Shown here: piece by piece, positions 1-64,000 of the stretch
Layout: every line of letters starts with the position of its first letter
How positions within the stretch are numbered: position 1 is the stretch's first letter
Assembly: GCF_030127105.1 (NCBI RefSeq)
Contig: NZ_CP126161.1
Coordinates: 372,001 to 436,000 of the forward strand
DNA: 64,000 bases
Direction of reading: 5' to 3'
Source of the DNA: Haloarcula pelagica
GTDB taxonomy: Archaea; Halobacteriota; Halobacteria; Halobacteriales; Haloarculaceae
Notes under the pieces: model-generated
Database searches by the model: none
Seen by the model: the letters and a program-made list of their open reading frames with translations, nothing else
Told to the model about the DNA's origin: nothing
Translations under genes and position numbers: made by a program

Positions 1-344
1 TTCGCCCCCAGATCGTAGGACCTGACGATGTCCTCCTCGGCCTCCGAACTCGTCAGCATCACGACCGGAATCCGTGCGAGTTGCTCGTCTGCCTGCATCG
101 TCTCCAGGACGGTCGTCCCGTCGGTGTTGGGCATGTTGATGTCCAGCAACACCAGGTTCGGCCTCGGAGCGTCCGCGTACTCGCCTTTCTGTCTGAGGAA
201 GGCCAGGGCCTCGTCGCCGTCGTTGACGACGTGCAGGTTGTTCAACACCCCGCCCTGTTCGAACGCCTTCTCGGTGAGTCGGACATCGCCGGGGTTGTCT
301 TCCGCGAGCAGTACCTCGACCGGTTCCGTCTCGGTGTCGTCCAT
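1..344 (-). CDS. CheY/Rcp1-like response regulator, partial at window edge
   Basis: Single receiver domain that should take phosphate from the histidine kinase encoded just upstream and act through protein contact, since no output domain is visible. The visible 114 residues contain the acidic pocket (LLAEDNPGD near residue 11), the phospho-acceptor region LVLLDINMPNTDG and the VVMLTSSE switch threonine/serine segment. This spacing is typical of Rcp1-type regulators that partner phytochrome-style kinases. The start ATG (342-344) overlaps the kinase stop as ATGA, so the two are translationally coupled. The 3' end lies outside the window; family members are about 140-150 residues, so about 30 residues are probably missing. 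Confidence 0.88.
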   Translation of the reverse strand, partial: MDDTETEPVEVLLAEDNPGDVRLTEKAFEQGGVLNNLHVVNDGDEALAFLRQKGEYADAPRPNLVLLDINMPNTDGTTVLETMQADEQLARIPVVMLTSSEAEEDIVRSYDLGA

Positions 345-2665
345 CAGTAGGTTCCTCCGTCAGTGTGCTCCGCCGGGAGCGTAAAGCAGAACGCAGCGCC
401 GTCGCCGGGGGTCGACTCGACCCAGATCTCCCCGCCGTGCCTGGCGACGATGCGCTCACAGACCGCGAGTCCGATCCCCGTCCCCTCCCGGTCGCTGGAG
501 TGGAAGATCTCGAAGATCCGCTCCTGGCGGTCCGGTTCGATACCCGGACCGTCGTCCGCGACCTCGAACTGGACCATCTCGTCGGCCGGCGTTGCGGTCA
601 CGTGGACGTGGCCGGCGGAGTCGGCCCCGGCGTGTTCGACCGCGTTCTTGAGCAGGTTCTGGAACAGTTGTCGGAGCTGATCGGGGTCGGCGTGAACCGT
701 CGGCAGATCCACGTGCTCGACGGCCGTGTCGGTCTCCTCCAGCAGCATCCCCAGGTCCGCGAGCGTCTCCTCGAAGAGCTGGTCGCTGTCGACCGGCTGC
801 GGTTCGTTCGCCCGGGTGTGGACCCGCGAGTAGTCGAGCAGCGCGTCGATCATCGACCGCATCCGGTCGGCGCCGTCCGTGGCGTAGTCGATGTACTCCA
901 GTGCCTCCCCGTCCAGATCGTCGGCGTACTCGGTCTCTAGGAGATCGAGGAAGCTGGAGACCATCCGGAGCGGCTCCTGGAGGTCGTGGGAGGCGATGTA
1001 GGCGAACTGCTGGAGGCTCTCGTTGGACCGTTCGAGTTCGTCGCGGTACTCCCGGAGTTCGCGCTGGCGCTCGACGCGATCCAGCGCCGCCGTCGCCGTC
1101 TGGGCCAGGATCTCGAGCAGGAGCCGCTCCGTGTCCTCGAACTCCGCGTCGTCCTCGCCGCCGATACAGAGCATCCCGTGGTCGTCGAGCGGGAGACACA
1201 GGAGCGACCCCAGCGAAGCGTCCCGGAGCGCGCGGTCGTCGAGTCGATCGTAGTCCGAGAGCTGTGTCGTCTCGCCGCTGTCGAAGACCGCCATCTCCCG
1301 TGTCGCGGCGTGTATCGTCGGCAGGTCACTCGCCGTCTCGACGCCGCCCAGCGCCGTGGGGGTCGCCGTCGCACCGACTGGAGACAGCGTCTCCTCCCGT
1401 TCGTCGGCGGCCCACAGCGCGGCGACCGGGCGGTCGATGATCTGGCGTGCGATCGTGGTGACCGTCTCGGCGACATCGTCGACCGACTGGGCGTACAGCA
1501 GTTCCTGCGTGGTGTCGCTCAACCGTTCGACCTGGCGCTGCTGGCGCTTGATGTCGGTGATGTCCCGCGCGACTCCGACTACCTGTGTGAGGTCCCCGTC
1601 GCCGTCGAACACCGGCCGATACCACGTCTCGAACGTCAGTCCGTCGATGTTCTGTGTGACACGGACCTCCGTCCCGTCGAGCGCACGCGCCGCGGCGTCG
1701 GTGATATCGGGGTAGTCTTCGTAGACATCGAACACCGAGGTTCCTTCGAGTTCCCCGGGCTCCAAGCCGAGTGTCGTGAGCCCCTTGCCGGCCGAGTGGG
1801 TGAAGATACCGTCGGTGTCGAGCGTGAACACGACGACCGGGAGGTTGTCGATCAGCGTGCGGAGCTGTTCGTTGCGCTGAGTCTGCTTGCGTTCGCGTTC
1901 ACGGCGCTCCGTGATGTCCGCGATACTGACGACGATCCGCTGGAGGCCGTCGGCCTCGTCGTACAGCCCCGTCGCACTCGTCGAGACGACGACCTGTTCG
2001 CCGTCGGCCCGTTCGATCCGGAGTTCCCGCCCCCGGACTCGTTGTCCCGACGTTCGGACCGTCTCTGCGGGAACCTCGCTTTTCGGGATCGGATCACCGT
2101 CGATCGTCAACAGGCGGAACCGGTCCGGGATGCTCGATTCGCCGATCAGTTCTTCGCGGTCGACACCGAGTATCTGTTCGGCCTGTTCGTTCGTCCGCAG
2201 AATGGCGCCGTCGGCATCGTGGATGACGATTCCGACCGGGCTGACATCCAGCAAGCGATCGAGCAGGTTCCGCTCGGTCCGGTGTTGTTCCTCCGCGAGT
2301 CGGTACTCCGTGACATCCCGGACGTACGCCACGACACGATCGTCTCCGCCGACCGTCGCGGACTGCAGCGCCACGTCGACCCATCGTGTGTCGCCTCCGG
2401 ACCCCTCGATCGCCCACTCGACACGGGTCTCGCCCTCGGTTGCGGCCGCTCTGACGAGGTCTCGGGCCTCCTCGGACGTGTACGCATCGGGGCTGAACTC
2501 GCCGATGTGGCTCCCGACGACCGTTTCGGTCGTCACGCCCAGCAACTCGGCGGCCGCCGTGTTCGCCTGGAGCACCTCGCCGGACTCCGGGTGGTGGATG
2601 AAGATCGGATCGGGGGACGCGTCGAAGACATCCCGAAAGACGTGTGTGCCCTCGTCCGTCGCCAT
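344..2665 (-). CDS. Multi-PAS/GAF sensor histidine kinase
   Basis: A 773-residue cytoplasmic sensor kinase with no membrane segment. Three PAS domains cover roughly residues 8-385, a GAF domain about 390-540, and a HisKA dimerisation helix holds the phospho-acceptor His at about 560 (SHDLQEPL). The HATPase domain carries the N box (LLKNAVEHA, about 670-680), G1 (DDGPGIEP) and G2 (GTGIGLAV, about 729). The HDLQEPL signature is that of cyanobacterial phytochrome-like kinases, which normally pair with single-domain Rcp1 regulators; exactly such a gene follows with an ATGA overlap. The ligand or signal (redox, light or small molecule) cannot be read from the sequence. First gene of a two-gene operon. 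Confidence 0.9.
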   Translation of the reverse strand: MATDEGTHVFRDVFDASPDPIFIHHPESGEVLQANTAAAELLGVTTETVVGSHIGEFSPDAYTSEEARDLVRAAATEGETRVEWAIEGSGGDTRWVDVALQSATVGGDDRVVAYVRDVTEYRLAEEQHRTERNLLDRLLDVSPVGIVIHDADGAILRTNEQAEQILGVDREELIGESSIPDRFRLLTIDGDPIPKSEVPAETVRTSGQRVRGRELRIERADGEQVVVSTSATGLYDEADGLQRIVVSIADITERRERERKQTQRNEQLRTLIDNLPVVVFTLDTDGIFTHSAGKGLTTLGLEPGELEGTSVFDVYEDYPDITDAAARALDGTEVRVTQNIDGLTFETWYRPVFDGDGDLTQVVGVARDITDIKRQQRQVERLSDTTQELLYAQSVDDVAETVTTIARQIIDRPVAALWAADEREETLSPVGATATPTALGGVETASDLPTIHAATREMAVFDSGETTQLSDYDRLDDRALRDASLGSLLCLPLDDHGMLCIGGEDDAEFEDTERLLLEILAQTATAALDRVERQRELREYRDELERSNESLQQFAYIASHDLQEPLRMVSSFLDLLETEYADDLDGEALEYIDYATDGADRMRSMIDALLDYSRVHTRANEPQPVDSDQLFEETLADLGMLLEETDTAVEHVDLPTVHADPDQLRQLFQNLLKNAVEHAGADSAGHVHVTATPADEMVQFEVADDGPGIEPDRQERIFEIFHSSDREGTGIGLAVCERIVARHGGEIWVESTPGDGAAFCFTLPAEHTDGGTY

Positions 2666-2754
2666 ACCCGAACCTCACGACCCCCCGTTAATACCTTACG
2701 CCCCCAGTTTTCGAAGGTGAGAACCGGCCGCAGTTGGGCGTTCGAGTCTTCGGC

Positions 2755-3801
2755 CTACCAGGTGCCGTGGAAGGTGTCGAACTCCAGGGAGTCGAGTGGT
2801 TTCTCGCCGATCGCGATCTCGTACTCGCCCGGGGTGAGCATCGGTCGCTTGAACTGCGGGCCATCGTCGGTCGTGATGCGGGGACAGCCCGTGTTGACGT
2901 AGGCGTCCATCCCGAAGTTGGTCAGCCGGTCGGGCGTGACCTCATCCATCGTGATGAGGTAGGCGTCGTCGTTGTTCTCGACGATCTCCTGGGCCTGGTC
3001 CCACCGTCCCTGGCCGATCTTGGTACAGAAGATCACGCCCCATGTCTCCGCGTCCATCGCCTTGTGGACGGAGGCGTAGCGCTGTTTCATGAACTGCTCG
3101 GTGTCCGCGACCGTCAGGGCGTTGTTGACCGGGTCCGCGATGACGACCGTCTTGTCGGGGTGTTCCATCGCCAAGCCGAGGGGGTGGAACTTCCCGCCGC
3201 CGACGTAGAGGATCTGGTCGGCGTCCACGTCGGCGGAGGCGTAGTTACAGCCCAGTACCTGCCCCTCGTGGGTGAGCCGCGCGTCGCCCTTGCGCGTGTG
3301 GACCTCGTAGCCCCGCTGTTCGAGCCACTCGCGCATCTCCTCGAACTTGTTCATGTGCTGGGCCGTGGTGACGAGCCCGACGGCGTCGTCCTCCTCGGGC
3401 GGGGCCAGTTGCTCCTCGTACGCCTGCTCCATGATCGGGAACACGTCGACGTTCGAGAACAGCGGGACGTAGATGATCTTCTCCGACTCCTTCATCGGGG
3501 AGTGGCCGAAGTGGACGAACACGTCCGTCCGGCGCATCATGTAGGTGTCGAGGTCACAGGCGCCATAGCAGGGCTGGCCGGAGATCATCACCTGCACGTT
3601 GTCGGGCAGTTCCCGCCGGAGATCGTCGGCGACGGCGGGGCCGCGGCGTTTCAACCCTTCGGGAAACTGCAGGCCGACCGTCTCCGCGTCGCGTTCGTGG
3701 ACCGCTTCGACGATGCGGTCGAGTTCGTAATCCCACTCTCGATCGTGTTTGAGTGAGAGACCGGTGTTTCGGAGGTCACCCTCTGTCCGCTCTTGGCTCA
3801 T
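2755..3801 (-). CDS. dph2: Diphthamide synthase Dph2 (2-(3-amino-3-carboxypropyl)histidine synthase)
   Basis: Catalyses the first step of diphthamide synthesis on translation elongation factor 2, moving the aminocarboxypropyl group of S-adenosylmethionine to a histidine by non-canonical radical chemistry. The 348 residues show the three dispersed cysteines expected to bind the [4Fe-4S] cluster, one in each repeated subdomain: QPCYGACD, VLGCNYAS and NTGCPRITT. Length fits the archaeal homodimeric enzyme. Transcribed alone. The ligase for the last step, Dph6, is also in this window (43812-44534) but not in the same operon. Confidence 0.93.
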   Translation of the reverse strand: MSQERTEGDLRNTGLSLKHDREWDYELDRIVEAVHERDAETVGLQFPEGLKRRGPAVADDLRRELPDNVQVMISGQPCYGACDLDTYMMRRTDVFVHFGHSPMKESEKIIYVPLFSNVDVFPIMEQAYEEQLAPPEEDDAVGLVTTAQHMNKFEEMREWLEQRGYEVHTRKGDARLTHEGQVLGCNYASADVDADQILYVGGGKFHPLGLAMEHPDKTVVIADPVNNALTVADTEQFMKQRYASVHKAMDAETWGVIFCTKIGQGRWDQAQEIVENNDDAYLITMDEVTPDRLTNFGMDAYVNTGCPRITTDDGPQFKRPMLTPGEYEIAIGEKPLDSLEFDTFHGTW

Positions 3802-3894
3802 TGGACAGGGATACCCGTTGGGCGCGTAAAACGTCCGCGCTTCGAGCCCGGGGTTTCGGCAGGCCTATACCGCGCGAGTCCCAACCACACGGCG

Positions 3895-4296
3895 ATGAGC
3901 ATCGAGACCGACACCGCCGCCGATCCGGCCGGTGACCGCGTCGAGGAACTCGCAACCGAGTTCGGCGAAGCGATCGCCGAGCTGTCCGTCTACCAGCGAT
4001 TCGCCGAAGCGAAAGAGGCCGTCGAGAGCGACGAGGAGGCCCAGGAGGCGATCCAGGAGTTCGAACAGATCCGCGAGGAGTACATGATGGCTCGCCAGAC
4101 CGGCCAGGCCTCACAGGAGGACCTGCGCAACCTCCAGAAGGCCCAGCAGGAACTCCACGACATGCCGGTGATGAGTGACTACCTCCAGGCACAGAACGAG
4201 CTCGAACTGCGCCTGCAGGAACTCAACGAGATGGTCTCAGAGGAGCTGGCCGTCGACTTCGGACAGAAGGCCGGCGGCTGCTGCGAGGACGACTGA
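3895..4296 (+). CDS. YlbF/YmcA-family protein
   Basis: A 133-residue, almost entirely helical, acidic protein of the YlbF family (bacterial members YlbF/YmcA/YaaT modulate RNA processing and developmental regulators; the archaeal role is not established). The core VYQRFAEAKEAVESDEEAQ and QELHDMPVMSDYLQAQNEL helices are typical. The C-terminus ends in a glycine/cysteine patch, GGCCEDD, which could bind a metal or a cofactor; this is inference. I chose the ATG at 3895 because the 34 residues before it in frame are proline/arginine-rich non-coding-type sequence. It is divergent from dph2, with about 93 bases shared upstream. Confidence 0.8.
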   Translation: MSIETDTAADPAGDRVEELATEFGEAIAELSVYQRFAEAKEAVESDEEAQEAIQEFEQIREEYMMARQTGQASQEDLRNLQKAQQELHDMPVMSDYLQAQNELELRLQELNEMVSEELAVDFGQKAGGCCEDD

Positions 4297-4423
4297 CCCG
4301 CCGCCCGCTCCGGATTCTTCCGTTCGATAGCGGCGGTAATCCCCACTCTCGTGTCAGAACGATCAACGCTCAGATGGACGAAGCCACAGTGTTTTTGTCG
4401 TGTCCTCGGGTCGTTACACTGTG

Positions 4424-5638
4424 ATGTCTGCTCGGGCAGTCGTGGTCGTCGTCGCAGTTCTGGTGGTCAGCGTGCTGGCCGGTATCCCGGCCGTAGCGGG
4501 CGAGCAACAGCCATCACGACTGCAGACGCCGGAGCGATTCGACGAGACGACCTTCCGCGTGACGGCGTACGCGAACGGCTCCGCGCGCTGGACGATCGAA
4601 CACCGGACGCCGCTGGCAAACGAGTCTGAGCGAGGGCAGTTCGAGGAGTTCGCACAGACGTTCGAGTCGGCGGAGACGCCGCTGTACGCCGACTTCGTCG
4701 AGCAGGCCGGGCTGTTGACGCAGTTCGCCAGCAACCGGACCGGCCGGCCCATGACACCCGGGCAGTTCCAGCGGTCCGCGTCGATCGATCCGGTCCGGCG
4801 GACCGGCGCGGTCAGGATGTCGTTCCAGTGGACGAACTTCACACGAGAGCGAGGCGAACGTGTCGTCATGAGCGACGTGTTCGAGGGCGGGTTCTACATC
4901 GGCCCGAACCAGTCGTTCGTGGTCGAACGCGGCCCGGACCTGGCCTTTACCGACGCCCGGCCGACCCCCGACTCCCGGAGCGACCCGAACTCGCTTGCCC
5001 GGAGCAGTACCGTCACCTGGGAGGGTGAGCGGTCGTTCAACGACCGGCGCCCCTACGTCGAACTGGGCGTCAGATCGGCCGTCGTCGACACCGAGACGGC
5101 GACACCCGAACGGACGACGACCCAGCAGTCGACCGGCGGCGGCACGGGCGATACCGACGGCTCAGACGGGACGGCTGCGGCCACGCCACAGGAGGGCGGC
5201 GGCGGATCGGGCTGGCTGTTCGCCGTCGTCGCGGTGGTCGTCCTCGCGGTCGGTGGGGCCGCAGTCTGGCGGTTCGGCGGCCGGGGAGCGACTGTTTCGG
5301 ACGGTTCCGACGGCGGAACCGACGCCGGCGGGACGGCGACACCCGAACCGGCGCCGGACACGGCTGAGCCGGCACAGGCACAGGAGCCGGCGGTCCCCGA
5401 CGAGGAACTGTTGAGCGACAGCGACCGCGTGCTCAAACTCCTCCGGGAGAACGGCGGGCGGATGAAACAGGTCGACATCGTCGACGGGACGGACTGGTCG
5501 AAGTCGAAAGTCAGTATGCTGCTGTCGGATATGGAAGACGACGACGAGATAAGCAAGCTCCGTGTCGGCCGCGAGAACATCATCAGCCTCGCCGGCGAGG
5601 AGCCGGACGCAGCCGGTTCGCCGTTCGAAGAGGAGTGA
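4424..5638 (+). CDS. Membrane-anchored winged-helix protein (extracellular sensor, cytoplasmic DNA-binding domain)
   Basis: A 404-residue protein with a signal peptide (residues 1-25), an extracytoplasmic domain to about 215, a Thr/Gly-rich linker, one membrane segment (about 262-282), a disordered Pro/Glu/Ala linker and a C-terminal winged helix-turn-helix (about 330-392: DRVLKLLRENGGRMKQVDIV, then a WSKSKVSMLL recognition helix). This layout recurs in haloarchaeal one-component regulators that put the DNA-binding domain on the membrane. The ligand is unknown. A GTG 8 codons earlier is possible, but the ATG at 4424 gives a cleaner signal peptide. Neighbours give no functional hint. Confidence 0.8.
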   Translation: MSARAVVVVVAVLVVSVLAGIPAVAGEQQPSRLQTPERFDETTFRVTAYANGSARWTIEHRTPLANESERGQFEEFAQTFESAETPLYADFVEQAGLLTQFASNRTGRPMTPGQFQRSASIDPVRRTGAVRMSFQWTNFTRERGERVVMSDVFEGGFYIGPNQSFVVERGPDLAFTDARPTPDSRSDPNSLARSSTVTWEGERSFNDRRPYVELGVRSAVVDTETATPERTTTQQSTGGGTGDTDGSDGTAAATPQEGGGGSGWLFAVVAVVVLAVGGAAVWRFGGRGATVSDGSDGGTDAGGTATPEPAPDTAEPAQAQEPAVPDEELLSDSDRVLKLLRENGGRMKQVDIVDGTDWSKSKVSMLLSDMEDDDEISKLRVGRENIISLAGEEPDAAGSPFEEE

Positions 5639-5672
5639 GAAACCCACACAGGGCACGCCCGAAGCGCAATGG

Positions 5673-5678
5673 TTAAAC
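5673..5678 (+). promoter_or_regulatory. TATA box of tRNA-Glu
   Basis: TTAAAC, about 30 bases upstream of the tRNA 5' end, in an A/T-richer patch after the end of the preceding gene. Spacing is right for an archaeal TATA box. Confidence 0.5.
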
Positions 5679-5705
5679 GTCCCTCCTCGTTACCACAGAG
5701 TGCAC

Positions 5706-5780
5706 GCTCCGTTGGTGTAGTCCGGCCAATCATATCACCCTCTCACGGTGATGACCAGGGTTCGAATCCCTGACGGAGCA
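5706..5780 (+). tRNA. tRNA-Glu (anticodon CUC)
   Basis: 75 bases folding as a complete tRNA. The 7-bp acceptor stem pairs GCTCCGT with ACGGAGC, followed by discriminator A at 5780. The anticodon arm is TCACC / loop CTCTCAC / GGTGA, placing CUC in the anticodon. The T arm is CAGGG TTCGAAT CCCTG. CCA is not encoded. No intron is visible. Confidence 0.97.
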
Positions 5781-5927
5781 TCCTTCGACGACCGATCCAC
5801 GAGCCGTGCGTCCGGGTTCGAAGCGGTCCGCTCTCGGGGATCGTACTCGCTCGGTCGGGAGCCGGCGACCCGACCGGTCGTGGCGGTGAGACAAAGTGGT
5901 AAGTAGCAGTCGACACACCACCACCGT

Positions 5928-6647
5928 ATGGATCGGCGGTCGTTCTGTCTGGCAGCGCTGGGTGTGGTAAGCGGCGCGGGTGGGTGTCTCCGACAGACGG
6001 CCGGTACTGCCGGGCGTGAGACGGACGCTCAGGCTGCGACCGACGCGTCCACGGCGGCGGAGGCCACGCCGACGGGGACACGGGAACCGGACTCGGCGAC
6101 GACCGAGACGGCGACGCCGTCGCCGGCACCCGAGACACTCCCCGCGAACGTCGAGACGCCACCGGTGTCAGTACCGTTCACGGCGTCGTTTCCGGACGGT
6201 CTCGGCGAGTGGGTCGTGAACACTCGCTTTCGAACGGGGAACACGAAAGAGCCCGGCGCCGGCGAGTTCCCGCAGTACCAACTCGTCGAGGGGGACGGCG
6301 GCCACTCGGCGGAATACGATGGCAGCGTCCGCCTCCACGTCGACGGCAGACCGGGCGCCGTGGGTGTCGCGCGGACCGTCGACGGCCTGACCGCCGGGAC
6401 ACGTGTCCGCGCGGCCTGGGAGTCCCCGGACTTCCAGCCCGACCGCGGCCAGGTCCGACTCGTCCTCTTTCCGCCGGGGCGGGGTAACGCGAACCAGAAC
6501 CAGATCGCGACGAGCAAGGCGCCCGGCGAGCCGATGACCGCGACTCTCTCGCGTGACTACCCGCCCGGTACGGAACTGCGATTCGTCCTCGGTGTCTGGC
6601 CCGGCAAACACACGGCCTACGTCACCGAGATCAGCGCCCGGCGTTAG
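5928..6647 (+). CDS. Tat-exported lipoprotein, unknown function
   Basis: A 239-residue secreted protein. The N-terminus MDRRSFCLAALGVVSGAGGC is a Tat signal (RRSF) with a lipobox cysteine at residue 20, so it is probably anchored to the outer face of the membrane by a lipid. A low-complexity Thr/Ala/Glu/Pro linker follows to about residue 80, then a beta-rich domain of about 150 residues, perhaps of carbohydrate-binding or jelly-roll type; I recognise no catalytic motif. It shares its general design (Tat signal, Thr-rich linker, beta domain) with the protein at 58488-59279. Its stop overlaps the convergent gene's stop by four bases (TTAG). Confidence 0.8.
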   Translation: MDRRSFCLAALGVVSGAGGCLRQTAGTAGRETDAQAATDASTAAEATPTGTREPDSATTETATPSPAPETLPANVETPPVSVPFTASFPDGLGEWVVNTRFRTGNTKEPGAGEFPQYQLVEGDGGHSAEYDGSVRLHVDGRPGAVGVARTVDGLTAGTRVRAAWESPDFQPDRGQVRLVLFPPGRGNANQNQIATSKAPGEPMTATLSRDYPPGTELRFVLGVWPGKHTAYVTEISARR

Positions 6648-7861
6648 CGCCAGATCGCCACGACATCGCCAGTGCGATCGCCACAGATCAGCGTCTCGGG
6701 CCCGACCGCGAGAGCAGTGGGCTCGTCGAGCGGCGTCTCGAAGGTCGTTCGATTCGTCCCCGTCCCGGGGTCGACGACGTGAACGCCACCGCCGTCGTAC
6801 TGAGTGGCGTACAGCGCACCGTCGGCGATCGCCGGGCGGTTGAACCAGCGATCCTCGGTGTAGGTCCACAGCGTCTCGCCGGTCTTCGGCGCCAACGCCC
6901 GGAGCGCCCGGTCGGCGATGTAGAGTCGGCCCTGGTCGAACTGCGGGTCCGGTGCGCCCGCCGCACCGCGGACGCCGTCGATCGTCCGCTGCCAGACGAC
7001 GCTCCCGTCGGTCGGCTCGACAGCCGCGACCGTTCCGGTCTCCCCGGTGATGTACAGCAGGCCGTCGAACGGGACGACACTCGACGGGAGCCGGTCCTCG
7101 AACGTCGTCTCCCACTGCAGTGTGCCGCTCTCGGCATCGATCGCGTACATCGGGGCCGGCGTGTCACCGTCGTGTGCGCCGGCCGTGGCGTAGAGCGTCC
7201 CGTCGACGAGTGCGGGACGCCCCCGGACCGAGCCGTCCGTCGTGAACGACCACAGCAACTCGTCGGCGGCGACATCGTAGGTCCGGAGCGTCGCCTCGCC
7301 GGTCGAAGACCCCAGATACGCGATCCCGTCCCGGGCCAGGGGCTTGTACTTCGTGCCGCTGGCGGTCCCCCAGGCGAGGCGTCCGTCGGCGAGTCCGACG
7401 GCTTCCGTCGCGAAGGCGCCAGCGACGAACAGGTGATCGCCGGCGACGGCGTGGCGGAGGTTCGAATTGTCGATCCCCGTCTCGTAGCGCCACTCCGGCG
7501 TCCCGACATCGGTCCCGAGTGCCAGAACCTCCCCGCCGACCGTCGTCGCGTACACCGTCCCGTCGGCGACCACGGGGCGTTCCCGGATCGGCGGCTCCGT
7601 CTCGTATCGCCAGCGGACGTTACCGGCCGCCTGGGGTTCGAGTGTCGAGCGGGCCGTCGGCGAGGACTCGCCGGTTTCCGACCCCGTGCCAGTGGCCGTG
7701 TTGGCCGCGTCCGGCTCAGCCGTCGCCCTCTCGGCTGTCCCCGTCGTCGCCCCACTCTCCGGGGGTTCCTCTAACTGGAGGCAGCCGGTCGTCAGTCCAA
7801 CCCCGAGCGCGGAGAGCAGCGTACGCCGACGTACCGGTCTCCCGGTGTCATCACGGGACAC
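6644..7861 (-). CDS. Tat lipoprotein with PQQ-type beta-propeller repeats
   Basis: A 405-residue exported protein. The Tat motif RRRTLLSALG and lipobox LTTGC (Cys 27) predict a lipid-anchored extracytoplasmic protein; a Ser/Thr-rich linker runs to about residue 75. The rest is about seven repeats of the form G-x-V-Y-x-(T/A) ... (G/A)-L-(D/x)-x-x-(D/T)-G-x-x-x-W, typical of PQQ-like propeller blades (for example LVDGTLYATAGAHDG, DGLLYITGETGTVAAVEPTDGSVVWQ). BamB-like and enzyme-free propellers share this pattern. No PQQ-dehydrogenase catalytic residues could be identified, so a scaffold or binding role is as likely as an enzyme. Convergent with the preceding lipoprotein. Confidence 0.85.
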   Translation of the reverse strand: MSRDDTGRPVRRRTLLSALGVGLTTGCLQLEEPPESGATTGTAERATAEPDAANTATGTGSETGESSPTARSTLEPQAAGNVRWRYETEPPIRERPVVADGTVYATTVGGEVLALGTDVGTPEWRYETGIDNSNLRHAVAGDHLFVAGAFATEAVGLADGRLAWGTASGTKYKPLARDGIAYLGSSTGEATLRTYDVAADELLWSFTTDGSVRGRPALVDGTLYATAGAHDGDTPAPMYAIDAESGTLQWETTFEDRLPSSVVPFDGLLYITGETGTVAAVEPTDGSVVWQRTIDGVRGAAGAPDPQFDQGRLYIADRALRALAPKTGETLWTYTEDRWFNRPAIADGALYATQYDGGGVHVVDPGTGTNRTTFETPLDEPTALAVGPETLICGDRTGDVVAIWR

Positions 7862-7957
7862 GTCGGAACACTCGGCTCACGGGTAGTTAGGTGCTTTCAC
7901 TGTCCGCCCGCGGTCGTTTCGGAGTCCTCAAGACGGTCCGCGCCGACTGTCGATCCA

Positions 7958-8644
7958 GTGCCACAGGACCTCCTCGCCGTCGTTGCCAGGTCGTTTCCGG
8001 CCGATCCGTTCACGGTCATGAACACCATCGGCCTGGTGGCGTTCGCGCTCGTGGGCTCGGCCAAGGCGATCCGCGAGGAGTTCGACCTGCTGGGCGTCGC
8101 GGTCGTCGGTCTGGTGACCGCCTTCGGCGGCGGCGCCACCCGGGATGTCCTCGTCAACCGAGTGCCGCTCGCGCTCCAGTCGATGGGCGAGATCAGCCTC
8201 GGTCTGCTGGGAGTCGCGCTAGCGCTCGGACTCAGCGTCCTGCTGGACGGCCCCGACCGACACCCGATCACGCTCGTCTCGGACGCGCTCGGTCTGGCGG
8301 CGTTCACGACTGCGGGCGCGATCGTCGCGACCGACGCGGGCGTCTCGGCCTTCGGCGTCGTCGCGGTGGCGGCGATCAACGCCTGTGGTGGCGGCGCGTT
8401 CGCGGACATCCTGCTTGATCGCTCGCCGTTCATCCTCTTCGACGACTTCTACGCGAGCTGTTCGATCGGCGGCGGCGCAACGTACTGGGTGGTCGTGACC
8501 GCGAGTGGTTCGGGCGGACTCGCCGCGGGCGTCTGTGCGGCCGTGACCGTCGGACTCAGACTCACGGCGGTCACCCGTGGGTGGGAGCTGCCGACGGCGC
8601 AGGTGCTCGGGCGCGTGGGAAGACGGTTCGGCGACAAGCGGTAA
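7958..8644 (+). CDS. TRIC-family (UPF0126/YicG-like) membrane channel protein
   Basis: A 228-residue integral membrane protein with about seven hydrophobic segments. Two tandem UPF0126 repeats are visible, each with the glycine-rich kink of prokaryotic TRIC channels: VTAFGGGATRDVL (first repeat) and INACGGGAFADILL (second). Family members form trimeric monovalent-cation channels; the substrate here is inferred. The start is taken as GTG 7958; an ATG at 8018 (MNTIGLVAFALVGS) would still include the first membrane helix and is a real alternative. It is divergent from the propeller lipoprotein. Confidence 0.85.
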   Translation: MPQDLLAVVARSFPADPFTVMNTIGLVAFALVGSAKAIREEFDLLGVAVVGLVTAFGGGATRDVLVNRVPLALQSMGEISLGLLGVALALGLSVLLDGPDRHPITLVSDALGLAAFTTAGAIVATDAGVSAFGVVAVAAINACGGGAFADILLDRSPFILFDDFYASCSIGGGATYWVVVTASGSGGLAAGVCAAVTVGLRLTAVTRGWELPTAQVLGRVGRRFGDKR

Positions 8645-8677
8645 GGTCGACGACGAACGGTGCTCGCGGTGGCAGAC

Positions 8678-9337
8678 TCAGATCTCTTTCCAGGATGTCG
8701 GCTCGCCGGCGAGTCCGAGGACGCGACCCTCTCGGCCCCCGCCCTCGGCGTCGCGGATCTCGATGAGGCCGTCGAACGCCTGCTTGATGACTTGGAGCGT
8801 CTGCTCGTCGTGGGCCCCCGAATCGATCGTGAACACGCCGATGTAGCCCGCCGAGTCCAGCCGCGAGGAGAGCACGTGACAGAACTTGAAGACGGTCTTC
8901 TTGTCGGTGTAGGTCAGCATGGTCGACAGCGAGACGAGCGCCAGTCGACCCTGGTCGCGCCCGGAGTTGTGGAGTCCTTCGAGCGCTTTGGTGATCCCGA
9001 TCCCGATGCCGGTGAGGTCACCGGGCGAGGACACCTGGTGGACGTACGCGCCGTTGACCGAGCCGCTGTCGCCGCTGCCCTCCCCGCGGCAGTCGACGAC
9101 GCCGAGCTGGGACTCTTCGAGTTCGGGCACGAGTTCGCGGAAGTCGTTGACGATCGTCGCCGCCTGATCGCTCGTCGAGACGACCACCGCACCGTCGCCG
9201 TTCCGTGCGCCGTCGGCCAGGATCTCGTATGCCAGACGTTCCTTGCCGCTCATCGCGGGCCCGGAGACGAGGATATTGGACCCCGGCCGGACCTCGCGGA
9301 GCGCGTCGAAGTCGAGAACGGATGAGAGATCGTACAT
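8678..9337 (-). CDS. RecA/KaiC-like ATPase-fold protein, degenerate, partner of a HalX regulator
   Basis: A 219-residue protein with a KaiC/RAD55-type core. The P-loop is GPAMSGKE at residues 26-33: the lysine is present but the usual Thr/Ser after it is Glu. The expected Walker B strand (RLALVSLSTML, about 135-145) has no acidic residue. It therefore looks like a RecA-fold protein that binds nucleotide weakly or not at all. It is the second gene of an operon, ten bases after a HalX response regulator; haloarchaea carry several such RecA-like proteins beside two-component genes, and a signalling or scaffold role is inferred. Confidence 0.75.
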   Translation of the reverse strand: MYDLSSVLDFDALREVRPGSNILVSGPAMSGKERLAYEILADGARNGDGAVVVSTSDQAATIVNDFRELVPELEESQLGVVDCRGEGSGDSGSVNGAYVHQVSSPGDLTGIGIGITKALEGLHNSGRDQGRLALVSLSTMLTYTDKKTVFKFCHVLSSRLDSAGYIGVFTIDSGAHDEQTLQVIKQAFDGLIEIRDAEGGGREGRVLGLAGEPTSWKEI

Positions 9338-9347
9338 TGTCAGGTGC

Positions 9348-9932
9348 TCAGTTCTCGTCTCCCTCGTTCAGCCCGCGGAGCGTCGCGATGAAGTCGTCGT
9401 CGTCCTCGATACCCCCAAGTGCGTCGGAGAGTTCCCCTTTCATCCCGGCGATCTCCTCGGTCAGCGCCGTGTAGTCGTCGCTCTCGGCGAGTTCGGCGCT
9501 CGATTTCGTCGCTTCGAGTGTGGCCTGTTTCTCGACCAGCGAGTAGTACTCCTGCAACAGTGAGTCGTACTCGGACCGCTCCAGCAGGTTCTCGACCGTC
9601 TCGTGGAGCTGGGCGCTCCGGATCGGTTTCGAGAGATACGCGTCGAACCCCATCTCCAGAATGTCGAAGTCCGGTTCGACCGCCGTGACCATGGCGACCC
9701 GACAGCTGAGGTCGCCCTCACGGATCTGTTCGAGTACCTCGTCGCCGGAGAGCCCCGGCATCATCCGGTCCAGCAGGACGACATCGACCGACTCGTCCAG
9801 CATTTCGAGGCCCTCGTCCCCGTTCTGTGCCATGCGGACCTCGTACTCCTCCTGGAGCCACAGCTTGTAGGTCTCCGCGACATCCGGTTCGTCTTCGACA
9901 ATGAGTACCACTGGGGGGTCCGAGTCTGACAT
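9348..9932 (-). CDS. HalX-domain response regulator
   Basis: A 194-residue protein: receiver domain (about 1-125) with acidic pair EDE, phospho-acceptor Asp in VVLLDRMMPGLSG and Lys in YLSKPI, then a C-terminal HalX helical domain (about 130-190, YYSLVEKQATLEATKSSAEL...). HalX is a haloarchaeal output domain without known DNA-binding residues. No histidine kinase is adjacent; the only operon partner is the degenerate RecA-like protein at 8678. A paralogue with the same receiver-HalX layout lies at 32857-33426. A TATA-like element sits at about 9950-9960 on the minus strand. Confidence 0.88.
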   Translation of the reverse strand: MSDSDPPVVLIVEDEPDVAETYKLWLQEEYEVRMAQNGDEGLEMLDESVDVVLLDRMMPGLSGDEVLEQIREGDLSCRVAMVTAVEPDFDILEMGFDAYLSKPIRSAQLHETVENLLERSEYDSLLQEYYSLVEKQATLEATKSSAELAESDDYTALTEEIAGMKGELSDALGGIEDDDDFIATLRGLNEGDEN

Positions 9933-10046
9933 TCGTCTCTACTGATGCCGTTAAAGTATCCACCTACAAAGCCCTGTGGGTCACCGGCCGGGGCCGCGTC
10001 CTCGGGTAACGACAGCGACATTCCCCACCCCCTCCAAGGACCGAGT

Positions 10047-10628
10047 ATGAGTCGGATTCGGAACCTCGCACGCGGTGCCCAGGAGTTTACGAGCAACGTC
10101 TTTCTGGTCGCCGGCGACCGCACAGTACTGGTCGATGTCGGCAACGAGTTCGACGTGGTCTCGGCCGTCGCGGACCACGCCGATGGACTCGACGCCGTCG
10201 TCCTCACGCACACCCACTACGACCACGTCGGGAACCTCGACGACGTGACGGCGGCCTTCGATGTCGATGTCTGGGGGTACGACACCGCTCAGGACGGGAT
10301 CGACCACGCCATCGCGGACGAGGAGACGGTCGCCCTCGGTGACGACAACTACCGCGCGATGCACACCCCCGGTCACAAGAACGACCATCTCTGCTTCTAC
10401 TCGAAGGGCGCGAGCGTCCTCTTCGCCGGCGATCTAGTGTTTGCCAACGGGAGTTTCGGCCGGACCGACCTCGAAGAGGGCGACCGTGACCTGCTCGTCG
10501 AGAGTATCGACCGCGTGCTGGACGCCGTCGACGAGGACCTCGGCGAGATGCACACCGGTCACGGACCGAGTGTCACCGACAACCCCTATCACGACATCGA
10601 ACTGGCCTGGCAGGCCGCACGGTTCTGA
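10047..10628 (+). CDS. Metallo-beta-lactamase-fold hydrolase
   Basis: A 193-residue cytoplasmic hydrolase with the full di-metal motif: HTHYDHVG (about residues 53-60, HxHxDH), MHTPGHKNDHLC for the third-motif His, FAGDLVF with the bridging Asp, and HTGHGPS near the C-terminus. It resembles the glyoxalase II-like branch, whose members hydrolyse thioesters, but the substrate cannot be assigned. Start ATG 10047 is preferred over an in-frame upstream extension that has no family similarity. It is transcribed alone, divergent from the HalX operon. Confidence 0.85.
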   Translation: MSRIRNLARGAQEFTSNVFLVAGDRTVLVDVGNEFDVVSAVADHADGLDAVVLTHTHYDHVGNLDDVTAAFDVDVWGYDTAQDGIDHAIADEETVALGDDNYRAMHTPGHKNDHLCFYSKGASVLFAGDLVFANGSFGRTDLEEGDRDLLVESIDRVLDAVDEDLGEMHTGHGPSVTDNPYHDIELAWQAARF

Positions 10629-10661
10629 GTCGCTACGGCCGCACTGTCCGCCCGGACAGGC

Positions 10662-11486
10662 TCAGTCGAACGCAGTCGCCAGCAGGGCGTCGTAGGCGTG
10701 GTCGTAGGCGTCGGCGACGGCGGCCGGATCGGACTGGGTGTCACCGTCGAGCGCCGGGAGCCTGACCGCCCCCGCCGCGTCGATGAGATCGACGACGCTC
10801 TCGACGCGCTGTTCGAGTTGGCCCTCCTCGGGACTGCCGGTGGCGACTTCGCAGGCTTTCGCGTATCGGCGGCCGTCGTAGAAGCGCGCTCGACCGGGTT
10901 CGACGACCGCGACGGCGTCCGGTTCGAACCCCTGGAGCGGCCGCGCTACGTCGCCGTACGATTCGACCACGGCTCGGTCGGCCGCCACGATGTCCTCGGC
11001 CACGTCGGCCAGCGCTTCGACGTGCATCGCGCCCATGAGGTCGTTGAAGTCCGGCAGCGAGGTCACCCGCGGGGCCGCCGCCAGGTCCAGGCGGTCGGCC
11101 AACGCGGTCGGGAGGTCGACGCTGCCGTTGACGACGAACTCGCCGGTCCCGCCGTCCCCGTCGGTACCGACCCGGTCGACGACGAACTGCTGGTCCTCGC
11201 GGCCGAGGATGCCGGTGCCGCCGCCCGGCGAGGGGTGCCACAGCCGGTGGATCGGATTGATTTCCTCTGGCACCACCTCACCGGGCGAGGCCGCGGCAAG
11301 TCGCTTGGCGTCTTTCCCGAACAAGCGGCCCTCCTCGGTCGCGTAGACAACGTCGTCCTGGTCGAACCAGTAGTTGTTCCCGGCACGGGGCTTGAAGCCG
11401 CGTGCGCCGGTGTGGGAAAGCAGCCCGACCGAGAACGTCGTCTTCCCTGCGTCGACGCGGTCCGCGCCGGCGACGAGGAGCTTCAT
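10662..11486 (-). CDS. P-loop NTPase, haloarchaeal, unknown function
   Basis: A 274-residue soluble protein whose N-terminus MKLLVAGADRVDAGKTTFSV is a P-loop (VDAGKTT, residues 11-17), close in form to those of Clp1/polynucleotide-kinase and dethiobiotin-synthetase-like NTPases. The middle holds a WFDQDDVVYATEEG segment and a conserved-looking HPSPGGGTGILG loop; VVESYGDVARPL (about 180-192) could be the Walker B strand region. I do not recognise a named family. The start at 11486 is fixed by the P-loop at the very N-terminus and by the ATGA overlap with the preceding small gene, which implies a two-gene operon. Confidence 0.75.
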   Translation of the reverse strand: MKLLVAGADRVDAGKTTFSVGLLSHTGARGFKPRAGNNYWFDQDDVVYATEEGRLFGKDAKRLAAASPGEVVPEEINPIHRLWHPSPGGGTGILGREDQQFVVDRVGTDGDGGTGEFVVNGSVDLPTALADRLDLAAAPRVTSLPDFNDLMGAMHVEALADVAEDIVAADRAVVESYGDVARPLQGFEPDAVAVVEPGRARFYDGRRYAKACEVATGSPEEGQLEQRVESVVDLIDAAGAVRLPALDGDTQSDPAAVADAYDHAYDALLATAFD

Positions 11487-11752
11487 GACTCCGCGAGCCC
11501 GTAGAGCCCGACAACGTCCTCGTCGTCCGGTTCGGCGAACACGAGCGCGTCCTGGTTGTAGATCATCCACGGGATCGCCCAGTCGATGAAGACGGACTCG
11601 TTGAAGTCGCTCAGTTCGGCGTCGGCGGGCAGGCCCTGGAGCAGGCGGGCCAGCTCCGGGATGGTGTAGAGCTTGTCGGGATCGAGCACGTCTTCGGGTT
11701 CGTGTAACTGGAAGGGGAGGATCTCGTCGAACGCGGCTTTGTCGGCAGGCAT
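11483..11752 (-). CDS. Small acidic haloarchaeal protein, unknown, coupled to P-loop NTPase
   Basis: An 89-residue acidic protein with no recognised domain, no signal peptide and no cysteine cluster. The sequence (YTIPELARLLQGLPADAELSD) suggests a short helical fold, perhaps an adaptor. It is the first gene of the pair; its stop overlaps the start of the P-loop protein as ATGA, so the two are made together and may form a complex. Upstream frame extension was rejected because it runs through arginine-rich shadow sequence. Confidence 0.65.
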   Translation of the reverse strand: MPADKAAFDEILPFQLHEPEDVLDPDKLYTIPELARLLQGLPADAELSDFNESVFIDWAIPWMIYNQDALVFAEPDDEDVVGLYGLAES

Positions 11753-11844
11753 ACCCGCCGGTTGGCCGAGCGGGTGGGTAAATCTCTCGGAGTCGCCGTG
11801 GTCGTCACTGGCGGGGGAGCGCCGATAAAAATGCAGGTGGGGAG

Positions 11845-12456
11845 TTACTCGAAGTGCCCGACTGCGGTCTGGTACTGATCCGCGACCTCGTCCCAGTCGA
11901 CGACCTCGAAGAAGGCGTCGATGAAGTCGCCGCGGGCCGGACCGTAGTCGTAGTAGTACGAGTGCTCCCAAACGTCCAGCGCCATGATGGGGTGAGCGCC
12001 CCAGAGCGCGCCCTGGTCGTGCTTGTCGACCGGCACGTTGCGCAGTTGCTTGGCAACGGGGTCGTAGACCAGCAGCGCCCAGCCACCGGCGGCCGAAGCG
12101 GCGGCCTCGAACTCGCCCTTCCAGCCCTCGTAGGAGCCGAAGTCCTCCTCGATACGGGCCAGCAGGTCGCCTTCGGGCTCGCCGCCGCCGTTGGGGTCCA
12201 TGTTGTCCCAGAACAGCGTGTGGAGATAGTGTCCACAGCCGTTGTGGGTCACGTTCCCCATCGCGCCGGCCGAAGAGCCGAAGTCACCCGACTCGCGGTT
12301 CTCCGCGAGCGTCTCCTCGGCCGAGGCGAGGCCGTTTACGTAGCCCTGGTGGTGGGTGTCGTGATGCCAGGTGAGGACCTGCTCGGAGATGTGTGGCTCC
12401 AGCGCGTCGTAGTCGTACGGGAGCGGTGGCAGCTCGGGTTCGGAATGTTCGGGCAT
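11845..12456 (-). CDS. sod: Superoxide dismutase, Fe/Mn type
   Basis: A 203-residue cytoplasmic enzyme that converts superoxide to oxygen and peroxide. It has the metal-ligand regions: HHDTHHQGYVNGL near residues 31-43, HNGCGHYLHTLFW near 71-83, and DVWEHSYYYDYG near 160-171 (Asp and His ligands). The DVWEH(A/S)YY signature and Gly-rich AMGNVTHNG are typical of haloarchaeal Mn-SOD. ATG 12456 is preferred over a start five codons upstream because it leaves a promoter of usual spacing. Transcribed alone. Confidence 0.96.
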   Translation of the reverse strand: MPEHSEPELPPLPYDYDALEPHISEQVLTWHHDTHHQGYVNGLASAEETLAENRESGDFGSSAGAMGNVTHNGCGHYLHTLFWDNMDPNGGGEPEGDLLARIEEDFGSYEGWKGEFEAAASAAGGWALLVYDPVAKQLRNVPVDKHDQGALWGAHPIMALDVWEHSYYYDYGPARGDFIDAFFEVVDWDEVADQYQTAVGHFE

Positions 12457-12493
12457 AGGAAATTCCTCCACCCCTACAGTGGTCCGGAGCCGT

Positions 12494-12500
12494 GTTAAAC
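12494..12500 (-). promoter_or_regulatory. TATA box of sod
   Basis: On the minus strand GTTTAAC lies about 38-44 bases before the sod ATG, giving a short leader. It is the only A/T-rich patch in the approximately 280-base gap between sod and the photolyase gene, which otherwise shows no supportable feature. Confidence 0.5.
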
Positions 12501-12739
12501 GTTAGGAGCGCCACGCTACCACGCCACATGCACCCACTGCTGTACGGCGGTTCTGACCGGTAGGATACCGGCAGCCATCGCCGGATACTCCCACGGTCCG
12601 GACGGGCGCTCGACATGTCGGTCGGGTGGGAAGCGGCCGCCGGGACTCGCTTTTTCTGTGCGATTGTCGCCGTGTCCGCCTCGATGCGTTCCCGTTCGCT
12701 TCACGGCTCGTCTCTCGCCGTTCCGCCGAGAGCCGACGC

Positions 12740-14143
12740 TTACGCGTCGCCTCTCGCTCGCTCGAACATCTCGATCGCTTCCTCCCTGCGGGTGGAGTGA
12801 TCGACGATCGGATCGGGGTACTCCGGGGCGGCCGACCGCCGCTGGGTCAGCGACGCCTCGTGCCACTCGTGGATGATTTCCGCGCCCGCGTCTCGGAGTT
12901 CGGGGACGTACCGTTTGATGTACTCCGCGTCCGGGTCGTACCGCTCTCCCTGTGTCATCGGGTTGAAAATACGGAAGTACGGCTGGGCGTCCGTCCCCGT
13001 CGAAGCCGCCCACTGCCAGCCGCCGTTGTCGTTGGCAGTATCGTGGTCGACCAGTTTCCGCCGGAACCAGTCGTAGCCGTGGCGCCAGTCGAGCAACAGG
13101 TCCTTCGTCAGGAACGAGGCGACGATCATCCGGACGCGGTTGTGCATGTATGCCTCCTCGCGCAACTGGCGCATCCCGGCGTCGACGATCGGATAGCCCG
13201 TCTCGCCGTCCTTCCAGGCCTGAAGTGCCTCCTCGTCGTGGTCCCACTCGATCGCGTTCTCGTACTCCTTGTAGTTGGCCGTCACCACGTCGGGGCGGTC
13301 GAACAGGACCTGCGTGTAGAACTCCCGCCAGGCCAGTTGGGACTGGAACTCCTCAACGGACGCCTCGCGGTCGCTCCCGGGTTCGACTTCGTCCTTGGCC
13401 GCCTGTGTTTTCGCGTACACCTCCCGGATACCGACGGTACCGAACTTCAAGTGGGCCGAGAGTCGGGAGGTGCACTCGTCGGCGGGGTAGTCCCGACGGT
13501 CGTCGTAGCGGTAGACGTTCTCCTCCAGAAACGCCTCCAGTAGCTCACGGGCGTGGTCGGTTCCGGCGGGCGGTACGTCCGCCTCCGGCGCTTCGAACCC
13601 GAGGTCGGCCCGGGGGGGGAGCGCCTCACCGTCGATGTCCGCCAGCACGTCGGCCGCGGGCGGATCGTACGGGTCGGTCTTCTCGCGGTCGTGCCACTTC
13701 CGGCCGAAGTAGGTGAACACGCTGTAGGGGTCGCCGTCGTTGGTCGTGATCTCGCCCGGTTCGTGGAGGACGGCGTTTTGGACCGCCGCACGTTCGACGC
13801 CGGCGTCGTCGAGCGCCCGCCGGACCGCCGCGTCCCGCTCGCGGGCGAGGCCGGTGTAGTCTTTCCCCCAGGTGACCGCATCGGCACCGTACTCCCGTGC
13901 CAGGTCGGGCAGGACCTCGCGTGGGTCTCCCCGGGCGACGAGCAGGTCGCTGTCGTGCGCACGGTACCACTCTCGGAGGCTGTCGAGAGCGTCGAGCATG
14001 AACGCCACGCGAGGGGGAGCCCCGTGAGCGAGCACGTCCTGATCGAAGACGAACACGGGGACGACGGTGTCGTCCGCGCTCGCGCGGGCCAGCCCCGCGT
14101 TGTCGGCCGCCCGCAGGTCACGCCGGTGCCAGTGGAGGCGCAT
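12740..14143 (-). CDS. phr: CPD photolyase (deoxyribodipyrimidine photo-lyase)
   Basis: A 467-residue DNA repair flavoprotein that uses blue light to split cyclobutane pyrimidine dimers. It has an N-terminal Rossmann antenna domain (MRLHWHRRDLRAADN to about 130) and a C-terminal FAD domain with the class I signatures: LSAHLKFGTVGIREVY, WREFYTQVLF, the YPIVDAGMRQL segment, MHNRVRMIVASFLTKDLLLDWR and the NDNGGWQWAASTGTDAQPYF region. Length is near that of the experimentally known haloarchaeal Phr2. ATG 14143 is chosen because the sequence before it lacks family character. A light-exposed hypersaline habitat fits. Confidence 0.95.
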   Translation of the reverse strand: MRLHWHRRDLRAADNAGLARASADDTVVPVFVFDQDVLAHGAPPRVAFMLDALDSLREWYRAHDSDLLVARGDPREVLPDLAREYGADAVTWGKDYTGLARERDAAVRRALDDAGVERAAVQNAVLHEPGEITTNDGDPYSVFTYFGRKWHDREKTDPYDPPAADVLADIDGEALPPRADLGFEAPEADVPPAGTDHARELLEAFLEENVYRYDDRRDYPADECTSRLSAHLKFGTVGIREVYAKTQAAKDEVEPGSDREASVEEFQSQLAWREFYTQVLFDRPDVVTANYKEYENAIEWDHDEEALQAWKDGETGYPIVDAGMRQLREEAYMHNRVRMIVASFLTKDLLLDWRHGYDWFRRKLVDHDTANDNGGWQWAASTGTDAQPYFRIFNPMTQGERYDPDAEYIKRYVPELRDAGAEIIHEWHEASLTQRRSAAPEYPDPIVDHSTRREEAIEMFERARGDA

Positions 14144-14233
14144 ACAGACCACTCGTCGCCGCCCCTTCAAAAGGTACTACCAAACCACTGTGGGGGCACC
14201 AACGTTTTGCCGGCCCCGGTACTCCCCCAGAGT

Positions 14234-15028
14234 ATGTCGACCGACCCAGTACTGTTGGAACTCGCCGACGAGGTCGCCACCGTCACGCTGAACCGCCCGG
14301 ACGTGCGCAACGCGCTCGCCGAAGACACGGCGCTGGCGCTCGCGGACACGTTCGCCGAGATCGAAGACAGCGACGCCCGCTGTGTCGTCGTCCAGGGGGC
14401 CGGCGAGGCGTTCTGTGCCGGCGGGGACATCAGTGCGATGATCGAGGGGGTCGCCAGCGACCACGCGGTCGCCGAGCGCATCGAACTCATCGTCTCGGCG
14501 ATCAACGGCGCGATCGAGGCCGTCCACGACTGTCGGCTCCCAGTGGTGGCGGCTATCGACGGCCCCGCCTACGGTGCAGGCGCCGGGCTGGCGCTGGCCT
14601 GTGACGTGCAACTGGCCAGCCCCGACGCCAAGATCGGCTTTGGCTTCCGGCGGGTCGGCCTGGCGATCGACTCCGGCGTGTCCTACTTCCTGCCCCGCCT
14701 CGTCGGCCCGAACAAGGCCAAGGAACTGGTGTTCACCGGCGAACTGCTCGACGCCGACACCGCCCGCGATCTCGGGATCTTCACGCGGCTGTTCGAGGGC
14801 GAGGAGTTCGAAGACGGTGTCGACAACATGGTCGCGGAGATCGCGGCCGGCCCGACGGTCGCACTGACCCAGGCCAAGCGACTGCTCGACCGTGGGACCG
14901 AACTGTCCTTCGAGCAGGCCCTGGACCGAGAGGCTACTGCTCAGGGGATCGCGTTCACCACGGCCGACCACGAGGAAGGCGCCACCGCGTTCATGGAGCA
15001 ACGCAGCCCCGAGTTCGAGGGGCGCTGA
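14234..15028 (+). CDS. Enoyl-CoA hydratase/isomerase family (crotonase) protein
   Basis: A 264-residue crotonase-fold enzyme. The oxyanion-hole segment GAGEAFCAGGDISAM (about 57-71) and DGPAYGAGAGLALACDVQLA (about 112-131) are clear. At the second catalytic position the sequence reads FGFRRVGLAIDSG, where classical hydratases often have Glu; the Asp or Ser here leaves the exact reaction (hydratase, isomerase or other) open. It fits beta-oxidation or related acyl-CoA metabolism; a long-chain acyl-CoA ligase lies 14 kb away. Divergent from the photolyase. Confidence 0.88.
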   Translation: MSTDPVLLELADEVATVTLNRPDVRNALAEDTALALADTFAEIEDSDARCVVVQGAGEAFCAGGDISAMIEGVASDHAVAERIELIVSAINGAIEAVHDCRLPVVAAIDGPAYGAGAGLALACDVQLASPDAKIGFGFRRVGLAIDSGVSYFLPRLVGPNKAKELVFTGELLDADTARDLGIFTRLFEGEEFEDGVDNMVAEIAAGPTVALTQAKRLLDRGTELSFEQALDREATAQGIAFTTADHEEGATAFMEQRSPEFEGR

Positions 15029-15084
15029 CTGGCTCCGCCACGGACGAGCGAAACGGTCACAATCCTCCACGCTGCAGTCAACGT

Positions 15085-15597
15085 ATGACATCTGAGACGC
15101 CCGACTGGGAGTTCAGGGAGCGGGATGTCTACATCCTCCGTGAGCTCGCAGCCGATCCACAGCGCTCCTCGCGGGAGTTGGCGGATATTCTGGACGAAGA
15201 GTACGGGATCAGCGTCTCCCACGTGACCGTCAGCGAGTCCATCCGGAAGATGCGCGACGAGGGGGTGTTCAGGGAAGCCATCGTCCCCAACGAGTCGCTG
15301 TTCAACTTCGCGCTGTTCGAGTTCAAGTTCAACCCCGAACACTTCGCCGACGCCTGGCACGACGCGATGGTCTCGATCCGGGACGACCGACACACGCTCT
15401 TTTACTTCCTCTCGGACGGGACCTACCAGTGGAAGTCGGTGATGATGTTCCCCAGTCGGCAGGCCGAGTCCAAGTGGATCCACGAGTTCTACAAGGAACA
15501 CGGCGACCTCGTCCAGAACGTCCGGAACTCCGTCATCCACAACGTTCTGAAGTTCCGCACGGATCCGGAGCTGTTCACCGACCTGTCCGCGGAATAG
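15085..15597 (+). CDS. Lrp/AsnC-like winged-helix regulator
   Basis: A 170-residue protein with an N-terminal winged helix (residues 10-65: DVYILRELAADPQRSSRELADIL, then SHVTVSESIRKMRDEGVF as the recognition helix), followed by a domain of about 100 residues rich in aromatic residues that is shorter and different from the standard RAM ligand domain. It is a haloarchaeal relative of Lrp with its own sensor domain; effector unknown. It sits 56 bases after the enoyl-CoA hydratase on the same strand and may regulate it, which is inference. Confidence 0.78.
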   Translation: MTSETPDWEFRERDVYILRELAADPQRSSRELADILDEEYGISVSHVTVSESIRKMRDEGVFREAIVPNESLFNFALFEFKFNPEHFADAWHDAMVSIRDDRHTLFYFLSDGTYQWKSVMMFPSRQAESKWIHEFYKEHGDLVQNVRNSVIHNVLKFRTDPELFTDLSAE

Positions 15598-15630
15598 AGA
15601 GAAAGAGAGTCTCGACGCAGCCAGCCCCGT

Positions 15631-15912
15631 CTACAGTTTCCGCTCGGCGTCCTCGGCCAGTTCCTTCATGCGCTTGCCCACACGGCCGGCGTCGGAGAAC
15701 TCGTCTTCGCTCATCGCGGTCGCGAGGGCGTTCCCGAGGACGAACACGGCGTGTTTGTGCTCGCTTTTCGACTTGTGGACATCGGACGGGCGGACATCGA
15801 GTTCGTCGTACTGGTCGAAGAGGCTCGGGTCGACGGAGTCCATCTCGTCGCGGAAGTACTGCATGATCGTCACCATCTGCTCGTGTAACTCCAGAAGCTC
15901 GTCTTTGTGCAT
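15631..15912 (-). CDS. UPF0058 family protein
   Basis: A 93-residue helical protein with the family's opening MHKDELLELHEQMV and the HAVFVLGNALATAMSEDE core. UPF0058 is conserved in euryarchaea; function unknown. A TATA-like CTTATA (15941-15946, minus strand) lies 29-35 bases before the ATG, so the transcript is probably leaderless. Confidence 0.88.
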   Translation of the reverse strand: MHKDELLELHEQMVTIMQYFRDEMDSVDPSLFDQYDELDVRPSDVHKSKSEHKHAVFVLGNALATAMSEDEFSDAGRVGKRMKELAEDAERKL

Positions 15913-15987
15913 CGTTGTCTCCTCTATGTGAAGGGACGCGTATAAGAATTACTTGGGAAGAGCTGACAGAGTGTCACGTCCGCGTCG

Positions 15988-16203
15988 TTAGAAGACGTAC
16001 TCGTCGTCGTGTCCCATCATCCCGTCCTCTTCGAAGCCCGGTTCCTCCTCCTCGTCCTGTGGCCCGGACGTTTTGTACGCCTTCAACCCGGTCGACAGCA
16101 GATCCTCGATGGCCTCCTCGCGGTTGAGGAACTCACCCTGGTCGACGAGTTGAGCGATCTGCATCTCCAGATGCTCCGGGATCGTTATCTCTACCTTTGG
16201 CAT
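15988..16203 (-). CDS. Ribbon-helix-helix (CopG-type) regulator
   Basis: A 71-residue protein. The first 45 residues form a ribbon-helix-helix: beta strand PKVEITIPEHLEMQIAQLV, then FLNREEAIEDLLSTGLKAY. The remaining acidic tail (DEEEEPGFEEDGMMGHDDEYVF) is disordered. Such proteins bind DNA as dimers. ATG 16203 is chosen because the strand begins just after it and a TATA box stands at the right distance. Confidence 0.82.
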   Translation of the reverse strand: MPKVEITIPEHLEMQIAQLVDQGEFLNREEAIEDLLSTGLKAYKTSGPQDEEEEPGFEEDGMMGHDDEYVF

Positions 16204-16230
16204 CGCTCTGTAGGGTGGTTCGAGCAAGTT

Positions 16231-16240
16231 GTATTTAAAC
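16231..16240 (-). promoter_or_regulatory. TATA box of the ribbon-helix-helix gene
   Basis: GTTTAAATAC on the minus strand, 28-37 bases before the ATG at 16203. This predicts a leaderless transcript and supports the chosen start. Confidence 0.6.
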
Positions 16241-16432
16241 CTGACGGGGGGATGTTACGGAAAGACCCACACTCTGTCTCCGAACCACAACTATTGTTTC
16301 CCGTTCGTGGCCGAGAGTTCTCGATACCGATAGGGTGCAGGGGAGCGCTGGACCACGGAGACGGTCGCCCGGTCCCGTCCACAGAGTGGGGTATAGTCAG
16401 GCTCAAAGGTACGGAACCCTAACTGCTGGTCG

Positions 16433-17764
16433 ATGGAACCACTGCGTGGTGAGGAAGCGACGGTGGGCGAGACGACAGTCGCCACGCGCGGGTGTCCCGT
16501 CGACCACGCGCCAGTCCGAGCGTTTCTGGACACGGACACCAGACCGCGGTTCGCGTGGGCGGCAGGGACGGAAACACTCGCTGCCGCCGGGGCAGCCGCC
16601 ACGATCACCGCCGACGGGAGTTCACGGTTCGGTGACGTTCGGGCGGCGGCCCGGACCCTGTTCGAGGGGTACGACGCCCCGGCGACGCTCCCGAGTGTCG
16701 CCCGACCGCGCCTGTTCGGCGGGTTCGCGTTCCACGACGGGGATCACGACGACTCGCCCTGGGACGGGTTCCCCGGAGCTGGCTTCTTTCTGCCGGCAGT
16801 CCAGCTGACGGTCCGGGACGACGACGCCTGGCTGACTGTCACCGCGACGGGGCCGGACGCCGGCCTGACGGCGGACGAACGGCTCGCGGAGTGGCGGACG
16901 AGGCTCTCGGCGCTCGCCGACGGTCCGCGGTCCGGGCCGCCAGGAGTCGCCGGCCGGAAGCGGACACCCTCCCAGTCGGCCTGGCGCCGGCAGGTCCGGG
17001 CGGCGGTCGAGAAAGTCGACCGCGGCGACCTCCGGAAGGTCGTGCTCGCGCAGGCGCTGCAGGTCTCGCTCGAACGGGATCTCTCGGTCCCGGACGCGCT
17101 CGCCCGGTTGGCCGAGACCTACCCGGACTGCTACCGGTTCATGTTCTCCCCGGCCGACGGGGGGACGTTCTTCGGCGCGACACCGGAACGCCTGGTGTCG
17201 GTTCGGGGTCGAACGGTCAGGACCGAGGCGCTGGCCGGCTCGACCGGCCGGGGTGACACGCCGGCCGAAGACGAGTGGCTGGCGACGGAGCTCTTAGAGA
17301 GCGAGAAAGACCGTCACGAACACCAGTTGGTCGCCGACGCGATCCGCGATCAGCTAGCGCCGTTTGCCACGTCGATCCGGACGGGCGAGCGGACCGTCCG
17401 GCGGCTCGCGACGGTCCAGCACCTCCGGACCTCGATCACCGCGGAACTGGACGCCGACGAGCACGTCCTCGACCTCGTCGAGGCGTTACACCCGACCCCA
17501 GCCGTGGGTGGGCTTCCCCCGGACGCGGCGCTGCGGACCATCCGCGAGACGGAGGCGTTCGACCGCGGGTGGTACGCCGCTCCGATCGGCTGGCTCGACG
17601 GGAGCGGCAACGGGACCTTCGCCGTCGGCATCCGCTCGGCGGTCGCACGGGACCGGACCGCGACGCTGTTTGCCGGGGCCGGCATCGTCTCCGACAGCGA
17701 CCCCGACCGCGAGTGGGACGAGGTCCAACTCAAGTATCGGCCGATGCTGGACGAACTCGAATGA
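16433..17764 (+). CDS. menF: Isochorismate synthase MenF
   Basis: A 443-residue chorismate-using enzyme that makes isochorismate, the first step of menaquinone synthesis. The C-terminal 270 residues carry the family core: KVVLAQALQV, FFGATPERLVSV, TEALAGSTGRG, HPTPAVGGLP and the ending GAGIVSDSDPDREWDEVQLK. The N-terminal part is the less conserved half. A TATA-like GTATAG is at 16391-16396. It is followed by menD with an ATGA overlap, which confirms the menaquinone role rather than a siderophore or salicylate role. Confidence 0.94.
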   Translation: MEPLRGEEATVGETTVATRGCPVDHAPVRAFLDTDTRPRFAWAAGTETLAAAGAAATITADGSSRFGDVRAAARTLFEGYDAPATLPSVARPRLFGGFAFHDGDHDDSPWDGFPGAGFFLPAVQLTVRDDDAWLTVTATGPDAGLTADERLAEWRTRLSALADGPRSGPPGVAGRKRTPSQSAWRRQVRAAVEKVDRGDLRKVVLAQALQVSLERDLSVPDALARLAETYPDCYRFMFSPADGGTFFGATPERLVSVRGRTVRTEALAGSTGRGDTPAEDEWLATELLESEKDRHEHQLVADAIRDQLAPFATSIRTGERTVRRLATVQHLRTSITAELDADEHVLDLVEALHPTPAVGGLPPDAALRTIRETEAFDRGWYAAPIGWLDGSGNGTFAVGIRSAVARDRTATLFAGAGIVSDSDPDREWDEVQLKYRPMLDELE

Positions 17765-19533
17765 GCCACCCGAACGTCAACACCCTCTGGGCCGAGACGC
17801 TCGTCGCGGAACTGGTCGCCGGCGGCGTCGACGCCGTCTGCGTCTCGCCGGGGAGTCGGTCGACGCCGCTGACGGTGGCGTTCGCTCAGCACCCCGACGT
17901 GACCGTCTTCTCGCACCTCGACGAGCGCTCGTCGGCGTTTTTCGCGCTCGGGCGGGCACGACGGACGGGCCGGCCGACGCCGCTGGTCTGTACCTCAGGC
18001 ACCGCCGCGGCGAACTTCCACCCGGCCGTGATCGAGGCGAACCAGGCCGGGGTTCCGATGCTCGTGCTGACGGCCGACCGACCGCCGGAACTCATCGACA
18101 GCGGTGCCAACCAGACCGTCGACCAGGAGAAGCTGTACGGCGACGCCGTCCGGTGGTACCGGGACATGCCCGAACCGGAGGCCGAGCCACGGAAGGTCAG
18201 GATGCTCCGGACGACCGCAGCGCGGGCGCTGGCGGCCGCGACCGGTACCGACCCCGGGCCGGTCCACCTCAACTGTCGGTTCCGCAAGCCATTGGAGCCG
18301 ACGCCGGTGTCGGCAGACGATCCGGCGGCTGTGCCCGACGACTGGGCCGAGACCGGGCTCTCGGCCGACGGTCGGGACGGACCCTTCGTCACGACGAGTC
18401 AGGGGGCACCGACGCTCGACGAGGGCGACCGGCGACGGCTGTCCGAGGCGATTGCGGCGGCCGACCGGGGGCTGCTCGTCGCCGGCCCGGCCCACGACGG
18501 GCTCTCGGCCGAGGCGCTGCGGGCACTGGCTGACGCCACTGGCTTCCCGGTGCTTGCCGATCCGCTGTCTGACCTCCGTTTTGGCCCCCACGTCGACGAG
18601 GTCGACCCGCCGGTGTGTGGCGGCTACGACGCGTATCTCGGGAGCGACGCGGCAGGCGGGTGGCCCGACCCCGACGTGGTCGTCCGCTTTGGCGCCTCGC
18701 CGACATCCAAGCCGCTCCGGCAGTACCTCCGGGACGCGGACTGCCGGCAGTTCGTCGTCGACCCGGCGGGGGGCTGGACCGAAGCCGAGTTCACGGCGAC
18801 CGACCTCCTCGTGGCCGACGAGGACGCGACGGCGCAGGCGGTCGCCGCGGACGTGACGACCGCCCCCGTCGACGGCTGGGCCGAACGGTTCGCCGACGCA
18901 GAGGCGACCCACTGGGAGGCCGTCGAGGAGCAACTGACCGAAACCTACTGGGAGGGCGGCGTGCTGGCCGACGTGGCCGCGTCGGCGCCGGACCCGGCGA
19001 CGGTGTTCGTCTCCAACAGCATGCCCGTCCGGGACCTGGACCGCTTTGCCCGCCCGGGGACCGCAGAGCTAACTGTGCTGGGCAACCGCGGGGCAAGCGG
19101 TATCGACGGGATCACCTCGACGGCACTGGGGGCCGGCAGCGCCACGCTGGACCCGCTCGTGCTGGTCACCGGCGACCTGGCGTACTACCACGACATGAAC
19201 GGGCTGCTGGCGCTGGGGCGCTGTGGCGTCGACGCGACGATCGTCCTCGTGAACAACGACGGCGGCGGCATCTTCCACATGCTCCCGATCGCCGACCACG
19301 AGACCTTCGAGTCGCAGTTCCGGACGCCACACGGGCTCGACTTCGCGCCGACGAGCGACCTCTACGACCTCTCGTTCGAGCGGGCACCCGATCGAGCGTC
19401 GTTCGTCGCGGCGCTGGAGGAGTCGGTCGGGTCGACGGGCACACAGGTCATCGAGGTGCCGTTCGACGCCGCGAGTAGTCACGCGGTCCGGGACGACCTC
19501 GAAACGACCGTCGCCGGCCGACTCGACCGTTAG
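17761..19533 (+). CDS. menD: SEPHCHC synthase MenD
   Basis: A 590-residue thiamine-diphosphate enzyme that joins 2-oxoglutarate and isochorismate. The substrate-domain start VCVSPGSRSTPLTVAF and HLDERSSAFFALG, and the cofactor motif GDLAYYHDMNGLLAL...VLVNNDGGGIF (about 465-505), are diagnostic. The start ATG overlaps the menF stop (ATGA), so the two are coupled. The rest of the menaquinone genes (menC, menE, menB, menA) are not in this window. The gene ends in a four-base TTAG overlap with the convergent UPF0179 gene. Confidence 0.96.
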   Translation: MSHPNVNTLWAETLVAELVAGGVDAVCVSPGSRSTPLTVAFAQHPDVTVFSHLDERSSAFFALGRARRTGRPTPLVCTSGTAAANFHPAVIEANQAGVPMLVLTADRPPELIDSGANQTVDQEKLYGDAVRWYRDMPEPEAEPRKVRMLRTTAARALAAATGTDPGPVHLNCRFRKPLEPTPVSADDPAAVPDDWAETGLSADGRDGPFVTTSQGAPTLDEGDRRRLSEAIAAADRGLLVAGPAHDGLSAEALRALADATGFPVLADPLSDLRFGPHVDEVDPPVCGGYDAYLGSDAAGGWPDPDVVVRFGASPTSKPLRQYLRDADCRQFVVDPAGGWTEAEFTATDLLVADEDATAQAVAADVTTAPVDGWAERFADAEATHWEAVEEQLTETYWEGGVLADVAASAPDPATVFVSNSMPVRDLDRFARPGTAELTVLGNRGASGIDGITSTALGAGSATLDPLVLVTGDLAYYHDMNGLLALGRCGVDATIVLVNNDGGGIFHMLPIADHETFESQFRTPHGLDFAPTSDLYDLSFERAPDRASFVAALEESVGSTGTQVIEVPFDAASSHAVRDDLETTVAGRLDR

Positions 19534-19982
19534 GCGTCCTCTGGCGGTTCGAACTCCACGAGCGTGAGATCCCGGTCGAGCAGACAGAAGTCGTGTGGCG
19601 GGTCGCCGACGATCGAATCGATGCGGTACTCCTCGTCGAAGTCGGCCCCGGCCGGTTCGCAGTACCGGTGGCTCGGGCACTCGGTGTGGGGACAGGGGCC
19701 GGCCAGTGTGGCCGCGCTGCCCGCGTAGGCGCCCTTCGTCGGGACGTTCGCCCGGACGGGCGCGGGTTCGACTTCGACCGCCCGGACGCCGTCGTCGTGG
19801 ACGGCACAGTCTAAGGTCTGGCCGCTCTGTCGGACCTCGGTGATCCGGTACCGGCGTCCCTCCGTGAGGTTGAGACACTGGTCCCGGTACGGACAGCCGG
19901 CGCAACCGCTCGCTTCGCCGTGGTAGACGAACTCCTCGCCGACGGACGCGAGCCGAGTGCCGACGAGCGTTACCGTACTCAT
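19530..19982 (-). CDS. UPF0179 family cysteine-rich protein
   Basis: A 150-residue protein of an archaeal family of unknown function. Two cysteine clusters, GCAGCPYRDQC near residues 27-37 and CPHTECPSHRYC near 97-108, suggest a zinc site or an iron-sulfur cluster; the biochemical role is not known. Upstream in-frame sequence is arginine-rich and was rejected, leaving ATG 19982. Confidence 0.85.
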   Translation of the reverse strand: MSTVTLVGTRLASVGEEFVYHGEASGCAGCPYRDQCLNLTEGRRYRITEVRQSGQTLDCAVHDDGVRAVEVEPAPVRANVPTKGAYAGSAATLAGPCPHTECPSHRYCEPAGADFDEEYRIDSIVGDPPHDFCLLDRDLTLVEFEPPEDA

Positions 19983-20014
19983 ACCCCTCCGTAGACCACC
20001 GGCCGAGTTAAACG

Positions 20015-20392
20015 TCAGGCACGGCCGGTCCGGTCGTCCAGTTCCGTCAGGTACTCCTCGCGCGGGATCTGGTACAGCGACCGGTAGTCGAGTTCCCCCG
20101 CAGCGAACCGGTTGGCGAGGTCGACGGCGCCCTCGACGGCGCTGTCCCGGTCGTCGTACTGATCGGCGTCCCGGTCGACCTCCGGTTCGAGATACAGCGT
20201 GACGTACCACGACTCGCCGGCCCGCATCGCCCCGGGCCGCCGGGTCCGTTTCCCGCGGGTGAGATAGATCGTCGGCAGACAGGGCGCGGGGAAGTCGTGG
20301 CTGTCGAAGACATCGGGACGGTAAGCCAGGATCACCTTCTCGTCGGTCTCGTTCCAGACCGTCCAGTCCTCGTCGAGTGCCGCGAATCTCAT
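20015..20392 (-). CDS. Small haloarchaeal protein (DUF5820-like), unknown function
   Basis: A 125-residue soluble protein beginning MRFAALDEDWTVWNETDEKV, with the WNE...AYRPDVFDSHDFPAPCLPT segment I associate with the haloarchaeal DUF5820 group; the family name is from memory. Length is normal for that group. A TATA-like GTTTAAATACC (about 20441-20451, minus strand) lies 50-60 bases upstream. It lies 32 bases downstream of the UPF0179 start and on the same strand, so they may be co-transcribed. Confidence 0.7.
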   Translation of the reverse strand: MRFAALDEDWTVWNETDEKVILAYRPDVFDSHDFPAPCLPTIYLTRGKRTRRPGAMRAGESWYVTLYLEPEVDRDADQYDDRDSAVEGAVDLANRFAAGELDYRSLYQIPREEYLTELDDRTGRA

Positions 20393-20838
20393 GCCCGGAG
20401 GAACGGTCCGACGGGCAATAATCCCGCGGTCGACAGTAGGGGTATTTAAACGACCGGGAACAACCATGCTATATGGTACCACTCCTTCACTTCGCAGTCC
20501 CCGTGTTTGCTCGGAAATCGGAGTGAAAAGATGCGGTGTTTTATGGGTTACGGGAACAACCTTTTAAAGTTGAATCACTCATACAATAAATAGTATCGGA
20601 AACAGTCACACACTGTCAACCGTTCGCAGACCGGGTGGAGTCGGCCCCGCCTCCCCCAACGACAACTAATGGCATGGTACAACGACTGGCCCACACCCTC
20701 GGGCCGAGCGCCGCCCGCTCGCACGCGCATCGAGCACGGCGGGCTGTCTGTTACCGACACGCTACCGCGGGTCACTCCCGTGGCGTCTGGTGGTGCTGAC
20801 CGATCCACGCAGCCGCGAGACGAACTCACTGTGATAGC
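20393..20838 (+). other. Divergent control region between DUF5820-like gene and prkA operon
   Basis: 446 bases without a long gene and clearly richer in A/T than its surroundings up to about 20610. It holds a minus-strand TATA box (about 20441-20451), an inverted repeat ACCAT-GCTAT-ATGGT at 20463-20477, a plus-strand TATA box at 20561-20570, a second TATA-like CAATAAATA (about 20584-20592), and a 57-codon open frame at 20669. The distance from the TATA box to prkA (about 270 bases) is long for haloarchaea, where leaders are usually short or absent. Confidence 0.6.
20561..20570 (+). promoter_or_regulatory. Probable TATA box of the prkA-yeaH-spoVR operon
   Basis: CTTTTAAAGT, the best TATA match upstream of prkA. 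Transcription would begin near 20592, giving about 77 bases before the 57-codon leader frame and about 247 before prkA. Confidence 0.45.
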
Positions 20839-20842
20839 ATGA
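20669..20842 (+). CDS. Putative 57-residue leader peptide overlapping prkA start
   Basis: An ATG at 20669 opens 57 codons (MAWYNDWPTPSG... DELTVIA) ending in a TGA that overlaps the prkA start as ATGA, the same junction used between genes of the operon behind it. By my count about two thirds of codons end in G or C, lower than in neighbouring genes, so it may be young or non-functional. No Shine-Dalgarno sequence is visible and no family is recognised. If translated, it would couple prkA translation to its own. An accidental open frame is possible in DNA this rich in G+C. Confidence 0.35.
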   Translation: MAWYNDWPTPSGRAPPARTRIEHGGLSVTDTLPRVTPVASGGADRSTQPRDELTVIA

Positions 20843-22911
20843 GCAAGAACAAAGAGACACTGGAAGCGTTGAGCAAGGAGTACCGGGACACGATACCAGC
20901 CGATCTCAGAAAGTCGAGATCGTTCGACTGGTACCTGGAACAGCTGTACGACGAGCCCCGTATCGCCCGGAACGCCCACCAGCGAGTGGCGGACATGTTC
21001 GACTACTACGGGACCGAGTACGACGAGGAAGCGGGCGTCGTCGAGTACGAACTCGCCAGTCAGGACCCGCTGAACGACGGGGAGAACACGTTCTACGGGC
21101 GCGTGATCCACGAGGCGATCCACGAGTTCGTCAACAAGGTCAAGTCCGGCGCCCGCGGGCTCGGTCCGCAAAAGCGGATCAAACTCCTGTTGGGGCCGGT
21201 CGGCTCGGGGAAGTCCGACTTCGACCGCCAGCTCCGTCGGTACTTCGAGGAGTACACCCGGCGGGACGACGGCCGGATGTACACGTTCCGGTGGACGAAC
21301 CTCTGTGATGTCGTCGGCGACCAGGACCCGGCCGACGACGTAGTTCGGTCCCCGATGAACCAGGACCCGCTCGTGTTGCTCCCCCAGGAGCAACGCGACC
21401 GAGTGATCGAGGACATCAACGAGGTGCTGGACGCCCCCTACACCATCCGCAACGAGCAGGCGCTCGATCCGGCCAGCGAGTTCTACATGGACGAGTTGCT
21501 GGCCTACTACGACGACGACCTCCAGCGGGTCCTGGAGAACCACGTCGAGATCATCCGCTTCGTCGCCGACGAGAACCGCCGACGCGGGATCGAGACCTTC
21601 GAGCCCAAAGACAAGAAGAACCAGGACGAGACCGAGCTGACCGGGGATGTCAACTACTCGAAAATCGCGATCTACGGCGAGAGCGACCCGCGGGCGTTCG
21701 ACTACTCCGGGGCGTTCTGTAACGCCAACCGCGGCATCTTCTCCGGCGAGGAACTGCTGAAACTCCAGCGGGAGTTCCTCTATGACTTCCTGCACGCCAG
21801 TCAGGAGCAGACGATCAAGCCCAAGAACAACCCACGGATCGACATCGACCAGGTCATCGTCGGCCGGACGAACATGCCCGAGTACCGGGACAAGAAAGGC
21901 GACGAGAAGATGGAGGCATTTAACGACCGGACCAAACGGATCGACTTCCCGTACGTCCTCCAGTACGAAGAGGAGTCGAAGATCTACCGGAAGATGCTGC
22001 GCAACGCAGACCTCCCGGACATCCAGGTCGAACCCCACACCTTAGAGATGGCCGGCCTGTTCGGCGTGTTGACCCGCATCGAGGAACCGGACACCTCCTC
22101 GATCGACCTCGTCCAGAAGGCCAAAGCCTACAACGGCGAGATCGACGAGGCCGACGACATCGACGTGAAGAAGCTCCGCGAGGAGGCCGAGAAGACCGCC
22201 GACATCGGCGAGGGGATGGACGGCGTCTCCCCGCGGTTCATCGGCGACGAGATCGCCGAGGCGATCATGGACTCGATGCACCGCGACCGGCAGTTCCTCT
22301 CGCCGCTGACGACGTTCAACCACCTCGAAGAGAACTTAGAGAACCACGGCTCGATCGCGGCCGAGAACTTCGAGGAGTACTACCGCTACCTCGAACTCGT
22401 CCGCGAGGAGTACAAGGAGCGGGCCATCGAGGACGTTCGCCACGCGCTGGCCTACGACATGGACGAGATCCAGCGCCAGGGCGAGAAGTACATGGACCAC
22501 GTGATGGCCTACATCGACGACGACACCGTCGAGGACGAACTCACCGGCCGCCAGCAGGAACCCGACGAGCAGTTCCTGCGCTCGGTCGAGGAGAAGCTCA
22601 ACCTCCCCGAGGACCGCAAGGACGACTTCCGCCAGGAGGTCTCGAACTGGGTCTCCCGGCGCGCCCGCGAGGGTGACACCTTCCACCCGCAGGACAACGA
22701 CCGCCTGCGCCGTGCGCTGGAACGCAAGCTCTGGGAGGACAAGAAACACAACATCAACTTCTCGGCGCTAGTGTCGTCGGGGGAGATGGACGACGACGAC
22801 CGCAACCAGTGGATCGACGCGCTCATCGAGCAGGGCTACTCCGAGGCCGGCGCCAAGGAGGTCTTAGAGTTCGCCGGCGCCGAGGTCGCAAAGAGCGAAA
22901 TGGAGGAGTGA
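20839..22911 (+). CDS. prkA: PrkA-family serine protein kinase, first copy
   Basis: A 690-residue AAA-plus-type protein. The P-loop GPVGSGKS is at residues 119-126. The central motif region NANRGIFSGEELLKLQREFLYDFLHASQE and the sensor segment VIVGRTNMPEY match bacterial PrkA, and the C-terminal half corresponds to the PrkA kinase domain. Bacterial PrkA acts with YeaH and SpoVR/YcgB in stress and stationary-phase adaptation, although kinase versus protease activity has been debated. First of four coupled genes; its stop TGA shares one base with the next ATG (TGATG). Confidence 0.92.
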   Translation: MSKNKETLEALSKEYRDTIPADLRKSRSFDWYLEQLYDEPRIARNAHQRVADMFDYYGTEYDEEAGVVEYELASQDPLNDGENTFYGRVIHEAIHEFVNKVKSGARGLGPQKRIKLLLGPVGSGKSDFDRQLRRYFEEYTRRDDGRMYTFRWTNLCDVVGDQDPADDVVRSPMNQDPLVLLPQEQRDRVIEDINEVLDAPYTIRNEQALDPASEFYMDELLAYYDDDLQRVLENHVEIIRFVADENRRRGIETFEPKDKKNQDETELTGDVNYSKIAIYGESDPRAFDYSGAFCNANRGIFSGEELLKLQREFLYDFLHASQEQTIKPKNNPRIDIDQVIVGRTNMPEYRDKKGDEKMEAFNDRTKRIDFPYVLQYEEESKIYRKMLRNADLPDIQVEPHTLEMAGLFGVLTRIEEPDTSSIDLVQKAKAYNGEIDEADDIDVKKLREEAEKTADIGEGMDGVSPRFIGDEIAEAIMDSMHRDRQFLSPLTTFNHLEENLENHGSIAAENFEEYYRYLELVREEYKERAIEDVRHALAYDMDEIQRQGEKYMDHVMAYIDDDTVEDELTGRQQEPDEQFLRSVEEKLNLPEDRKDDFRQEVSNWVSRRAREGDTFHPQDNDRLRRALERKLWEDKKHNINFSALVSSGEMDDDDRNQWIDALIEQGYSEAGAKEVLEFAGAEVAKSEMEE

Positions 22912-25193
22912 TGACAGGCGAGGAGTACATCGGCCGGGCGGACGACTCGCTGGATCGGGCCTACGAGGCGCCGATGAGTCTGGCCGAGTACGTCGACCAG
23001 CTCTTGGAGTCGCCGGAGCTGGCCGCCCACGCCTCGAAGTACCTGCTGGACGCGATCGAAGCGGCGGGAACCCGCACCGTCATCGAGGAAGGCGAGGAGA
23101 AAGAGCGCTATCGGTTCTTCGACGACCCGCACAACGACGGCGAGCACGCGATCCTCGGAAACACCGACGTACTCAACGCCTTCGTCGACGACCTGCGGTC
23201 GATCGCCGCGGGACGGGGGAAAGACGAGAAAATCATCTGGCTGGAGGGTCCCACCGCGACCGGGAAGTCCGAACTCAAGCGCTGTCTCATCAACGGCCTG
23301 CGCGAGTACTCGAAGACGCCGGCCGGCCGGCGCTACACCCTGGAGTGGAACGTCGCCGGCGCCGGCGGCACCGACTCGGCGCTGACCTACGGGGACCAAC
23401 CCGTCGAGGACGAGGACGACTGGTACGAGAGCCCCGTCCAGGCCCACCCGCTGACGGTGTTTCCCGACGACGTTCGCCAGGACCTGCTGGCGGCGCTGAA
23501 CGAGCGCCTGGACGACCACATCCCGATCCGCGTCGACGGCGACCTCGACCCGTTCTCCCGGGAGGCCTACGACTACCTCGAAGAGCAGTACCGCCGGACC
23601 GGGACGGCGGACCTGTTCTCGGCGGTGACGGCCCCGACCCACCTCCGGATCAAGAACTTCGTCGTCGACGTTGGCCGGGGCATCGGCGTCCTCCACTCCG
23701 AGGACGAGGGCACGCCCAAGGAGCGACTCGTCGGCTCCTGGATGCACGGGATGTTGCGCGAACTGGACTCGCGCGGCCGGAAGAACCCCCAGGCGTTCAG
23801 TTACGACGGCGTGCTCTCGCAGGGCAACGGGCTGTTGACCGTCGTCGAGGACGCCGGCCAGCACGCCGACCTGCTCCAGAAGCTCCTGAACGTCCCCGAC
23901 GAGAGCCACGTCAAGCTGGACAAGGGGATCGGGATGGACATCGACACCCAGCTCATCATCATCTCGAACCCCGACCTCGAGGCACAGTTGAACCAACACG
24001 CCGACCGCGAGGGCCAGGACCCGCTGAAGGCGCTCAAACGGCGGCTGGACAAGCGGGAGTTCACGTACCTGACGAACCTCTCGCTGGAAGCCCAGTTGCT
24101 CCGACGGGAACTGACTGACGAGACGAGCGTCTGGGACCCCGACTCCTGGGAGGAACTGGAGCGCTGGATTCAGGAGCCACTGACCATCTCCGTCCGGGAC
24201 GAACTCGCGACGGTGACCGAGAAGGAACTCGCCCCCCACACCGTCGAGGCGGCGGCCCTGTACGCCGTCGTCTCGCGGCTCGACGACCACTCGGTGCCGA
24301 ACGGACTCGACTTGGTCGACAAGGCGCTGCTGTTCGACCGTGGCTACCTGATGGAGGGCGACGAGCGGGTCGACATCGACGACTACGACCTGAAGACCAC
24401 CGCACGAGACGGCGACCACGGCATCCCCGTCACCTACGTCCGGGACGTGGTCGCGGACCTGCTCCACGAGACCCAGGACCGTCACCACCCGGACCTCCCG
24501 GTCGAACACGTCGTCATGCCCCGTGACGTGCTCAACGCCGTCGCCGAGGGGATGCGCGAGGCGCCGGTGTTCTCGGCCAACGAGGCGAGCGAGTACGAGG
24601 AGCGTGTCGTGACTGTCAAGAACTACGTCTTCGGCCGGCAGGAACAGGACGTGCTCGACGCGATGATGCGGGACAAGCGCGTCGACGAGGCGACCGTCGA
24701 GGCCTACATCGAGCAGGTCTACGCCTGGGAGTCCGACGAGCAGATCGTCAACGACCGCGGCGAGTACGTCGATCCCAACCCCCTGGAGATGAAGGTCTTC
24801 GAGATCGAGCACCTGGGCCGGTTCGACGAGGACAACTACGACGGCAACGAGCCCGACGAGGCCGTCGAGGCGTTCCGCACGGACAAGATCATCACGGCGC
24901 TGAACCGCCACGCGTGGCAGCGCCGCGACGAGGAGTTCCAGGTCGGGGATGTCTCGCCGACCGAGATCCCGGTGATCAACACCGTCCTCGGCCGGCACGA
25001 CTGGGACGATGTCAAGCGGACCTACGAGGACTTCGATCCCCGGCAGTGGGACACCCCACCGTCGGGGACCGAGACGGCCCGACTGAAAGAGAAGACGATC
25101 CGGAACATGGCCGAGATGCACGACTACAGCGAGGCGTCGGCTGAACTGACCAGCCGGCACGTCATGAACCAGGTGAGCTACAGATGGGACTGA
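22911..25193 (+). CDS. PrkA-family protein, second divergent copy
   Basis: A 760-residue relative of PrkA. The P-loop is GPTATGKS at residues 113-120; the sequence [24 protein letters not shown] and the sensor strand [16 protein letters not shown] follow the PrkA pattern but differ strongly from the upstream copy, so the pair is an old duplication and not a recent one. The C-terminal third (from about 560, [34 protein letters not shown]) is again PrkA-like. The two proteins may form a hetero-oligomer, which is inference. It is translationally coupled at both ends: TGATG upstream and a ten-base overlap with the YeaH gene. Confidence 0.88.
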
Positions 25194-26497
25194 GAGACGA
25201 CCTTGAACGGTACCGCGAAGTCGGCGAACAGCGCCGGCAGGACCTCGCCGAGTTCATCCAGTACGGCGATCTCGGCCAGTCACGGGACGACGAGGTCCGG
25301 ATCCCGATCAAGATCGTCGACCTCCCGGCGTTCGAGTACGACCAGCGCGACAAGGGCGGCGTCGGTCAGGGTGAGGGCGCCCAGCCGGGCGACCCGGTCG
25401 GCCAGCCACAGCCCCAGCCCGGCGACGGCGACGAGGACGGCGACCCCGGCGAGGAGGGCGGCGAGCACGAGTACTACGAGATGGACCCCGAGGAGTTCGC
25501 CCAGGAACTCGACGAGCAACTCGGGCTGGACCTGGAGCCGAAAGGCAAGAAGGTCGTCGAGGAGACGGAGGGCGACTTCACCGACATGACCCGAACCGGC
25601 CCGTCCTCGACGCTGGACTTCGAGCGGCTGTTCAAGAAGGGGCTCAAGCGTAAGCTGGCGATGGAGTTCGACGAGGACTACGTCCGCGAGGCCCTGAAAG
25701 TCGACGGCTGGGGGCCACAGTCCGTCTTCGAGTGGGCCCGCGAGAACAACATCCCCGTCTCGAAGGCCTGGATCGAGGACGCCTACGCCGAACTCTCCAG
25801 CGACGAGAAGACCGAATACGAGTCCATCGAGGAGATGGAGGAGACCGTCGAGCAGGTGACGACCGCCCAGCGCATCCGCCGGGACGGCGTCGACGAGGTG
25901 CCCTTCCGCCGGGAGGACGAGCGCTACCGCTACCCGGAGATCGTCGAAGAGCGAGAGAAGAACGTCGTCGTGGTCAACATCCGGGACGTGTCGGGCTCGA
26001 TGCGACAGAAGAAACGCGAACTGGTCGAGCGGACGTTCACGCCGCTTGACTGGTATCTCCAGGGCAAGTACGACAACGCCGAGTTCGTCTACATCGCCCA
26101 CGACGCCGACGCCTGGCAGGTCGACCGCGACGAGTTCTTCGGCATCCGGAGCGGCGGCGGGACCCGTATCTCCAGCGCGTACGAACTGGCCGCCGCGGTC
26201 CTCGAAGAGGAGTACCCCTGGAGCGACTGGAACCGCTACGTCTTCGCCGCCGGCGACAGCGAGAACTCCAGCAACGATACCGAGGAGAAGGTGATCCCCC
26301 TGATGGAGGAGATCCCGGCGAACCTCCACGCCTACGTGGAGACCCAGCCCAGCGGCAACGCGATCAACGCCACCCACGCCGAGGAGGTCGAACGCAGCTT
26401 CCGCGACAGCGACAACGTCGCGGTCGCGTACGTCTCCTCGCCGGAGGACGTGGTCGACGCCATCTACGAGATACTCAGCACGGAGGACGACGAATGA
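25184..26497 (+). CDS. YeaH/YhbH (DUF444) family protein with von Willebrand-like domain
   Basis: A 437-residue cytoplasmic protein. A Gly/Pro/Gln/Asp-rich disordered linker (about 58-98) follows a short helical start. The C-terminal half is a von Willebrand A-like domain with the metal-site motif DVSGSM (268-273) after strand NVVVVNIR, and [14 protein letters not shown] further on supplies the second metal-site loop. DUF444 proteins accompany PrkA and SpoVR in bacteria. The start overlaps the second PrkA gene by ten bases and the stop overlaps spoVR as ATGA. Confidence 0.93.
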
Positions 26498-28527
26498 GCA
26501 CAGACGACCGACTCACCAAACAGCGTATCGCCGCCGACCTCGAACGACACGTCGAGGAGGCCAGCAACCTGGCCGAGAAACTCGGCCTCTCGCCGTACCC
26601 GGTCAACTACTGGGTCGTCGACTACGACGAGATGAACGAACTCATCGCCTACGGCGGCTTCCAGCGCCGGTACCCACACTGGCGCTGGGGGATGCAGTAC
26701 GACCGCCAGCAGAAACAGACCCAGTTCCTCGGCGGGAAGGCCTTCGAGATCGTCAACAACGACGACCCCGCGCACGCCTTCCTCCAGGAGTCCAACACCC
26801 TGGCCGACCAGAAGGCGGTCATCACCCACGTCGAGGCCCACGCGGACTTCTTCGCCAACAACGAGTGGTTCCGGATGTTCGCCGACGGCACCACCGGCGG
26901 GACCGACGGCGAGCGCCGCGTCCGCAGCCCCGAGGCCGCGGAGATGCTGTCCCGACACGCCGAGACCATCCGGGAGTACATGCAAGACCCCGACATCGAA
27001 CGGGCCGATGTCGAGCGGTTCATCGATCACGTCCTCTGTCTGGAGGACAACATCGACCAGCACGAGCCGTACGCGCCCGTCGAGACCGGTCCCGAGGAGT
27101 TCGAAGAGCTTGAGGGTGTGGCGGTCGCCGATCAGCTCGACGAGTTGGACCTCTCGGACGAGGTCAAGCGCCAGGTGTTCGACGACGAGTGGCTGGACGC
27201 CCAGGACGACGACGACGACGGGATCTCGTTCCCCGCCGAACCCGAGAAAGACGTGCTGGGCTTCCTGCGCAGACACGGGATGGCCTACGACGACGAGGCC
27301 GAGAAGGCCACGGAGTTCACCGACTGGCAGCGGGAGCTGCTGGAACTGTTACGTCGGGAGGCGTACTACTTCGCCCCCCAGAAGATGACGAAGGTGATGA
27401 ACGAGGGGTGGGCCAGCTACTGGGAGTCGGTGATGATGACCGACGAGAACTTCGCCGGCGACGACGAGTTCGTCCTCTACGCCGATCACATGTCGAAGGT
27501 GCTGGGCTCTGGCGGGCTCAACCCCTACAGTCTGGGGCTGGCGATCTGGCAGTACGTCGAGAACACCGAGAACCGCCGCGACGTGATCGAGCGCCTCCTG
27601 CGAACCGAGGGGGTCACCTGGCGCAACTTCCACGATGTCGTCGATTTCACGGCGGTTCAGACGGCTCTCGAACCGCCGGCCTGGCTGACCGACGTGCCGG
27701 GCCACCTCGACGACCTGGACCCCGACGACCCCCGCGTCGACGCCGACGGGCTGGCGGCCGCCCGGGCCGGCGAGTTCGACGTGGGGACGTACCCCTGGAA
27801 GGTGCTGACCTACGAGGGCCTGTGTGAACGCCACTACTCCCTCGTCCGTCCGCAGAACCGGGGGTTCGTCTCCGCGGTCGGCCAAGAGGAACTGGAGCGT
27901 GTCTCGCGGTACCTGTTCGAGCAGGACCGCTACGCCGACATCGAAGCCGCACTGGCCGAGGTCGACTACACGCGCGGCTGGGACCGGATGCGGGAGGTCC
28001 GCGAGAGCCACAACGACGTGACGTTCCTGGACGCGTTTCTGACCCAGGAGTTCGTCGACAGCAACGACTACTTCACCTACGAATACACCCAGGCGTCGGG
28101 CGACTACCGGGTCACCTCGACGGACCACGAGGACGTGAAGAAGAAACTGATGTTGCAGTTCACCAACTTCGGCAAGCCGACGATCGTCGTCGAGGACGGT
28201 AACTACCGCAACCGCAACGAACTCCTGTTGGCCCACCAGTACAACGGCGTCATGCTCGACATCGCGCAAGCCGGGGACGTGCTCGAACGGGTGTTCGAGC
28301 TGTGGGGCCGCCCAGTGAACCTCCTGACGATCGTCAAGGAGTTCGACGACCACGATGTCGAGGTGGCCAAACGGCGGGACCGCGAGCCGGAACCGGAGCC
28401 GGTCGGCAAACGCATCCGCTACGACGGTGACGGGCTCTCCGTCGAGACGACCGACTGGTCGGAAGTCGAACACCTCACCGCGACGGACATCGACTACGAC
28501 ACCAAGCCTGACGAGTGGCTGGCCTGA
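26494..28527 (+). CDS. SpoVR family protein
   Basis: A 677-residue SpoVR/YcgB-like protein, longer than the usual 480-510 residues. The N-terminal signature is clear: [57 protein letters not shown] and [17 protein letters not shown]. The C-terminal part ([29 protein letters not shown], about 560-590) is also family-typical. The extra length lies mainly in acidic insertions around residues 190-260 and 390-440. Biochemical activity is unknown; in bacteria it works with PrkA and YeaH. Last gene of the coupled block (ATGA). Confidence 0.93.
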
Positions 28528-28591
28528 ACCGACCCCACTCGCCGTCGGTTCTCACAGCAAGATACACACGGACGCGGCGAGAACGTCCGGT

Positions 28592-28978
28592 ATGGGACGC
28601 GAACGGTTCACAGTCCAGACGGACGAACACACCACGGTGACCGACATCACCGAGCAGGTCGCCGACGCCCTGCCGCCGGCGGCCGACGGGACCTGTACCG
28701 TCTTCGTCAGACACACGACCGTCGGACTCACAGTCAACGAGGCCGAACCACGGCTGCTCGGTGATCTCGCCGACTCGCTCGCCGATCTCGTCGCCGACGA
28801 GGGGTGGGACCACGATGCCCTCGACGGAAACGCCGACTCGCACGTCCAGGCGATGCTCGTCGGGCCGGACGTGACGGTCCCGGTCACCGAGGGGTCGCTC
28901 GACCTCGGGACGTGGCAGTCGATCCTGCTCGTCGAGTGTGACGGGCCACGGGAACGGGCGGTCGACGTTCGGTACTGA
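28592..28978 (+). CDS. YjbQ family protein (UPF0047, secondary thiamine-phosphate synthase enzyme family)
   Basis: A 128-residue protein with the family signatures FVRHTTVGLTVNEAEP, NADSHVQAMLVGPDVTVPV and GTWQSILLVECDGPRERAV. Some members show weak thiamine-phosphate synthase activity; the physiological role is unsettled. It lies 64 bases after spoVR on the same strand and could be on the same transcript, but has a weak TATA-like AAGATACA of its own. Confidence 0.9.
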   Translation: MGRERFTVQTDEHTTVTDITEQVADALPPAADGTCTVFVRHTTVGLTVNEAEPRLLGDLADSLADLVADEGWDHDALDGNADSHVQAMLVGPDVTVPVTEGSLDLGTWQSILLVECDGPRERAVDVRY

Positions 28979-29000
28979 GCCGTTCGGCCCGCTGGACCGA

Positions 29001-30980
29001 TCAGCCGTCGTAACTGTCGCCGTAGATCTCCTGCAGTTTGTCCTCGAAGGCCGTTCGGATGTTGCGCCGTTTCTTCTTCATCGACGGCGTGAGCAGGTCG
29101 TTCTCGGCGGTCCACTCGCCGGGGACCAGTTCGAACTGTTTGATCCGCTCGATCTTCTCCAGGTCGGCGTTGCACTCGTCGACGGCGACCTGGACCCACT
29201 CGCGGACGCGCTCGTCGGCACACCGCTCGTAGGGATCCTCGGGTAGGTCGATCCCCTCGGCGTCGGCCCACCGTTCTAACTCCTCGAAGTTGGGGACGAT
29301 GAGCGCCCCGATGAACTTCTGATCGTCGCCGACGACCATCACCTGATCGACGCGGTCGCTGGTCGCGAACATGTCTTCGATGGGCTGTGGCGCGACGTTT
29401 TTCCCGGTCGAGAGGACCAGAATCTCCTTGATACGGTCGTGATAGATCAGGTAGTCCTCAGCGGTCCGTTCGACGATATCACCCGTTCGGAACCACCGCT
29501 GGCCGTCGATCTCGGTGAACGCGCGTTCGCTGGGGCCCGGCTGCTTCCAGTAGCCGCTGGTGACGTTCGGGCCACGGACGAGGAGTTCGCCGAGTTCGCC
29601 GGTCACGTCGTCGAACTGGCTGGCGTCGACCACGTCCGTGTCGATCCGTGTGTCAACGTCGTAGACCGGTACACCCAGCGTCCCCGGTCGGATATCCTCC
29701 GGCGGATTAGTGGTGAGCACCGGCGATGTCTCGGTGAGGCCGTACCCCTCCAGGATCGTAAGCTCCATGCCGATGAACGTCTCACAGAGCGTCTTCGAGA
29801 GGCTCCCGCCGCCGCTGACCATGAACTCGATGTTGCCCCCCATCTTCTCCTTGACGGTGCTGTAGACGAGCGTATCCGCGAGCCCGTGCTTGGCGTCGAG
29901 GACGAACCCGGGGTCGTCGGTCCGAGCGTACTCTCTGGCGACGCCGACGGCCCAGTTGAAGATGCGCTGTTTGATCGGTGACTCGCTGGCCTGCTCGCGC
30001 ATGCGGTCGAAGATCCGCTCGTACACCCGCGGGACGCTGGCGCCGGTGGTCGGCTGGATCAACTGGATGTCGTCGGCGAGCGTGTCGGGGTCCTCGACGT
30101 ATCCGACGGTCGCACCGGAAGCGAACATGAAGAAGTGGCCGGCGAGTCGTTCGAAGACGTGTGCCAGCGGGAGAAAGGAGATCGATGTCGAGTCGGCGCC
30201 GATGGCCGGGACATCCGGGTGTTTGTCCGGCCGAGGGGCGAGGCGTTTCCGTGACTGGTTGACGTTCGAGCGGAAGTTCCGGTGGGTGAGCCGGACGCCT
30301 TTCGGCTGGCCCGTCGTGCCGGACGTGTAGATGAGACTCGCCAGATCGGTCGGCTCGCGGGCCTCGAGCCAGGAACGGTAGGCGGATTCCTCGAACACTT
30401 CGGCCCCGCGGTCATGGACCTCGGCGAGCGTGTGGATGTCGTCCCGATCGGTGTCGGCCTCGTCGAGCAGGACGATCCCGTCGAGCGAGAGTTCGGCTTC
30501 CACTTCGAGCACGCGGTCGAGAAGAGTGGCGTTCTCGACGATCACGAACGCCGCGTCCGGGTCGTCGAGCAGATACTGGACCTGCTTGGGCGAGGATTCG
30601 GTGTAGACGGTCGTGACCACGCCCCCCGCCGAGAGCACTGCGAAGTCCGAGATCGCCCACTCCATCCGCGTCGAGGAAAACAGGCCGACCCGCGTGTCGG
30701 GTGTCACACCGAGGTCACGGAGGCCCGCGGCGACGTGTTTGACGATCTCGTGCATCCGTTCGTAGGAGAGGCCGGCGTACTCGCCGTCCGGTGCCGGCGG
30801 GACGACATCCCCGGCGAGCGAACGGTCGTACACGCCGCCCTTGTACAGTTGTGCGTCGTCGCCGGCGTTCCGTTCAGCGGTCGCAGCGAACATCTCACCC
30901 AGTGTGTCGTCCCCGATGACCTCGTCCGTGTACTCGGCTTCCGCCGCCCGCCACCCTGGCGTCGCCTCGTGACCTACCAT
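29001..30980 (-). CDS. Long-chain acyl-CoA ligase (AMP-forming)
   Basis: A 659-residue ligase that activates fatty acids with ATP and CoA. It shows the adenylate-forming motifs in order: LIYTSGTTGQPKGVRLTHRN (about 187-206), GYGLTETSPVLTTNP (about 410), WFRTGDIVERTAEDYLIYHDRIKEILVLSTGKNVAPQPIE (about 500-540). This set is typical of long-chain (FadD15/FAA-like) enzymes. I place the start at ATG 30980: an ATG nine codons earlier lies inside the TATA box itself and cannot be transcribed from it. Confidence 0.92.
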   Translation of the reverse strand: MVGHEATPGWRAAEAEYTDEVIGDDTLGEMFAATAERNAGDDAQLYKGGVYDRSLAGDVVPPAPDGEYAGLSYERMHEIVKHVAAGLRDLGVTPDTRVGLFSSTRMEWAISDFAVLSAGGVVTTVYTESSPKQVQYLLDDPDAAFVIVENATLLDRVLEVEAELSLDGIVLLDEADTDRDDIHTLAEVHDRGAEVFEESAYRSWLEAREPTDLASLIYTSGTTGQPKGVRLTHRNFRSNVNQSRKRLAPRPDKHPDVPAIGADSTSISFLPLAHVFERLAGHFFMFASGATVGYVEDPDTLADDIQLIQPTTGASVPRVYERIFDRMREQASESPIKQRIFNWAVGVAREYARTDDPGFVLDAKHGLADTLVYSTVKEKMGGNIEFMVSGGGSLSKTLCETFIGMELTILEGYGLTETSPVLTTNPPEDIRPGTLGVPVYDVDTRIDTDVVDASQFDDVTGELGELLVRGPNVTSGYWKQPGPSERAFTEIDGQRWFRTGDIVERTAEDYLIYHDRIKEILVLSTGKNVAPQPIEDMFATSDRVDQVMVVGDDQKFIGALIVPNFEELERWADAEGIDLPEDPYERCADERVREWVQVAVDECNADLEKIERIKQFELVPGEWTAENDLLTPSMKKKRRNIRTAFEDKLQEIYGDSYDG

Positions 30981-31004
30981 GCCCCGCAGTTCGACGGGAA
31001 AACG

Positions 31005-31014
31005 CATATATATG
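31005..31014 (-). promoter_or_regulatory. TATA box of acyl-CoA ligase
   Basis: CATATATATG, centred about 30 bases before ATG 30980. It is the strongest TATA element nearby and decides the start codon in favour of 30980 with a leaderless transcript. Confidence 0.6.
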
Positions 31015-31054
31015 GGGGAATTTCACGGTTCCCCGGTTGTCGACCGTTTCTCGC

Positions 31055-31453
31055 TCACTCGCCGATCTCGATTTCAGTACCTTCGTGGGTATCGTTCTCG
31101 AACGTGAGTCGGACTTCGAGGACACCGTTGCGGTAGCTGGCTGTGACATCGCCGGGGTCGACGTGTTCGGGCAGCGAGACCGTCTCGCTCATCGAACGGC
31201 GCCGGGACCCGAGTTCGTCGCTGGCGTCGTTTTCCGCGCCGATGACGAGTCGGTCGTCGTACAGTCGAACGCCGATCTCGTCTTTCTCGAAGCCGGGCAT
31301 GTCAGCGACGACGACGAGACCGCCGTCGATACGTTCTACCCGAACACCGTCACCGTGTCCGCGTCGGTCGTTCCAGTCCTCGCCGAACATGCTGCGTCGC
31401 ATCTGCTCGAAGAGTCGGTCCATACTGTCGAAGGAGTTGTAGCGTGGTTGCAT
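31055..31453 (-). CDS. Hsp20/alpha-crystallin small heat-shock protein
   Basis: A 132-residue holdase chaperone. The alpha-crystallin domain runs from about 35 to 125 with the typical strands GGLVVVADMPGFEKDEIGVRLYDDRLVIGAE and the closing SYRNGVLEVRLTF (G-V-L motif). The N-terminal arm FDSMDRLFEQMRRSMFGEDW is the usual oligomerisation segment. A minus-strand TATA-like GCTTTATCT lies at 31480-31488. Not linked to the dnaK cluster 22 kb away. Confidence 0.93.
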   Translation of the reverse strand: MQPRYNSFDSMDRLFEQMRRSMFGEDWNDRRGHGDGVRVERIDGGLVVVADMPGFEKDEIGVRLYDDRLVIGAENDASDELGSRRRSMSETVSLPEHVDPGDVTASYRNGVLEVRLTFENDTHEGTEIEIGE

Positions 31454-31631
31454 CTCGTACTTACAGAGGCGCGCTGTGGAGATAAAGCAGTAGTAATCCG
31501 TGATAGCAGGCGGCTATGGATCGCAAGCCGGGGTCGAGCGGCCACCGACGACACGACAGTCGCTTGGAAACCGCGCTGACCGATCGGTACGTGGTCGCCA
31601 GACATATGTTCACACAGACCAACAAATACTG

Positions 31632-32852
31632 ATGACACCCAGTACAACCGTTCTCGTCGTCGGTGGCGGAGCCACGGGCACCGGAATCGCCAGAGACCTC
31701 GCGTTGCGCGGCGTCGACGTGACCCTGGTCGAACGCGGCGGACTCGCCAGCGGTACCTCGGGGCGATCGCACGGACTCTTACACAGCGGTGCCCGTTACG
31801 CCGAGGCCGATCCGGTCGGAGCCGAGGAGTGTCTCGCCGAGAACCGGATCCTGCGGGACATCGCCGGTGACTGTCTCTGCGACTCGAGCGGCCTGTTCCT
31901 GCAGTTAGTCGACGACGACGCGGCGTACTTCGACGAGAAGCTCGCCGCGTGTGAGGAGATCGGGATCGAGACCGAGGTGCTTGACGGCGAGCGAGCGCGG
32001 TCGCTGGTCCCCGAACTCTCCGCCGATGTCGAACGGGCGATGCGTGTCCCCGACGGTGTCGTCTATCCGTCCCGGTTGGTCGCGGCGAACGCGGCCGACG
32101 CGGCGGACCACGGCGCGACGATCCATCCCCACGCCCCCGTCGAAGACATCGCCGTCGAGGACGGCCGGATCGCCAGTGTTCGCCTCGGTGGGACAGTCGA
32201 GGAGTCCGTCGCTCCCGAGTTCGTCGTCAACGCCGCCGGCGCCTGGGCGGGGTCGGTGGCCTCGATGGCCGGAGTCGCCGTCGAGATGGCCCCCGCCCGC
32301 GGCGTCATGGTGTCCGTCGACTACGACGACCTCGGACCGGTGTTGAACCGCTGTCGCGACCCGGACGACGGCGACATCGTCGTCCCACACGACACCGAGG
32401 CGGTCCTCGGAACGACGAGCGTACCGGTCTCGGACCCCGACGAGTACGAGCAGGCACAGTGGGAGGTCGAGCGCTCGGTCGAGGAGTGTGCGAAGATGCT
32501 ACCCCCCGTCGCCGACGCGACGGTCGTCCGGACCTGGTGGGGTGTCCGGCCGCTGTACGCGCCCGACGAGGCCGAGGGCGACCGCCGAGGCATCTCACGT
32601 GGGTTCTTCCGGCTGGACCACACCACCGACGGTGTCGAGAACTTCGTCAGTATCGTCGGTGGGAAGCTGACGACCTACAGACGGATGGCCGAATCGACGA
32701 CCGACGCGGTCTGTGACCGACTCGGAGTCGCGGAACCCTGCCGGACGGCACAGCGCGAACTGCCCGGCGCGCACGATCCAGAGCTGCTCGACGAGTACGT
32801 AACGCGGTACGACGGTCAGGGGCCGACGGACGAGGATGTCGTCGGTCGGTAG
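31632..32852 (+). CDS. GlpA-like FAD-dependent dehydrogenase lacking the C-terminal iron-sulfur domain
   Basis: A 406-residue flavoprotein. The FAD-binding GGGATGTGIARDLALRGVDVTLVE motif starts at residue 10, and GTSGRSHGLLHSGARYA plus the IVGGKLTTYRRMAE C-terminal loop identify the glycerol-3-phosphate dehydrogenase GlpA group. The full haloarchaeal GlpA is longer, with a C-terminal [2Fe-2S] (BFD-type) domain; here the protein stops after GQGPTDEDVVGR, just where that domain would begin. No glpB, glpC or glycerol kinase gene is adjacent. It may be a paralogue with another substrate or electron acceptor. Confidence 0.85.
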   Translation: MTPSTTVLVVGGGATGTGIARDLALRGVDVTLVERGGLASGTSGRSHGLLHSGARYAEADPVGAEECLAENRILRDIAGDCLCDSSGLFLQLVDDDAAYFDEKLAACEEIGIETEVLDGERARSLVPELSADVERAMRVPDGVVYPSRLVAANAADAADHGATIHPHAPVEDIAVEDGRIASVRLGGTVEESVAPEFVVNAAGAWAGSVASMAGVAVEMAPARGVMVSVDYDDLGPVLNRCRDPDDGDIVVPHDTEAVLGTTSVPVSDPDEYEQAQWEVERSVEECAKMLPPVADATVVRTWWGVRPLYAPDEAEGDRRGISRGFFRLDHTTDGVENFVSIVGGKLTTYRRMAESTTDAVCDRLGVAEPCRTAQRELPGAHDPELLDEYVTRYDGQGPTDEDVVGR

Positions 32853-32856
32853 CGGC

Positions 32857-33426
32857 TCAGCCGCCGGGGAACTCCCGGAACACCGACTCGAAGTCGTCGA
32901 ACTCCTCGACGGATTCGGTGGCCTCTGCCCGAAGGCGTTCGACACGCTGGCTCACCGTGTGATACTCCTCGTGTGCGTCTAGCTCCGCCGAGTTCCGTTG
33001 GGATTCGAGCGTCGCTTTCTTCGAGGCCGCAGCGAAGTACTCCTGCATCCGCTCGTCGTAGGTCTCCCGCGTGAGCATCTCCTCGACTTTCGCGTCGAGT
33101 TCCTCACGCGTGACCGGCTTCGTGAGGTAGTCGTCGAACGGCATCTCGACGATATCGAAGTCGGGATCGACCGCCGTGACCATCACCACGCGACAGTCCA
33201 CTCCGCGCTCGTCGATGCGGTCTAACACTTCGTCGCCGGACTTGCCCGGCATCTGCCGGTCGAGGAACACGACATCCACCGTCTCGTCGACCTGCTCGAG
33301 CGCCTCGTCGCCGTCGTAGGCGGTGCGCACGTCGTACTCCATCGAGAGCCAGGTCGTGTATAGATCGGCGATATCCTGCTCGTCGTCGACGACAACCACG
33401 CTAACGGCCGCTGAATCACCGTTCAT
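32857..33426 (-). CDS. HalX-domain response regulator, second copy
   Basis: A 189-residue receiver plus HalX protein, paralogous to the one at 9348. Receiver motifs: DDEQDIA acidic pair, VVFLDRQMPGKSG acceptor Asp, VMVTAVDPD and YLTKPV. The HalX segment (about 128-185) includes EYFAAASKKATLESQRNSAEL. ATG 33426 is the simplest start; another ATG eight codons upstream (MLDGESVH) is possible. There is no partner kinase beside it and, unlike the first copy, no RecA-like partner. It converges on the GlpA-like gene with a four-base gap. Confidence 0.87.
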   Translation of the reverse strand: MNGDSAAVSVVVVDDEQDIADLYTTWLSMEYDVRTAYDGDEALEQVDETVDVVFLDRQMPGKSGDEVLDRIDERGVDCRVVMVTAVDPDFDIVEMPFDDYLTKPVTREELDAKVEEMLTRETYDERMQEYFAAASKKATLESQRNSAELDAHEEYHTVSQRVERLRAEATESVEEFDDFESVFREFPGG

Positions 33427-33579
33427 GTGCACTGATTCTCCGTCTAGCATCGCTTCGTGCCAGTTTGTCGAACAACCGTCTGACGATAGCATAAATCCAT
33501 GCCCTCTATTATCATGTCTGATTATCTCACCCGTTCCGACACCGCGCTGTTTTGTGGCTCGCCCCCGTACAGTCGGGCG

Positions 33580-33993
33580 ATGTCCGACGATCCGTCGGTG
33601 ATCTCGTCGCTCGCGATCCACGCCAAAGATCTGGTCGCGGCGGCAGAGACCACCGCGCGAGACGAGAAGCGAGCGGTGCTGCGGGTGACACCGCCGTTCA
33701 GCGGCCGCATGCGTGCCCGCCTCCACGTCGTACAGGGCGACCCTGAACCGGCACCGATCCACCTCGACCCGTGGACGCTGTTGACCGACGACGCGCCGGC
33801 GTATCCGCTGGCCGACGACACCGAGGACGAACTCCGGGGGGCTGTCGACGAGACGTACTCGATCGAGCGCCACCGTGACTACCACGAACAGCGCGTCGAG
33901 GAGTGGCGGGACGCGGTTCTCGACCACGTCCGGGAGACCGCCACGCTCGCAGACACCGAGACGGCGGTTTCGGTCACCATACTCGGTCCGTAG
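33580..33993 (+). CDS. Conserved-looking haloarchaeal protein, unknown function
   Basis: A 137-residue acidic soluble protein. I do not recognise the family. An N-terminal helical part (SSLAIHAKDLVAAAETTARD) precedes a beta stretch RAVLRVTPPFSGRMRARLHVVQ and a long C-terminal helix (ERHRDYHEQRVEEWRDAVLDHV). No signal peptide, cysteine or known motif. ATG 33580 is chosen because the in-frame ATGs before it give a segment unlike the rest. Codon use is normal for the window. It is divergent from the HalX gene. Confidence 0.65.
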   Translation: MSDDPSVISSLAIHAKDLVAAAETTARDEKRAVLRVTPPFSGRMRARLHVVQGDPEPAPIHLDPWTLLTDDAPAYPLADDTEDELRGAVDETYSIERHRDYHEQRVEEWRDAVLDHVRETATLADTETAVSVTILGP

Positions 33994-34037
33994 TGATCGA
34001 TCGTTGGGAACAGACGAGACGAACCGAGGGGACTTCA

Positions 34038-34106
34038 TAAAACGTCTAAGAATTGCTGCGCCATTCGTGAAACGTCCGCCGTCGAGTCGTTCGTCCGTGA
34101 AACGAT
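34038..34106. repeat. Three copies of TRAAACG at exact 30-base spacing
   Basis: TAAAACGTC at 34038-34046, TGAAACGTC at 34068-34076 and TGAAACGAT at 34098-34106, each preceded by TTCA, TTCG or TCCG. They lie in the 177-base gap upstream of a small membrane-protein gene, ending 27 bases before its TATA-like TTATAT (34133-34138). Thirty bases is close to three helical turns, so a regulator could bind all copies on one face of the DNA. Confidence 0.6.
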
Positions 34107-34170
34107 CCAAAATTCCCCGAAGGCTCTCGCGGTTATATGCGGTGTACCGTCGTACTGTGGGGTAGGTCCC

Positions 34171-34413
34171 ATGTCTAACTCATCGACGAACGAATGGCTC
34201 GCCCTCCCCGAAGCATCGCTTACGGACATCCGTGAGTCGATCCTGACGCCCGTGCGCGGAATGGCCTTCTGGACAGCGATCACACTCCCTTTCCTCTATC
34301 TCCCGCTGCTCGCGTACGGACTGGAGTCCGCTGCAACCCGGCTGGCCTTCTTGGCCCTCGTCGCCTGTAACGCGGTCGCACTCGTCGTCGGCCACTCCTA
34401 CTCCCGGTCCTGA
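34171..34413 (+). CDS. Small two-helix membrane protein, unknown
   Basis: An 80-residue protein with a polar, acidic N-terminal 30 residues and two hydrophobic helices (about 31-50 and 56-74). No recognised family. The TATA-like TTATAT is 33-38 bases upstream, and an array of 30-base-spaced motifs lies before it, so expression is probably regulated. Confidence 0.65.
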   Translation: MSNSSTNEWLALPEASLTDIRESILTPVRGMAFWTAITLPFLYLPLLAYGLESAATRLAFLALVACNAVALVVGHSYSRS

Positions 34414-34525
34414 ATCGTCCCCCAGCGGTCCTGTCCGCACACGCCACCTCGTGTCACCGCTGTGAGCGATGGCGTTCGATCGCTACTCTCCTCCGTGTTC
34501 GTGTTTCGCCCGAAAACTCGATCAG

Positions 34526-34553
34526 TGCGCGGGACCGGATTTGAACCGGCGGA
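34526..34553 (-). repeat. Exact 28-bp copy of the tRNA-Leu 3' end (possible attachment-site scar)
   Basis: 28 bases identical to 34627-34654, which is the acceptor 3' strand plus the whole T arm of tRNA-Leu(UAG). The copy lies 101 bases away on the 3' side of the tRNA gene, in the same orientation. The bases flanking both copies differ, so the identity ends sharply. This is the layout left by site-specific integration at a tRNA gene. Only 73 bases separate the copies, with no integrase, so any element is gone or decayed. Confidence 0.7.
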
Positions 34554-34626
34554 AGAAATGCTCGCTCGCTGCGCGTTCCGTCCGGGGTTCGAATCGGTCC
34601 TGCTCTTCGCTCACTTCGGTCGCTCA

Positions 34627-34710
34627 TGCGCGGGACCGGATTTGAACCGGCGGACCCCTACGGGATAGCGTCCTAAGCGCTACGCCTTTTCCTGGCTCGG
34701 CAACCCGCGC
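34627..34710 (-). tRNA. tRNA-Leu (anticodon UAG)
   Basis: 84 bases with a long variable arm, as expected for leucine. Acceptor stem GCGCGGG/CCCGCGC with discriminator A; D arm GCC...GGC; anticodon arm TAGCG, loop CTTAGGA, CGCTA, giving UAG; T arm GCCGG TTCAAAT CCGGT. No intron and no encoded CCA. The remaining sequence of the 388-base gap between genes (34414-34801) holds only this tRNA and the 28-bp copy of its 3' end. Confidence 0.96.
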
Positions 34711-34801
34711 GCACTTTCCGGTATCGCCGACCGGCGTATCAAGCCTTCGTTTGCGGTCCGGGACACGATGGTTTAGGTACGGTCGGGGAGTAGACGGGGG
34801 T

Positions 34802-35110
34802 ATGTATCGAGCCAGCGATCGGGTGGAACAACAGGAGTGGCTCTCGGAGATCGAGACGGTGGCCGACCGGCTCGGGCTCGGGACGCAGGCGCGTTCGCAC
34901 GCGGTGGATCTCTTTCTGTCGTCGCTCCCCGAACAGGAACGGTCGAAACGGGCGAGTATGGCGACCAGTATCTACGTCGGCGCACTAGTCGCCGGGCAGG
35001 AACGATCGCAGACCACAGTCGCAGACGCCACCGATGTCTCTCGGCTGACGATCCAACAGCGCTGGAAGGACGTGCTCGAACGGGCGGGACTGGACGCGCC
35101 GTCTTGGTGA
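34802..35110 (+). CDS. Short TFB-like protein with a single cyclin-type repeat
   Basis: A 102-residue protein resembling one cyclin repeat of archaeal transcription factor B: ADRLGLGTQARSHAVDLFLSSLPEQERSKRASMATSIYVGAL, followed by a helix-turn-helix-like TVADATDVSRLTIQQRWKDVLERAG. The N-terminal zinc ribbon, B-finger and the other cyclin repeat are absent; a full TFB is about 300-320 residues. It could compete with or modulate TFB-promoter binding, or be a diverged HTH protein. Start ATG 34802 leaves a normal promoter region after the tRNA. Confidence 0.7.
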   Translation: MYRASDRVEQQEWLSEIETVADRLGLGTQARSHAVDLFLSSLPEQERSKRASMATSIYVGALVAGQERSQTTVADATDVSRLTIQQRWKDVLERAGLDAPSW

Positions 35111-35111
35111 G

Positions 35112-35600
35112 CTACGACGGGGTCTCCCGGCCGTCGCGCTCGGGCGTGGGGTTCCCGTGTTCGTCGATCTCACCGCGGACGATCCGGGTCGAAGAGATCA
35201 CGTCACCGTCGTCGGCGTAGACGTGGGGGACGACCTCGATTTCGAGGGGGTCGTGGCCCCGCTCCCGGCGAATCTCGTTGATCCGTTTGCCGCCGGTCTC
35301 CGTCTCCGGCGAGACGACGAGCACGTCGAACTGTGGCTCGGTCGCGATGCCGGTCGGTTCGGCCAGTTCGCGGATAGTCCAGTTTCGGTCGTGTTCGGCG
35401 GCAAGCGCCGCGAGTTCCGCTTCCAGCGCCGACCGTCGCTCCTCGTAAGACCGGATGTGGCGCTCGTCGTGCCGGGTCTTGGGCGCGAGAGCGTCGCTGG
35501 TGAGTCCGACAGTGACATCCCCGAGCTCGAACGCGCGCTCGAACAGTGCGCGGTGCCCGTCGTGGATCGGGTCGAACGTCCCCCCCAGCGCGACATTCAT
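35112..35600 (-). CDS. coaD: Phosphopantetheine adenylyltransferase, archaeal type
   Basis: A 162-residue nucleotidyltransferase that converts 4'-phosphopantetheine and ATP into dephospho-CoA. It has the HxGH motif in GTFDPIHDGHRAL (residues 7-19), a KRINEIRRERG segment and the ISSTRIVRGEID motif near residue 136. Length is typical of the archaeal enzyme. Its stop faces the TFB-like gene stop with one base between. Confidence 0.94.
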   Translation of the reverse strand: MNVALGGTFDPIHDGHRALFERAFELGDVTVGLTSDALAPKTRHDERHIRSYEERRSALEAELAALAAEHDRNWTIRELAEPTGIATEPQFDVLVVSPETETGGKRINEIRRERGHDPLEIEVVPHVYADDGDVISSTRIVRGEIDEHGNPTPERDGRETPS

Positions 35601-35670
35601 ACCGACGGGGACGGCGTGACTCGGTTTAGTCGTGTCGACTTTCCCCCTCCGCGTGGGTACGTCTCAGGGG

Positions 35671-36192
35671 TCAGGCCTCGTCGTCGCCGTCTTCGTCGTC
35701 GTCCGGGTCCGCGTCCTCGACGGAGATCGTCACCGGATCGCTGTCGCCGCCGGACTCGGTGTCGGGCAGCGGGCCGCCGTCGGAGTCGAGGTAGTCGTCC
35801 AGGTTGAACACGGTGTTGAGCTTCGACTGCACGTCCCCGACGACCGTGTTGACGAGTTCGCTCGGCGCGATAGCGCTGTACTCGTAGGGGTTGTTGCCCG
35901 CACCGTCGCTCTCCCGTTTCTCCCGTGTCACGATGTCTTCGTCGTGCAGCGCGGCCAGTGCTTCCCGGACCGTACTCGGGTAGAGGCCGGTCCCCTCGGC
36001 AACCTCGTCGCTCGTGCTCCCGGGATGTTTCCGGAGGTTGACGTAGATGCGCGAGCGCGTCTCGGTGTCGAGCAGCCACGACAGCAGGTCGACGAGCCCC
36101 TCGTCGAACTGTTCGACGGCCCGATCGGCTTCCTGTTCGATTCGGTTCCGTACCTCGTCTCGGTCTTCCGGAGCGTCGTCGTCAGTCGTCAT
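35671..36192 (-). CDS. Winged-helix transcriptional regulator
   Basis: A 173-residue protein. A winged helix spans about residues 38-105: SWLLDTETRSRIYVNLRKHPGSTSDEVAEGTGLYPSTVREALAALHDEDIVTREK, with the recognition helix at YPSTVREALAAL. The tail after 125 is extremely acidic and disordered. Target genes unknown. Its upstream region (36193-36589) is unusually A/T-rich and carries palindromes, which could include autoregulatory sites. Confidence 0.8.
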   Translation of the reverse strand: MTTDDDAPEDRDEVRNRIEQEADRAVEQFDEGLVDLLSWLLDTETRSRIYVNLRKHPGSTSDEVAEGTGLYPSTVREALAALHDEDIVTREKRESDGAGNNPYEYSAIAPSELVNTVVGDVQSKLNTVFNLDDYLDSDGGPLPDTESGGDSDPVTISVEDADPDDDEDGDDEA

Positions 36193-36589
36193 GCGTTGTC
36201 TCTAGGAGGACAAAAGGCGTCGGCGATGAAAAATCCTCGCCTCCTGGTGGGACGTGCCGTATCGGGCGGCCGGACCAATCTGGTTTATTTCATATCTGGT
36301 AGTAATTTAGTATATAAATAGCAGTGGTTTTGCCGGCCAGCTATCGGCATTGAGAGCGGTCCTGTGGTATTTTACCACCGTGGTGAGTACTACTGTCTGT
36401 CGCATGGCACGCAGGTCGGACAGACCACCGGCGGCGTCCCCATCGCGTCCGCGGCCGACGCGACGCAGGGACGGATCGCCGTGAGTGCCAGTGTGACACT
36501 GGACCGGATCACAGAGTGGGTGACCACAACCGACAAAACGTCACCGGGGGGTGACTGGCATCCGTCTCACGTCCGAGCCGCCGACCGTT
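36193..36589 (+). other. A/T-rich regulatory gap with an orphan open frame
   Basis: 397 bases between a winged-helix gene and gshA. The stretch 36280-36325 is the most A/T-rich in this area, with a plus-strand TATA-like TATATAAATA (about 36311-36320) and possible minus-strand TATA boxes. A GTG at 36364 opens a frame (VVFYHRGEYYCLSHGTQVGQ...) that runs into the antisense of gshA to 36798; its first 70 residues look moderately protein-like, the rest is arginine-rich shadow. It may be a gene remnant; I do not call it a gene. Confidence 0.4.
36364..36384. promoter_or_regulatory. Overlapping palindromes, candidate operator
   Basis: GTGGTA-TTT-TACCAC (36364-36378), immediately followed by C-GTGGT, so that ACCAC-C-GTGGT forms a second palindrome (36374-36384). 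Three GTGGT half-sites alternate in orientation 45-65 bases downstream of the TATA-like element at 36311. This looks like a binding site for a dimeric regulator; the protein is unknown. Confidence 0.4.
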
Positions 36590-37672
36590 CTACGGTTCGT
36601 CGAGACGAAGCGACTCACTTAGCTCGACGACACTACGTTGTCGAAGCCGTCGCTGTCGGCTCGCACCGCTCTCGGCGTCGGCCAACCGGCGGAGACCATC
36701 GACATCGAGGCGATCACATTCACGGTCGACGAGCGTGTCGACGGACAGCGGCTCGGAGCGGTCGGGCACCAGTAACTCGGCGTCTCGGCCGTGTCTGATC
36801 GCGCGCCACTTGCTCTCGTCTAACAGCTCCCGGCGCATCTCCGACGTGGACTCGCCGTCGTCGTAGCGGGCGCTCAGGTCCGTCACGAGCGCGTGTGTGT
36901 ACTCGACGAAGGCCATGACCCGATCCGGGTCGGCCTGTCCGTCCGGCGCCCGTACCTCGACGGTTCCGAGCCCCGAGTGGGGGCGCACGTCGAACCAGAG
37001 TTCGCCCCGGTCGTCGATGCCCCCGCTCTCGATCATCCGGCGTTCGTACCGCTGGAAGGCCGCGTAGTCGTCGAACGCCGTCGGCATCCCGGTGTTGGGG
37101 AGCCCCTCGAAAATCTTCGCTCGCGCCGACTGGAGCCCGGTGTCGAAGCCGTTCCAGTACGGCGAGTTCGCCGACAGCGCGAGCATCAGCGGGAGGTGCT
37201 GGCGGAGTTCGTTGGCGATCCAGACCGCCTTGTCGGCGTCGTCGACACCGACGTGAATGTGCAGTCCCGCCGTCGTGTTCCGGTGTTGTGGGTACTGGAT
37301 TCGATCTAACTGGGCCCTGTAGCGGGGCTTGTCGGCGTGTTCGAGTTCGCGCCACTTCGCAAGCGGGTGCAGGCCCGCGGCGGCGATCCCGAACCCGTGA
37401 TCGGTCGCGTGGTCGATCAGGGCGTCCCGGACCGCCGTGAGGTGTTCGCGCGCCCGGCCAGGATCGTCGATGCGGGGCGTCTGTGTCTCGATCACGCACT
37501 TGAACAGCTCGTGGTCCAGGCGGTCTTCGAGAATCGCCGGCGGCTCGGACTCGTAGACGAGTTCGTCCGTCCCCGAGGTCGGGCGGCCGTACTCGTCGAC
37601 GACGTAGAACTCCTCTTCGATACCAAGCGTCCCCTCCCGGGTGAAATTCTCGCGCGACCCCGTCTCGTCCAT
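36590..37672 (-). CDS. gshA: Glutamate-cysteine ligase (gamma-glutamylcysteine synthesis)
   Basis: A 360-residue carboxylate-amine ligase of the haloarchaeal GshA type, making gamma-glutamylcysteine, the main low-molecular-weight thiol of haloarchaea. Typical segments: [21 protein letters not shown] (about 12-32), [49 protein letters not shown] and the closing [14 protein letters not shown] 37672 ([10 protein letters not shown]) matches the usual family start better than an ATG 14 codons upstream. Confidence 0.92.
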
Positions 37673-37724
37673 CGCCTTGGCAATCGGAACCGACGCGCTA
37701 AAGTTTTCCGTCACCGGCCGCTCG

Positions 37725-38351
37725 CTACCGGGGCCGTGCGACGACCCCGAGGTGGTCCTCGTGGTACGGTGCGAGTGGCTCGGTCGAGAGCACCGCGTAG
37801 TCCTCGCGGAGTTCGTCGAGGACGCCCTCGAACACGTCCTCGGGGGCCGCGGTAACGTCCTCGCTCCGGGCCTTGATCGCCGCCAGGAGCCGCCCGTCCT
37901 CGCCCAGGAACTGTCGGTTGAGCGCGGCCACCCGTGCCTGTCCGCGGGTCGCTACGTCCTGAACGACCACGTCGACGGGCTCGACGACGTGGGCGTAGGT
38001 CTCGGGCCGGCGGGCGTCCTTCAGCAACGGGAAGAGGCGGTCCCGCTCCTCGGCGGCCGACAACAGGTCCCGGACCGGCCGGGGCGCGAACTCCACGGCG
38101 TAGGTCGGTCCGGCGAAATCGGCGACGTGGCTCACGGTGGTCCCGGCCGCGGCCCCGAGATACAGGGCCGTCTCGCCGCCCACAAGTCCAGTGTCCATCC
38201 CCAGTTCGAGCATCGCGCCGAGCTTCGACCGGTGTGGGTCCCACCGGCGCCACTCGCCGTCGGTCGCCTCGCCGTACACCGGCGGGCCGCGCGTCGCCAG
38301 TCCCGTCTCGCCGTCGAAGTCGTGTCGCTCGACACCGGTCGGGAGCGTCAC
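37725..38351 (-). CDS. flpA: Fibrillarin-like rRNA/tRNA 2'-O-methyltransferase
   Basis: A 208-residue SAM-dependent methyltransferase, the catalytic part of archaeal box C/D RNPs. Family sequence: [13 protein letters not shown] (about 42-54), the SAM loop [16 protein letters not shown] (about 64-79), [31 protein letters not shown] and the C-terminal [13 protein letters not shown]. The start overlaps the nop5 stop as ATGA, so the two RNP proteins are made together, as in other archaea. Confidence 0.96.
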
Positions 38352-39193
38352 TGTTCCTCACCCCGGCGGCTGCGAATCCGCTCGATCCGCTCGTCGAGTT
38401 CCGCCTGGAGTTCCGGCCGGCGGTCGCCGCTGTAGTGGTCGATCCGCGCGGCGATCGAGAGTTTCCCCGCCAGCGCGCGGGCGGCCGACCCACGCTCGTC
38501 GGGGTGGGTCCCGCGGACGTACTCGTGGGTGAAGATCACGCCGTGTTTCGGTGACGGCGCCGAGCCAGTCAGGTGGGCGAACAGCGCGTCCTCGGCGCCC
38601 AGCACCTGGACGGTCCCGCTCGGTTGCTTGGCGAGGGCTTCCAGTCCGCCGGCGAGCGAGACCAGCCGCGCTGCCAGCACCGGCCCGGCCAGCATCGAGA
38701 GGTTCGGTGCGACGGCGGGGGCAGCCTGCTCGATGAACGACCGCAGCGAGTCGGCTTCGTCGGCGACTGCGACGGTCCGCTCGGCCAGCGAGACGAGCGC
38801 GCTGTCGGTCCCGTCTTCCGGGTCGCGCGCTGCGACCTCGCGGGCGTAGTCGATACCGGCGCCGCTGTCCCCGTAGCGGCTCCCGGCCCACTCGCTGACC
38901 CGCTCCGCGAGTTCGTTCGCCGTCCGCTCGCAGTCGGCCATCGCTCTGACGGCGTGGACGAGTTGCTGGTCGTCGGCACCCTCGCGCTCGCGGACGGCCT
39001 CGCTGGCTGCGGTCGTCGTCGCCGCGTGCAGCCGTTCGTAGTACTCCTCGCGGTCGGCGGCGAAGCCGGCGTCGACGGCCAGCGTCGGCCAGTCGGCCGG
39101 TTCGTCGGCCTGCCCGTCCCTGATCCGTGTGACGGCGGCCGCCCCGTCGTCGGGGTCGAGCCCGACGAACCAGCCGCCAGTGTCCTCGGTCAT
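38348..39193 (-). CDS. nop5: Nop5/Nop56-58-like box C/D RNP protein
   Basis: A 281-residue scaffold of the box C/D RNP that bridges fibrillarin and the L7Ae-RNA complex. The Nop domain is in the C-terminal half: LSMLAGPVLAARLVSLAGGLEALAKQPSGTVQVLGAEDALFAHL, then KHGVIFTHEYVRGTHPDERGSAARALAGKLSIAARID. It is shorter than many archaeal Nop5 proteins (about 370-420), because the N-terminal fibrillarin-binding domain is small. A minus-strand TATA-like CTATAC (39217-39222) lies 24-29 bases before the ATG. Coupled to flpA. Confidence 0.93.
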   Translation of the reverse strand: MTEDTGGWFVGLDPDDGAAAVTRIRDGQADEPADWPTLAVDAGFAADREEYYERLHAATTTAASEAVREREGADDQQLVHAVRAMADCERTANELAERVSEWAGSRYGDSGAGIDYAREVAARDPEDGTDSALVSLAERTVAVADEADSLRSFIEQAAPAVAPNLSMLAGPVLAARLVSLAGGLEALAKQPSGTVQVLGAEDALFAHLTGSAPSPKHGVIFTHEYVRGTHPDERGSAARALAGKLSIAARIDHYSGDRRPELQAELDERIERIRSRRGEEQ

Positions 39194-39381
39194 ACGTGGA
39201 CTCTGGACACAGCGGCGTATAGGTGTCATTGTTCGGGACGCGAGCACACGCGAGGGAGTTTCAGACTGGTCCTCGGAAGGGACCGTCGCAGACGGTGTAA
39301 GGGAGGGTGACGGAGGGGTGAAACTGTCCGAGAAGGAAGGCAGCCACAGTCGGATCCGCGAGCGAAGGCTAAGCGTACGAC

Positions 39382-40077
39382 TCAGGAGTGATCGACTGGC
39401 GAATGAGGGCCAGAGCGACCGCCCAGCACGGTGACGACGCGGCGGAGGAGTCGCCCGAGGACGAACCCACTGACCGCGAGCGGGAGGCCGAAGCCGAGAG
39501 CGAGCAGCAGTGCGACACCGACTGCGTCGGGGAGCGACACGACCTCCGTCCCCCACGAGTAGGTGACGGTCGTCCCGTACCGAGTGACGGCGGCGCCGAA
39601 CACGGGCGCGCTGACGAGGACGTACGTCGGGAGGAGTCCGGAGTTGATCGCGGCACTGACGGCGGCGAGTGCCACGAGCGCGCCGACGGCGAGGAAGACC
39701 GCGACGGCGGGATCGGTGCCGGCCCAGGTGCCACGGACCCACGCCGTGAGCGTCCCGTAGCCGACCGTCGAACCGACCCACCACGCACTAGCTGCCGCCA
39801 GTACGGGCGCGAGCAAGAGCGCGAGTATCGACACGTCGGTTCGCTGCCCGACGGCGAACACTCGGACGGGGCCGGTCACGAAGCGTTTTCCGGGCCCGGT
39901 AGCGACGCTGGTAGCCTGTTTCCTGCCGGCGGCCAACTTGTTCCGCGTCAGGTGGAGGCTCCGGGCGAGCACGCGTCGGCACACGCGAGACACCGTTCGG
40001 AGCGACGTTGCGATCCAGGTCAGCGTGGCGACGAACGCCGCGGCGGCAGTACCGATACCGTTTCGCAGGGGGGACAT
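39382..40077 (-). CDS. Polytopic membrane protein, unknown function
   Basis: A 231-residue protein with an N-terminal helix (about 8-25), a basic loop rich in Arg/Lys (25-70), then four hydrophobic segments ([78 protein letters not shown]). No known motif. The start is uncertain: ATG 40077 is the best choice; the frame stays open upstream but that part looks non-coding. It may be cut off from its neighbours' functions. Confidence 0.6.
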
Positions 40078-40342
40078 GTCAGGGGACACACTAGAACTGT
40101 CGATCCCCACGGACTTAGTAGTTGTAGATGTGTCGACACCGGACCGAGGCGACAGATCGCGGAGACAGTGTGGTTCTACCGGGGAGCAGTTGCGTGGCCC
40201 GGTCGGGTTCGCGGTCGAAGCCGGAACGAGGCAGACCGAGGTCGCGCCGGCCAGGAACCAGACGCCCAGCACGACCGGGACAGTGAGTTGCAGTCCGGCG
40301 ATCGAGCGAACGCTTAAGCCGGCGCCGGCCGACACCTCGGGC

Positions 40343-42025
40343 ATGTTCGACCCCGAGGAGCTGGACCGCATCCGCGAGGCGAAAGCCGAGTGGGAAGACA
40401 GCGAGGTCCAGCCGACCGTCGACCGGTTCGGCGAACGCGAGGAGACGTTCACCACCGATACGGAGGGGCACGAGGTAGCTCGGCTGTACACCCCGGCCGA
40501 CGTCGCCGACTTGGACTACGACGAGGACCTGGGGTTCCCGGGCCAGGAGCCGTACACCCGCGGCGTCTACTCGACGGGGTATCGCGGTCGGCTCTGGACG
40601 ATGCGTCAGTACGCGGGGATGGGGACCGCCCGCGAGACGAACGAGCGGTTCACATATCTCCTCGAACAGGGCCAGACCGGCCTCTCGATGGCGTTCGATC
40701 TCCCGACCCAGATGGGCTACGACTCCGACGACGCCATGGCCGCCGGCGAGGTGGGCAAGACCGGCGTCGCCATCGACTCCCTGCGGGACATGGAGACGGT
40801 CTTCGACGGCATCCCGCTGGACGAAGTGTCGACCTCCATGACGATCAACGCCCCCGCGGCGGTGTTGCTGGCGATGTACATCGCCGTCGGCGACCGACAG
40901 GGCGTCGACCGCGAGGAACTGCGGGGGACGATCCAGAACGACGTGCTCAAGGAGTACATCGCCCGGAACACGTTCATCTACCCGCCCGAGCCCTCGATGC
41001 GGCTCATCACCGACATCTTCGAGTTCTGTGCGGCGGAGGTGCCCAACTTCAACACCATCTCGATCTCGGGGTATCACATCCGCGAGGCCGGCTCGACGGC
41101 CGCTCAGGAGATCGCGTTCACGCTGGGCAACGGGCTGGCGTACGTCGAAGCGGCCATCGATGCCGGACTGGCCGTCGACGAGTTCGCGCCGCAACTATCC
41201 TTCTTTTTCGCCTCGTACAACAACATCTTCGAGGAGGTCGCGAAGTTCCGGGCCGCTCGTCGGCTCTGGGCCTCGCTGATCGACGAGCGGTACGACCCCG
41301 ACGATCCGAAGTCCAAACAGCTGAAGTTCCACACCCAGACCGCCGGCTCGACACTGACCGCCCAGCAGATCGAGAACAACGTCGTCCGGGTGGCGTACCA
41401 GGCGCTCGCCGCCGTCCTGGGCGGGACCCAGAGCCTCCACACCAACGGGAAAGACGAGGCGATCGGCCTGCCGACCGAGGAGTCGGTGCGGACGGCGCTT
41501 CGCACACAGCAGATCCTCGCCCACGAGTCCGGTGCGGCCGACACCATCGATCCGCTGGCCGGCAGTTACTACGTCGAGTCCCTGACCGACGACCTGGAGG
41601 CAGACGCCCGCTCGCTCATCGAGGAGGTCGAGGACCGCGGCGGGATGCGCAAGGCCATCGAGAGCCAGTGGGTCCAGCGCCAGATCCAGGATGTCGCCTT
41701 CGAACGCCAGCAGGAACAGGAGGCCGGCGACCGGATCATCGTCGGCGTCAACGAGTACGAGGTCGAGGAGGAAGGCGAGCAGGACATCGAGGAGGTCGAC
41801 GAAGCGCTGGAGGAGGCCCAGAAAGACAACGTCGCCGCTCTGCGGGAGAATCGCGACGACGAGACCGTCGAGACGGCGCTGGCTGCGCTGGACGACGCCG
41901 CCCGGAGCGACGAGAACCTCATGCCGTTCCTGATCGACGCGGTCAAGGCCGAGGCCACGACCGGCGAGATCTGTGACGTGCTCCGGGAAGTCTTCGGGGA
42001 GTACCAGCCCGGCTCGTCGATGTGA
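40343..42025 (+). CDS. Methylmalonyl-CoA mutase, large (catalytic) subunit
   Basis: A 560-residue TIM-barrel subunit that rearranges methylmalonyl-CoA and succinyl-CoA with adenosylcobalamin. Signatures: [51 protein letters not shown] and [39 protein letters not shown]. The C-terminal B12-binding domain is absent, as in archaea where it is a separate small subunit, which is not in this window. TATA-like CTTAAG (40313-40318) is 25-30 bases upstream. The epimerase of the same pathway follows at 42609. Confidence 0.95.
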
Positions 42026-42157
42026 GCCGGTCGACAGTCCGGCTTTATATTCGAACGTCTTTCGGAGATTCGACTTTGGAATCCGAACAGCAACCGCATT
42101 GAACGAGACGCTCGTATCGTCAGGTATGGAACGTGACTACCGTCGGGGTGATCGACC

Positions 42158-42550
42158 GTGACGACGAGCGAGCGTCGACTGGCCGCGGTCGTGGTCCTCA
42201 TCCTGGGAGCACTGTTCGTCCTGCCCGTGCTCGTGATGAGCTTCGGGATGCTGACCGGCGGGACGATGGGCGGCGGGATGTACGGCGGTGGGATGTGGGG
42301 CACCGGGATGCACGGCAGCGGCATGGCCGGGGGCGGCGGTGGCGGCCCCGGCTGGCTGTGGGGACTCGGTCTCGTCGTTCCGGTGTTGTTCGTCGCCGGC
42401 GTCGTCGGCCTCGGCTACCTGCTCGTCCGATCGATCGGGACCGACGGGGACGACGATCCCGCCGTCGAACAACTCCGACGGACCTACGCTAGCGGCGAAC
42501 TGAGCGACGAGGAGTTCGAGCGCCGGCTGGAACGGCTCCGGGAGGAGTGA
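42158..42550 (+). CDS. Membrane protein with Met/Gly-rich loop and C-terminal SHOCT motif
   Basis: A 130-residue protein starting at GTG 42158. Two membrane helices (about 8-30 and 66-90) flank a loop of Gly and Met (GGGMYGGGMWGTGMHGSGM, about 38-56) with Met at every third to fourth residue plus one His. The C-terminus VEQLRRTYASGELSDEEFERRLERL (about 104-128) is a SHOCT motif, usually an oligomerisation element. Met-rich loops outside the membrane often bind Cu(I); this is inference. It lies between the mutase and epimerase genes with no obvious link to them. Confidence 0.75.
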   Translation: MTTSERRLAAVVVLILGALFVLPVLVMSFGMLTGGTMGGGMYGGGMWGTGMHGSGMAGGGGGGPGWLWGLGLVVPVLFVAGVVGLGYLLVRSIGTDGDDDPAVEQLRRTYASGELSDEEFERRLERLREE

Positions 42551-42608
42551 CGATACCGAGAGCGAGCCGGCGGCTCGGAGTTAAATACCGTCCGGACGAA
42601 CCGCGCCC

Positions 42609-42998
42609 ATGCGCTTCGACCACGCCGGCGTCGCGACCGACGACGCCGCCGCGCTCGCCGATCTGTACGGGGCAGCGTTCGACGCGCCCGTCGCACACGA
42701 GGAGACGTTCGACGGGCTCTCGGTGACGTTTCTGGACCTCGGGAACGGCTACTTCGAGCTCCTGGAACCGCTGCCCGATGCAGAGGGGGCCATTCCGCGG
42801 TACCTCGACCGCAACGGCCCCGGAATCCACCACTTCGCGCTGGCGACCGACGACATCGAGGCGGCCATCGCGACCGCGGTCGACGCGGGCATCGACCCCA
42901 TCGACGGGGAGCCACGCCCCGGCGCGTGGGGCCACGAGGTCGCCTTCCTCGACCCAAGGACGACCGGCGGTGTGCTCGTGGAGTTCGTCCAGCACTGA
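42609..42998 (+). CDS. mce: Methylmalonyl-CoA epimerase
   Basis: A 129-residue VOC-fold metalloenzyme interconverting (R)- and (S)-methylmalonyl-CoA. The metal-binding residues are in FDHAGVATDD (His 5), YFELLEPL (Glu near 52), GIHHFALATDD (His near 77) and VLVEFVQH (Glu near 126). TTAAATA at 42581-42587 is a TATA box 22-28 bases upstream, so it has its own promoter although it serves the same pathway as the mutase 600 bases upstream. Confidence 0.93.
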   Translation: MRFDHAGVATDDAAALADLYGAAFDAPVAHEETFDGLSVTFLDLGNGYFELLEPLPDAEGAIPRYLDRNGPGIHHFALATDDIEAAIATAVDAGIDPIDGEPRPGAWGHEVAFLDPRTTGGVLVEFVQH

Positions 42999-43000
42999 GC

Positions 43001-43735
43001 TCAGTCGTCGGCGTCGACGAACTGCTCCCAGATCTGCTCGGCCCCTTCGGTCAGCCGGTCCGGAGGCTCGGCGAACCACGCGGCGCCAGTCAGTTCCGAC
43101 TCGTCGACATCCAGCGATCCCTTCAGATATTCGGCCTGGAAGTAGACATCCAGCGTGTGGACCGAGCCGTCGGCGTCGGTGTCGGGGTAGTACTTGCGGT
43201 GGAACACCGCTTCGACGCCGGTGATCGTACATCTGATACCGGTCTGCTCGTGGACGCGACGGACGGTCGTCTCCTGCAAGGACTCGTACTGGCCCCCCTT
43301 CCCGTCGCCGGGGAGCGCCCACAGGTCGGCGCCGCGGCCCAGCACCATCAGGACCCGGTCGCGGGTGTCGTGAGCGGCCTGTTCCGGGATGTTCTCGCTC
43401 AGGTCCGGCAGCGACTCGCCGTCGCGGGTGACGAAGACGACGCTGTTGCCGTCGTAACCGGTCCCGTTCGTCGCCGAGTAGACCTCAGTGTACTCCTCGG
43501 GAGAGAGTTCGAACGTCTCCTCGGTGACCGGAACGTCGCCGTAGGACGCCTCCAGCCGATCGATCCGCCCCTTGACGTTCTGTTCGTTGACCTTGTCGGC
43601 GATGTCGACATCGGTCTCCTCGGGCTCGGGAACCGCCATCGACTCCAGTTCCTCGCGCGTCTCCTCGTCGACCTCGTCCCAGTTGATCGTGAACCCGCCG
43701 CCACCCGCCCCCTGTGTCTCGTCTTCCTCTGTCAT
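43001..43735 (-). CDS. Nudix-fold protein with a degenerate Nudix box
   Basis: A 244-residue protein. An acidic N-terminal region of about 90 residues precedes a Nudix domain; the box reads GKGGQYESLQETTV then RRVHEQTGI (about 155-177). Compared with the consensus GX5EX7REUXEEXGU, the E of RE is R and the second E of EE is Q, so metal binding may be weakened. The following HTLDVYFQAEYLKGSL and ELTGAAWFAEPP are typical Nudix strands. It may have altered chemistry or a binding role. Tail-to-tail with mce. Confidence 0.8.
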   Translation of the reverse strand: MTEEDETQGAGGGGFTINWDEVDEETREELESMAVPEPEETDVDIADKVNEQNVKGRIDRLEASYGDVPVTEETFELSPEEYTEVYSATNGTGYDGNSVVFVTRDGESLPDLSENIPEQAAHDTRDRVLMVLGRGADLWALPGDGKGGQYESLQETTVRRVHEQTGIRCTITGVEAVFHRKYYPDTDADGSVHTLDVYFQAEYLKGSLDVDESELTGAAWFAEPPDRLTEGAEQIWEQFVDADD

Positions 43736-43811
43736 ACCTGGGAGGTACCCGCCGAGGCGGATAAACGACGCGGTGGCAGTCCGGCACTCCCGACGAGGAG
43801 TGCCCACACTC

Positions 43812-44534
43812 TCACTCAGCCAACCGGGCGTCCTCGATCCGGAGCGTTCCCCGCGTGCCGTCCCACTCGGTGTCGTACTCCAGTTCGATCCGCCGATCCA
43901 TGTGAGGCCCATCTGTCACCAGCGTCTCGAACTCCCCGCCTTCGCCGAGGATGTGGACGCCGTACTCGTCGTTGAGCGACTCCAGTTCGTCCAGGGCATC
44001 GGTGTCGAGCGTCCGACCGAGCCAGGACTCGTCCAGCCCGTAGGCGGCCACACGGATGATCCGGACCTCGAAGCCGGCGTCGAGCATCGCCTCCGCCAGC
44101 GTTCTGGGGTCTTCCTGCCACAGCGGGGCGAACACCTGCGCTTCGAGCCGTTCGGCCATGGCTTCGATGCGCGTGGTCTGGTACTCGCTCTCGACTGCGC
44201 CGGCGGTAACTCCCTTGATACCGCCGTCGAGGTCCGAATCGAGGTCGCGTAGCGCGGCCTCCAGCGGTTCGAGTTCCTCGTCGCCCTGGACGCCGGCGTC
44301 GGGAACGTCGTCGGCGCCGAAGTCGTCGGGTTCGACCTCCAGCAACGGAATCCCGATGCTCTCGGCTGCCAGGCTCGCCAGGCGGGTCGCCGGGACGTGG
44401 TACATGTACGAGTCGCCCTCGGGGTGGACCGTCACGAGTCGCTCGACCGAGTAGCCGCGTTCGAGCGCCCGGTACAGCGCCCACGAGGAGTCCTTGCCGC
44501 CGGAGAACAGCGAGACCCACGCGCCGTCTGTCAT
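43812..44534 (-). CDS. dph6: Diphthine--ammonia ligase Dph6
   Basis: A 240-residue PP-loop ATPase that amidates diphthine on elongation factor 2, the final step of diphthamide synthesis. The PP-loop is VSLFSGGKDSSWALYRAL (residues 7-24). Downstream motifs match Dph6: GVTAGAVESEYQTTRIEAM, VFAPLWQEDP and HILGEGGEFETLVTDGPHM. Together with Dph2 at 2755 the window encodes two of the known archaeal diphthamide enzymes. It lies just after the DUF373 gene in the same direction. Confidence 0.94.
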   Translation of the reverse strand: MTDGAWVSLFSGGKDSSWALYRALERGYSVERLVTVHPEGDSYMYHVPATRLASLAAESIGIPLLEVEPDDFGADDVPDAGVQGDEELEPLEAALRDLDSDLDGGIKGVTAGAVESEYQTTRIEAMAERLEAQVFAPLWQEDPRTLAEAMLDAGFEVRIIRVAAYGLDESWLGRTLDTDALDELESLNDEYGVHILGEGGEFETLVTDGPHMDRRIELEYDTEWDGTRGTLRIEDARLAE

Positions 44535-44569
44535 GCCAGCGGGTAGCCGGCGACGGTGTAAATCGCTGT

Positions 44570-45694
44570 CTATTCCGCCAGTTCGCTCTCGATGTCGGTC
44601 CGGCTGACGTAGGCCGCCACCCGGACACCGAGCAGGCTGATGAGGATGCCCGCGAGGATGAACACCGCCAACCGGGTCCCGGCCTCCATCGTGAACCCCT
44701 GGACGACGACCACGCCGAGGTCCGTTCTGGCGACGCGGAAGGCGTCGAAGACGCCGCCCCGTTCGAGGAAGTACGCGGAGAACCCGCGGACGACGAGACC
44801 GACGGCGACCGCGCCGAAGGGGAGGTTGACGTAGGCACTGCGGATCCCCTCACGCTGGATCAGTTCGTCCAGCAGCCGGCCGAGCGAGGCCGCCAGCGCG
44901 GCCGCGGTGAGCCAGGGGACGCTGTCGAAGGCAAACCGGTTGACCAGGACGAACGTCGCGGGGTTCTGGATGTCTGAGACGCCCAGCGCGCCGGCGAACA
45001 GCCCGACGAGCGAGAGCCCCACGGCGACGACGTAGGTCACCAGTGACACCTGCCCCGAGTACAGCGCCTCGCGGATCTCGCTGGGGAGCCGCGAGAGGTA
45101 GGCGTCGATCCCCAGCCCTTTGTAGATGAGGAACACGCCGACGGCGGCCGCGATGGCGCCGATAGCGATGGTCGTGCTGTTGGCGACGACCAGCAGGATC
45201 GGAAACGCGACCATCGCCAGACCCAGTGGGACCAGCACCGTCTTCCGGAGTTCCTCGTCGGCGAGGAACTGCTTGAGCAGGTAGTAGGTCGACTCGATAT
45301 CGCGGGCCTGCCGGACGACGACTCGGTCGACGGCGTCGACCTGGACGCGGCTCTCGATGATGGGAACCAGTTGCTCGTCGTCGGCGCTGTCGACGACGAC
45401 GATGGCGGAGTCCGGGTCGTGTGTCTCGACGAGGTCTTCGACCTGTGTGGCGATGTGTCGGTCGGTCCCGACACTGTCGGTACCGCCGCCGACGACGGCC
45501 AGCAGGGGGTCGCTGCCCTCTGCGTCCAGTTCGTCGGCGACACGGAGCCCCTCTAGCAGGCAGTTCACTCGACTGTCCTCGGGGTCGACGACACCGGTTT
45601 CGGTGATGAGCGGCTCGACGGCTGACCGGCCGACGACCGGGTACGCCGTCGAGACGGGGCTGTCCCGATCGATACACACCACCAGCGTTGTCAC
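44570..45694 (-). CDS. DUF373 family membrane protein
   Basis: A 374-residue archaeal protein. The N-terminal soluble domain (about 1-150) starts TTLVVCIDRD and contains DPLLAVVGGGTDSVGTDRHIA and SAIVVVDSADDEQLVPII, typical of DUF373. About seven membrane helices follow (from about 165 to 360). Function unknown. I use a GTG start at 45694, because the family begins at this TLVVCIDRD strand and the sequence upstream is shadow-like. Confidence 0.88.
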   Translation of the reverse strand: MTTLVVCIDRDSPVSTAYPVVGRSAVEPLITETGVVDPEDSRVNCLLEGLRVADELDAEGSDPLLAVVGGGTDSVGTDRHIATQVEDLVETHDPDSAIVVVDSADDEQLVPIIESRVQVDAVDRVVVRQARDIESTYYLLKQFLADEELRKTVLVPLGLAMVAFPILLVVANSTTIAIGAIAAAVGVFLIYKGLGIDAYLSRLPSEIREALYSGQVSLVTYVVAVGLSLVGLFAGALGVSDIQNPATFVLVNRFAFDSVPWLTAAALAASLGRLLDELIQREGIRSAYVNLPFGAVAVGLVVRGFSAYFLERGGVFDAFRVARTDLGVVVVQGFTMEAGTRLAVFILAGILISLLGVRVAAYVSRTDIESELAE

Positions 45695-45734
45695 ACCCTG
45701 CCAGAGACGCCCGCGAAACAAAAAACCCTCGCGG

Positions 45735-46736
45735 TCACCGACGGAAGGAGACGCCGTCGACCTCCCCCTCCGCGTCGAACGCGCTCGCGACGCCGGCCCC
45801 CAGCGCGAACGCGACCCGGGCGGCGCCACCGCGGAGCATCCCGGTGATCCCTCGTTCGGGCGTGAACTCCCGGACGGTCGTCTCCTCGCCGAGCCGATCG
45901 CCGAGGGACGCCTCGACTTCCCGGCGGGTCCCGATCTCGTCGACGAGACCCCGGTCGGCGGCGTCCTCGCCCAGGAAGATCCGCGCCTCCGTCTCTCGCA
46001 GCGTCTCGCTGTCCATCTCGCGCCCCTCGGCGACGGTCTCGACGAACTGATCGTAGTAGTCGTCGACGATCCCCTGGAGGTACTCCCGTTCGTCCTCCGT
46101 GAGTTCTTTCAGCGGCGTCCCGGCGTCCTTGTACTCGCCGGCGGTGAACTGCTCGTAGGAGAGCCCCGCCCGATCGGCGAGGTCCTTCGCGTTGACACGG
46201 GAGCCGATGACGCCGATCGAGCCGACGATCGACCCCTCGCGGGCCCACAGTTCGTCACACCCGGCCGCGATGTCGTAGCCGCCGCTGGCACAGACATCCG
46301 TCGCGTAAGCGACCGTCGGGCCGTCGAACCGTTCGGCCGCCAGCCGGATGTCCTCGCTGGGGACGATCTGGCCCCCGGGTGTGTTCAGCTTCACCAGAAG
46401 CGCCCGAGCGCCCTTGTCCTCGTCGGCCCGTTCGATCTGATCGACGATGTCGTCGGCGCTGGCGCTGGTGGGCGGGGTCGTGAGCCCGCCACCGCCGTCG
46501 CGGGTGATCGGCCCCTCGACGGCGACCTCGGCGACGTTGTAGGAGGGAAACAGCGCCTCGCCGACGTTCCCCGCGACCCGCAGCGCGCCGAGAACCGTCG
46601 CGATCACCAGGAGGACACCGAGCAGGTCCGCCAGGTCCACCGAGAACCGGAGGAAGAGGAGCCAGCCGAGGACGGTCGCGACGACGGCCGCGACGAGTGC
46701 GATCCCGAGCCGTGCGAGTCCCGCTGTCGAGACCAT
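45735..46736 (-). CDS. sppA: Signal peptide peptidase SppA-like serine protease
   Basis: A 333-residue membrane-bound ClpP-fold protease that degrades cleaved signal peptides and other membrane peptides. Two N-terminal membrane helices (about 8-27 and 33-55) are followed by KLNTPGGQIVPSEDI, the nucleophile region DVCASGGYDIAAG (Ser near 143) and GSIGVIGSRVN, and by FTAGEYKDAGTPLKELTEDERE, which supplies the catalytic Lys. ATG 46736 overlaps the PAC2 stop by one base (TAATG). Confidence 0.92.
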   Translation of the reverse strand: MVSTAGLARLGIALVAAVVATVLGWLLFLRFSVDLADLLGVLLVIATVLGALRVAGNVGEALFPSYNVAEVAVEGPITRDGGGGLTTPPTSASADDIVDQIERADEDKGARALLVKLNTPGGQIVPSEDIRLAAERFDGPTVAYATDVCASGGYDIAAGCDELWAREGSIVGSIGVIGSRVNAKDLADRAGLSYEQFTAGEYKDAGTPLKELTEDEREYLQGIVDDYYDQFVETVAEGREMDSETLRETEARIFLGEDAADRGLVDEIGTRREVEASLGDRLGEETTVREFTPERGITGMLRGGAARVAFALGAGVASAFDAEGEVDGVSFRR

Positions 46737-47476
46737 TACTGGTACATCCCCAGCGGCCGCGCGCTCGTGCTGTCGTCCCCGGACTCCTGGAGCTGTTCGG
46801 CCAGCCGCTGTTTGGCCGTCGCGATCTGGTCGGCCTGTTCGACGAGCGCCTCGGTGTCGATCTCGACATCGCCGAGCGGCCCGATGGCAGTCTGGAGGAG
46901 CGCGCGTGCCGCCGCCGGGTCCGGGAACTGCTGGTCGGCCTCGACGACGAGCCCGACGCCGGTCAGCCCGGTCCGCTGGGCCTCGTGGATGAGCGCCCCC
47001 GTCGGACCGGTGACCGCGCCGGCCTCGCTCGGGAGCGCGATGTCGGCGTCCTCCAGCATTGCGGCGCCGTCGCCGGTCGCGATCCCGTACACCGCCGGGG
47101 GCTCCTCGTCCTGATCGGCCGGCATCCCGCTGAGGAACAGCGGCGTCACGTCGTTGGCGGCGAACCAACTGACGAGACAGCCGGCGAACTCCGTCGCACC
47201 CGACGGCGAGACGGGGGCGTCGCTCTGGAGGACGAGCAGGTCCCGCTCGGGGTCGGCGTAGATGCGAACGGGCGGTCGAACGGTGGGGTCGCCCTCCGCG
47301 TAGACGGCGATCTCCGGCAGGCCGTCACAGTGACAGGACGCGTAGTACTCCATATCGTAGCTGTCGACGAGGTGGTCGGCGGCGATCTTCCCGACGAGGC
47401 CGAGTCCGGGGAGCCCCTCGACCAGTGTCGGCTCGTCGAGGGCGATGTCCTCCCGGTGTACCTGTACGTGTGCCAT
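46736..47476 (-). CDS. PAC2 family protein (proteasome assembly chaperone-like)
   Basis: A 246-residue cytoplasmic protein. The PAC2 hallmark is EGLPGLGLVGKIAADHLVD (about 20-38), followed by FLSGMPADQ and EADQQFPDPAAARALLQTA. In eukaryotes PAC2 helps proteasome assembly; the archaeal role is unproven. It is translationally coupled to the SppA protease gene, which supports a role in protein quality control (inference). Confidence 0.9.
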   Translation of the reverse strand: MAHVQVHREDIALDEPTLVEGLPGLGLVGKIAADHLVDSYDMEYYASCHCDGLPEIAVYAEGDPTVRPPVRIYADPERDLLVLQSDAPVSPSGATEFAGCLVSWFAANDVTPLFLSGMPADQDEEPPAVYGIATGDGAAMLEDADIALPSEAGAVTGPTGALIHEAQRTGLTGVGLVVEADQQFPDPAAARALLQTAIGPLGDVEIDTEALVEQADQIATAKQRLAEQLQESGDDSTSARPLGMYQ

Positions 47477-47571
47477 ACTCGACGGGACGGCTGCCGTCGG
47501 CTTGAAAGCCGGGGCTACCCGGGCGCCGGCCTTCGAAACCCACAAGCGACCCCCCGGCGAATCCGGGAGCA

Positions 47572-48480
47572 ATGGAACAACTGGAACGGTACCGCGCTAT
47601 CGTCGACGACTTCGCGGCGTTCCGTGCGGCCTGTGACCGCCCGCTCCCGTCGGCGGTCAGAGTCAACACGATCAAAGCGACCGTCGAACAGGTTCGGGTC
47701 GCCCTCGACGACGCGGGCATCGCCGCCGAGCCGGTCGGTTGGCACGACGGCCTGTTCGTCCTCCCCGAACAGTCGGCCGGTGCGAACTGGCCGTACTTCC
47801 ACGGCTGGACCCACGGCCAGGAGGAAGTCTCGGCGATCCCGGCGACGGTCCTCGATCCGCAGCCGGGCGAGCGGGTCTGGGACGCCTGTGCTGCACCCGG
47901 GAGCAAGACGACCCAGCTGGCGGCGCTGATGGACGACCGCGGCGAGGTGGTCGCGACCGACAACAACCTCGGGCGGATCTCCGCACTGCGGACCAACACC
48001 GAGCGGCTCGGCGCGACGAGCGTCGCCGTCACCCACGAGGACGGCCGCAACCACTCGCTGAAACCGTTCGGCGGCGCCGGCTACGACCGCGCGCTCGTCG
48101 ACGTGCCCTGCTCCTGTGAGGGGACCATCAGGAAGAACCCCGACGCGCTGGCGGACTGGTCGCTCTCCCACGTCGAGGGCGTCGCCGGCGTCCAGAAGGG
48201 GATCCTGGCCCGTGCCGTCCAGGTCACCGAACCCGGCGGGACCGTCGTCTACTCGACCTGTACGTTCGCCCCAGAGGAGAACGAGGCGGTTCTGGACCAC
48301 GTCCTGGCGGCCGAGGACTGCGAACTCGTCGACTACGACCTCCCGCTGACCCACCGCGACGGCGTCACCGAGTGGGACGGGGAGTCGTTCGACCCCGCCG
48401 TCGAGCGCGCCAAGCGGATCTACCCCCACCACAACGACACGGGCGGGTTCTTCTGTGCGAAACTGGAGGTGACGGGATGA
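47572..48480 (+). CDS. NOP2/Sun-family RNA m5C methyltransferase
   Basis: A 302-residue SAM-dependent RNA methyltransferase. Motifs in order: RVNTIK near 24-29, WDACAAPGSKTTQLAALM (SAM site, about 102-119), DNNLGRISAL, DVPCSCEGTIRKNP (motif IV Cys-rich, about 181-194), STCTFAPEENEAVL (motif VI catalytic Cys, about 229-242) and the ending NDTGGFFCAKLE. Substrate (tRNA or rRNA) not assigned. It lacks an RNA-binding extension; the gene that follows with ATGA overlap may provide it. Confidence 0.93.
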   Translation: MEQLERYRAIVDDFAAFRAACDRPLPSAVRVNTIKATVEQVRVALDDAGIAAEPVGWHDGLFVLPEQSAGANWPYFHGWTHGQEEVSAIPATVLDPQPGERVWDACAAPGSKTTQLAALMDDRGEVVATDNNLGRISALRTNTERLGATSVAVTHEDGRNHSLKPFGGAGYDRALVDVPCSCEGTIRKNPDALADWSLSHVEGVAGVQKGILARAVQVTEPGGTVVYSTCTFAPEENEAVLDHVLAAEDCELVDYDLPLTHRDGVTEWDGESFDPAVERAKRIYPHHNDTGGFFCAKLEVTG

Positions 48481-48977
48481 GCAACGACAGCACGAAGTTC
48501 ACACGACTGCCGGCGACAGACGCCGAGCGGGACGACCCCGAGCGAGCCACGCGACGGGAAGTCCTGGAGTTCTGGACCGAACGCTTCGGCGTCCCCGCCG
48601 AAACCTTCGCCGACCACACCTTCTGGGAGCGCGGGGCCGGCAAGATCTGGCTCTCTCGGGGCGACCCGCCCTCGCCGGCCGACATCGAGGGGCTGGGGAT
48701 GACGGTCCTCCGGACGCGCCAGGAACACTGGAAGCCGACACTGGAGGCGGTCCAGCGGTTCGGCGACGACGCCACCGAGAACGTGCTCCATCTCGATCGG
48801 TCGCAAGCGACGACGTTCGTCGCCGGCGACGACCAGGAACTCGACTGGGACGGCGACTGGGGCTACCTGATCGTCACGCACGACCTAGCCGGCGAGGCCG
48901 AACCGGTCGGTGTCGGGCTCTACGTCTACGGCGAACTCCGGTCGCAGGTTCCGAAGGGGCGCCGCCGGGACCTCTGA
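48477..48977 (+). CDS. PUA-like accessory protein of the NOP2/Sun methyltransferase
   Basis: A 166-residue protein. The pattern VLEFWTERFGVPAETFADHTFWERGAGKIWLSRG (about 28-62), then GMTVLRTRQEHWKPTLEAVQRFGDDATENVLHLDRSQATTFVAGDDQ, resembles the C-terminal RNA-binding domain of RsmF-type methyltransferases. Here it is a separate gene coupled to the methyltransferase by ATGA. The domain assignment is by pattern resemblance only. Confidence 0.7.
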   Translation: MSNDSTKFTRLPATDAERDDPERATRREVLEFWTERFGVPAETFADHTFWERGAGKIWLSRGDPPSPADIEGLGMTVLRTRQEHWKPTLEAVQRFGDDATENVLHLDRSQATTFVAGDDQELDWDGDWGYLIVTHDLAGEAEPVGVGLYVYGELRSQVPKGRRRDL

Positions 48978-49190
48978 TCAGGTCTGGCGATCCTGAACCG
49001 GGAACGCGACCTCGACGGTCGCCTTGTATTCGGTGATCGCGCCGTCGGTGACGGTCGCGGTCCAGTCTTCGACCTCGACGCCGTGGATGTCGTCGATCGT
49101 CTCGTTGGCGCGCTCGACGGCCTCCGTCGCCGCGGCCTCCCAGGAGTCTGTCGACGTGCCGAGTATCTTGATGATCTTGATCGCTGTCAT
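48978..49190 (-). CDS. Dodecin (flavin-storage protein)
   Basis: A 70-residue protein that assembles into hollow dodecamers and holds riboflavin or lumichrome, quenching photochemistry. Features: KIIKILGTSTDSWEAAATEAVERA and the flavin-stacking Trp in EVEDWTATV (near residue 43). Length and the start MTAIKIIKI agree with haloarchaeal dodecins. It ends exactly one base after the convergent PUA-like gene. Confidence 0.93.
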   Translation of the reverse strand: MTAIKIIKILGTSTDSWEAAATEAVERANETIDDIHGVEVEDWTATVTDGAITEYKATVEVAFPVQDRQT

Positions 49191-49383
49191 CGACCCAGCG
49201 TACCCGGTGTCCGGTGTTAGGAATGGGCCCACTAGTCGGTCGGTCCGACGGCGGTAAGCTCCCAGTAGCGATACCATACCCTTTTCAACGAATACGGGAC
49301 CAGCGGACCCGTGCGCTGACTGTCGCCGCGGTGCCGTCAGCCGTCGTGTCCCCATCGGTACCGCGGGAGAGCAGGGGGACCTG

Positions 49384-50931
49384 TCAGCCCGTCTCACGTT
49401 CACGGACCGTCCCACCACTCAGTCCGTCCCACTCGATACGGTATCCCAGCCGCGAGAGGACGGCGCTATCGTCGTCGATCCCGTGCTCGTCCAGCAGTTC
49501 CTGAACGTCGGCGAGTGTCTGTCCCGCCTCGATCCGCTCACCCAGGTCGTCAAGGACCGCGGGCCGGACGAGGGTCCGCCCGACCAGTTCGTGCGCCGGG
49601 AACGGCTTGTCTTCGATAGCGTCCTCGCTGACACCGTGCTCGGCTGCCAGGGCCGCAAGCGAGACCACGTCGTCGTCCGGTTCCAGCGACGCAGGGAGCG
49701 ACTCGGCGCTCTCGGCGACCAGTTCCGCCTCGAACGGCCGGAGCGCGTCTCGAACGTCCTTCACGCGGACCGTCCCGCTGTAGGGGATCGCCCGGTGGTC
49801 CCGCGCCTCGATCGCGTCGCCGACGCCCAGCGAGTCGTCGACCGCCACGATCAGTGTCACGTCCTCGACCGTTGCGAGGCGCGACAGCTTCTTCTCGACG
49901 TACTCGGGCGTCCAGAACCCCATGATCTCGAAGTACACCCGGAACGCCGAGCCGTCGGCGGGGGTCTTTCGAACCCCGCTGTCGTGACCGGGCCGCCAGT
50001 CGAACGCGAAATCGGGGACGACGACGTGTTCGCCGGCCGCCAGTGGCTCCGGCTCCCGGATCAGTTCCCAGTCCAGGTCCAGCGCCGCGAACCGGGCGGC
50101 GAACGCCGCCTCGACGCCGCTGTCGTACGTGACTTCGCCGATGGGGTCGACCTCGGGGACGTGTACGTCGGCCTCCGAGAGGTGGAGCTTCCGCTCCGTG
50201 CCGCGGTCGTCGATCGTGGCCGTCAGCTCCCACTCGGATGCCCTGGCGACCGTCCGCAAGAGTCGTGCGAAGCGTGTCCCGTACCGGCGCGTGTTCGAGA
50301 ACAGGGCGTCGGGACCGGTGACGACCACTTCCCGGCCACTGGCCGTCGAAACGATCTCGTACAGCAACTGGAGGCGCTTGACCGTCGAGACGAGCGTCGC
50401 CGGGTCCGACGAGCGGACGCGGACCTCGGTGGCGTCGAACAGCGCCGTCTGTGCCAGCGAGAGGTTGTACTGCGTTCCGAGTTCGTCGGGTCCCCAGCGG
50501 GGATCGAACGCCGTCATGATCTGTCGGCTGTCCCGGTCCGCGTAGAGCGCCCCGTCGAGTGCCGACGGAGCGACGCCGAAGTGATCGCTGGCCGTCTCCA
50601 GAGCGGTCCCTCGCTCCGTCTCGTCAACGACACCGACGGCTTCGGCGGCTTCGAACACCCGACGGCGCGCCCGACGTGGCTGGACCGGCGCCCGTGTCTC
50701 GAAAGTCGCGTCCCGCTCGAGGAGCTTCGCGAACCCACGCACCAGCTTGAAGTCGTCGGCCTCCCGTTCCAGATCGGTCAGCGCCGCGTCCAGGTCGCCC
50801 CTCGTCTCCCCGACGTGGCCCTGGTAGACACCGAGGACCCGCGCCGCGAGGTCCGTGGTACTCGCGTCGACGAACTGCGGATGGTAGCCGCCACCCGCCC
50901 GGGAGACCCGGAGGAGCTCCTTCGTCAGCAC
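49384..50931 (-). CDS. Bax1-like nuclease (DUF790), XPB partner
   Basis: A 515-residue protein of the DUF790/Bax1 family. Bax1 is a structure-specific nuclease that binds the archaeal helicase XPB and cuts DNA bubbles, an archaeal parallel to XPB-XPG in nucleotide excision repair. The C-terminal half contains a PD-(D/E)xK-like core: VVPDFAFDW (near 303-311) and RVYFEIMGFWTPEYVEKKLSRL (near 328-349). It lies 60 bases downstream of xpb on the same strand, the usual linked arrangement. Confidence 0.9.
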   Translation of the reverse strand: MLTKELLRVSRAGGGYHPQFVDASTTDLAARVLGVYQGHVGETRGDLDAALTDLEREADDFKLVRGFAKLLERDATFETRAPVQPRRARRRVFEAAEAVGVVDETERGTALETASDHFGVAPSALDGALYADRDSRQIMTAFDPRWGPDELGTQYNLSLAQTALFDATEVRVRSSDPATLVSTVKRLQLLYEIVSTASGREVVVTGPDALFSNTRRYGTRFARLLRTVARASEWELTATIDDRGTERKLHLSEADVHVPEVDPIGEVTYDSGVEAAFAARFAALDLDWELIREPEPLAAGEHVVVPDFAFDWRPGHDSGVRKTPADGSAFRVYFEIMGFWTPEYVEKKLSRLATVEDVTLIVAVDDSLGVGDAIEARDHRAIPYSGTVRVKDVRDALRPFEAELVAESAESLPASLEPDDDVVSLAALAAEHGVSEDAIEDKPFPAHELVGRTLVRPAVLDDLGERIEAGQTLADVQELLDEHGIDDDSAVLSRLGYRIEWDGLSGGTVRERETG

Positions 50932-50991
50932 GGGCGTACCGACGGGGCCGCCACACTAATCAGCTCCGTCTCCTGTGGCCGCTCAACCGGC

Positions 50992-52329
50992 TCATCGCCG
51001 CCGAGCGGCGACGTTCTCCTCGGCCGTCTCCGCCGTGACGAGTTCGTACAGTAGCGCACGGGAGCCGTCGGGGGTCGGTCTGAGGATCCGGCCCAGTCGT
51101 TGGGTGAACTCCCGTTCGGAGCCGCTTCCCGAGAGGACGACGGCGACGTTCGCGTCGGGCACGTCGACGCCCTCGTCGAGGACGTTCGCCGTGACGATCC
51201 GGGAGTAGTCGCCTTCCCGGAATCGCTGGAGGATCTCGCGGCGCTCGCTGGCCCCCGTCTCGTGGGTTATCGCGGGTATCAGGAACCGTTCGGAGAGCCG
51301 GTAGACCAGATCTGTGTAGGCCGTAAAGACAATGATCCGGTCGTCCCGATGGCGGTCGAGGATCGTCGCGAGGCGGTCGACCTTCCGTTCGGCGTTCATC
51401 ATCACCTCGCGGGCTCGCTGCTTGGCGAGCAGCGCCTCCCGGGCCCGCGGGTCGGTCCCCGACCGTTTGACGAGGTCCTGGTAGTCACTTCCCGACTCCA
51501 TGCGGATGCCCGACTGGACGAGGTAGTCGGTAAACGTCGACTGTGCGGCCTCGTAGCGCTCCCGCTCGGCCGGCGTCAGCGACACCTCGATCCGCTTGAT
51601 GTCGTAGTCCGCGAGGTGCTCGCCCGCCAGGTCGTCGACGGCGACGCGGTGGACGACCGGCCCGACGAGGGCTTCGATCAGCTCGTGTGCGCCGTCTGGC
51701 CGCTCGAACGTCGCGGTCAGCCCCAGTCTGGCCGGTGCGGCGAGGAGTCGTGCGATGTCCCGGTACCCCTCCCCGCCGAGATGGTGGACCTCGTCGAAGA
51801 CGACGAGGCCGAACCGATCGCCGATCTCGTCGGCCCTGAGATACGCCGAATCGTAGGTCGCGACCGTGACGGCTTCGAGGCGTTGCTCGCCGCCGCCGAG
51901 CCGGCCGATCGGGAGGTCGAACTCCCGGTCGAGTTCCCGTTGCCACTGGTCCAGCAGGTCGATCGTCGGGACGACCACGAGCGCCGGCGTCTCCAGCGCG
52001 ACCATGGCGGCGATGCCGATGACCGTCTTCCCGCTCCCGGTCGGGAGTTCGAGACAGCCCCGCTCGCCGGCGTCGCGCCAGGCCGCAAGCGCCGTCTGCT
52101 GGTACCCCCGGAGGTCGTACGTCGTCGAGAGCGACAGCGCTGCGAGCGACAGCACGTCGTCCGTGTACTCGACGCCGCGCTCGTCGAGCGCCCGGCGGAG
52201 GGCGGCGTACTGGTACGCTGGCGCGCGACTGCTCTTGGATCGTGCGTCGGCTTCGACGCCCGGGAGCCCGTCGGGAACCGTCCCCTGGAGACGGACTGTC
52301 CCGCTCTCGTAACGGAGGGTGAGCGACAC
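50992..52329 (-). CDS. xpb: XPB-type superfamily 2 DNA helicase
   Basis: A 445-residue helicase/translocase. Damage-recognition-like N-terminus (1-60), Walker A LELPTGSGKTVIGIA (93-107), DEVHH (179-183), LTATFERPDG (about 200-210), and the motif VI region FTQRLGRILRPTPDG near the C-terminus. At the place where archaeal XPB has the Arg-Glu-Asp motif after TATFE this copy reads R-P-D. I use a GTG start at 52329 (VSLTLRYESG), where XPB similarity begins. It is followed by the Bax1 gene and divergent from an unknown gene. Confidence 0.92.
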   Translation of the reverse strand: MSLTLRYESGTVRLQGTVPDGLPGVEADARSKSSRAPAYQYAALRRALDERGVEYTDDVLSLAALSLSTTYDLRGYQQTALAAWRDAGERGCLELPTGSGKTVIGIAAMVALETPALVVVPTIDLLDQWQRELDREFDLPIGRLGGGEQRLEAVTVATYDSAYLRADEIGDRFGLVVFDEVHHLGGEGYRDIARLLAAPARLGLTATFERPDGAHELIEALVGPVVHRVAVDDLAGEHLADYDIKRIEVSLTPAERERYEAAQSTFTDYLVQSGIRMESGSDYQDLVKRSGTDPRAREALLAKQRAREVMMNAERKVDRLATILDRHRDDRIIVFTAYTDLVYRLSERFLIPAITHETGASERREILQRFREGDYSRIVTANVLDEGVDVPDANVAVVLSGSGSEREFTQRLGRILRPTPDGSRALLYELVTAETAEENVAARRR

Positions 52330-52422
52330 GGCGGTAGCTCCGTGAGGCGGGGGCTTGAACGCTGTGGCGTCGAAGCGTGTCCACGGAGCAACACGTATCT
52401 GTGACGGGGGCCAACGAAACAC

Positions 52423-53043
52423 ATGGCCCACTGGGTGGACCCGGACGAGACCGATCCGCAAGCCTGGCAGGGACGCGGTACCGGTGAGCCGGCGCGTGGC
52501 GGTACCGACTGCCTCTCGGTGATCGAACGCGCCCGCCGGACTTCCCTGCCCTACCAGCACGAGGCCGATGTCCACCACACCGACGCGGTCGCGGCGCAGT
52601 TCCAGAGCAGAGCGTACACCGACGCGAGAGTGGTCTACAATAGCGGGCTCGACGTAGAACGGCGGATCAAGCTTCTCACGAGGGGCGTGCTCTGGGGCGG
52701 GGCAGAGACGAACCAGCGGTTCAAGGCACAGTATCGGCGGGCCGGACCGCCGACGGAATCGGTCCCGTTCGGAGAGTACACCGTCTGGTCCCGGTTCCAG
52801 TACGGGACGATCAAACGGGGTGACAGCGGTGTCACCTTCGCCCCGGACGACAGCGAGCCGGAAGAGGAGGTTCGGACGCTCCCCTGGGACGAACTCTACG
52901 ACCCGGTCAAGTACCGCCTCGTCGAACTCGAACTCGTCCGGAACCCCTCGTTCGCCAGGTACCGCTTGCAGGAACTCGGCGAGTGGGACGCGTTCGAGAC
53001 ACAGCTGCGCTACGACATCGGCGCGTTCGCGTTCGAGCCCTGA
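52423..53043 (+). CDS. Uncharacterised 206-residue protein beside xpb
   Basis: A 206-residue soluble protein without signal peptide or membrane segment. I recognise no family. It is rich in Arg and Glu with aromatic-containing repeats such as WSRFQYGTIKRGDSG and FARYRLQELGEWDAFETQLRYD. One Cys near the N-terminus. It shares a 93-base intergenic region with xpb and is transcribed the opposite way, so shared control is possible, but nothing shows a repair role. Codon use is normal for the window. Confidence 0.65.
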   Translation: MAHWVDPDETDPQAWQGRGTGEPARGGTDCLSVIERARRTSLPYQHEADVHHTDAVAAQFQSRAYTDARVVYNSGLDVERRIKLLTRGVLWGGAETNQRFKAQYRRAGPPTESVPFGEYTVWSRFQYGTIKRGDSGVTFAPDDSEPEEEVRTLPWDELYDPVKYRLVELELVRNPSFARYRLQELGEWDAFETQLRYDIGAFAFEP

Positions 53044-53141
53044 GTAGGGTCACGCTACTCGGCGAGTGGCGTCGCGAGCTACCGGCTCGTCGGACGGAGC
53101 TTTTCTGAATTCTTTTACCTGCTCGCGCCGTTTGTCCATCC

Positions 53142-53816
53142 ATGACCGAGCAGGACGCTGCCGAGGACGAGACGGGACCCGAGAACGGATCGGGTAACGC
53201 GGCCGACATCGACCTCGAAGAGGCCCCTGACGGGGTCGAAACGGACGAGATCGATCTGGAGGATGTCGTCGGCGACACCGACCCCGCCGGCGAACTCGTC
53301 GAACGCGTGTCCGATGCCGACGACGAGGACATCGCCCGCGAACTGGCGGCGTTACGAGCCCGCACGGAGCGGCTGGAGACCGAAACCGAGTCGCTGGCGG
53401 CCGAACGGGACGAACTGGAGTCGAAGCTCAAGCGAAAGCAGGCCGACTTCAAGAACTTCAAAAAGCGGATGGAGAAGCGCCAGGAGGAAGCACAACAGCG
53501 AGCGACCGAGGACCTCGTGACCCGCCTGTTCGACGTTCGGGACAACCTCAAGCGAGCGCTCGAACAGGACGAGGACGCCGACATCCGAGACGGTGTCGAG
53601 GCGACGCTGCGGCAGTTCGACGACGTGCTCGACGCCGAGGGTGTCGAGGTCATCGATCCCGAACCGGGTCAGGAGGTCGATCCGACACAGCATCAGGTAC
53701 TCGCTCGCGTCGAGAGCGACGAAGAAGCCGGCGCGATCGCCGACGTACACCGGCCAGGCTACGAGATGGCAGAGAAGGTGCTGCGTGAGGCGCAGGTTAC
53801 CGTTAGCGAGGAGTAG
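53142..53816 (+). CDS. grpE: GrpE nucleotide exchange factor
   Basis: A 224-residue cochaperone that releases ADP from DnaK. An acidic N-terminal region (1-70) precedes a long coiled coil (ELAALRARTERLETETESLAAERDELESKLKRKQADFKNFKKRMEKR, about 65-112, in heptads) and a C-terminal beta domain with EVDPTQHQVLARVESDE and the ending YEMAEKVLREAQVTVS. A TATA-like TTCTTTTACC (53110-53119) is 23-32 bases upstream. dnaK is next, 265 bases downstream with its own promoter. Confidence 0.95.
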   Translation: MTEQDAAEDETGPENGSGNAADIDLEEAPDGVETDEIDLEDVVGDTDPAGELVERVSDADDEDIARELAALRARTERLETETESLAAERDELESKLKRKQADFKNFKKRMEKRQEEAQQRATEDLVTRLFDVRDNLKRALEQDEDADIRDGVEATLRQFDDVLDAEGVEVIDPEPGQEVDPTQHQVLARVESDEEAGAIADVHRPGYEMAEKVLREAQVTVSEE

Positions 53817-53823
53817 GAGACGG

Positions 53824-53917
53824 TGACCGAAGGGAACCGTCTCCGAACAACCGAGCGGCGACGAACGGAGCCGCGAGGTCGCTGTCGCGGTCTGACCGAA
53901 GGGAACCGTCTCCGAAC
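53824..53917. repeat. 25-bp direct repeat in the grpE-dnaK spacer
   Basis: TGACCGAAGGGAACCGTCTC followed by CGAAC occurs exactly at 53824-53848 and 53893-53917, 69 bases apart. Shorter pieces (GTGACCGAA, CGAACGGAG) recur around them. The two copies sit just after the grpE stop. This kind of short GACCGAA/CGAACGGAG repeat is common after haloarchaeal genes. A third partial copy, GTGACCGAA, is at about 53928. Confidence 0.7.
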
Positions 53918-54081
53918 GGAGCGGGGAGTGACCGAATCGGTCGAATTGCGGTGCGTGTTATACGCTCCGGTCCAGACGCTCCGAATCCTAGAATTCAGGG
54001 CATAGCGGGCTACTCTGTGGGTTTCTCTGGTCGACCCATCTAGCAACTTTTAACCGGCCCAATCCGGTAGGAGTGAGTAAG

Positions 54082-55980
54082 ATGGCGAGCAACAAGATTC
54101 TGGGTATCGACCTCGGGACCACGAACAGCGCGTTCGCGGTCATGGAAGGTGGCGACCCCGAAATCATCGTCAACGCCGAAGGCGAACGGACGACACCCTC
54201 CGTCGTCGCGTTCGACGACGGCGAACGGCTTGTCGGCAAGCCCGCGAAGAACCAGGCAGTCAAGAACCCCGAGCAGACCATCCAGTCGATCAAGCGCCAC
54301 ATGGGCGAGGACGACTACACGGTCACGCTCGACGGCGAGGAGTACACGCCCGAGCAGGTCTCGGCGATGATCCTCCAGAAGATCAAGCGCGACGCCGAGG
54401 AGTATCTCGGCGACGACATCGAGAAGGCGGTCATCACGGTCCCCGCGTACTTCAACGACCGGCAGCGCCAGGCGACCAAGGACGCCGGCGAGATCGCCGG
54501 CTTCGAGGTCGAGCGCATCGTCAACGAGCCCACCGCCGCGGCGATGGCCTACGGGCTCGACGACGAGTCCGACCAGACGGTTCTCGTCTACGACCTCGGT
54601 GGGGGCACCTTCGACGTATCTATTCTGGACCTCGGCGGCGGTGTCTACGAGGTCGTCGCCACGAACGGGGACAACGAACTGGGCGGTGACGACTGGGACC
54701 ACGCGATCATCGACCACCTCGCGGACGAGTTCGAGGCCGAACACGGCATCGATCTCCGCGAGGATCGGCAGGCCCTCCAGCGCCTGACCGAGGCCGCCGA
54801 GGAGGCCAAGATCGAACTCTCCTCGCGCAAGGAGACCCGGATCAACGAGCCGTTCATCGCGACGACCGACGACGGCCCGCTCGACCTGGAGAGCAAACTC
54901 ACTCGCGCGACCTTCGAGTCCCTGACCGAGGACCTCATCCAGCGGACCGTCGGCCCGACGGAGCAGGCCCTCGCCGACGCCGGCTACGACAAGGGCGACA
55001 TCGACGAGGTCATCCTGGTCGGTGGCTCCACGCGGATGCCCCAGGTCCAGGAGCAAGTCGAGGAGATGACCGGGCAGTCCCCGAAGAAGAACGTCAACCC
55101 CGACGAGGCCGTCTCGCTGGGCGCGGCGATCCAGGGCGGCGTCCTCGCGGGCGATGTCGACGACATCGTCCTGCTGGACGTGACGCCGCTGTCGCTCGGT
55201 GTGGAGGTCAAGGGTGGCCTGTTCGAGCGACTCATCGAGAAAAACACCACGATCCCGACCGAGGAGTCGAAGATCTTCACGACCGCCCAGGACAACCAGA
55301 CGCAGGTCCAGATCCGCGTCTTCCAGGGCGAGCGTGAGATCGCCGAGGAGAACGAACTGCTCGGCGCGTTCTCGCTGACCGGCATCCCGCCGGCGCCCGC
55401 GGGCACGCCCCAGATCGAGGTGACGTTCAACATCGACGAGAACGGCATCGTCAACGTCGAAGCCGAGGACAAGGGCTCGGGCAACCGCGAGGACATCACG
55501 ATCGAAGGCGGCGCCGGTCTCTCGGACGAGCAGATCGAGGAGATGCAGGAAGAGGCCGAACAGCACCAGGAAGAGGACCAGCAGCGCCGCGAACGCATCG
55601 AGGCCCGCAACGAGGCCGAGGCGTCGATCCGCCGCGCCGAGACCCTCATCGAGGAGAACGAGGAGGAGATCGACGCGGACCTCCAGAGCGACATCGAGGC
55701 GAAGATCGACGACGTGCAGGAAGTCCTCGAGGACGAGGACGCCACCAAGGAGGACTACGAGGAAGTCACCGAGGAACTCTCCGAGGAACTCCAGGAGATC
55801 GGCAAACAGATGTACGAAGGGCAGGCCCAGCAGGCCGCCGGCGGGGCTGCCGGCGGTGCCGCGGGCGCAGGGCCGGGCGGCGCAGCAGGCCCCGGCGGCG
55901 CCGCAGGCGGCGCGGCCGGGCAGGGCGAGGAGTACGTCGACGCCGACTTCGAGGATGTCGACGACGAAGACGAGAACTGA
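54082..55980 (+). CDS. dnaK: Chaperone DnaK (Hsp70)
   Basis: A 632-residue Hsp70. ATPase signatures: [18 protein letters not shown] (residues 6-23), [16 protein letters not shown] (near 171-186) and [14 protein letters not shown] (near 312-325). The substrate domain has [10 protein letters not shown] and the lid helices; the tail is a Gly/Ala-rich stretch ending EDVDDEDEN, the usual DnaK end. I prefer ATG 54082 over GTG 54073: AGGAG lies 9-13 bases before it. A TATA box CTTTTAACC is at 54047-54055. Confidence 0.97.
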
Positions 55981-56061
55981 ACGGACGGCTCTCCGTCGTC
56001 GACGATAGGCGGACACGACCCGTTTCGGACGAACCGATCACGACGGCACGGTGAGAGCGCC

Positions 56062-57813
56062 TCAGGCCGCTGGGGTCTCGTCCCCGTGAATCTGCTCGCC
56101 GCGGAACAGCCGCCGTGCGATCGTGAACGTCTGTTCTCGCTCCCGCCGCGTGGGGAAGTGCGCGGCCATGTAGCGGGCGGTCGCGATCAGCGGGAGGCGC
56201 CGTTCGGCGTCCGTCTCGGCGAACTCGTTCTGCCGGAAGGCGGCTTCGACGTTCTGGAGCGTGTGGAACCCGGCGTCTTCGCGGAGCAGCCCCTCGCCCA
56301 GCGTGCGCTTTAGCGCGGCTACGTCGCCGCCAGCGTCGAAGTGCTCGCCGACGAGGCGGCCGGCGTCGTTCACGCGGCCCTGTTCGTCGAACGTCGCCAG
56401 GAGGGCGGCGCGGATGTCGGCTGGATCGCGGTCCGACTCGCCGGGCTCGGGCACGGGCGCCGGCGGCGTGTTGAGGAACCGGTCCAGATAGACCGACATC
56501 GCCCCGTCGAAACAGGGGCGGTACGCCTCGACGGCGTCGGTCCGGGCCGCGAGCGCGTGGGCGGCGTTGGCGTAGCTGAACGTGTGGTGGACCGTGTTCC
56601 AGTCGCCGAACTCGTTGCTCGTGGCGAACTGCGCGACGCGGTGCGTGGCTGCCAGCGCGACGGCTCGGGTCAGTTGCTCGGCGGTCGCCCCGTCGCGGAT
56701 CGCGTCCCGGAGCGCGTCGACGATAGCCTCCGGGTCGTCGCCGAGCAGCGTCCCGACGAAGTCCGCTGGGCGCTCCCAGGTCCGTCCCCGACCCGCGGCG
56801 ACGAGGTCCGGCAGTGCGTCGTGGGCGTCGAAACACAGCGTCGCAACGTCGATCGGCTGGCGCCACTGGGACCGTTCCTCGCTGCGAGTCGCGTCGGTGA
56901 ACCGGTCGACGGTCGACGCCAGCACGTCCACCGCGTGGTCCCAGCCGACGTGATCGAGTGTCTCGATCGCTTTGTTCACGAAGTCGAGCGTGTGGCCGGT
57001 GTCGAGATAGAGGTGGTCGGTCGCCGCCGCGAGCAGGACCTCGACGAGGTCCTCGGGCGGCAGGGCGGCCGCGGCGGTCCGGAGACAGCGTTCTGCGCCG
57101 TCGCTGTCGCGGACCTCGCAGGTGTCGCGGAACCACGACTTCAGGCGCGCGTTCGAGAGGTCACCGTTGCCGAGTTCGTGCTGGGGGAACCGTGGCGCCT
57201 CGCCGGCGCAGTCGTCGGCCACCTCGCTGACGCCGACGTACATCGCCCGGAGTTTCTCCTCGTGGTCCAGGTCCTCGGAGAGGTTCGCCATCGCGGCCAG
57301 GATCGTCAGGCCGCTCGACCACCCGCCGGCACGGTACCGCGTACCGAACTCGACGGCCTTCGCCAGCGGCGTCGAGAACCCCTCGCCGAGGTCGTCGAGG
57401 TTGATGATCGCCTTGGCGGTGACCAGGTCCAGGTTCTCCTGCATCCCGTCGACGAGGCGGTTGCGCCAGTGGGTCGCCGGCGGCACGTCCGGTTCGGGGT
57501 CGGGATCGACGTAGACGGTGCCGTCCCGGAGCTCCACGGGGAACGTCTGGACATCGTCGGCCCACGGGTCGAGCGTGTCCCCGCAGGCCAGTTCGAACCG
57601 CGCGTGGTGCCAGTGACAGGTCAGGAGGCCGTCGTCGACGGTCCCCTTCGAGAGGGGAAAGCCCATGTGTGGACACCGGTTGTCGACGGCGTAGACGGTG
57701 CCGTCGTGGTGGAACAGCGCGATCGATCGGCCATCGAACTGGATCAACTGCGGCGAGTCGGCGTCCAGCTCGCCGAGGGGGAGACACTCGCGATAGCGGT
57801 CGTCGGTCGACAT
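56062..57813 (-). CDS. Rieske-type [2Fe-2S] protein fused to a large unassigned helical domain
   Basis: A 583-residue soluble protein. Residues 1-105 form a Rieske ferredoxin domain with the cluster ligands Cys47-Pro-His49 and Cys66-His-Trp-His69, correctly spaced (16 residues between H49 and C66). Residues about 110-583 are mainly helical with repeated His-containing segments (DHLYLDTGHTLDFVNKAIETLDHVGWDHA, NTVHHTFSYANAAHALAARTD, GFHTLQNVEAAFRQ). This reminds me of the questin-oxidase-like (DUF4243) family, from memory only. The Rieske part would feed electrons to the C-terminal domain, as in Rieske oxygenases, but the domain is not the standard one. Located between dnaK and dnaJ on the opposite strand. 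Confidence 0.75.
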   Translation of the reverse strand: MSTDDRYRECLPLGELDADSPQLIQFDGRSIALFHHDGTVYAVDNRCPHMGFPLSKGTVDDGLLTCHWHHARFELACGDTLDPWADDVQTFPVELRDGTVYVDPDPEPDVPPATHWRNRLVDGMQENLDLVTAKAIINLDDLGEGFSTPLAKAVEFGTRYRAGGWSSGLTILAAMANLSEDLDHEEKLRAMYVGVSEVADDCAGEAPRFPQHELGNGDLSNARLKSWFRDTCEVRDSDGAERCLRTAAAALPPEDLVEVLLAAATDHLYLDTGHTLDFVNKAIETLDHVGWDHAVDVLASTVDRFTDATRSEERSQWRQPIDVATLCFDAHDALPDLVAAGRGRTWERPADFVGTLLGDDPEAIVDALRDAIRDGATAEQLTRAVALAATHRVAQFATSNEFGDWNTVHHTFSYANAAHALAARTDAVEAYRPCFDGAMSVYLDRFLNTPPAPVPEPGESDRDPADIRAALLATFDEQGRVNDAGRLVGEHFDAGGDVAALKRTLGEGLLREDAGFHTLQNVEAAFRQNEFAETDAERRLPLIATARYMAAHFPTRREREQTFTIARRLFRGEQIHGDETPAA

Positions 57814-57884
57814 GTGTGAACAGACGGCACAGACTGGCGTAAAGATTTGCTGTCCTCCGTTTCGGGACCGACGACACAGCCGGA

Positions 57885-58400
57885 TCAGCCGCCGTCGGCC
57901 GTCAGCGTGGCCTCGGCGATGGCGACGGACCGCTCCTCGGGCGCACCGAGCAGGCGACCGGTCCAGACGACCGTGACCCTGTCACCGGCTTCGAGATGGA
58001 AGCCGACGGAGGCGTCGCCGTCGAGGTAGTCCCCGTCCCCGTCGCTGTCGACGCGCGGGTCGTCGACGGTAAACGAGTCGCCCTGTTCGACCGGGAGGCC
58101 GGTTTCGTCGGCCCAGACCACGGTCGTCGAGGCGTTCCTGTCGGCGTCCGTCACGACTACCGAGAGCGTCCGGGTGTTGGTCCCGGTCAGCCGGTCGCCG
58201 CCGGCGTGGGTGAGCGTCACCGCCCCGGCGTCGGCGTCGAACGCCGTCTCGACGGTGATCTCGGGCGCCGAGGTCCGGAGGTCCGCGCCGGGGCCGACAG
58301 CCAGGACGGCGAGTCCGGCGGCGGCCAGCACCGCCAGCGTCCAGACCGCCAGCCGCTCGGCAGTGATCCCACCCCGGTCCGCCGACGGTCGCCGTGTCAT
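57885..58400 (-). CDS. Type IV pilin-like membrane-anchored protein
   Basis: A 171-residue protein with one N-terminal membrane segment (about 17-38) and an extracytoplasmic beta domain. The segments VTLTHAGGDRLTGTNTRTLSVVVTD, GDSFTVDDP and LEAGDRVTVVWTGRL match the pattern of the C-terminal domain of archaeal type IV pilins. An Asp/Gly loop DSDGDGDYLDGD (near 121-132) may bind calcium. The N-terminus lacks the usual pilin peptidase site, so it may be a pilin-domain protein that is not processed. Unlike its neighbours it has no chaperone link. Confidence 0.6.
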   Translation of the reverse strand: MTRRPSADRGGITAERLAVWTLAVLAAAGLAVLAVGPGADLRTSAPEITVETAFDADAGAVTLTHAGGDRLTGTNTRTLSVVVTDADRNASTTVVWADETGLPVEQGDSFTVDDPRVDSDGDGDYLDGDASVGFHLEAGDRVTVVWTGRLLGAPEERSVAIAEATLTADGG

Positions 58401-58487
58401 CGTTCGGTACTCCGCAGGCTCCGAAATAAGCCCCGCGGTCCCGAGCGGTGACGTGACACTTAGGTGAGTGGGTCGAGACAGAGGCGT

Positions 58488-59279
58488 ATGGTCGGGGGAG
58501 AACGGACGAGGCGTGCGGTATTGGCGGGCATCGGCGGCCTCACGCTCGCCGGTGTCGCCGAGGCCGTCTCGAACCCGAGAAGCGACGTGGCGTTCGATTG
58601 GCCCTGGGGCGACGACCAAGCGTCGGTCGGACAGACACCGACACCCGAACCACAGGGAACGCCGGTGACTCCTGTCCCGACGGCGGGGACGGCTGAACCG
58701 GGCGGCTGTCGCTCCGCGTTCGAGTCTGGCTTCGAGCGGCCGCTCGACGACCGGTTCCGGTCTTCGGGGTTCAGCGTCGAACGGACGACCGAATACGCCC
58801 GGTCGGGCGAGCACGGCGTCCTGCTGCGTGCCCGCAGCAGCGACTTCGAGTCGAAGCTCCGGTCGCAGGCACGGTTTTGCGGGGACGTGACGGCCGAAGT
58901 GGCGGGCCGGTACGTCGTCGCTGGCGGCGGTGGCGCGAACTTCACGCTCGCGCTCGTCGACCCCGACTCGTTCGCCAAACTGGCCGTAGGACCGATGCAG
59001 TCGGGCAACGCCGTCGCGGTACAGGAGTGGACCGGGCAGGGCGGGTCGGTGACCGGGTGGGCCTCGCTCCCGCGGACCGTCGGGACCGACTGGTCGTCAC
59101 TCGCGCTGTCTGTCTCGGCGGGGACGGTGACCGCAACCGTCGACGGCACGAGCACGACCTACGAGACGACCGACGACTGGACGGACCGGCCCGTTCGGCT
59201 CCAGTTACGGACGAAGACGACGACGACCGGTTCGGACGTTGCCGCGGCGTTCGACGACCTCCGTGTTCGGACGGGGTGA
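58488..59279 (+). CDS. Tat-exported protein, unknown function
   Basis: A 263-residue secreted protein. Tat signal RTRRAVLAGIGGLTLAG at residues 6-22, then a Thr/Pro-rich linker (about 50-80), then a beta-rich domain (about 85-260) with jelly-roll-like spacing (SGEHGVLLRARSSDF, ADRYVV-like and WSSLALSVSAGTVTATVDG strands), as in carbohydrate-binding or concanavalin-like lectin domains. No catalytic residues recognised. An ATG eight codons upstream is possible; ATG 58488 places the twin arginines at normal distance. Resembles in layout the lipoprotein at 5928. Confidence 0.75.
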   Translation: MVGGERTRRAVLAGIGGLTLAGVAEAVSNPRSDVAFDWPWGDDQASVGQTPTPEPQGTPVTPVPTAGTAEPGGCRSAFESGFERPLDDRFRSSGFSVERTTEYARSGEHGVLLRARSSDFESKLRSQARFCGDVTAEVAGRYVVAGGGGANFTLALVDPDSFAKLAVGPMQSGNAVAVQEWTGQGGSVTGWASLPRTVGTDWSSLALSVSAGTVTATVDGTSTTYETTDDWTDRPVRLQLRTKTTTTGSDVAAAFDDLRVRTG

Positions 59280-59338
59280 CCGGCCCGTCCCGGACCCGTT
59301 CTTTTCAAGTACGTCAATCGTATACCCCACAACAACGA

Positions 59339-60493
59339 ATGAGTCAGGATTTCTACGAGATACTGGGCGTCTCCCAGGACGCCTCCGAGGACGAGATCAA
59401 GGAGGCCTATCGGGAGAAAGCCAGGGAGTACCACCCGGATGTCAGCGACGACCCCAACGCCGAGGAGAAGTTCAAGCAGGCCAAGAAGGCAAAGGAGGTG
59501 CTGACCGACCAGGAGAAGCGCCAGATGTACGACCAGATGGGTCACGAGCGCTTCGAGCAGGCCGAGAAACACGGCGGCGCCGGTGGCGGCGCGGGCGGCC
59601 GCGGCGGCATGGGCGGGGACCCGTTCGGCGGTGCCGGCGGGTTCGACATGCAGGACATCTTCGACCAGTTCTTCGGCGGCGGTGGCGGCCGTCGCGGCGG
59701 CGGGAATCGCCCGCGCCAGGGCCAGGACCTCCAGACACGCATGGAGATCGACCTGGAGGAGGCCTACGAGGGCGCGACGAAGCAACTGACCGTCACCCGA
59801 CCGGAGCAGTGTGACGACTGCGACGGGAAGGGTCATCCTCCGGGCACCGACTCACAGACCTGTCCGGAGTGTGACGGCCAGGGACAGACGACCCGCGTCC
59901 AGCAGACGCCGATGGGCCGGGTTCAGCAGACGACGACCTGCCGGCGCTGTGAGGGCGACGGGACGCTGTACGACGAAACGTGTTCGACCTGTGGCGGTAA
60001 CGGCGTCGTCAACAACGAGGCGAACCTGGAGGTCGAGATCCCGCCGGGGATCGCCGACGGGCAGACGATGCGCATGGAGCGGGAAGGTGCGCCGGGCGAG
60101 CGGGGCGGCCCCAACGGCGACCTGCTGATCGAGGTCACCGTCCGGGACCACCCCGACTTCGAGCGCGACGGCGACGACCTCTCGCACAAACACCCCATCT
60201 CGTTCCCGCAGGCGGTGTTCGGGGACACGATCACGGTGCCGACACTGGACGGGGAGGTCGAGGTCGACGTGCCAAGCGGGACCCAGAGCGGCGAGGTGTT
60301 CCGCCTGGAGGGCAAGGGGATGCCGCGCCTGCGCCGGCGCGGGCAGGGCGACCTCTACGTTCAGGTCCAGATCGTCACGCCGGACTCGCTCAACAGCGAG
60401 CAAAAGGAGGCCCTCGAACAGTTCGCCGAGGCCGGCGGCGAGGAAGTCGAGATCGAGGAAGGGTTCTTCGAGAAACTGAAGAACTCGCTGTAG
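59339..60493 (+). CDS. dnaJ: Chaperone DnaJ (Hsp40)
   Basis: A 384-residue type I Hsp40. J domain residues 4-70 with HPD at 32-34; Gly/Phe-rich region about 80-125; zinc domain with four CxxC repeats (C158-C161, C175-C178, C201-C204, C215-C218) followed by the substrate domain and ending at KLKNSL. It stimulates DnaK ATP hydrolysis and delivers substrates. It is separated from dnaK by about 3.4 kb containing three other genes, but is on the same strand. Start ATG 59339 is the first residue of the J domain. Confidence 0.97.
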   Translation: MSQDFYEILGVSQDASEDEIKEAYREKAREYHPDVSDDPNAEEKFKQAKKAKEVLTDQEKRQMYDQMGHERFEQAEKHGGAGGGAGGRGGMGGDPFGGAGGFDMQDIFDQFFGGGGGRRGGGNRPRQGQDLQTRMEIDLEEAYEGATKQLTVTRPEQCDDCDGKGHPPGTDSQTCPECDGQGQTTRVQQTPMGRVQQTTTCRRCEGDGTLYDETCSTCGGNGVVNNEANLEVEIPPGIADGQTMRMEREGAPGERGGPNGDLLIEVTVRDHPDFERDGDDLSHKHPISFPQAVFGDTITVPTLDGEVEVDVPSGTQSGEVFRLEGKGMPRLRRRGQGDLYVQVQIVTPDSLNSEQKEALEQFAEAGGEEVEIEEGFFEKLKNSL

Positions 60494-60506
60494 CCCCCGG
60501 CGGGGC

Positions 60507-60812
60507 TCACTCGCCGCTGGCGGCCGTTCCAGTCTCGTCCAGCCGCCCCTCGTATTTCGCCAGGGCGGTGTCGAGCGCCTCGTCGGCGTCGATGTCCAGT
60601 TCCGCACACAGCGCCAGCAGCGCGAACAGCGTGTCTCCGAGTTCGTCCTCGGCCACTGTTGCGCTCTCGGGGTCGCTCCCGTAGGCCGTCGACTCGGTGA
60701 GTTCCTTCGCGACCTCGCCCAGTTCGGACGCGAGGTCGAGCAGGCGGTAGGCGGGCGGAGCGGAGAGCTCGTGGTCCTCGACGAAGGCGGCGACGCGGTC
60801 CTGTTGGTCCAT
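60507..60812 (-). CDS. MazG-like nucleotide pyrophosphohydrolase
   Basis: A 101-residue all-helical enzyme. The EELGEVAKELTES-like stretch (LASELGEVAKELTES, near 28-42) and the ExxD pair in VAEDELGDTLFALLALCAEL (near 53-72) match MazG-type active sites binding Mg2+. It removes pyrophosphate from (possibly non-canonical) NTPs; exact substrate unknown. It converges with dnaJ; the 13-base gap is too short for a standard terminator. Confidence 0.82.
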   Translation of the reverse strand: MDQQDRVAAFVEDHELSAPPAYRLLDLASELGEVAKELTESTAYGSDPESATVAEDELGDTLFALLALCAELDIDADEALDTALAKYEGRLDETGTAASGE

Positions 60813-60890
60813 GGCGGAACGGGTCGGGGCTGGTTCATCGGCGTTGTGGTTTCCGGCCGGTTTTTGCCCGGGCGGTCCCAAGCCGGCGGT

Positions 60891-61646
60891 ATGCAGACAC
60901 TCGGAGACCTCGTCGCCGCGGCCCGGGAACGCGAGGGCGTGCTGTTCACCGCGCCGGAGCGCAGCGCCCCCTACAGCTACCACGACTTCGGGACCAACGT
61001 CTGGAAAGGTGGGAACCTGCTGCGCCACTACGGCGTCCGCGAGGGGATGCGGGTCGCCGTCGTCGCCGGCCCGAAGTCCCCCGAGGACGGGGACGAGCCG
61101 GGGTACCTGCGGGAGGCCCCGGACGCCGTGCTCGCTTTCCTCGCCGCGGCGCTTGACGGTGCCGTCGTCGACATGGACCCGCCCGGTGCCGTCGACGCGA
61201 CGGCGCTGATCGCGCCGGCCGCGTGGCTCGACCGCTACGAACTCGGTCCCGGGACGAAGGCGCTGGCCTACGGCGGCCCCAGCGACGACCCGACCGTCGC
61301 CCAGTTCGAGCGGGAACTGTGGAGCGAGAACCCGCTGGCCCCGCCGGCCGAGTTGGCACCCGACGATCCGGCGCTGGCCGGCGCGGAGACGTACACCCAC
61401 GGGGCGTTGCTCGCGGCCAGCGAACGGGTCGTCGCCGACTACGACATCGACGAGGGAACGAGGGTCGCGTTGCGAGCGCCGATCACGTCCGCCGGGGCGC
61501 TCGTCGCCGGCGTACTCGCCCCGATGCGTGCCGGCGGGACGGTCCTGCTGGGCCGGGACAGCGACGAGGTCGGCGACGTGGCCGTCGCTGACGAGGGGTC
61601 GGTTCCGGAAGAACGCGTCGTCACGCCCGCGGACGTTTCAGTGTGA
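60891..61646 (+). CDS. Truncated acyl-adenylate synthetase-like protein
   Basis: A 251-residue protein related to AMP-forming acyl-CoA synthetases. The N-terminal part (TLGDLVAAAREREGVLFTAPERSAPYSYHDFGTNVWKGGNLLRHYGVREGMRVAVV) matches the first subdomain, and the rest follows the same fold up to AGVLAPMRAGGTVLLGRDSDE, but the ATP P-loop (YTSGTTGxPK), the TGD hinge and the C-terminal lid are all missing. A full enzyme has 500-650 residues. Either it is a binding-only paralogue or the remains of a longer gene. Divergent from the MazG-like gene. Confidence 0.7.
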   Translation: MQTLGDLVAAAREREGVLFTAPERSAPYSYHDFGTNVWKGGNLLRHYGVREGMRVAVVAGPKSPEDGDEPGYLREAPDAVLAFLAAALDGAVVDMDPPGAVDATALIAPAAWLDRYELGPGTKALAYGGPSDDPTVAQFERELWSENPLAPPAELAPDDPALAGAETYTHGALLAASERVVADYDIDEGTRVALRAPITSAGALVAGVLAPMRAGGTVLLGRDSDEVGDVAVADEGSVPEERVVTPADVSV

Positions 61647-61823
61647 CGCGCGGTACTCGCCGTTTTTCATCCCGAAGAAGAACGCGACGACCGAGAAGAC
61701 GATCATCGAGGGCAGGACCATCATGAAGACCGTAGAGGGAGTCATCACGGTCGTGAGAGCGACCGCCGCGACGGCGACGATCACGACGAGTGGAACCACC
61801 GAACGTAGGAAGTCGAATTCCAT
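61638..61823 (-). CDS. Small two-helix membrane protein
   Basis: A 61-residue hydrophobic protein with two membrane helices (about 9-25 and 31-49) and a short basic tail (GMKNGEYRASH). Unknown function; it resembles a small conserved haloarchaeal membrane protein family. Its 3' end overlaps the end of the synthetase-like gene by nine bases. Confidence 0.65.
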   Translation of the reverse strand: MEFDFLRSVVPLVVIVAVAAVALTTVMTPSTVFMMVLPSMIVFSVVAFFFGMKNGEYRASH

Positions 61824-61864
61824 GGCGGGCGACGGTTAGGACCACAGGCCCGTAACTGTCGCGG

Positions 61865-62608
61865 TCACCGATTCGGCCGAACGAGGTCCGCAAGCGTCAC
61901 CAGAAGCCCCAGGAGCCACCCCAGCGGGATCGAGATTCCCAGCCAGATGAGTACGTAGGCCAGTCCCTGGCGCTCGAACCGCTGGATGAAAAACTGTGCG
62001 ACCGTGTTCTGCCGGCCCAGCACGTCGAACAGGAGCCACCGCGAGAGCGTGTCACTGACCGAGAGCGCGACCTGTGGCGCCGCCGTCGAGTACAGCGCCG
62101 CCACGACCGGCGGGAGGAAGATAGCGGTGACGGCGAAGGGGTAGGCGAACAGCACCGTCGTCGCCCGGCCGCCCACTGAGCGCGCACCGACGGCGAGCGC
62201 CGCGGAGACGGTCGCGACACCCCCGGCGGCGGCGACGGCCGCCAGTTCGCCGGTCCCGAGATCGAGCTGGAAGCGAGCCAGCGCGGTCAACAGCCCCCAG
62301 ACGAGCAGCGAGAGCAAGACGACCCCGAGCACACCCAGGCGGGTCGCGGTGCCGTCGATGCGTCGGGCCTGGTAGCGGACGACGACACCGAACAGTACGA
62401 GCGGGTACAGCAGTGCGATGACCGGGACACCCAGTCCCGACCAGAGTCGGTACAGCGCCATCCCGAACTGTGAGTCGGGGGTCCAGGTGCCAAGCACCGT
62501 ATCGCCGGCGTCGCGCTGTCGCGGATAGACGAGCTCCATCCACGTCTCGTGTAGCCGCTTCAGGTCGATACGGATCCCCCCGACGACCCCCTGACTGCCG
62601 ACGGACAT
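61865..62608 (-). CDS. Polytopic membrane protein, unknown function
   Basis: A 247-residue protein with a soluble N-terminal 45 residues (ending GTWTPDSQFGMALYRLWSG) and about six membrane helices. No known motif. The start ATG 62608 is chosen over an in-frame ATG 19 codons upstream because the earlier residues are unlike a coding sequence. It lies downstream of an aldo/keto reductase on the same strand with an 84-base gap. Confidence 0.65.
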   Translation of the reverse strand: MSVGSQGVVGGIRIDLKRLHETWMELVYPRQRDAGDTVLGTWTPDSQFGMALYRLWSGLGVPVIALLYPLVLFGVVVRYQARRIDGTATRLGVLGVVLLSLLVWGLLTALARFQLDLGTGELAAVAAAGGVATVSAALAVGARSVGGRATTVLFAYPFAVTAIFLPPVVAALYSTAAPQVALSVSDTLSRWLLFDVLGRQNTVAQFFIQRFERQGLAYVLIWLGISIPLGWLLGLLVTLADLVRPNR

Positions 62609-62692
62609 ACGGAGTGGTTTCGCCCCTCTATCGTTAAAGTTTTGAGGCCCATTATCCGTCAGCACAGCGACAGACTGCGGGCGATTCCGGGG

Positions 62693-63535
62693 TCAGTCCC
62701 AGGCGGCCGGGCCGAAGTCGGGATCGATCCGCCGGTCGGTCCGTTCGATCCCGTCGATCCGGTCGATGTCGGCGTCGGTCAGTTCCAGCCCGGTGCTCCC
62801 GAGGTTGTCGGTGATGTGCTCCCGGCCCGTCGCCTTCGGGATCGCGGTCACGCCCTTCTCGCGGAGCCATGCGAGGCTGACCTGGGCCTCGCTGGCGTCG
62901 TGGGCGTCGGCGATGTCGGCGAGCACGTCGTGGCCGAACACCTCGCCGCGGGCCAGCGGCGAGTACGCCACCAGTTCGTAGCCGTGTTCGTTCGCGTGGG
63001 CCCGCAACTCCTCTTGCTGGAGGAACGGATGCATCTCGACCTGGTTGGCGAAAAGCGGCGCGTCCAGGTGATCCATCGCCGTCTCGACGTGGTGAGGTTC
63101 GAAGTTCGAGACGCCGACACGGTCGATGGCACCCTGTTCGTACAGTTCGTCGAACGCGGCCAGCGTCGATTCGGGGTCGTAGGCGCCCGAGGGCCAGTGG
63201 ACGTACAACAGATCGACGGAGTCGACGCCCAGATCGTCGAGACTGTCCTCGACGGTCGAGAGAACGTCGTCGTGCGCGAGGTTCGAGATCCAGACTTTCG
63301 TCGCGAGGAAAACGTCGTCCCGAGCCACGTCCGCGGCGGCGATCCCGGCGCCGACGGCGTCCTCGTTGCCGTAGGCCTGTGCGGTGTCGACGTGTCGGTA
63401 CCCCACGTCGAGGGCAGTCGTGACGCTGTCGGTACACTGGTCGGGGTCGTCGTTCTGCCAGGTGCCCAGCCCGAGCATCGGCATCCCCTGTGAGCGTACC
63501 ACTGCGTCGGTCGTGTGGTCCTGCCGTGTCATCAT
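62693..63535 (-). CDS. Aldo/keto reductase
   Basis: A 280-residue NADPH-dependent (alpha/beta)8-barrel reductase of the 2,5-diketogluconate reductase-like group. Catalytic tetrad: Asp and Tyr in YRHVDTAQAYGNEDAVG, Lys in VFLATKVW and His in LLYVHWPSGAY. The nucleotide-binding motif IPKATGREHITDN is near the C-terminus. Substrate unknown. Two consecutive ATGs (63535 and 63532) are equally possible. Confidence 0.92.
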   Translation of the reverse strand: MMTRQDHTTDAVVRSQGMPMLGLGTWQNDDPDQCTDSVTTALDVGYRHVDTAQAYGNEDAVGAGIAAADVARDDVFLATKVWISNLAHDDVLSTVEDSLDDLGVDSVDLLYVHWPSGAYDPESTLAAFDELYEQGAIDRVGVSNFEPHHVETAMDHLDAPLFANQVEMHPFLQQEELRAHANEHGYELVAYSPLARGEVFGHDVLADIADAHDASEAQVSLAWLREKGVTAIPKATGREHITDNLGSTGLELTDADIDRIDGIERTDRRIDPDFGPAAWD

Positions 63536-63635
63536 CACGGTTATGCATCCAGTGTGAAAAACAGTTGCGAAACCGGGCGCCGGGGGCGACTCGAAACCGA
63601 CATATTCAGGACGGGGTGTGCCTAACCCTCCGGGT

Positions 63636-64000
63636 ATGACAGACGGTAGTGCAGACGTGTCTCGTCGGGCCTTCCTGCAGACGGCCGCGGGGGCGACGGC
63701 GGCGTCGGCCGCTGCAGGAACCGCTGTTGCACAGGAAGAGGGCACCGACAGCGGCGGTGGCGGCGGTGGCGGCGGTCCGCCGGACTTCGGCGGCTACCTC
63801 GACTCCGTCGGGAACTTCAACGGGTCGGTCACCGACGCGACCGGCCAGGACACGGCGACGGTCGAGGTCGGCGTCGAGGCCAACGGCGGCGCCTACGGGT
63901 TCGGCCCGGCGGCGATCCACGTCGACAACGGCGCGACGGTCCAGTGGGAGTGGACCGGCAACGGCGGCGGTCACAACGTCGTCCAGGCCAACGGCGACAC
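63636..64000 (+). CDS. Halocyanin-domain blue-copper protein, partial
   Basis: The first 121 residues of an exported electron carrier. The Tat signal SRRAFLQTAAGATAASAAAG is followed by a Gly-rich linker (SGGGGGGGG, about 38-46), then a plastocyanin-like domain with VEVGVEANGGAYGFGPAAIHVDNGATVQWEWTG and the first His copper ligand in GGGHNVVQ. The second ligand group (Cys...His...Met) is beyond the window edge. Halocyanins carry electrons on the outer membrane face. Confidence 0.87.
   Translation, partial: MTDGSADVSRRAFLQTAAGATAASAAAGTAVAQEEGTDSGGGGGGGGPPDFGGYLDSVGNFNGSVTDATGQDTATVEVGVEANGGAYGFGPAAIHVDNGATVQWEWTGNGGGHNVVQANGD

Follow-up and report, generated by a model that had tools for sequence, protein, structure and literature searches.

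In integrons, cassettes with their ORFs stand in arrays marked by attC hairpins; the recombinase acts on folded single strands and needs a double-stranded site, which the hairpin shows. REP elements and BIMEs, associated with RAYT transposases, are imperfect hairpins clustered between genes. In archaea, elements targeted to tRNA genes enter at the 3′ half of the gene, the tRNA being restored and a direct repeat of its 3′ end lying on the far side (as described in portions of PMC8371274 and PMC3119063). A detailed catalogue of haloarchaeal repeats exists for Haloquadratum walsbyi, whose PATEs are short, transposase-free palindromic repeats that make no target duplication (PMC3119063, in the sections accessible to us).

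Here, we describe the region behind a tRNA-Leu(UAG) gene in a 64-kb stretch of DNA from Haloarcula pelagica (genome G000), hereafter the window. A preliminary description had taken a repeat of the 3′ end of this tRNA for the integration scar of an element since lost. Our analysis indicates that the feature is almost certainly a worn member of a family of short, non-coding haloarchaeal units located immediately 3′ of tRNA genes.

Results

A worn unit behind tRNA-Leu(UAG)

The preliminary description rightly reported an exact duplicate of the 3′ end of tRNA-Leu(UAG): the two copies, in the same orientation and with the distal one downstream of the gene, are equal at 28 of 28 bases and are spaced by 101 bp from start to start (Table 1). 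Allowing up to three mismatches, the 64-kb window has no other match to this 28-bp sequence, and 100 shuffles yielded none. It was also correct in calling the 73 bases between the copies gene-free, as no listed ORF of at least 80 aa overlaps them; the spacer, too short for an integrase gene, holds neither an integrase gene nor cargo. What it does contain is an inverted copy of the tRNA T-arm and acceptor strand, together with worn hairpins. In minus-strand order, the 101 nt that follow the tRNA comprise a hairpin (h1), a linker, the inverted arm GGACCGATTCGAACC, a second hairpin (h2) and the 28-bp copy, which in the window reaches into the h2 stem and with which the inverted arm pairs in the predicted fold. 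That a large element once lay here and was lost is not supported: the spacer is part of a unit whose inverted arm and co-varying hairpins are found in many relatives (see below), and the lost-element reading is mostly wrong because the unit itself includes the 73 bases that separate the copies.

Table 1. Features of the tRNA-Leu(UAG) unit in the window, and unit-like arrangements behind tRNAs in non-haloarchaeal matches (positions are those of the window unless a locus is named)
Feature	Position	Strand	Evidence
tRNA-Leu(UAG) gene, anchor of the unit	34627..34710	minus	ARAGORN; RF00005 match at G000:C1:406627-406710
Proximal copy of the 28-bp direct repeat (T-arm and acceptor 3′ strand of tRNA-Leu(UAG))	34627..34654	minus	
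Distal copy of the 28-bp tRNA-Leu(UAG) 3′ end, closing the unit	34526..34553	minus	
One 101-nt unit, immediately 3′ of tRNA-Leu(UAG), same orientation	34526..34626	minus	R1 match G000:C1:406532-406601, E 1.7e-13, spanning arms and h2 (the unit is itself among the sequences used to build R1)
Hairpin h1, GCGACCGAAGTGAGC, worn stem-GA-NN-loop-NN-GA-stem motif	34607..34626	minus	Sequence, by-eye comparison with relatives
5′ arm GGACCGATTCGAACC, T-arm/acceptor strand of the tRNA in inverted form	34586..34600	minus	Complementary to the tail at 9/11 core positions
Hairpin h2, flanked by the two arms; shorter at its apex than in relatives	34548..34585	minus	
3′ arm GGTTCAAATCCGGTCC, within the tail copy, pairs with the 5′ arm	34532..34547	minus	Predicted fold
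Unit-like arrangement, rumen Lachnospiraceae MAG, tRNA-Ala	L111:671-732		
Unit-like arrangement, Woesearchaeota SURF_65, tRNA-Ser	L143:6377-6440		
Unit-like arrangement, archaeon BMS3Abin16, tRNA-Ala	L154:5294-5366		

The window unit is a worn member of the family. Its fold was not better than that of shuffled sequences, either as RNA (z −0.56; 53 of 200 shuffles as good) or as DNA (z −1.22; 23 of 200). A 129-nt stretch spanning one unit at locus L303 gave an RNA fold with z −3.06, which none of 200 shuffles equalled, and an arbitrary control stretch (L061) gave z +0.88.

Architecture and pairing of the units

A 401-base query from the window matched 60 of 60 related genomes, a count for which the tRNA by itself would suffice, and many of the matches ran from the first base of the copy to beyond the tRNA. 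Downstream of the tRNA, the 30 loci read (our own included) contain rows of similar units with differing hairpins, and the units mostly end in an exact copy of the respective genome's own tRNA 3′ end. Units follow one layout, in which h1 and a linker come first, then the tRNA T-arm in inverted form and h2, and last the 3′ end of the host tRNA, copied directly (the tail); the two arms, GGTTCRAATCC and GGATTYGAACC, are those of the tRNA T-arm. The units are about 80-180 nt long, occur singly or in rows of up to five and share the orientation of the tRNA. In the window genome they are also present behind tRNAs for Lys, Val, Gln, Met, Arg, Asp, Ser and Pro, and behind further tRNA-Leu genes.

Among 54 candidate units recognized by a tail match, the inverted arm matched at eight or more of 11 positions in 50, as compared with 77 of 1080 shuffled trials. 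Two misdetections (L031 unit 1 and L029 unit 3) and one misaligned unit (L009 unit 3) were then excluded, and the merging of identical segments left 49 units, of which 45 were aligned with MAFFT (L009 unit 2, L013, L017 unit 2 and L029 unit 1 were dropped, and the first L005 unit was trimmed by 4 bases). With a structure written by hand from the same sequences, 81.2% of the cells of this alignment hold standard pairs, a figure that falls to 48.2% or 38.7% when the partners are moved by one column. The alignment shows 117 two-sided changes versus 40.0 ± 8.1 in shuffled controls, none of 500 shuffles being as high.

A larger set of 287 loci, fetched mostly because they bear units and thus giving no measure of prevalence, yielded 266 units by tail match behind 254 tRNAs of 32 isoacceptor types; 237 had a good inverted arm. 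The arm follows the tRNA: among 196 distinct cases, the combination of tRNA position 57 with its arm counterpart is A:T in 101 and G:C in 82. This tailoring showed a small effect when first scored in a simple way (2.71 versus 2.35; shuffle maximum 2.59). With a scoring that permits bulges, the outward extension of the arm scored 1.82 against the unit's own tRNA versus 1.06 against other tRNAs (sd 0.07, maximum 1.33 in 2000 shuffles, n = 197). Of 225 distinct units, 185 contain hairpins with tandem G-A mismatches, for the most part two pairs below the loop, as against 4 of 225 shuffled ones; across the window as a whole such hairpins (stem of at least 5) are not enriched, with two on one strand and none on the other, and 0-1 in five one-strand shuffles. 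A search of 12 loci with Rfam 15 at gathering scores returned tRNA only.

Some units are more elaborate. In L228 and L306, h1 or h2 is enlarged by what appear to be hairpins nested in the loops of others. In L300 (509-1260), some tRNA-Phe units include part of the anticodon arm and have GA hairpins at the junction of T-stem and T-loop (CCCCG^GTTC), as though a tRNA copy had been invaded by hairpins; the window genome has a comparable relic 3′ of tRNA-Phe (L044).

Distribution among genomes

A covariance model, R1, was built from the 45 aligned units. In the window genome, it gave 25 matches at E up to 1, 22 of which have E < 1e-3. Nearly every haloarchaeal genome sampled from the class was matched (142 of 145, with up to 31 matches per genome), the exceptions being G044, G068 and G100. 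As R1 was built in part from genomes that were later searched, a strict pattern (inverted plus direct arm), with the same pattern read backward as the control for spread, is the more independent test. The strict pattern was found in 55 of 392 genomes of the phylum, and the backward-read control was 0 throughout; in a listing read by eye, all 55 are among the 81 genomes of our own order and none among the 311 others. H. walsbyi seems to be free of units, as G068, probably a genome of this species, has neither an R1 match nor a strict-pattern match.

A pattern scan across genomes returned at least 119 stretches; among the 80 matches listed, 68 are haloarchaeal and 12 are not. Three of these 12 have a like arrangement behind a tRNA (Table 1), with one matching place per genome, and these three single cases suggest that the principle of tRNA-anchored units may extend beyond the haloarchaea. 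Of 10 matching stretches in viral contigs, none was judged by sequence to be a haloarchaeal unit, and a search of plasmid records with one unit plus tRNA end gave no match. A separate arrangement, unlike that of the haloarchaeal units, was seen in L102-L105, L108, L127 and L128: a long palindrome that includes a tRNA-Met-like 3′ part (GCGGGGCATGGATTTGAACC...GGTTCAAATCCATGCCCCGC or nearly so), present in Bifidobacterium genomes (L127, L128) and in similar viral contigs.

Position behind tRNAs and neighbouring integrative elements

In four genomes, 85 R1 matches (all 25 of the window genome, the best 30 of 38 in G092, and 30 of the 52 listed in G006 and G012) were placed relative to tRNA genes; 79 lie within 1500 bp 3′ of a tRNA on the same strand. 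The remaining six are two weak matches (L096 and L097) and four (L078, L086, L090 and L252) that, by reading, stand behind a 3′ piece of a tRNA. About 21 kb upstream of L086/L090 there is an intact tRNA-Thr(GGT), and about 33 kb upstream of L078 a tRNA-Ala with the same tail; tyrosine integrases (PF00589) are encoded beside the tRNA-Thr (L289:8965-10215) and beside the displaced Ala unit (L290:560-1720). Since these tRNA-unit gaps have tyrosine integrases inside, integrative elements seem to have entered the tRNA-Thr(GGT) and tRNA-Ala genes, pushing the units away. Thus, the tRNA-targeting integrases invoked in the preliminary description do have counterparts in its own genome, at these two tRNAs. 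The element of about 21 kb (L288-L289; G000:C1:1946300-1968200), which parts tRNA-Thr(GGT) from its row of units, encodes a 1430-aa Eco57I/MmeI-like restriction-modification protein near its far end. In the region of about 33 kb between tRNA-Ala and the displaced unit (L290-L291; G000:C1:2613900-2648500), the integrase has SAM-like and catalytic domains, and a short tRNA end copy (about 14 bases) is reminiscent of SNJ2-type elements.

In G118, a 2.1-kb insert (L298:858-3300) lies between two tail copies inside a tRNA-Phe row. Its G+C content is 0.475 versus 0.595 around it, a 19-bp repeat, CAAATCCGGGAGGCGGCAT, is found at both ends, and its three ORFs, when tested, had no Pfam match; the tails of unit rows may serve as insertion sites. 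Also in the window genome, near both ends of C1, two tRNA-Lys(CUU) genes (L033 and L034; G000:C1:64704 and 3501143) share an identical unit and the first 150 downstream bases; the whole 3-kb loci differ, and the pair may be a duplication.

Gain, loss and wear of units

The preliminary description had proposed to look at the tRNA-Leu(UAG) locus of relatives for an inserted element flanked by the 28 bases. Instead, 40 of 54 such loci have one to three tail copies, at spacings of 50-200 nt, and 14 have none, which speaks against a lost element; 29 of the 54 came from the similarity search with the window (25 with units, a sample biased to presence), and 15 of the other 25 have units. It had also counted a constant 101-base spacing in all relatives as evidence against a scar; the repeat does recur in kind, at a spacing that varies from about 80 to 180. 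For tRNA-Leu(GAG), a tail copy was found in 5 of 13 loci.

When exactly 129 nt are removed from the filled locus L023, the remaining sequence is identical at 110 of 110 positions to the empty loci of five genomes (L006, L030, L312, L313 and L314), and matches L008 at 109 and L004 at 92 of 110. Removal of the unit from L024 gave 109, 108 and 91 of 110 against the same three sets, and shifting this excision by one to three bases left a best match of at most 75. A third filled locus, L015, reached only 73-75 of 110, apparently owing to an indel in the flank. In this comparison the filled locus has two tail copies and the empty one a single copy. So much of the scar interpretation stands, in that the tRNA 3′ end is a site of base-precise gain or loss of DNA with a direct repeat; the lost large element is not supported. 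In a tree of 560 bases beside the L023/L024 locus, with six of seven inner branches unsupported, the two genomes with the same unit group together (100/100) among mostly empty ones, a pattern that suggests a gain.

Within rows, the distal tail is more diverged than the proximal one in 24 cases and less so in one, with 21 ties (p 1.5e-6), a polarity of 24 to 1 that gene conversion with the tRNA could equally yield. In the rows of L300, L301 and L303, single units and pairs of units are duplicated in tandem, the copies being identical or almost so. In L304 and L305, from two genomes, units with a common h1 have different h2 hairpins, the switch being at the GGATTTGAA arm. In a comparison that pooled G006 and G012, h2 cores behind different tRNAs were 0.86-0.92 alike (eight pairs above 0.85, the best at 0.92), and none of the pairs compared were identical unit copies behind two different tRNAs. 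Such alike cores behind different tRNAs of one genome suggest transfer between tRNAs.

Discussion

We think it somewhat probable that the members of this tRNA-anchored family are small cassette-like mobile units, which is the best overall explanation at hand; cassette addition by site-specific recombination at the T-arm is proposed because the position of the units, their polarity, their base-precise gain and loss and their tRNA-matched arms all fit. The recombinase mechanism itself is plausible, with a confidence somewhat short of even. Under this mechanism, the units would behave as small cassettes, which a putative trans-acting recombinase, most probably a tyrosine recombinase (Xer/integrase), would join to the T-arm of a tRNA gene; the joining would restore the tRNA and leave a tail copy. 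The folded unit hairpin may present a double-stranded T-arm from a single strand, like the core site of an integron attC. Rows would extend at the tRNA end and decay outward, the h1 and h2 modules would be reshuffled by recombination at the common arms, and tails and arms would stay matched through gene conversion with the tRNA. PF00589 is present in 18 of 18 genomes tested, unit-free ones included, and its presence is hence uninformative about the mobilizer; the loci read showed no autonomous element bounded by h1 and h2. Ordinary recombination between repeats of 21-28 bp could also give precise loss and tandem growth. A more far-reaching proposal, doubtful in our estimation, is that the units represent a new mobile class: gene-free, tRNA-anchored hairpin cassettes of about 100 nt that would move as a folded single strand, use the T-arm as attachment site, rewrite their own arms to match whichever tRNA they join and form rows growing at the tRNA, in an integron-like or CRISPR-like acquisition with the tRNA gene as the leader.

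The main rival to the cassette reading is a role as RNA, in which the units would form, on the sense strand, a structured 3′ trailer of the tRNA transcript and be retained for a function such as processing of the trailer, stability of the RNA or competition for enzymes that bind tRNA, the arms matching the tRNA since pairing in the RNA would be required. We consider this unlikely, if by no means far-fetched: the compensatory changes are strong, the units lie on the same strand directly 3′ of the tRNA, and wobble in the arms leans to the sense strand (88 G.T versus 50 A.C), although these counts take related units as independent. Runs of five T are also scarce inside units (10 in 27.8 kb, versus 24 in 19.1 kb behind rows; there are 10 in 12.2 kb behind unit-free tRNAs), and runs of at least four lie mostly (55 of 71) within the first 10 nt of the unit and are rare past there; A-runs of four are fewer inside units as well (34 versus 43), so that part of the T-run effect is composition. 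A retained RNA function sits poorly with the base-precise presence and absence of units between species, with the 14 of 54 tRNA-Leu(UAG) loci and the three genomes that lack a unit or an R1 match, respectively, and with the shuffling of modules. Passive repeat evolution, which we judge quite improbable, needs no dedicated enzyme: an old hairpin insertion at some tRNAs would have been multiplied, lost and matched to the tRNA through homologous recombination, slippage during replication, template switching and gene conversion. The tandem duplicates of L300, L301 and L303 and the greater likeness of the tRNA-proximal tails are as this account predicts, and the 28-bp copy of the window, in extending into the h2 stem, is as expected from conversion; against it are the 32 isoacceptor types behind which units were found in the loci read, the h2 cores up to 0.92 alike behind different tRNAs of one genome, suggestive of transfer, and the filled pair among mostly empty loci, suggestive of gain.

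Two further explanations are very improbable. That the two copies are the attL and attR of a lost integrative element would agree with a correctly oriented direct repeat of the tRNA 3′ end and with the tRNA-associated integrases of the window genome, but the spacer belongs to a structured unit that recurs behind tRNAs throughout the order, and a chance deletion would not leave an inverted arm and hairpins; as a general account, the lost-element scar was rejected. That the units are palindromic repeats mobilized by an IS200/IS605 or REP-associated Y1 (HUH) transposase is, in our view, just as remote. REP elements are hairpins with mismatches, and the hairpins of the units recall them. A resemblance to the palindromic PATEs described in haloarchaea (sections of PMC3119063) points the same way. 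However, PF01797 had no match (E ≤ 1e-3) in the unit-rich genomes G113, G059 and G056, with 30, 26 and 25 R1 matches, and was matched in G044, G068 and G100, all of them without R1 matches. A Y1 mobilizer was rejected on this opposite pattern of presence and absence; G021, with three R1 matches, also has no PF01797 match, and the window genome has split matches only. A past or very divergent Y1 enzyme in G113, G059 and G056 is possible.

Genomic islands and att sites are called from copies of tRNA 3′ ends; near a haloarchaeal tRNA, such a copy will often be a unit and not a scar. If the units are mobile, archaea own a minimal, gene-free cassette system on their tRNA genes, and the mover of hairpins of about 100 nt becomes testable. 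If they act as RNA, many archaeal tRNAs carry structured, tRNA-matched trailers.

Comparison with known systems

The family has seemingly gone undescribed. No description of it was found among the open full-text papers searched, and a prior description elsewhere is possible; the accessible portions of the papers on Haloquadratum repeats (PMC3119063), archaeal recombinases (PMC8371274), the Islander search (PMC4383910) and tRNA fragments (PMC4390854) do not mention it. Islander discards candidates that are below 2 kb or lack an integrase (PMC4383910, in the part available), and would therefore leave haloarchaeal units unlisted.

Like archaeal elements targeted to tRNA genes (SSV, SNJ2, pNOB8 and those with HF1/HF2-type tyrosine integrases), the units repeat the tRNA 3′ end, in direct orientation, at the far side; unlike them, they are about 100 nt long and gene-free, form tandem rows, contain an internal inverted T-arm and occur as related hairpins behind different tRNAs. 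With the PATEs and other short mobile repeats of H. walsbyi they share being short, transposase-free, palindromic and haloarchaeal (as far as the sections of PMC3119063 describe these). They differ in being tied to tRNA genes, a tie not stated for PATEs in those sections, and in their two tail copies in filled loci versus one in empty loci, that is, in a target duplication. Clustered imperfect hairpins between genes are also a feature of REP/BIME sequences, from which the units are set apart by their tRNA anchoring and tRNA-matched arms and by a Y1 transposase presence that does not track them. They are unlike MITEs in that their boundaries are direct repeats and the inverted arm is internal, with no terminal inverted repeats.

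The attC core consensus is GTTRRRY/RYYYAAC, to which the arms of the units do not conform. They also depart from integron arrays in lacking a cassette ORF, in having a tRNA gene as the anchor and in an arm that follows the tRNA. The rows may grow at the anchored end, as those of integrons do, and the greater wear of distal tails supports this indirectly, although gene conversion with the tRNA could produce it too. As in integron arrays, nonetheless, each unit has a hairpin of its own, whose arms are the inverted form of the presumed recombination site.

Follow-up and report, generated by a model that had tools for sequence, protein, structure and literature searches.

The protein P0001 of Haloarcula pelagica joins an N-terminal Rieske [2Fe-2S] domain to a large helical domain with the predicted fold of the questin oxidases, and this fusion most likely represents a new type of architecture among Rieske-dependent iron oxygenases. 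Its gene is found on the minus strand of a window of 64,000 nucleotides, the whole stretch of DNA that was analysed, and its features are as follows (positions in the window).

56062 to 57813, minus strand: whole coding sequence of P0001, from ATG to stop, 583 amino acids plus stop, without an internal stop
57499 to 57813, minus strand: Rieske [2Fe-2S] domain of the ferredoxin type, residues 1-105, assigned by PF00355, PF13806 and fold matches
57607 to 57675, minus strand: Rieske cluster ligands C47, H49, C66 and H69 (CxH-x16-CxxH), read from the sequence
56065 to 57498, minus strand: C-terminal part, residues 106-583, all-helical in the predicted model and outside the Pfam and NCBIfam families
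56140 to 57396, minus strand: stretch aligned with structures of the questin-oxidase fold, residues 140-558 (VIA-align Z 14.3-17.2)
57412 to 57414, minus strand: Lys134, invariant, in a helix that directly precedes the part aligned with questin oxidases
56992 to 56994, minus strand: His274, invariant, candidate metal ligand
56584 to 56586, minus strand: His410, invariant, candidate metal ligand
56263 to 56265, minus strand: His517, invariant, in the motif E-D-x-G-F-H-x-x-Q, candidate metal ligand
56254 to 56256, minus strand: Q520 of the His517 motif, invariant

The coordinates 56062-57813, proposed by a sequence-only reading that named no strand, are exact for the minus-strand open reading frame. 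The GC content of the 583-residue gene at codon positions 1, 2 and 3 is 0.73, 0.47 and 0.91. Comparison with six relatives gave dN/dS values of 0.15-0.46 for the Rieske part and 0.15-0.33 for residues 106-583. These measures mark the gene as genuine, with purifying selection acting on each of its two parts. It is present as a single copy in its own genome, where the only other match is a short Rieske-only one.

The identity of the N-terminal domain is clear. Residues 1-105 belong to PF00355 (E 6.8e-16, 58.4 bits against a cut-off of 20.3) and also match PF13806 (E 3.5e-12), and the model of this domain superposes on 2qpz, 5bok and BphA3 with Z about 17 and an rmsd of 1.5-1.8. The cluster site, C47-P-H49 followed by C66-H-W-H69, is complete, as the sequence-only reading had proposed, and none of its ligands varies among the 89 homologues, archaeal and bacterial alike.

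The remainder of the protein has no such ready assignment. Residues 106-583 matched no Pfam or NCBIfam family, whether in P0001 or in the bacterial relatives that were scanned, and 43 haloarchaeal sequences searched against Pfam only gave the same result. The catalytic families of the Rieske oxygenases were likewise silent on this part (Pfam to E 10; the 43 members to E 1). The sequence-only reading had judged these ~470 residues to be unlike the standard Rieske oxygenase catalytic domain and had suggested a profile search, which returned no clear C-terminal match to a standard Rieske oxygenase or any other known domain; the predicted model, being all-helical, agrees with that judgement. The fusion of a Rieske with this helical domain is absent from the descriptions in the family libraries searched, annotated records name the family only generically as a Rieske protein, and among open-access articles no paper was found on such a fusion or on the metal site of the Cercospora questin oxidase BTG13. 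Carboxymuconolactone decarboxylase was considered and left unsupported (weak Pfam matches in 5 of 43 members, best E 0.011; 2af7, Z 5.5 over 65 residues). An MgsA C-terminal domain was rejected as local helical likeness only (Pfam MgsA_C in 8 of 43 members, best E 0.0026; 2r9g); the likeness to the C-terminus of MgsA-type AAA ATPases falls at 56878-57168, residues about 216-312, and not over the whole domain.

It is the predicted structure that points to questin oxidases. AlphaFold2 models built with 43 sequences reached a pLDDT of 88.5 for the whole protein and 91.0, with a pTM of 0.91, for residues 106-583 alone. Foldseek was used to rank 1000 PDB chains, with which the C-terminal model was then compared by VIA-align. 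The six best rows all belonged to questin-oxidase-type proteins, with Z 14.3-17.2 and 326-332 aligned residues, and took in every solved protein of this group: BTG13 (7y3x, Z 17.2, 328 residues, 4.2 Angstrom), 8yxs at Z 16.0 and PaD (8z4q) at Z 14.9. Below the group came 2r9g (Z 10.8 over 95 residues), and all further rows were at 5.5 or less. The structure tool warns that for mostly helical models a best Z near 14 can arise between unrelated proteins; against this, three separate proteins of one family group together, cover most of the domain and stand apart from the other rows. Foldseek alone gave a weaker result, with 8yxs as its top match (probability 0.98, E 0.016, TM about 0.35). Going by the predicted model, residues 106-583 share the questin-oxidase fold, and the fold makes common descent with these enzymes likely, though not proven.

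The questin-oxidase resemblance suspected by the sequence-only reading thus stands at the level of fold and not at that of sequence family. PF14027, the questin oxidase family (cut-off 27 bits), had no match in P0001, in its C-terminal part or in 43 relatives. Further, hhalign of the family alignments against an alignment of BTG13, 8yxs and PaD detected no significant profile-profile signal, and our own profile alignment to the questin oxidases scored a z of about 1, no better than shuffled columns. The reference sequences were taken from PDB search alignments, by way of a composed family-like query and then of the PDB sequences themselves. As the profiles used were shallow, distant kinship could be missed by these comparisons. 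A PF14027 search of 97 Halobacteria genomes and nine plasmid records also gave no match, but the control genomes were equally silent, so this search says nothing on absence.

Conservation suggests that the helical part carries an active site. In an alignment of 89 sequences (81 haloarchaeal and 8 bacterial), His274, His410 and His517 are invariant, as are the acids D277, E313, D404 and E512 and the residues K134, N280, N400, W317, W405, Q520 and Y548; H552 is kept in 86 sequences, H409 in 85 and H267 in 80. The sequence-only reading had remarked on several His-rich helices; the C-terminal part has 16 histidines, the three invariant ones among them. Haloarchaeal and bacterial proteins, about 40-46% identical, share the whole invariant set, which suggests an active site and not a scaffold alone.

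The candidate site can be compared with that of BTG13, the iron of which we take to be bound by four histidines and the carboxylated Lys377. His58, His158, His296, His374 and Lys377 (BTG13 numbering) are conserved in all three PDB members. The BTG13 motif DDGH374LAK377 resembles ED-x-GFH517-TLQ520 of the fusion family, a likeness seen by eye and without statistical support. Matched by motif, with no supported alignment behind the pairing, His296 would correspond to His409 or His410, His374 to His517 and Lys377 to Gln520, and no conserved histidine answers to His58. If the motifs do correspond, the lysine ligand would be replaced by glutamine and the metal site would be a variant; because by motif His58 lacks a conserved counterpart and Gln520 apparently occupies the position of Lys377, the site is unlikely to be identical to that of BTG13.

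The fusion is widespread among Halobacteria, being found in about 140 of 292 sampled genomes (a row count; in three of them the gene is in two stretches), although only 2 of the 16 sampled Haloarcula genomes carry it. The C-terminal part had no match in the genomes sampled from the remainder of the phylum outside Halobacteria. The arrangement had been called unusual in archaea, which fits this absence and does not fit its frequency within Halobacteria; nor is the fusion specific to archaea, as bacteria of several phyla have relatives. The bacterial relatives, at 41-46% identity, come from three phyla, and full-length ones reside on plasmids of Nostoc, Aulosira, Gloeothece, Sinorhizobium, Paraburkholderia, Microvirga, Priestia and Metabacillus. 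When 72,556 plasmid records were queried with the C-terminal parts of two very different members, the same 24 full-length records and one fragment were recovered, and the Rieske part precedes the helical part in 24 of the 24 full-length records. The fusion is therefore obligate among the plasmid records, and with the Rieske part always in front the two domains probably work together. In a tree, one fully supported branch separates the 8 bacterial from the 81 haloarchaeal rows, and the haloarchaeal side broadly tracks families; this topology would fit one transfer or one ancient split, in either direction.

In three genomes (G085, G078 and G136) the full-length fusion gene is interrupted by a single in-frame stop codon, which may reflect a recent pseudogene or an error in sequencing. 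A downstream fusion is suspected at locus L008; another, at locus L030, was ruled out since the apparent extension ran past the stop.

No partner gene is kept throughout the fusion family. At 53142-60493 of the window, the fusion gene lies between dnaK (54073-55980) and dnaJ (ending at 60493), on the opposite strand, with grpE upstream, and some relatives show the same placement; among 81 loci, dnaJ is near in 24 and dnaK in 15. Two overlapping opposite-strand open reading frames adjoin the gene (57885-58814, minus strand, and 58464-59279, plus strand); by eye one of the two resembles a pilin-like secreted protein and the other a Tat-exported protein. Elsewhere among haloarchaea the fusion gene has SnoaL-like or metallo-hydrolase genes nearby, and a SnoaL-like gene adjoins it in about a dozen loci (L048, L052, L053 and other Natrialbaceae; 7173-7595 in L103). 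Plasmids of Haladaptatus and Halorussus (L103 and L104) carry the genes for class I ribonucleotide reductase alpha and beta directly downstream. Several bacterial loci have short-chain dehydrogenases nearby, along with alpha/beta hydrolases from more than one subfamily; as these are common gene types, they argue only weakly for a pathway that opens aromatic or quinone rings, such as is known from fungi (PMC9890505).

Taken as a self-contained two-domain oxygenase, which we consider the probable reading with moderate confidence, P0001 would work by its Rieske domain feeding a mononuclear non-heme iron in the questin-oxidase-fold domain. The N-terminal domain would take electrons singly from a reductase and its cluster would hand them to the iron, the ligands of which would most likely be His274, His410 and His517 together with a carboxylate or another group. 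The iron would then activate O2 and use it to oxygenate or cleave a substrate that is aromatic, a quinone or like a hydroquinone. Known questin-oxidase-type enzymes, which with O2 cleave anthraquinol rings after a reductase step (PMC9890505), speak for this reading, whereas the tie to them by predicted fold only and the varying gene neighbours speak against it. What the analysis established is the Rieske site, the predicted fold, the strict conservation, the obligate fusion in the plasmid records and the purifying selection; beyond these, we infer which metal and ligands are involved, how electrons travel, the oxygen chemistry and the substrate class.

The same two domains could be connected differently. 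In fungal ring cleavage the quinone is reduced separately before the dioxygenase step, as in the GedF/GedK pair (PMC9890505). P0001 could accordingly be a quinone-cleaving enzyme that merges such a reductase-dioxygenase pair into one chain: the Rieske domain would reduce the quinone to hydroquinone or keep the iron ferrous, and the helical dioxygenase would need no electrons per turnover. The predicted fold of the helical domain, which is that of the fungal dioxygenases, and the short-chain dehydrogenase genes near some bacterial copies speak for this account, but GedF is described as an NADPH-dependent reductase and not an iron-sulphur protein, and we regard this account as unlikely. A third account dispenses with oxygen chemistry altogether and makes P0001 a redox or oxygen sensor, or some other non-oxygenase, on the questin-oxidase fold. 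The helical part has no sequence similarity to the oxygenases of that fold, Gln520 sits at the apparent position of BTG13 Lys377, and dnaK and dnaJ beside the gene in some haloarchaea could hint at stress biology. However, only some members of the family have the chaperone genes as neighbours, P0001 showed no domain for DNA binding or signalling, and the invariant histidines, acids, tryptophans and asparagines along the helical part look catalytic, so that such a role seems more doubtful still. That P0001 is a divergent alpha subunit of a standard Rieske oxygenase is barely credible: the N-terminal placement of the Rieske domain in a longer chain is as expected for one, but the predicted structure, all-helical and not helix-grip, contradicts it, no Rieske-oxygenase catalytic family matched, and the fold matches to Rieske oxygenases cover residues 2-108 only.

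Should the two-domain oxygenase reading be true, Rieske-driven O2 activation would have been put together on more than one occasion, and the questin-oxidase fold would have an electron supply that the solved fungal members do not have. The family concerned is sizeable, given its share of the sampled haloarchaeal genomes and its reach into three bacterial phyla. We see an even chance that the family is a separate class of Rieske-dependent iron oxygenase, the second to be assembled independently, whose catalytic iron sits in a helical domain of the questin-oxidase type and has ligands of its own, where the Rieske oxygenases studied so far use a helix-grip domain.

Each half of P0001 has its closest known systems. 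The Rieske ferredoxins (BphA3, 5bok, NirD) are like the N-terminal domain by sequence and fold, but they are separate small proteins serving another oxygenase or reductase, unlike the fused domain of P0001. The predicted fold of the helical part, over residues about 139-558, is shared with BTG13 (7y3w, 7y3x, 7y3y; Z 16.5-17.4, 326-331 residues, rmsd 4.1-4.4), which is about 10% identical to P0001 and lacks a Rieske domain; Lys134 and Gln520 are invariant residues particular to the fusion family, whereas His58 and Lys377 of BTG13 are seemingly not kept in it. The fold is shared as well with 8yxs, a non-heme iron dioxygenase of Aspergillus brunneoviolaceus, and with the hydroquinone dioxygenase PaD (8z4q, 8z4r), at Z 14.3-16.0 and 9-10% identity, with differing motifs and no Rieske part in the recovered sequences. 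In overall plan P0001 resembles the Rieske non-heme iron oxygenases such as naphthalene dioxygenase and KshA, which also hold a Rieske domain and a mononuclear iron domain, putative in P0001, in one chain. In the known Rieske oxygenases a distance of about 12 Angstrom separates the catalytic iron from a neighbouring subunit's Rieske cluster (PMC12445004), and in KshA this iron sits in a helix-grip fold. The Rieske oxygenases considered here pair the cluster with one type of catalytic domain, whereas the second domain of P0001, all-helical in the predicted model, has a different fold.
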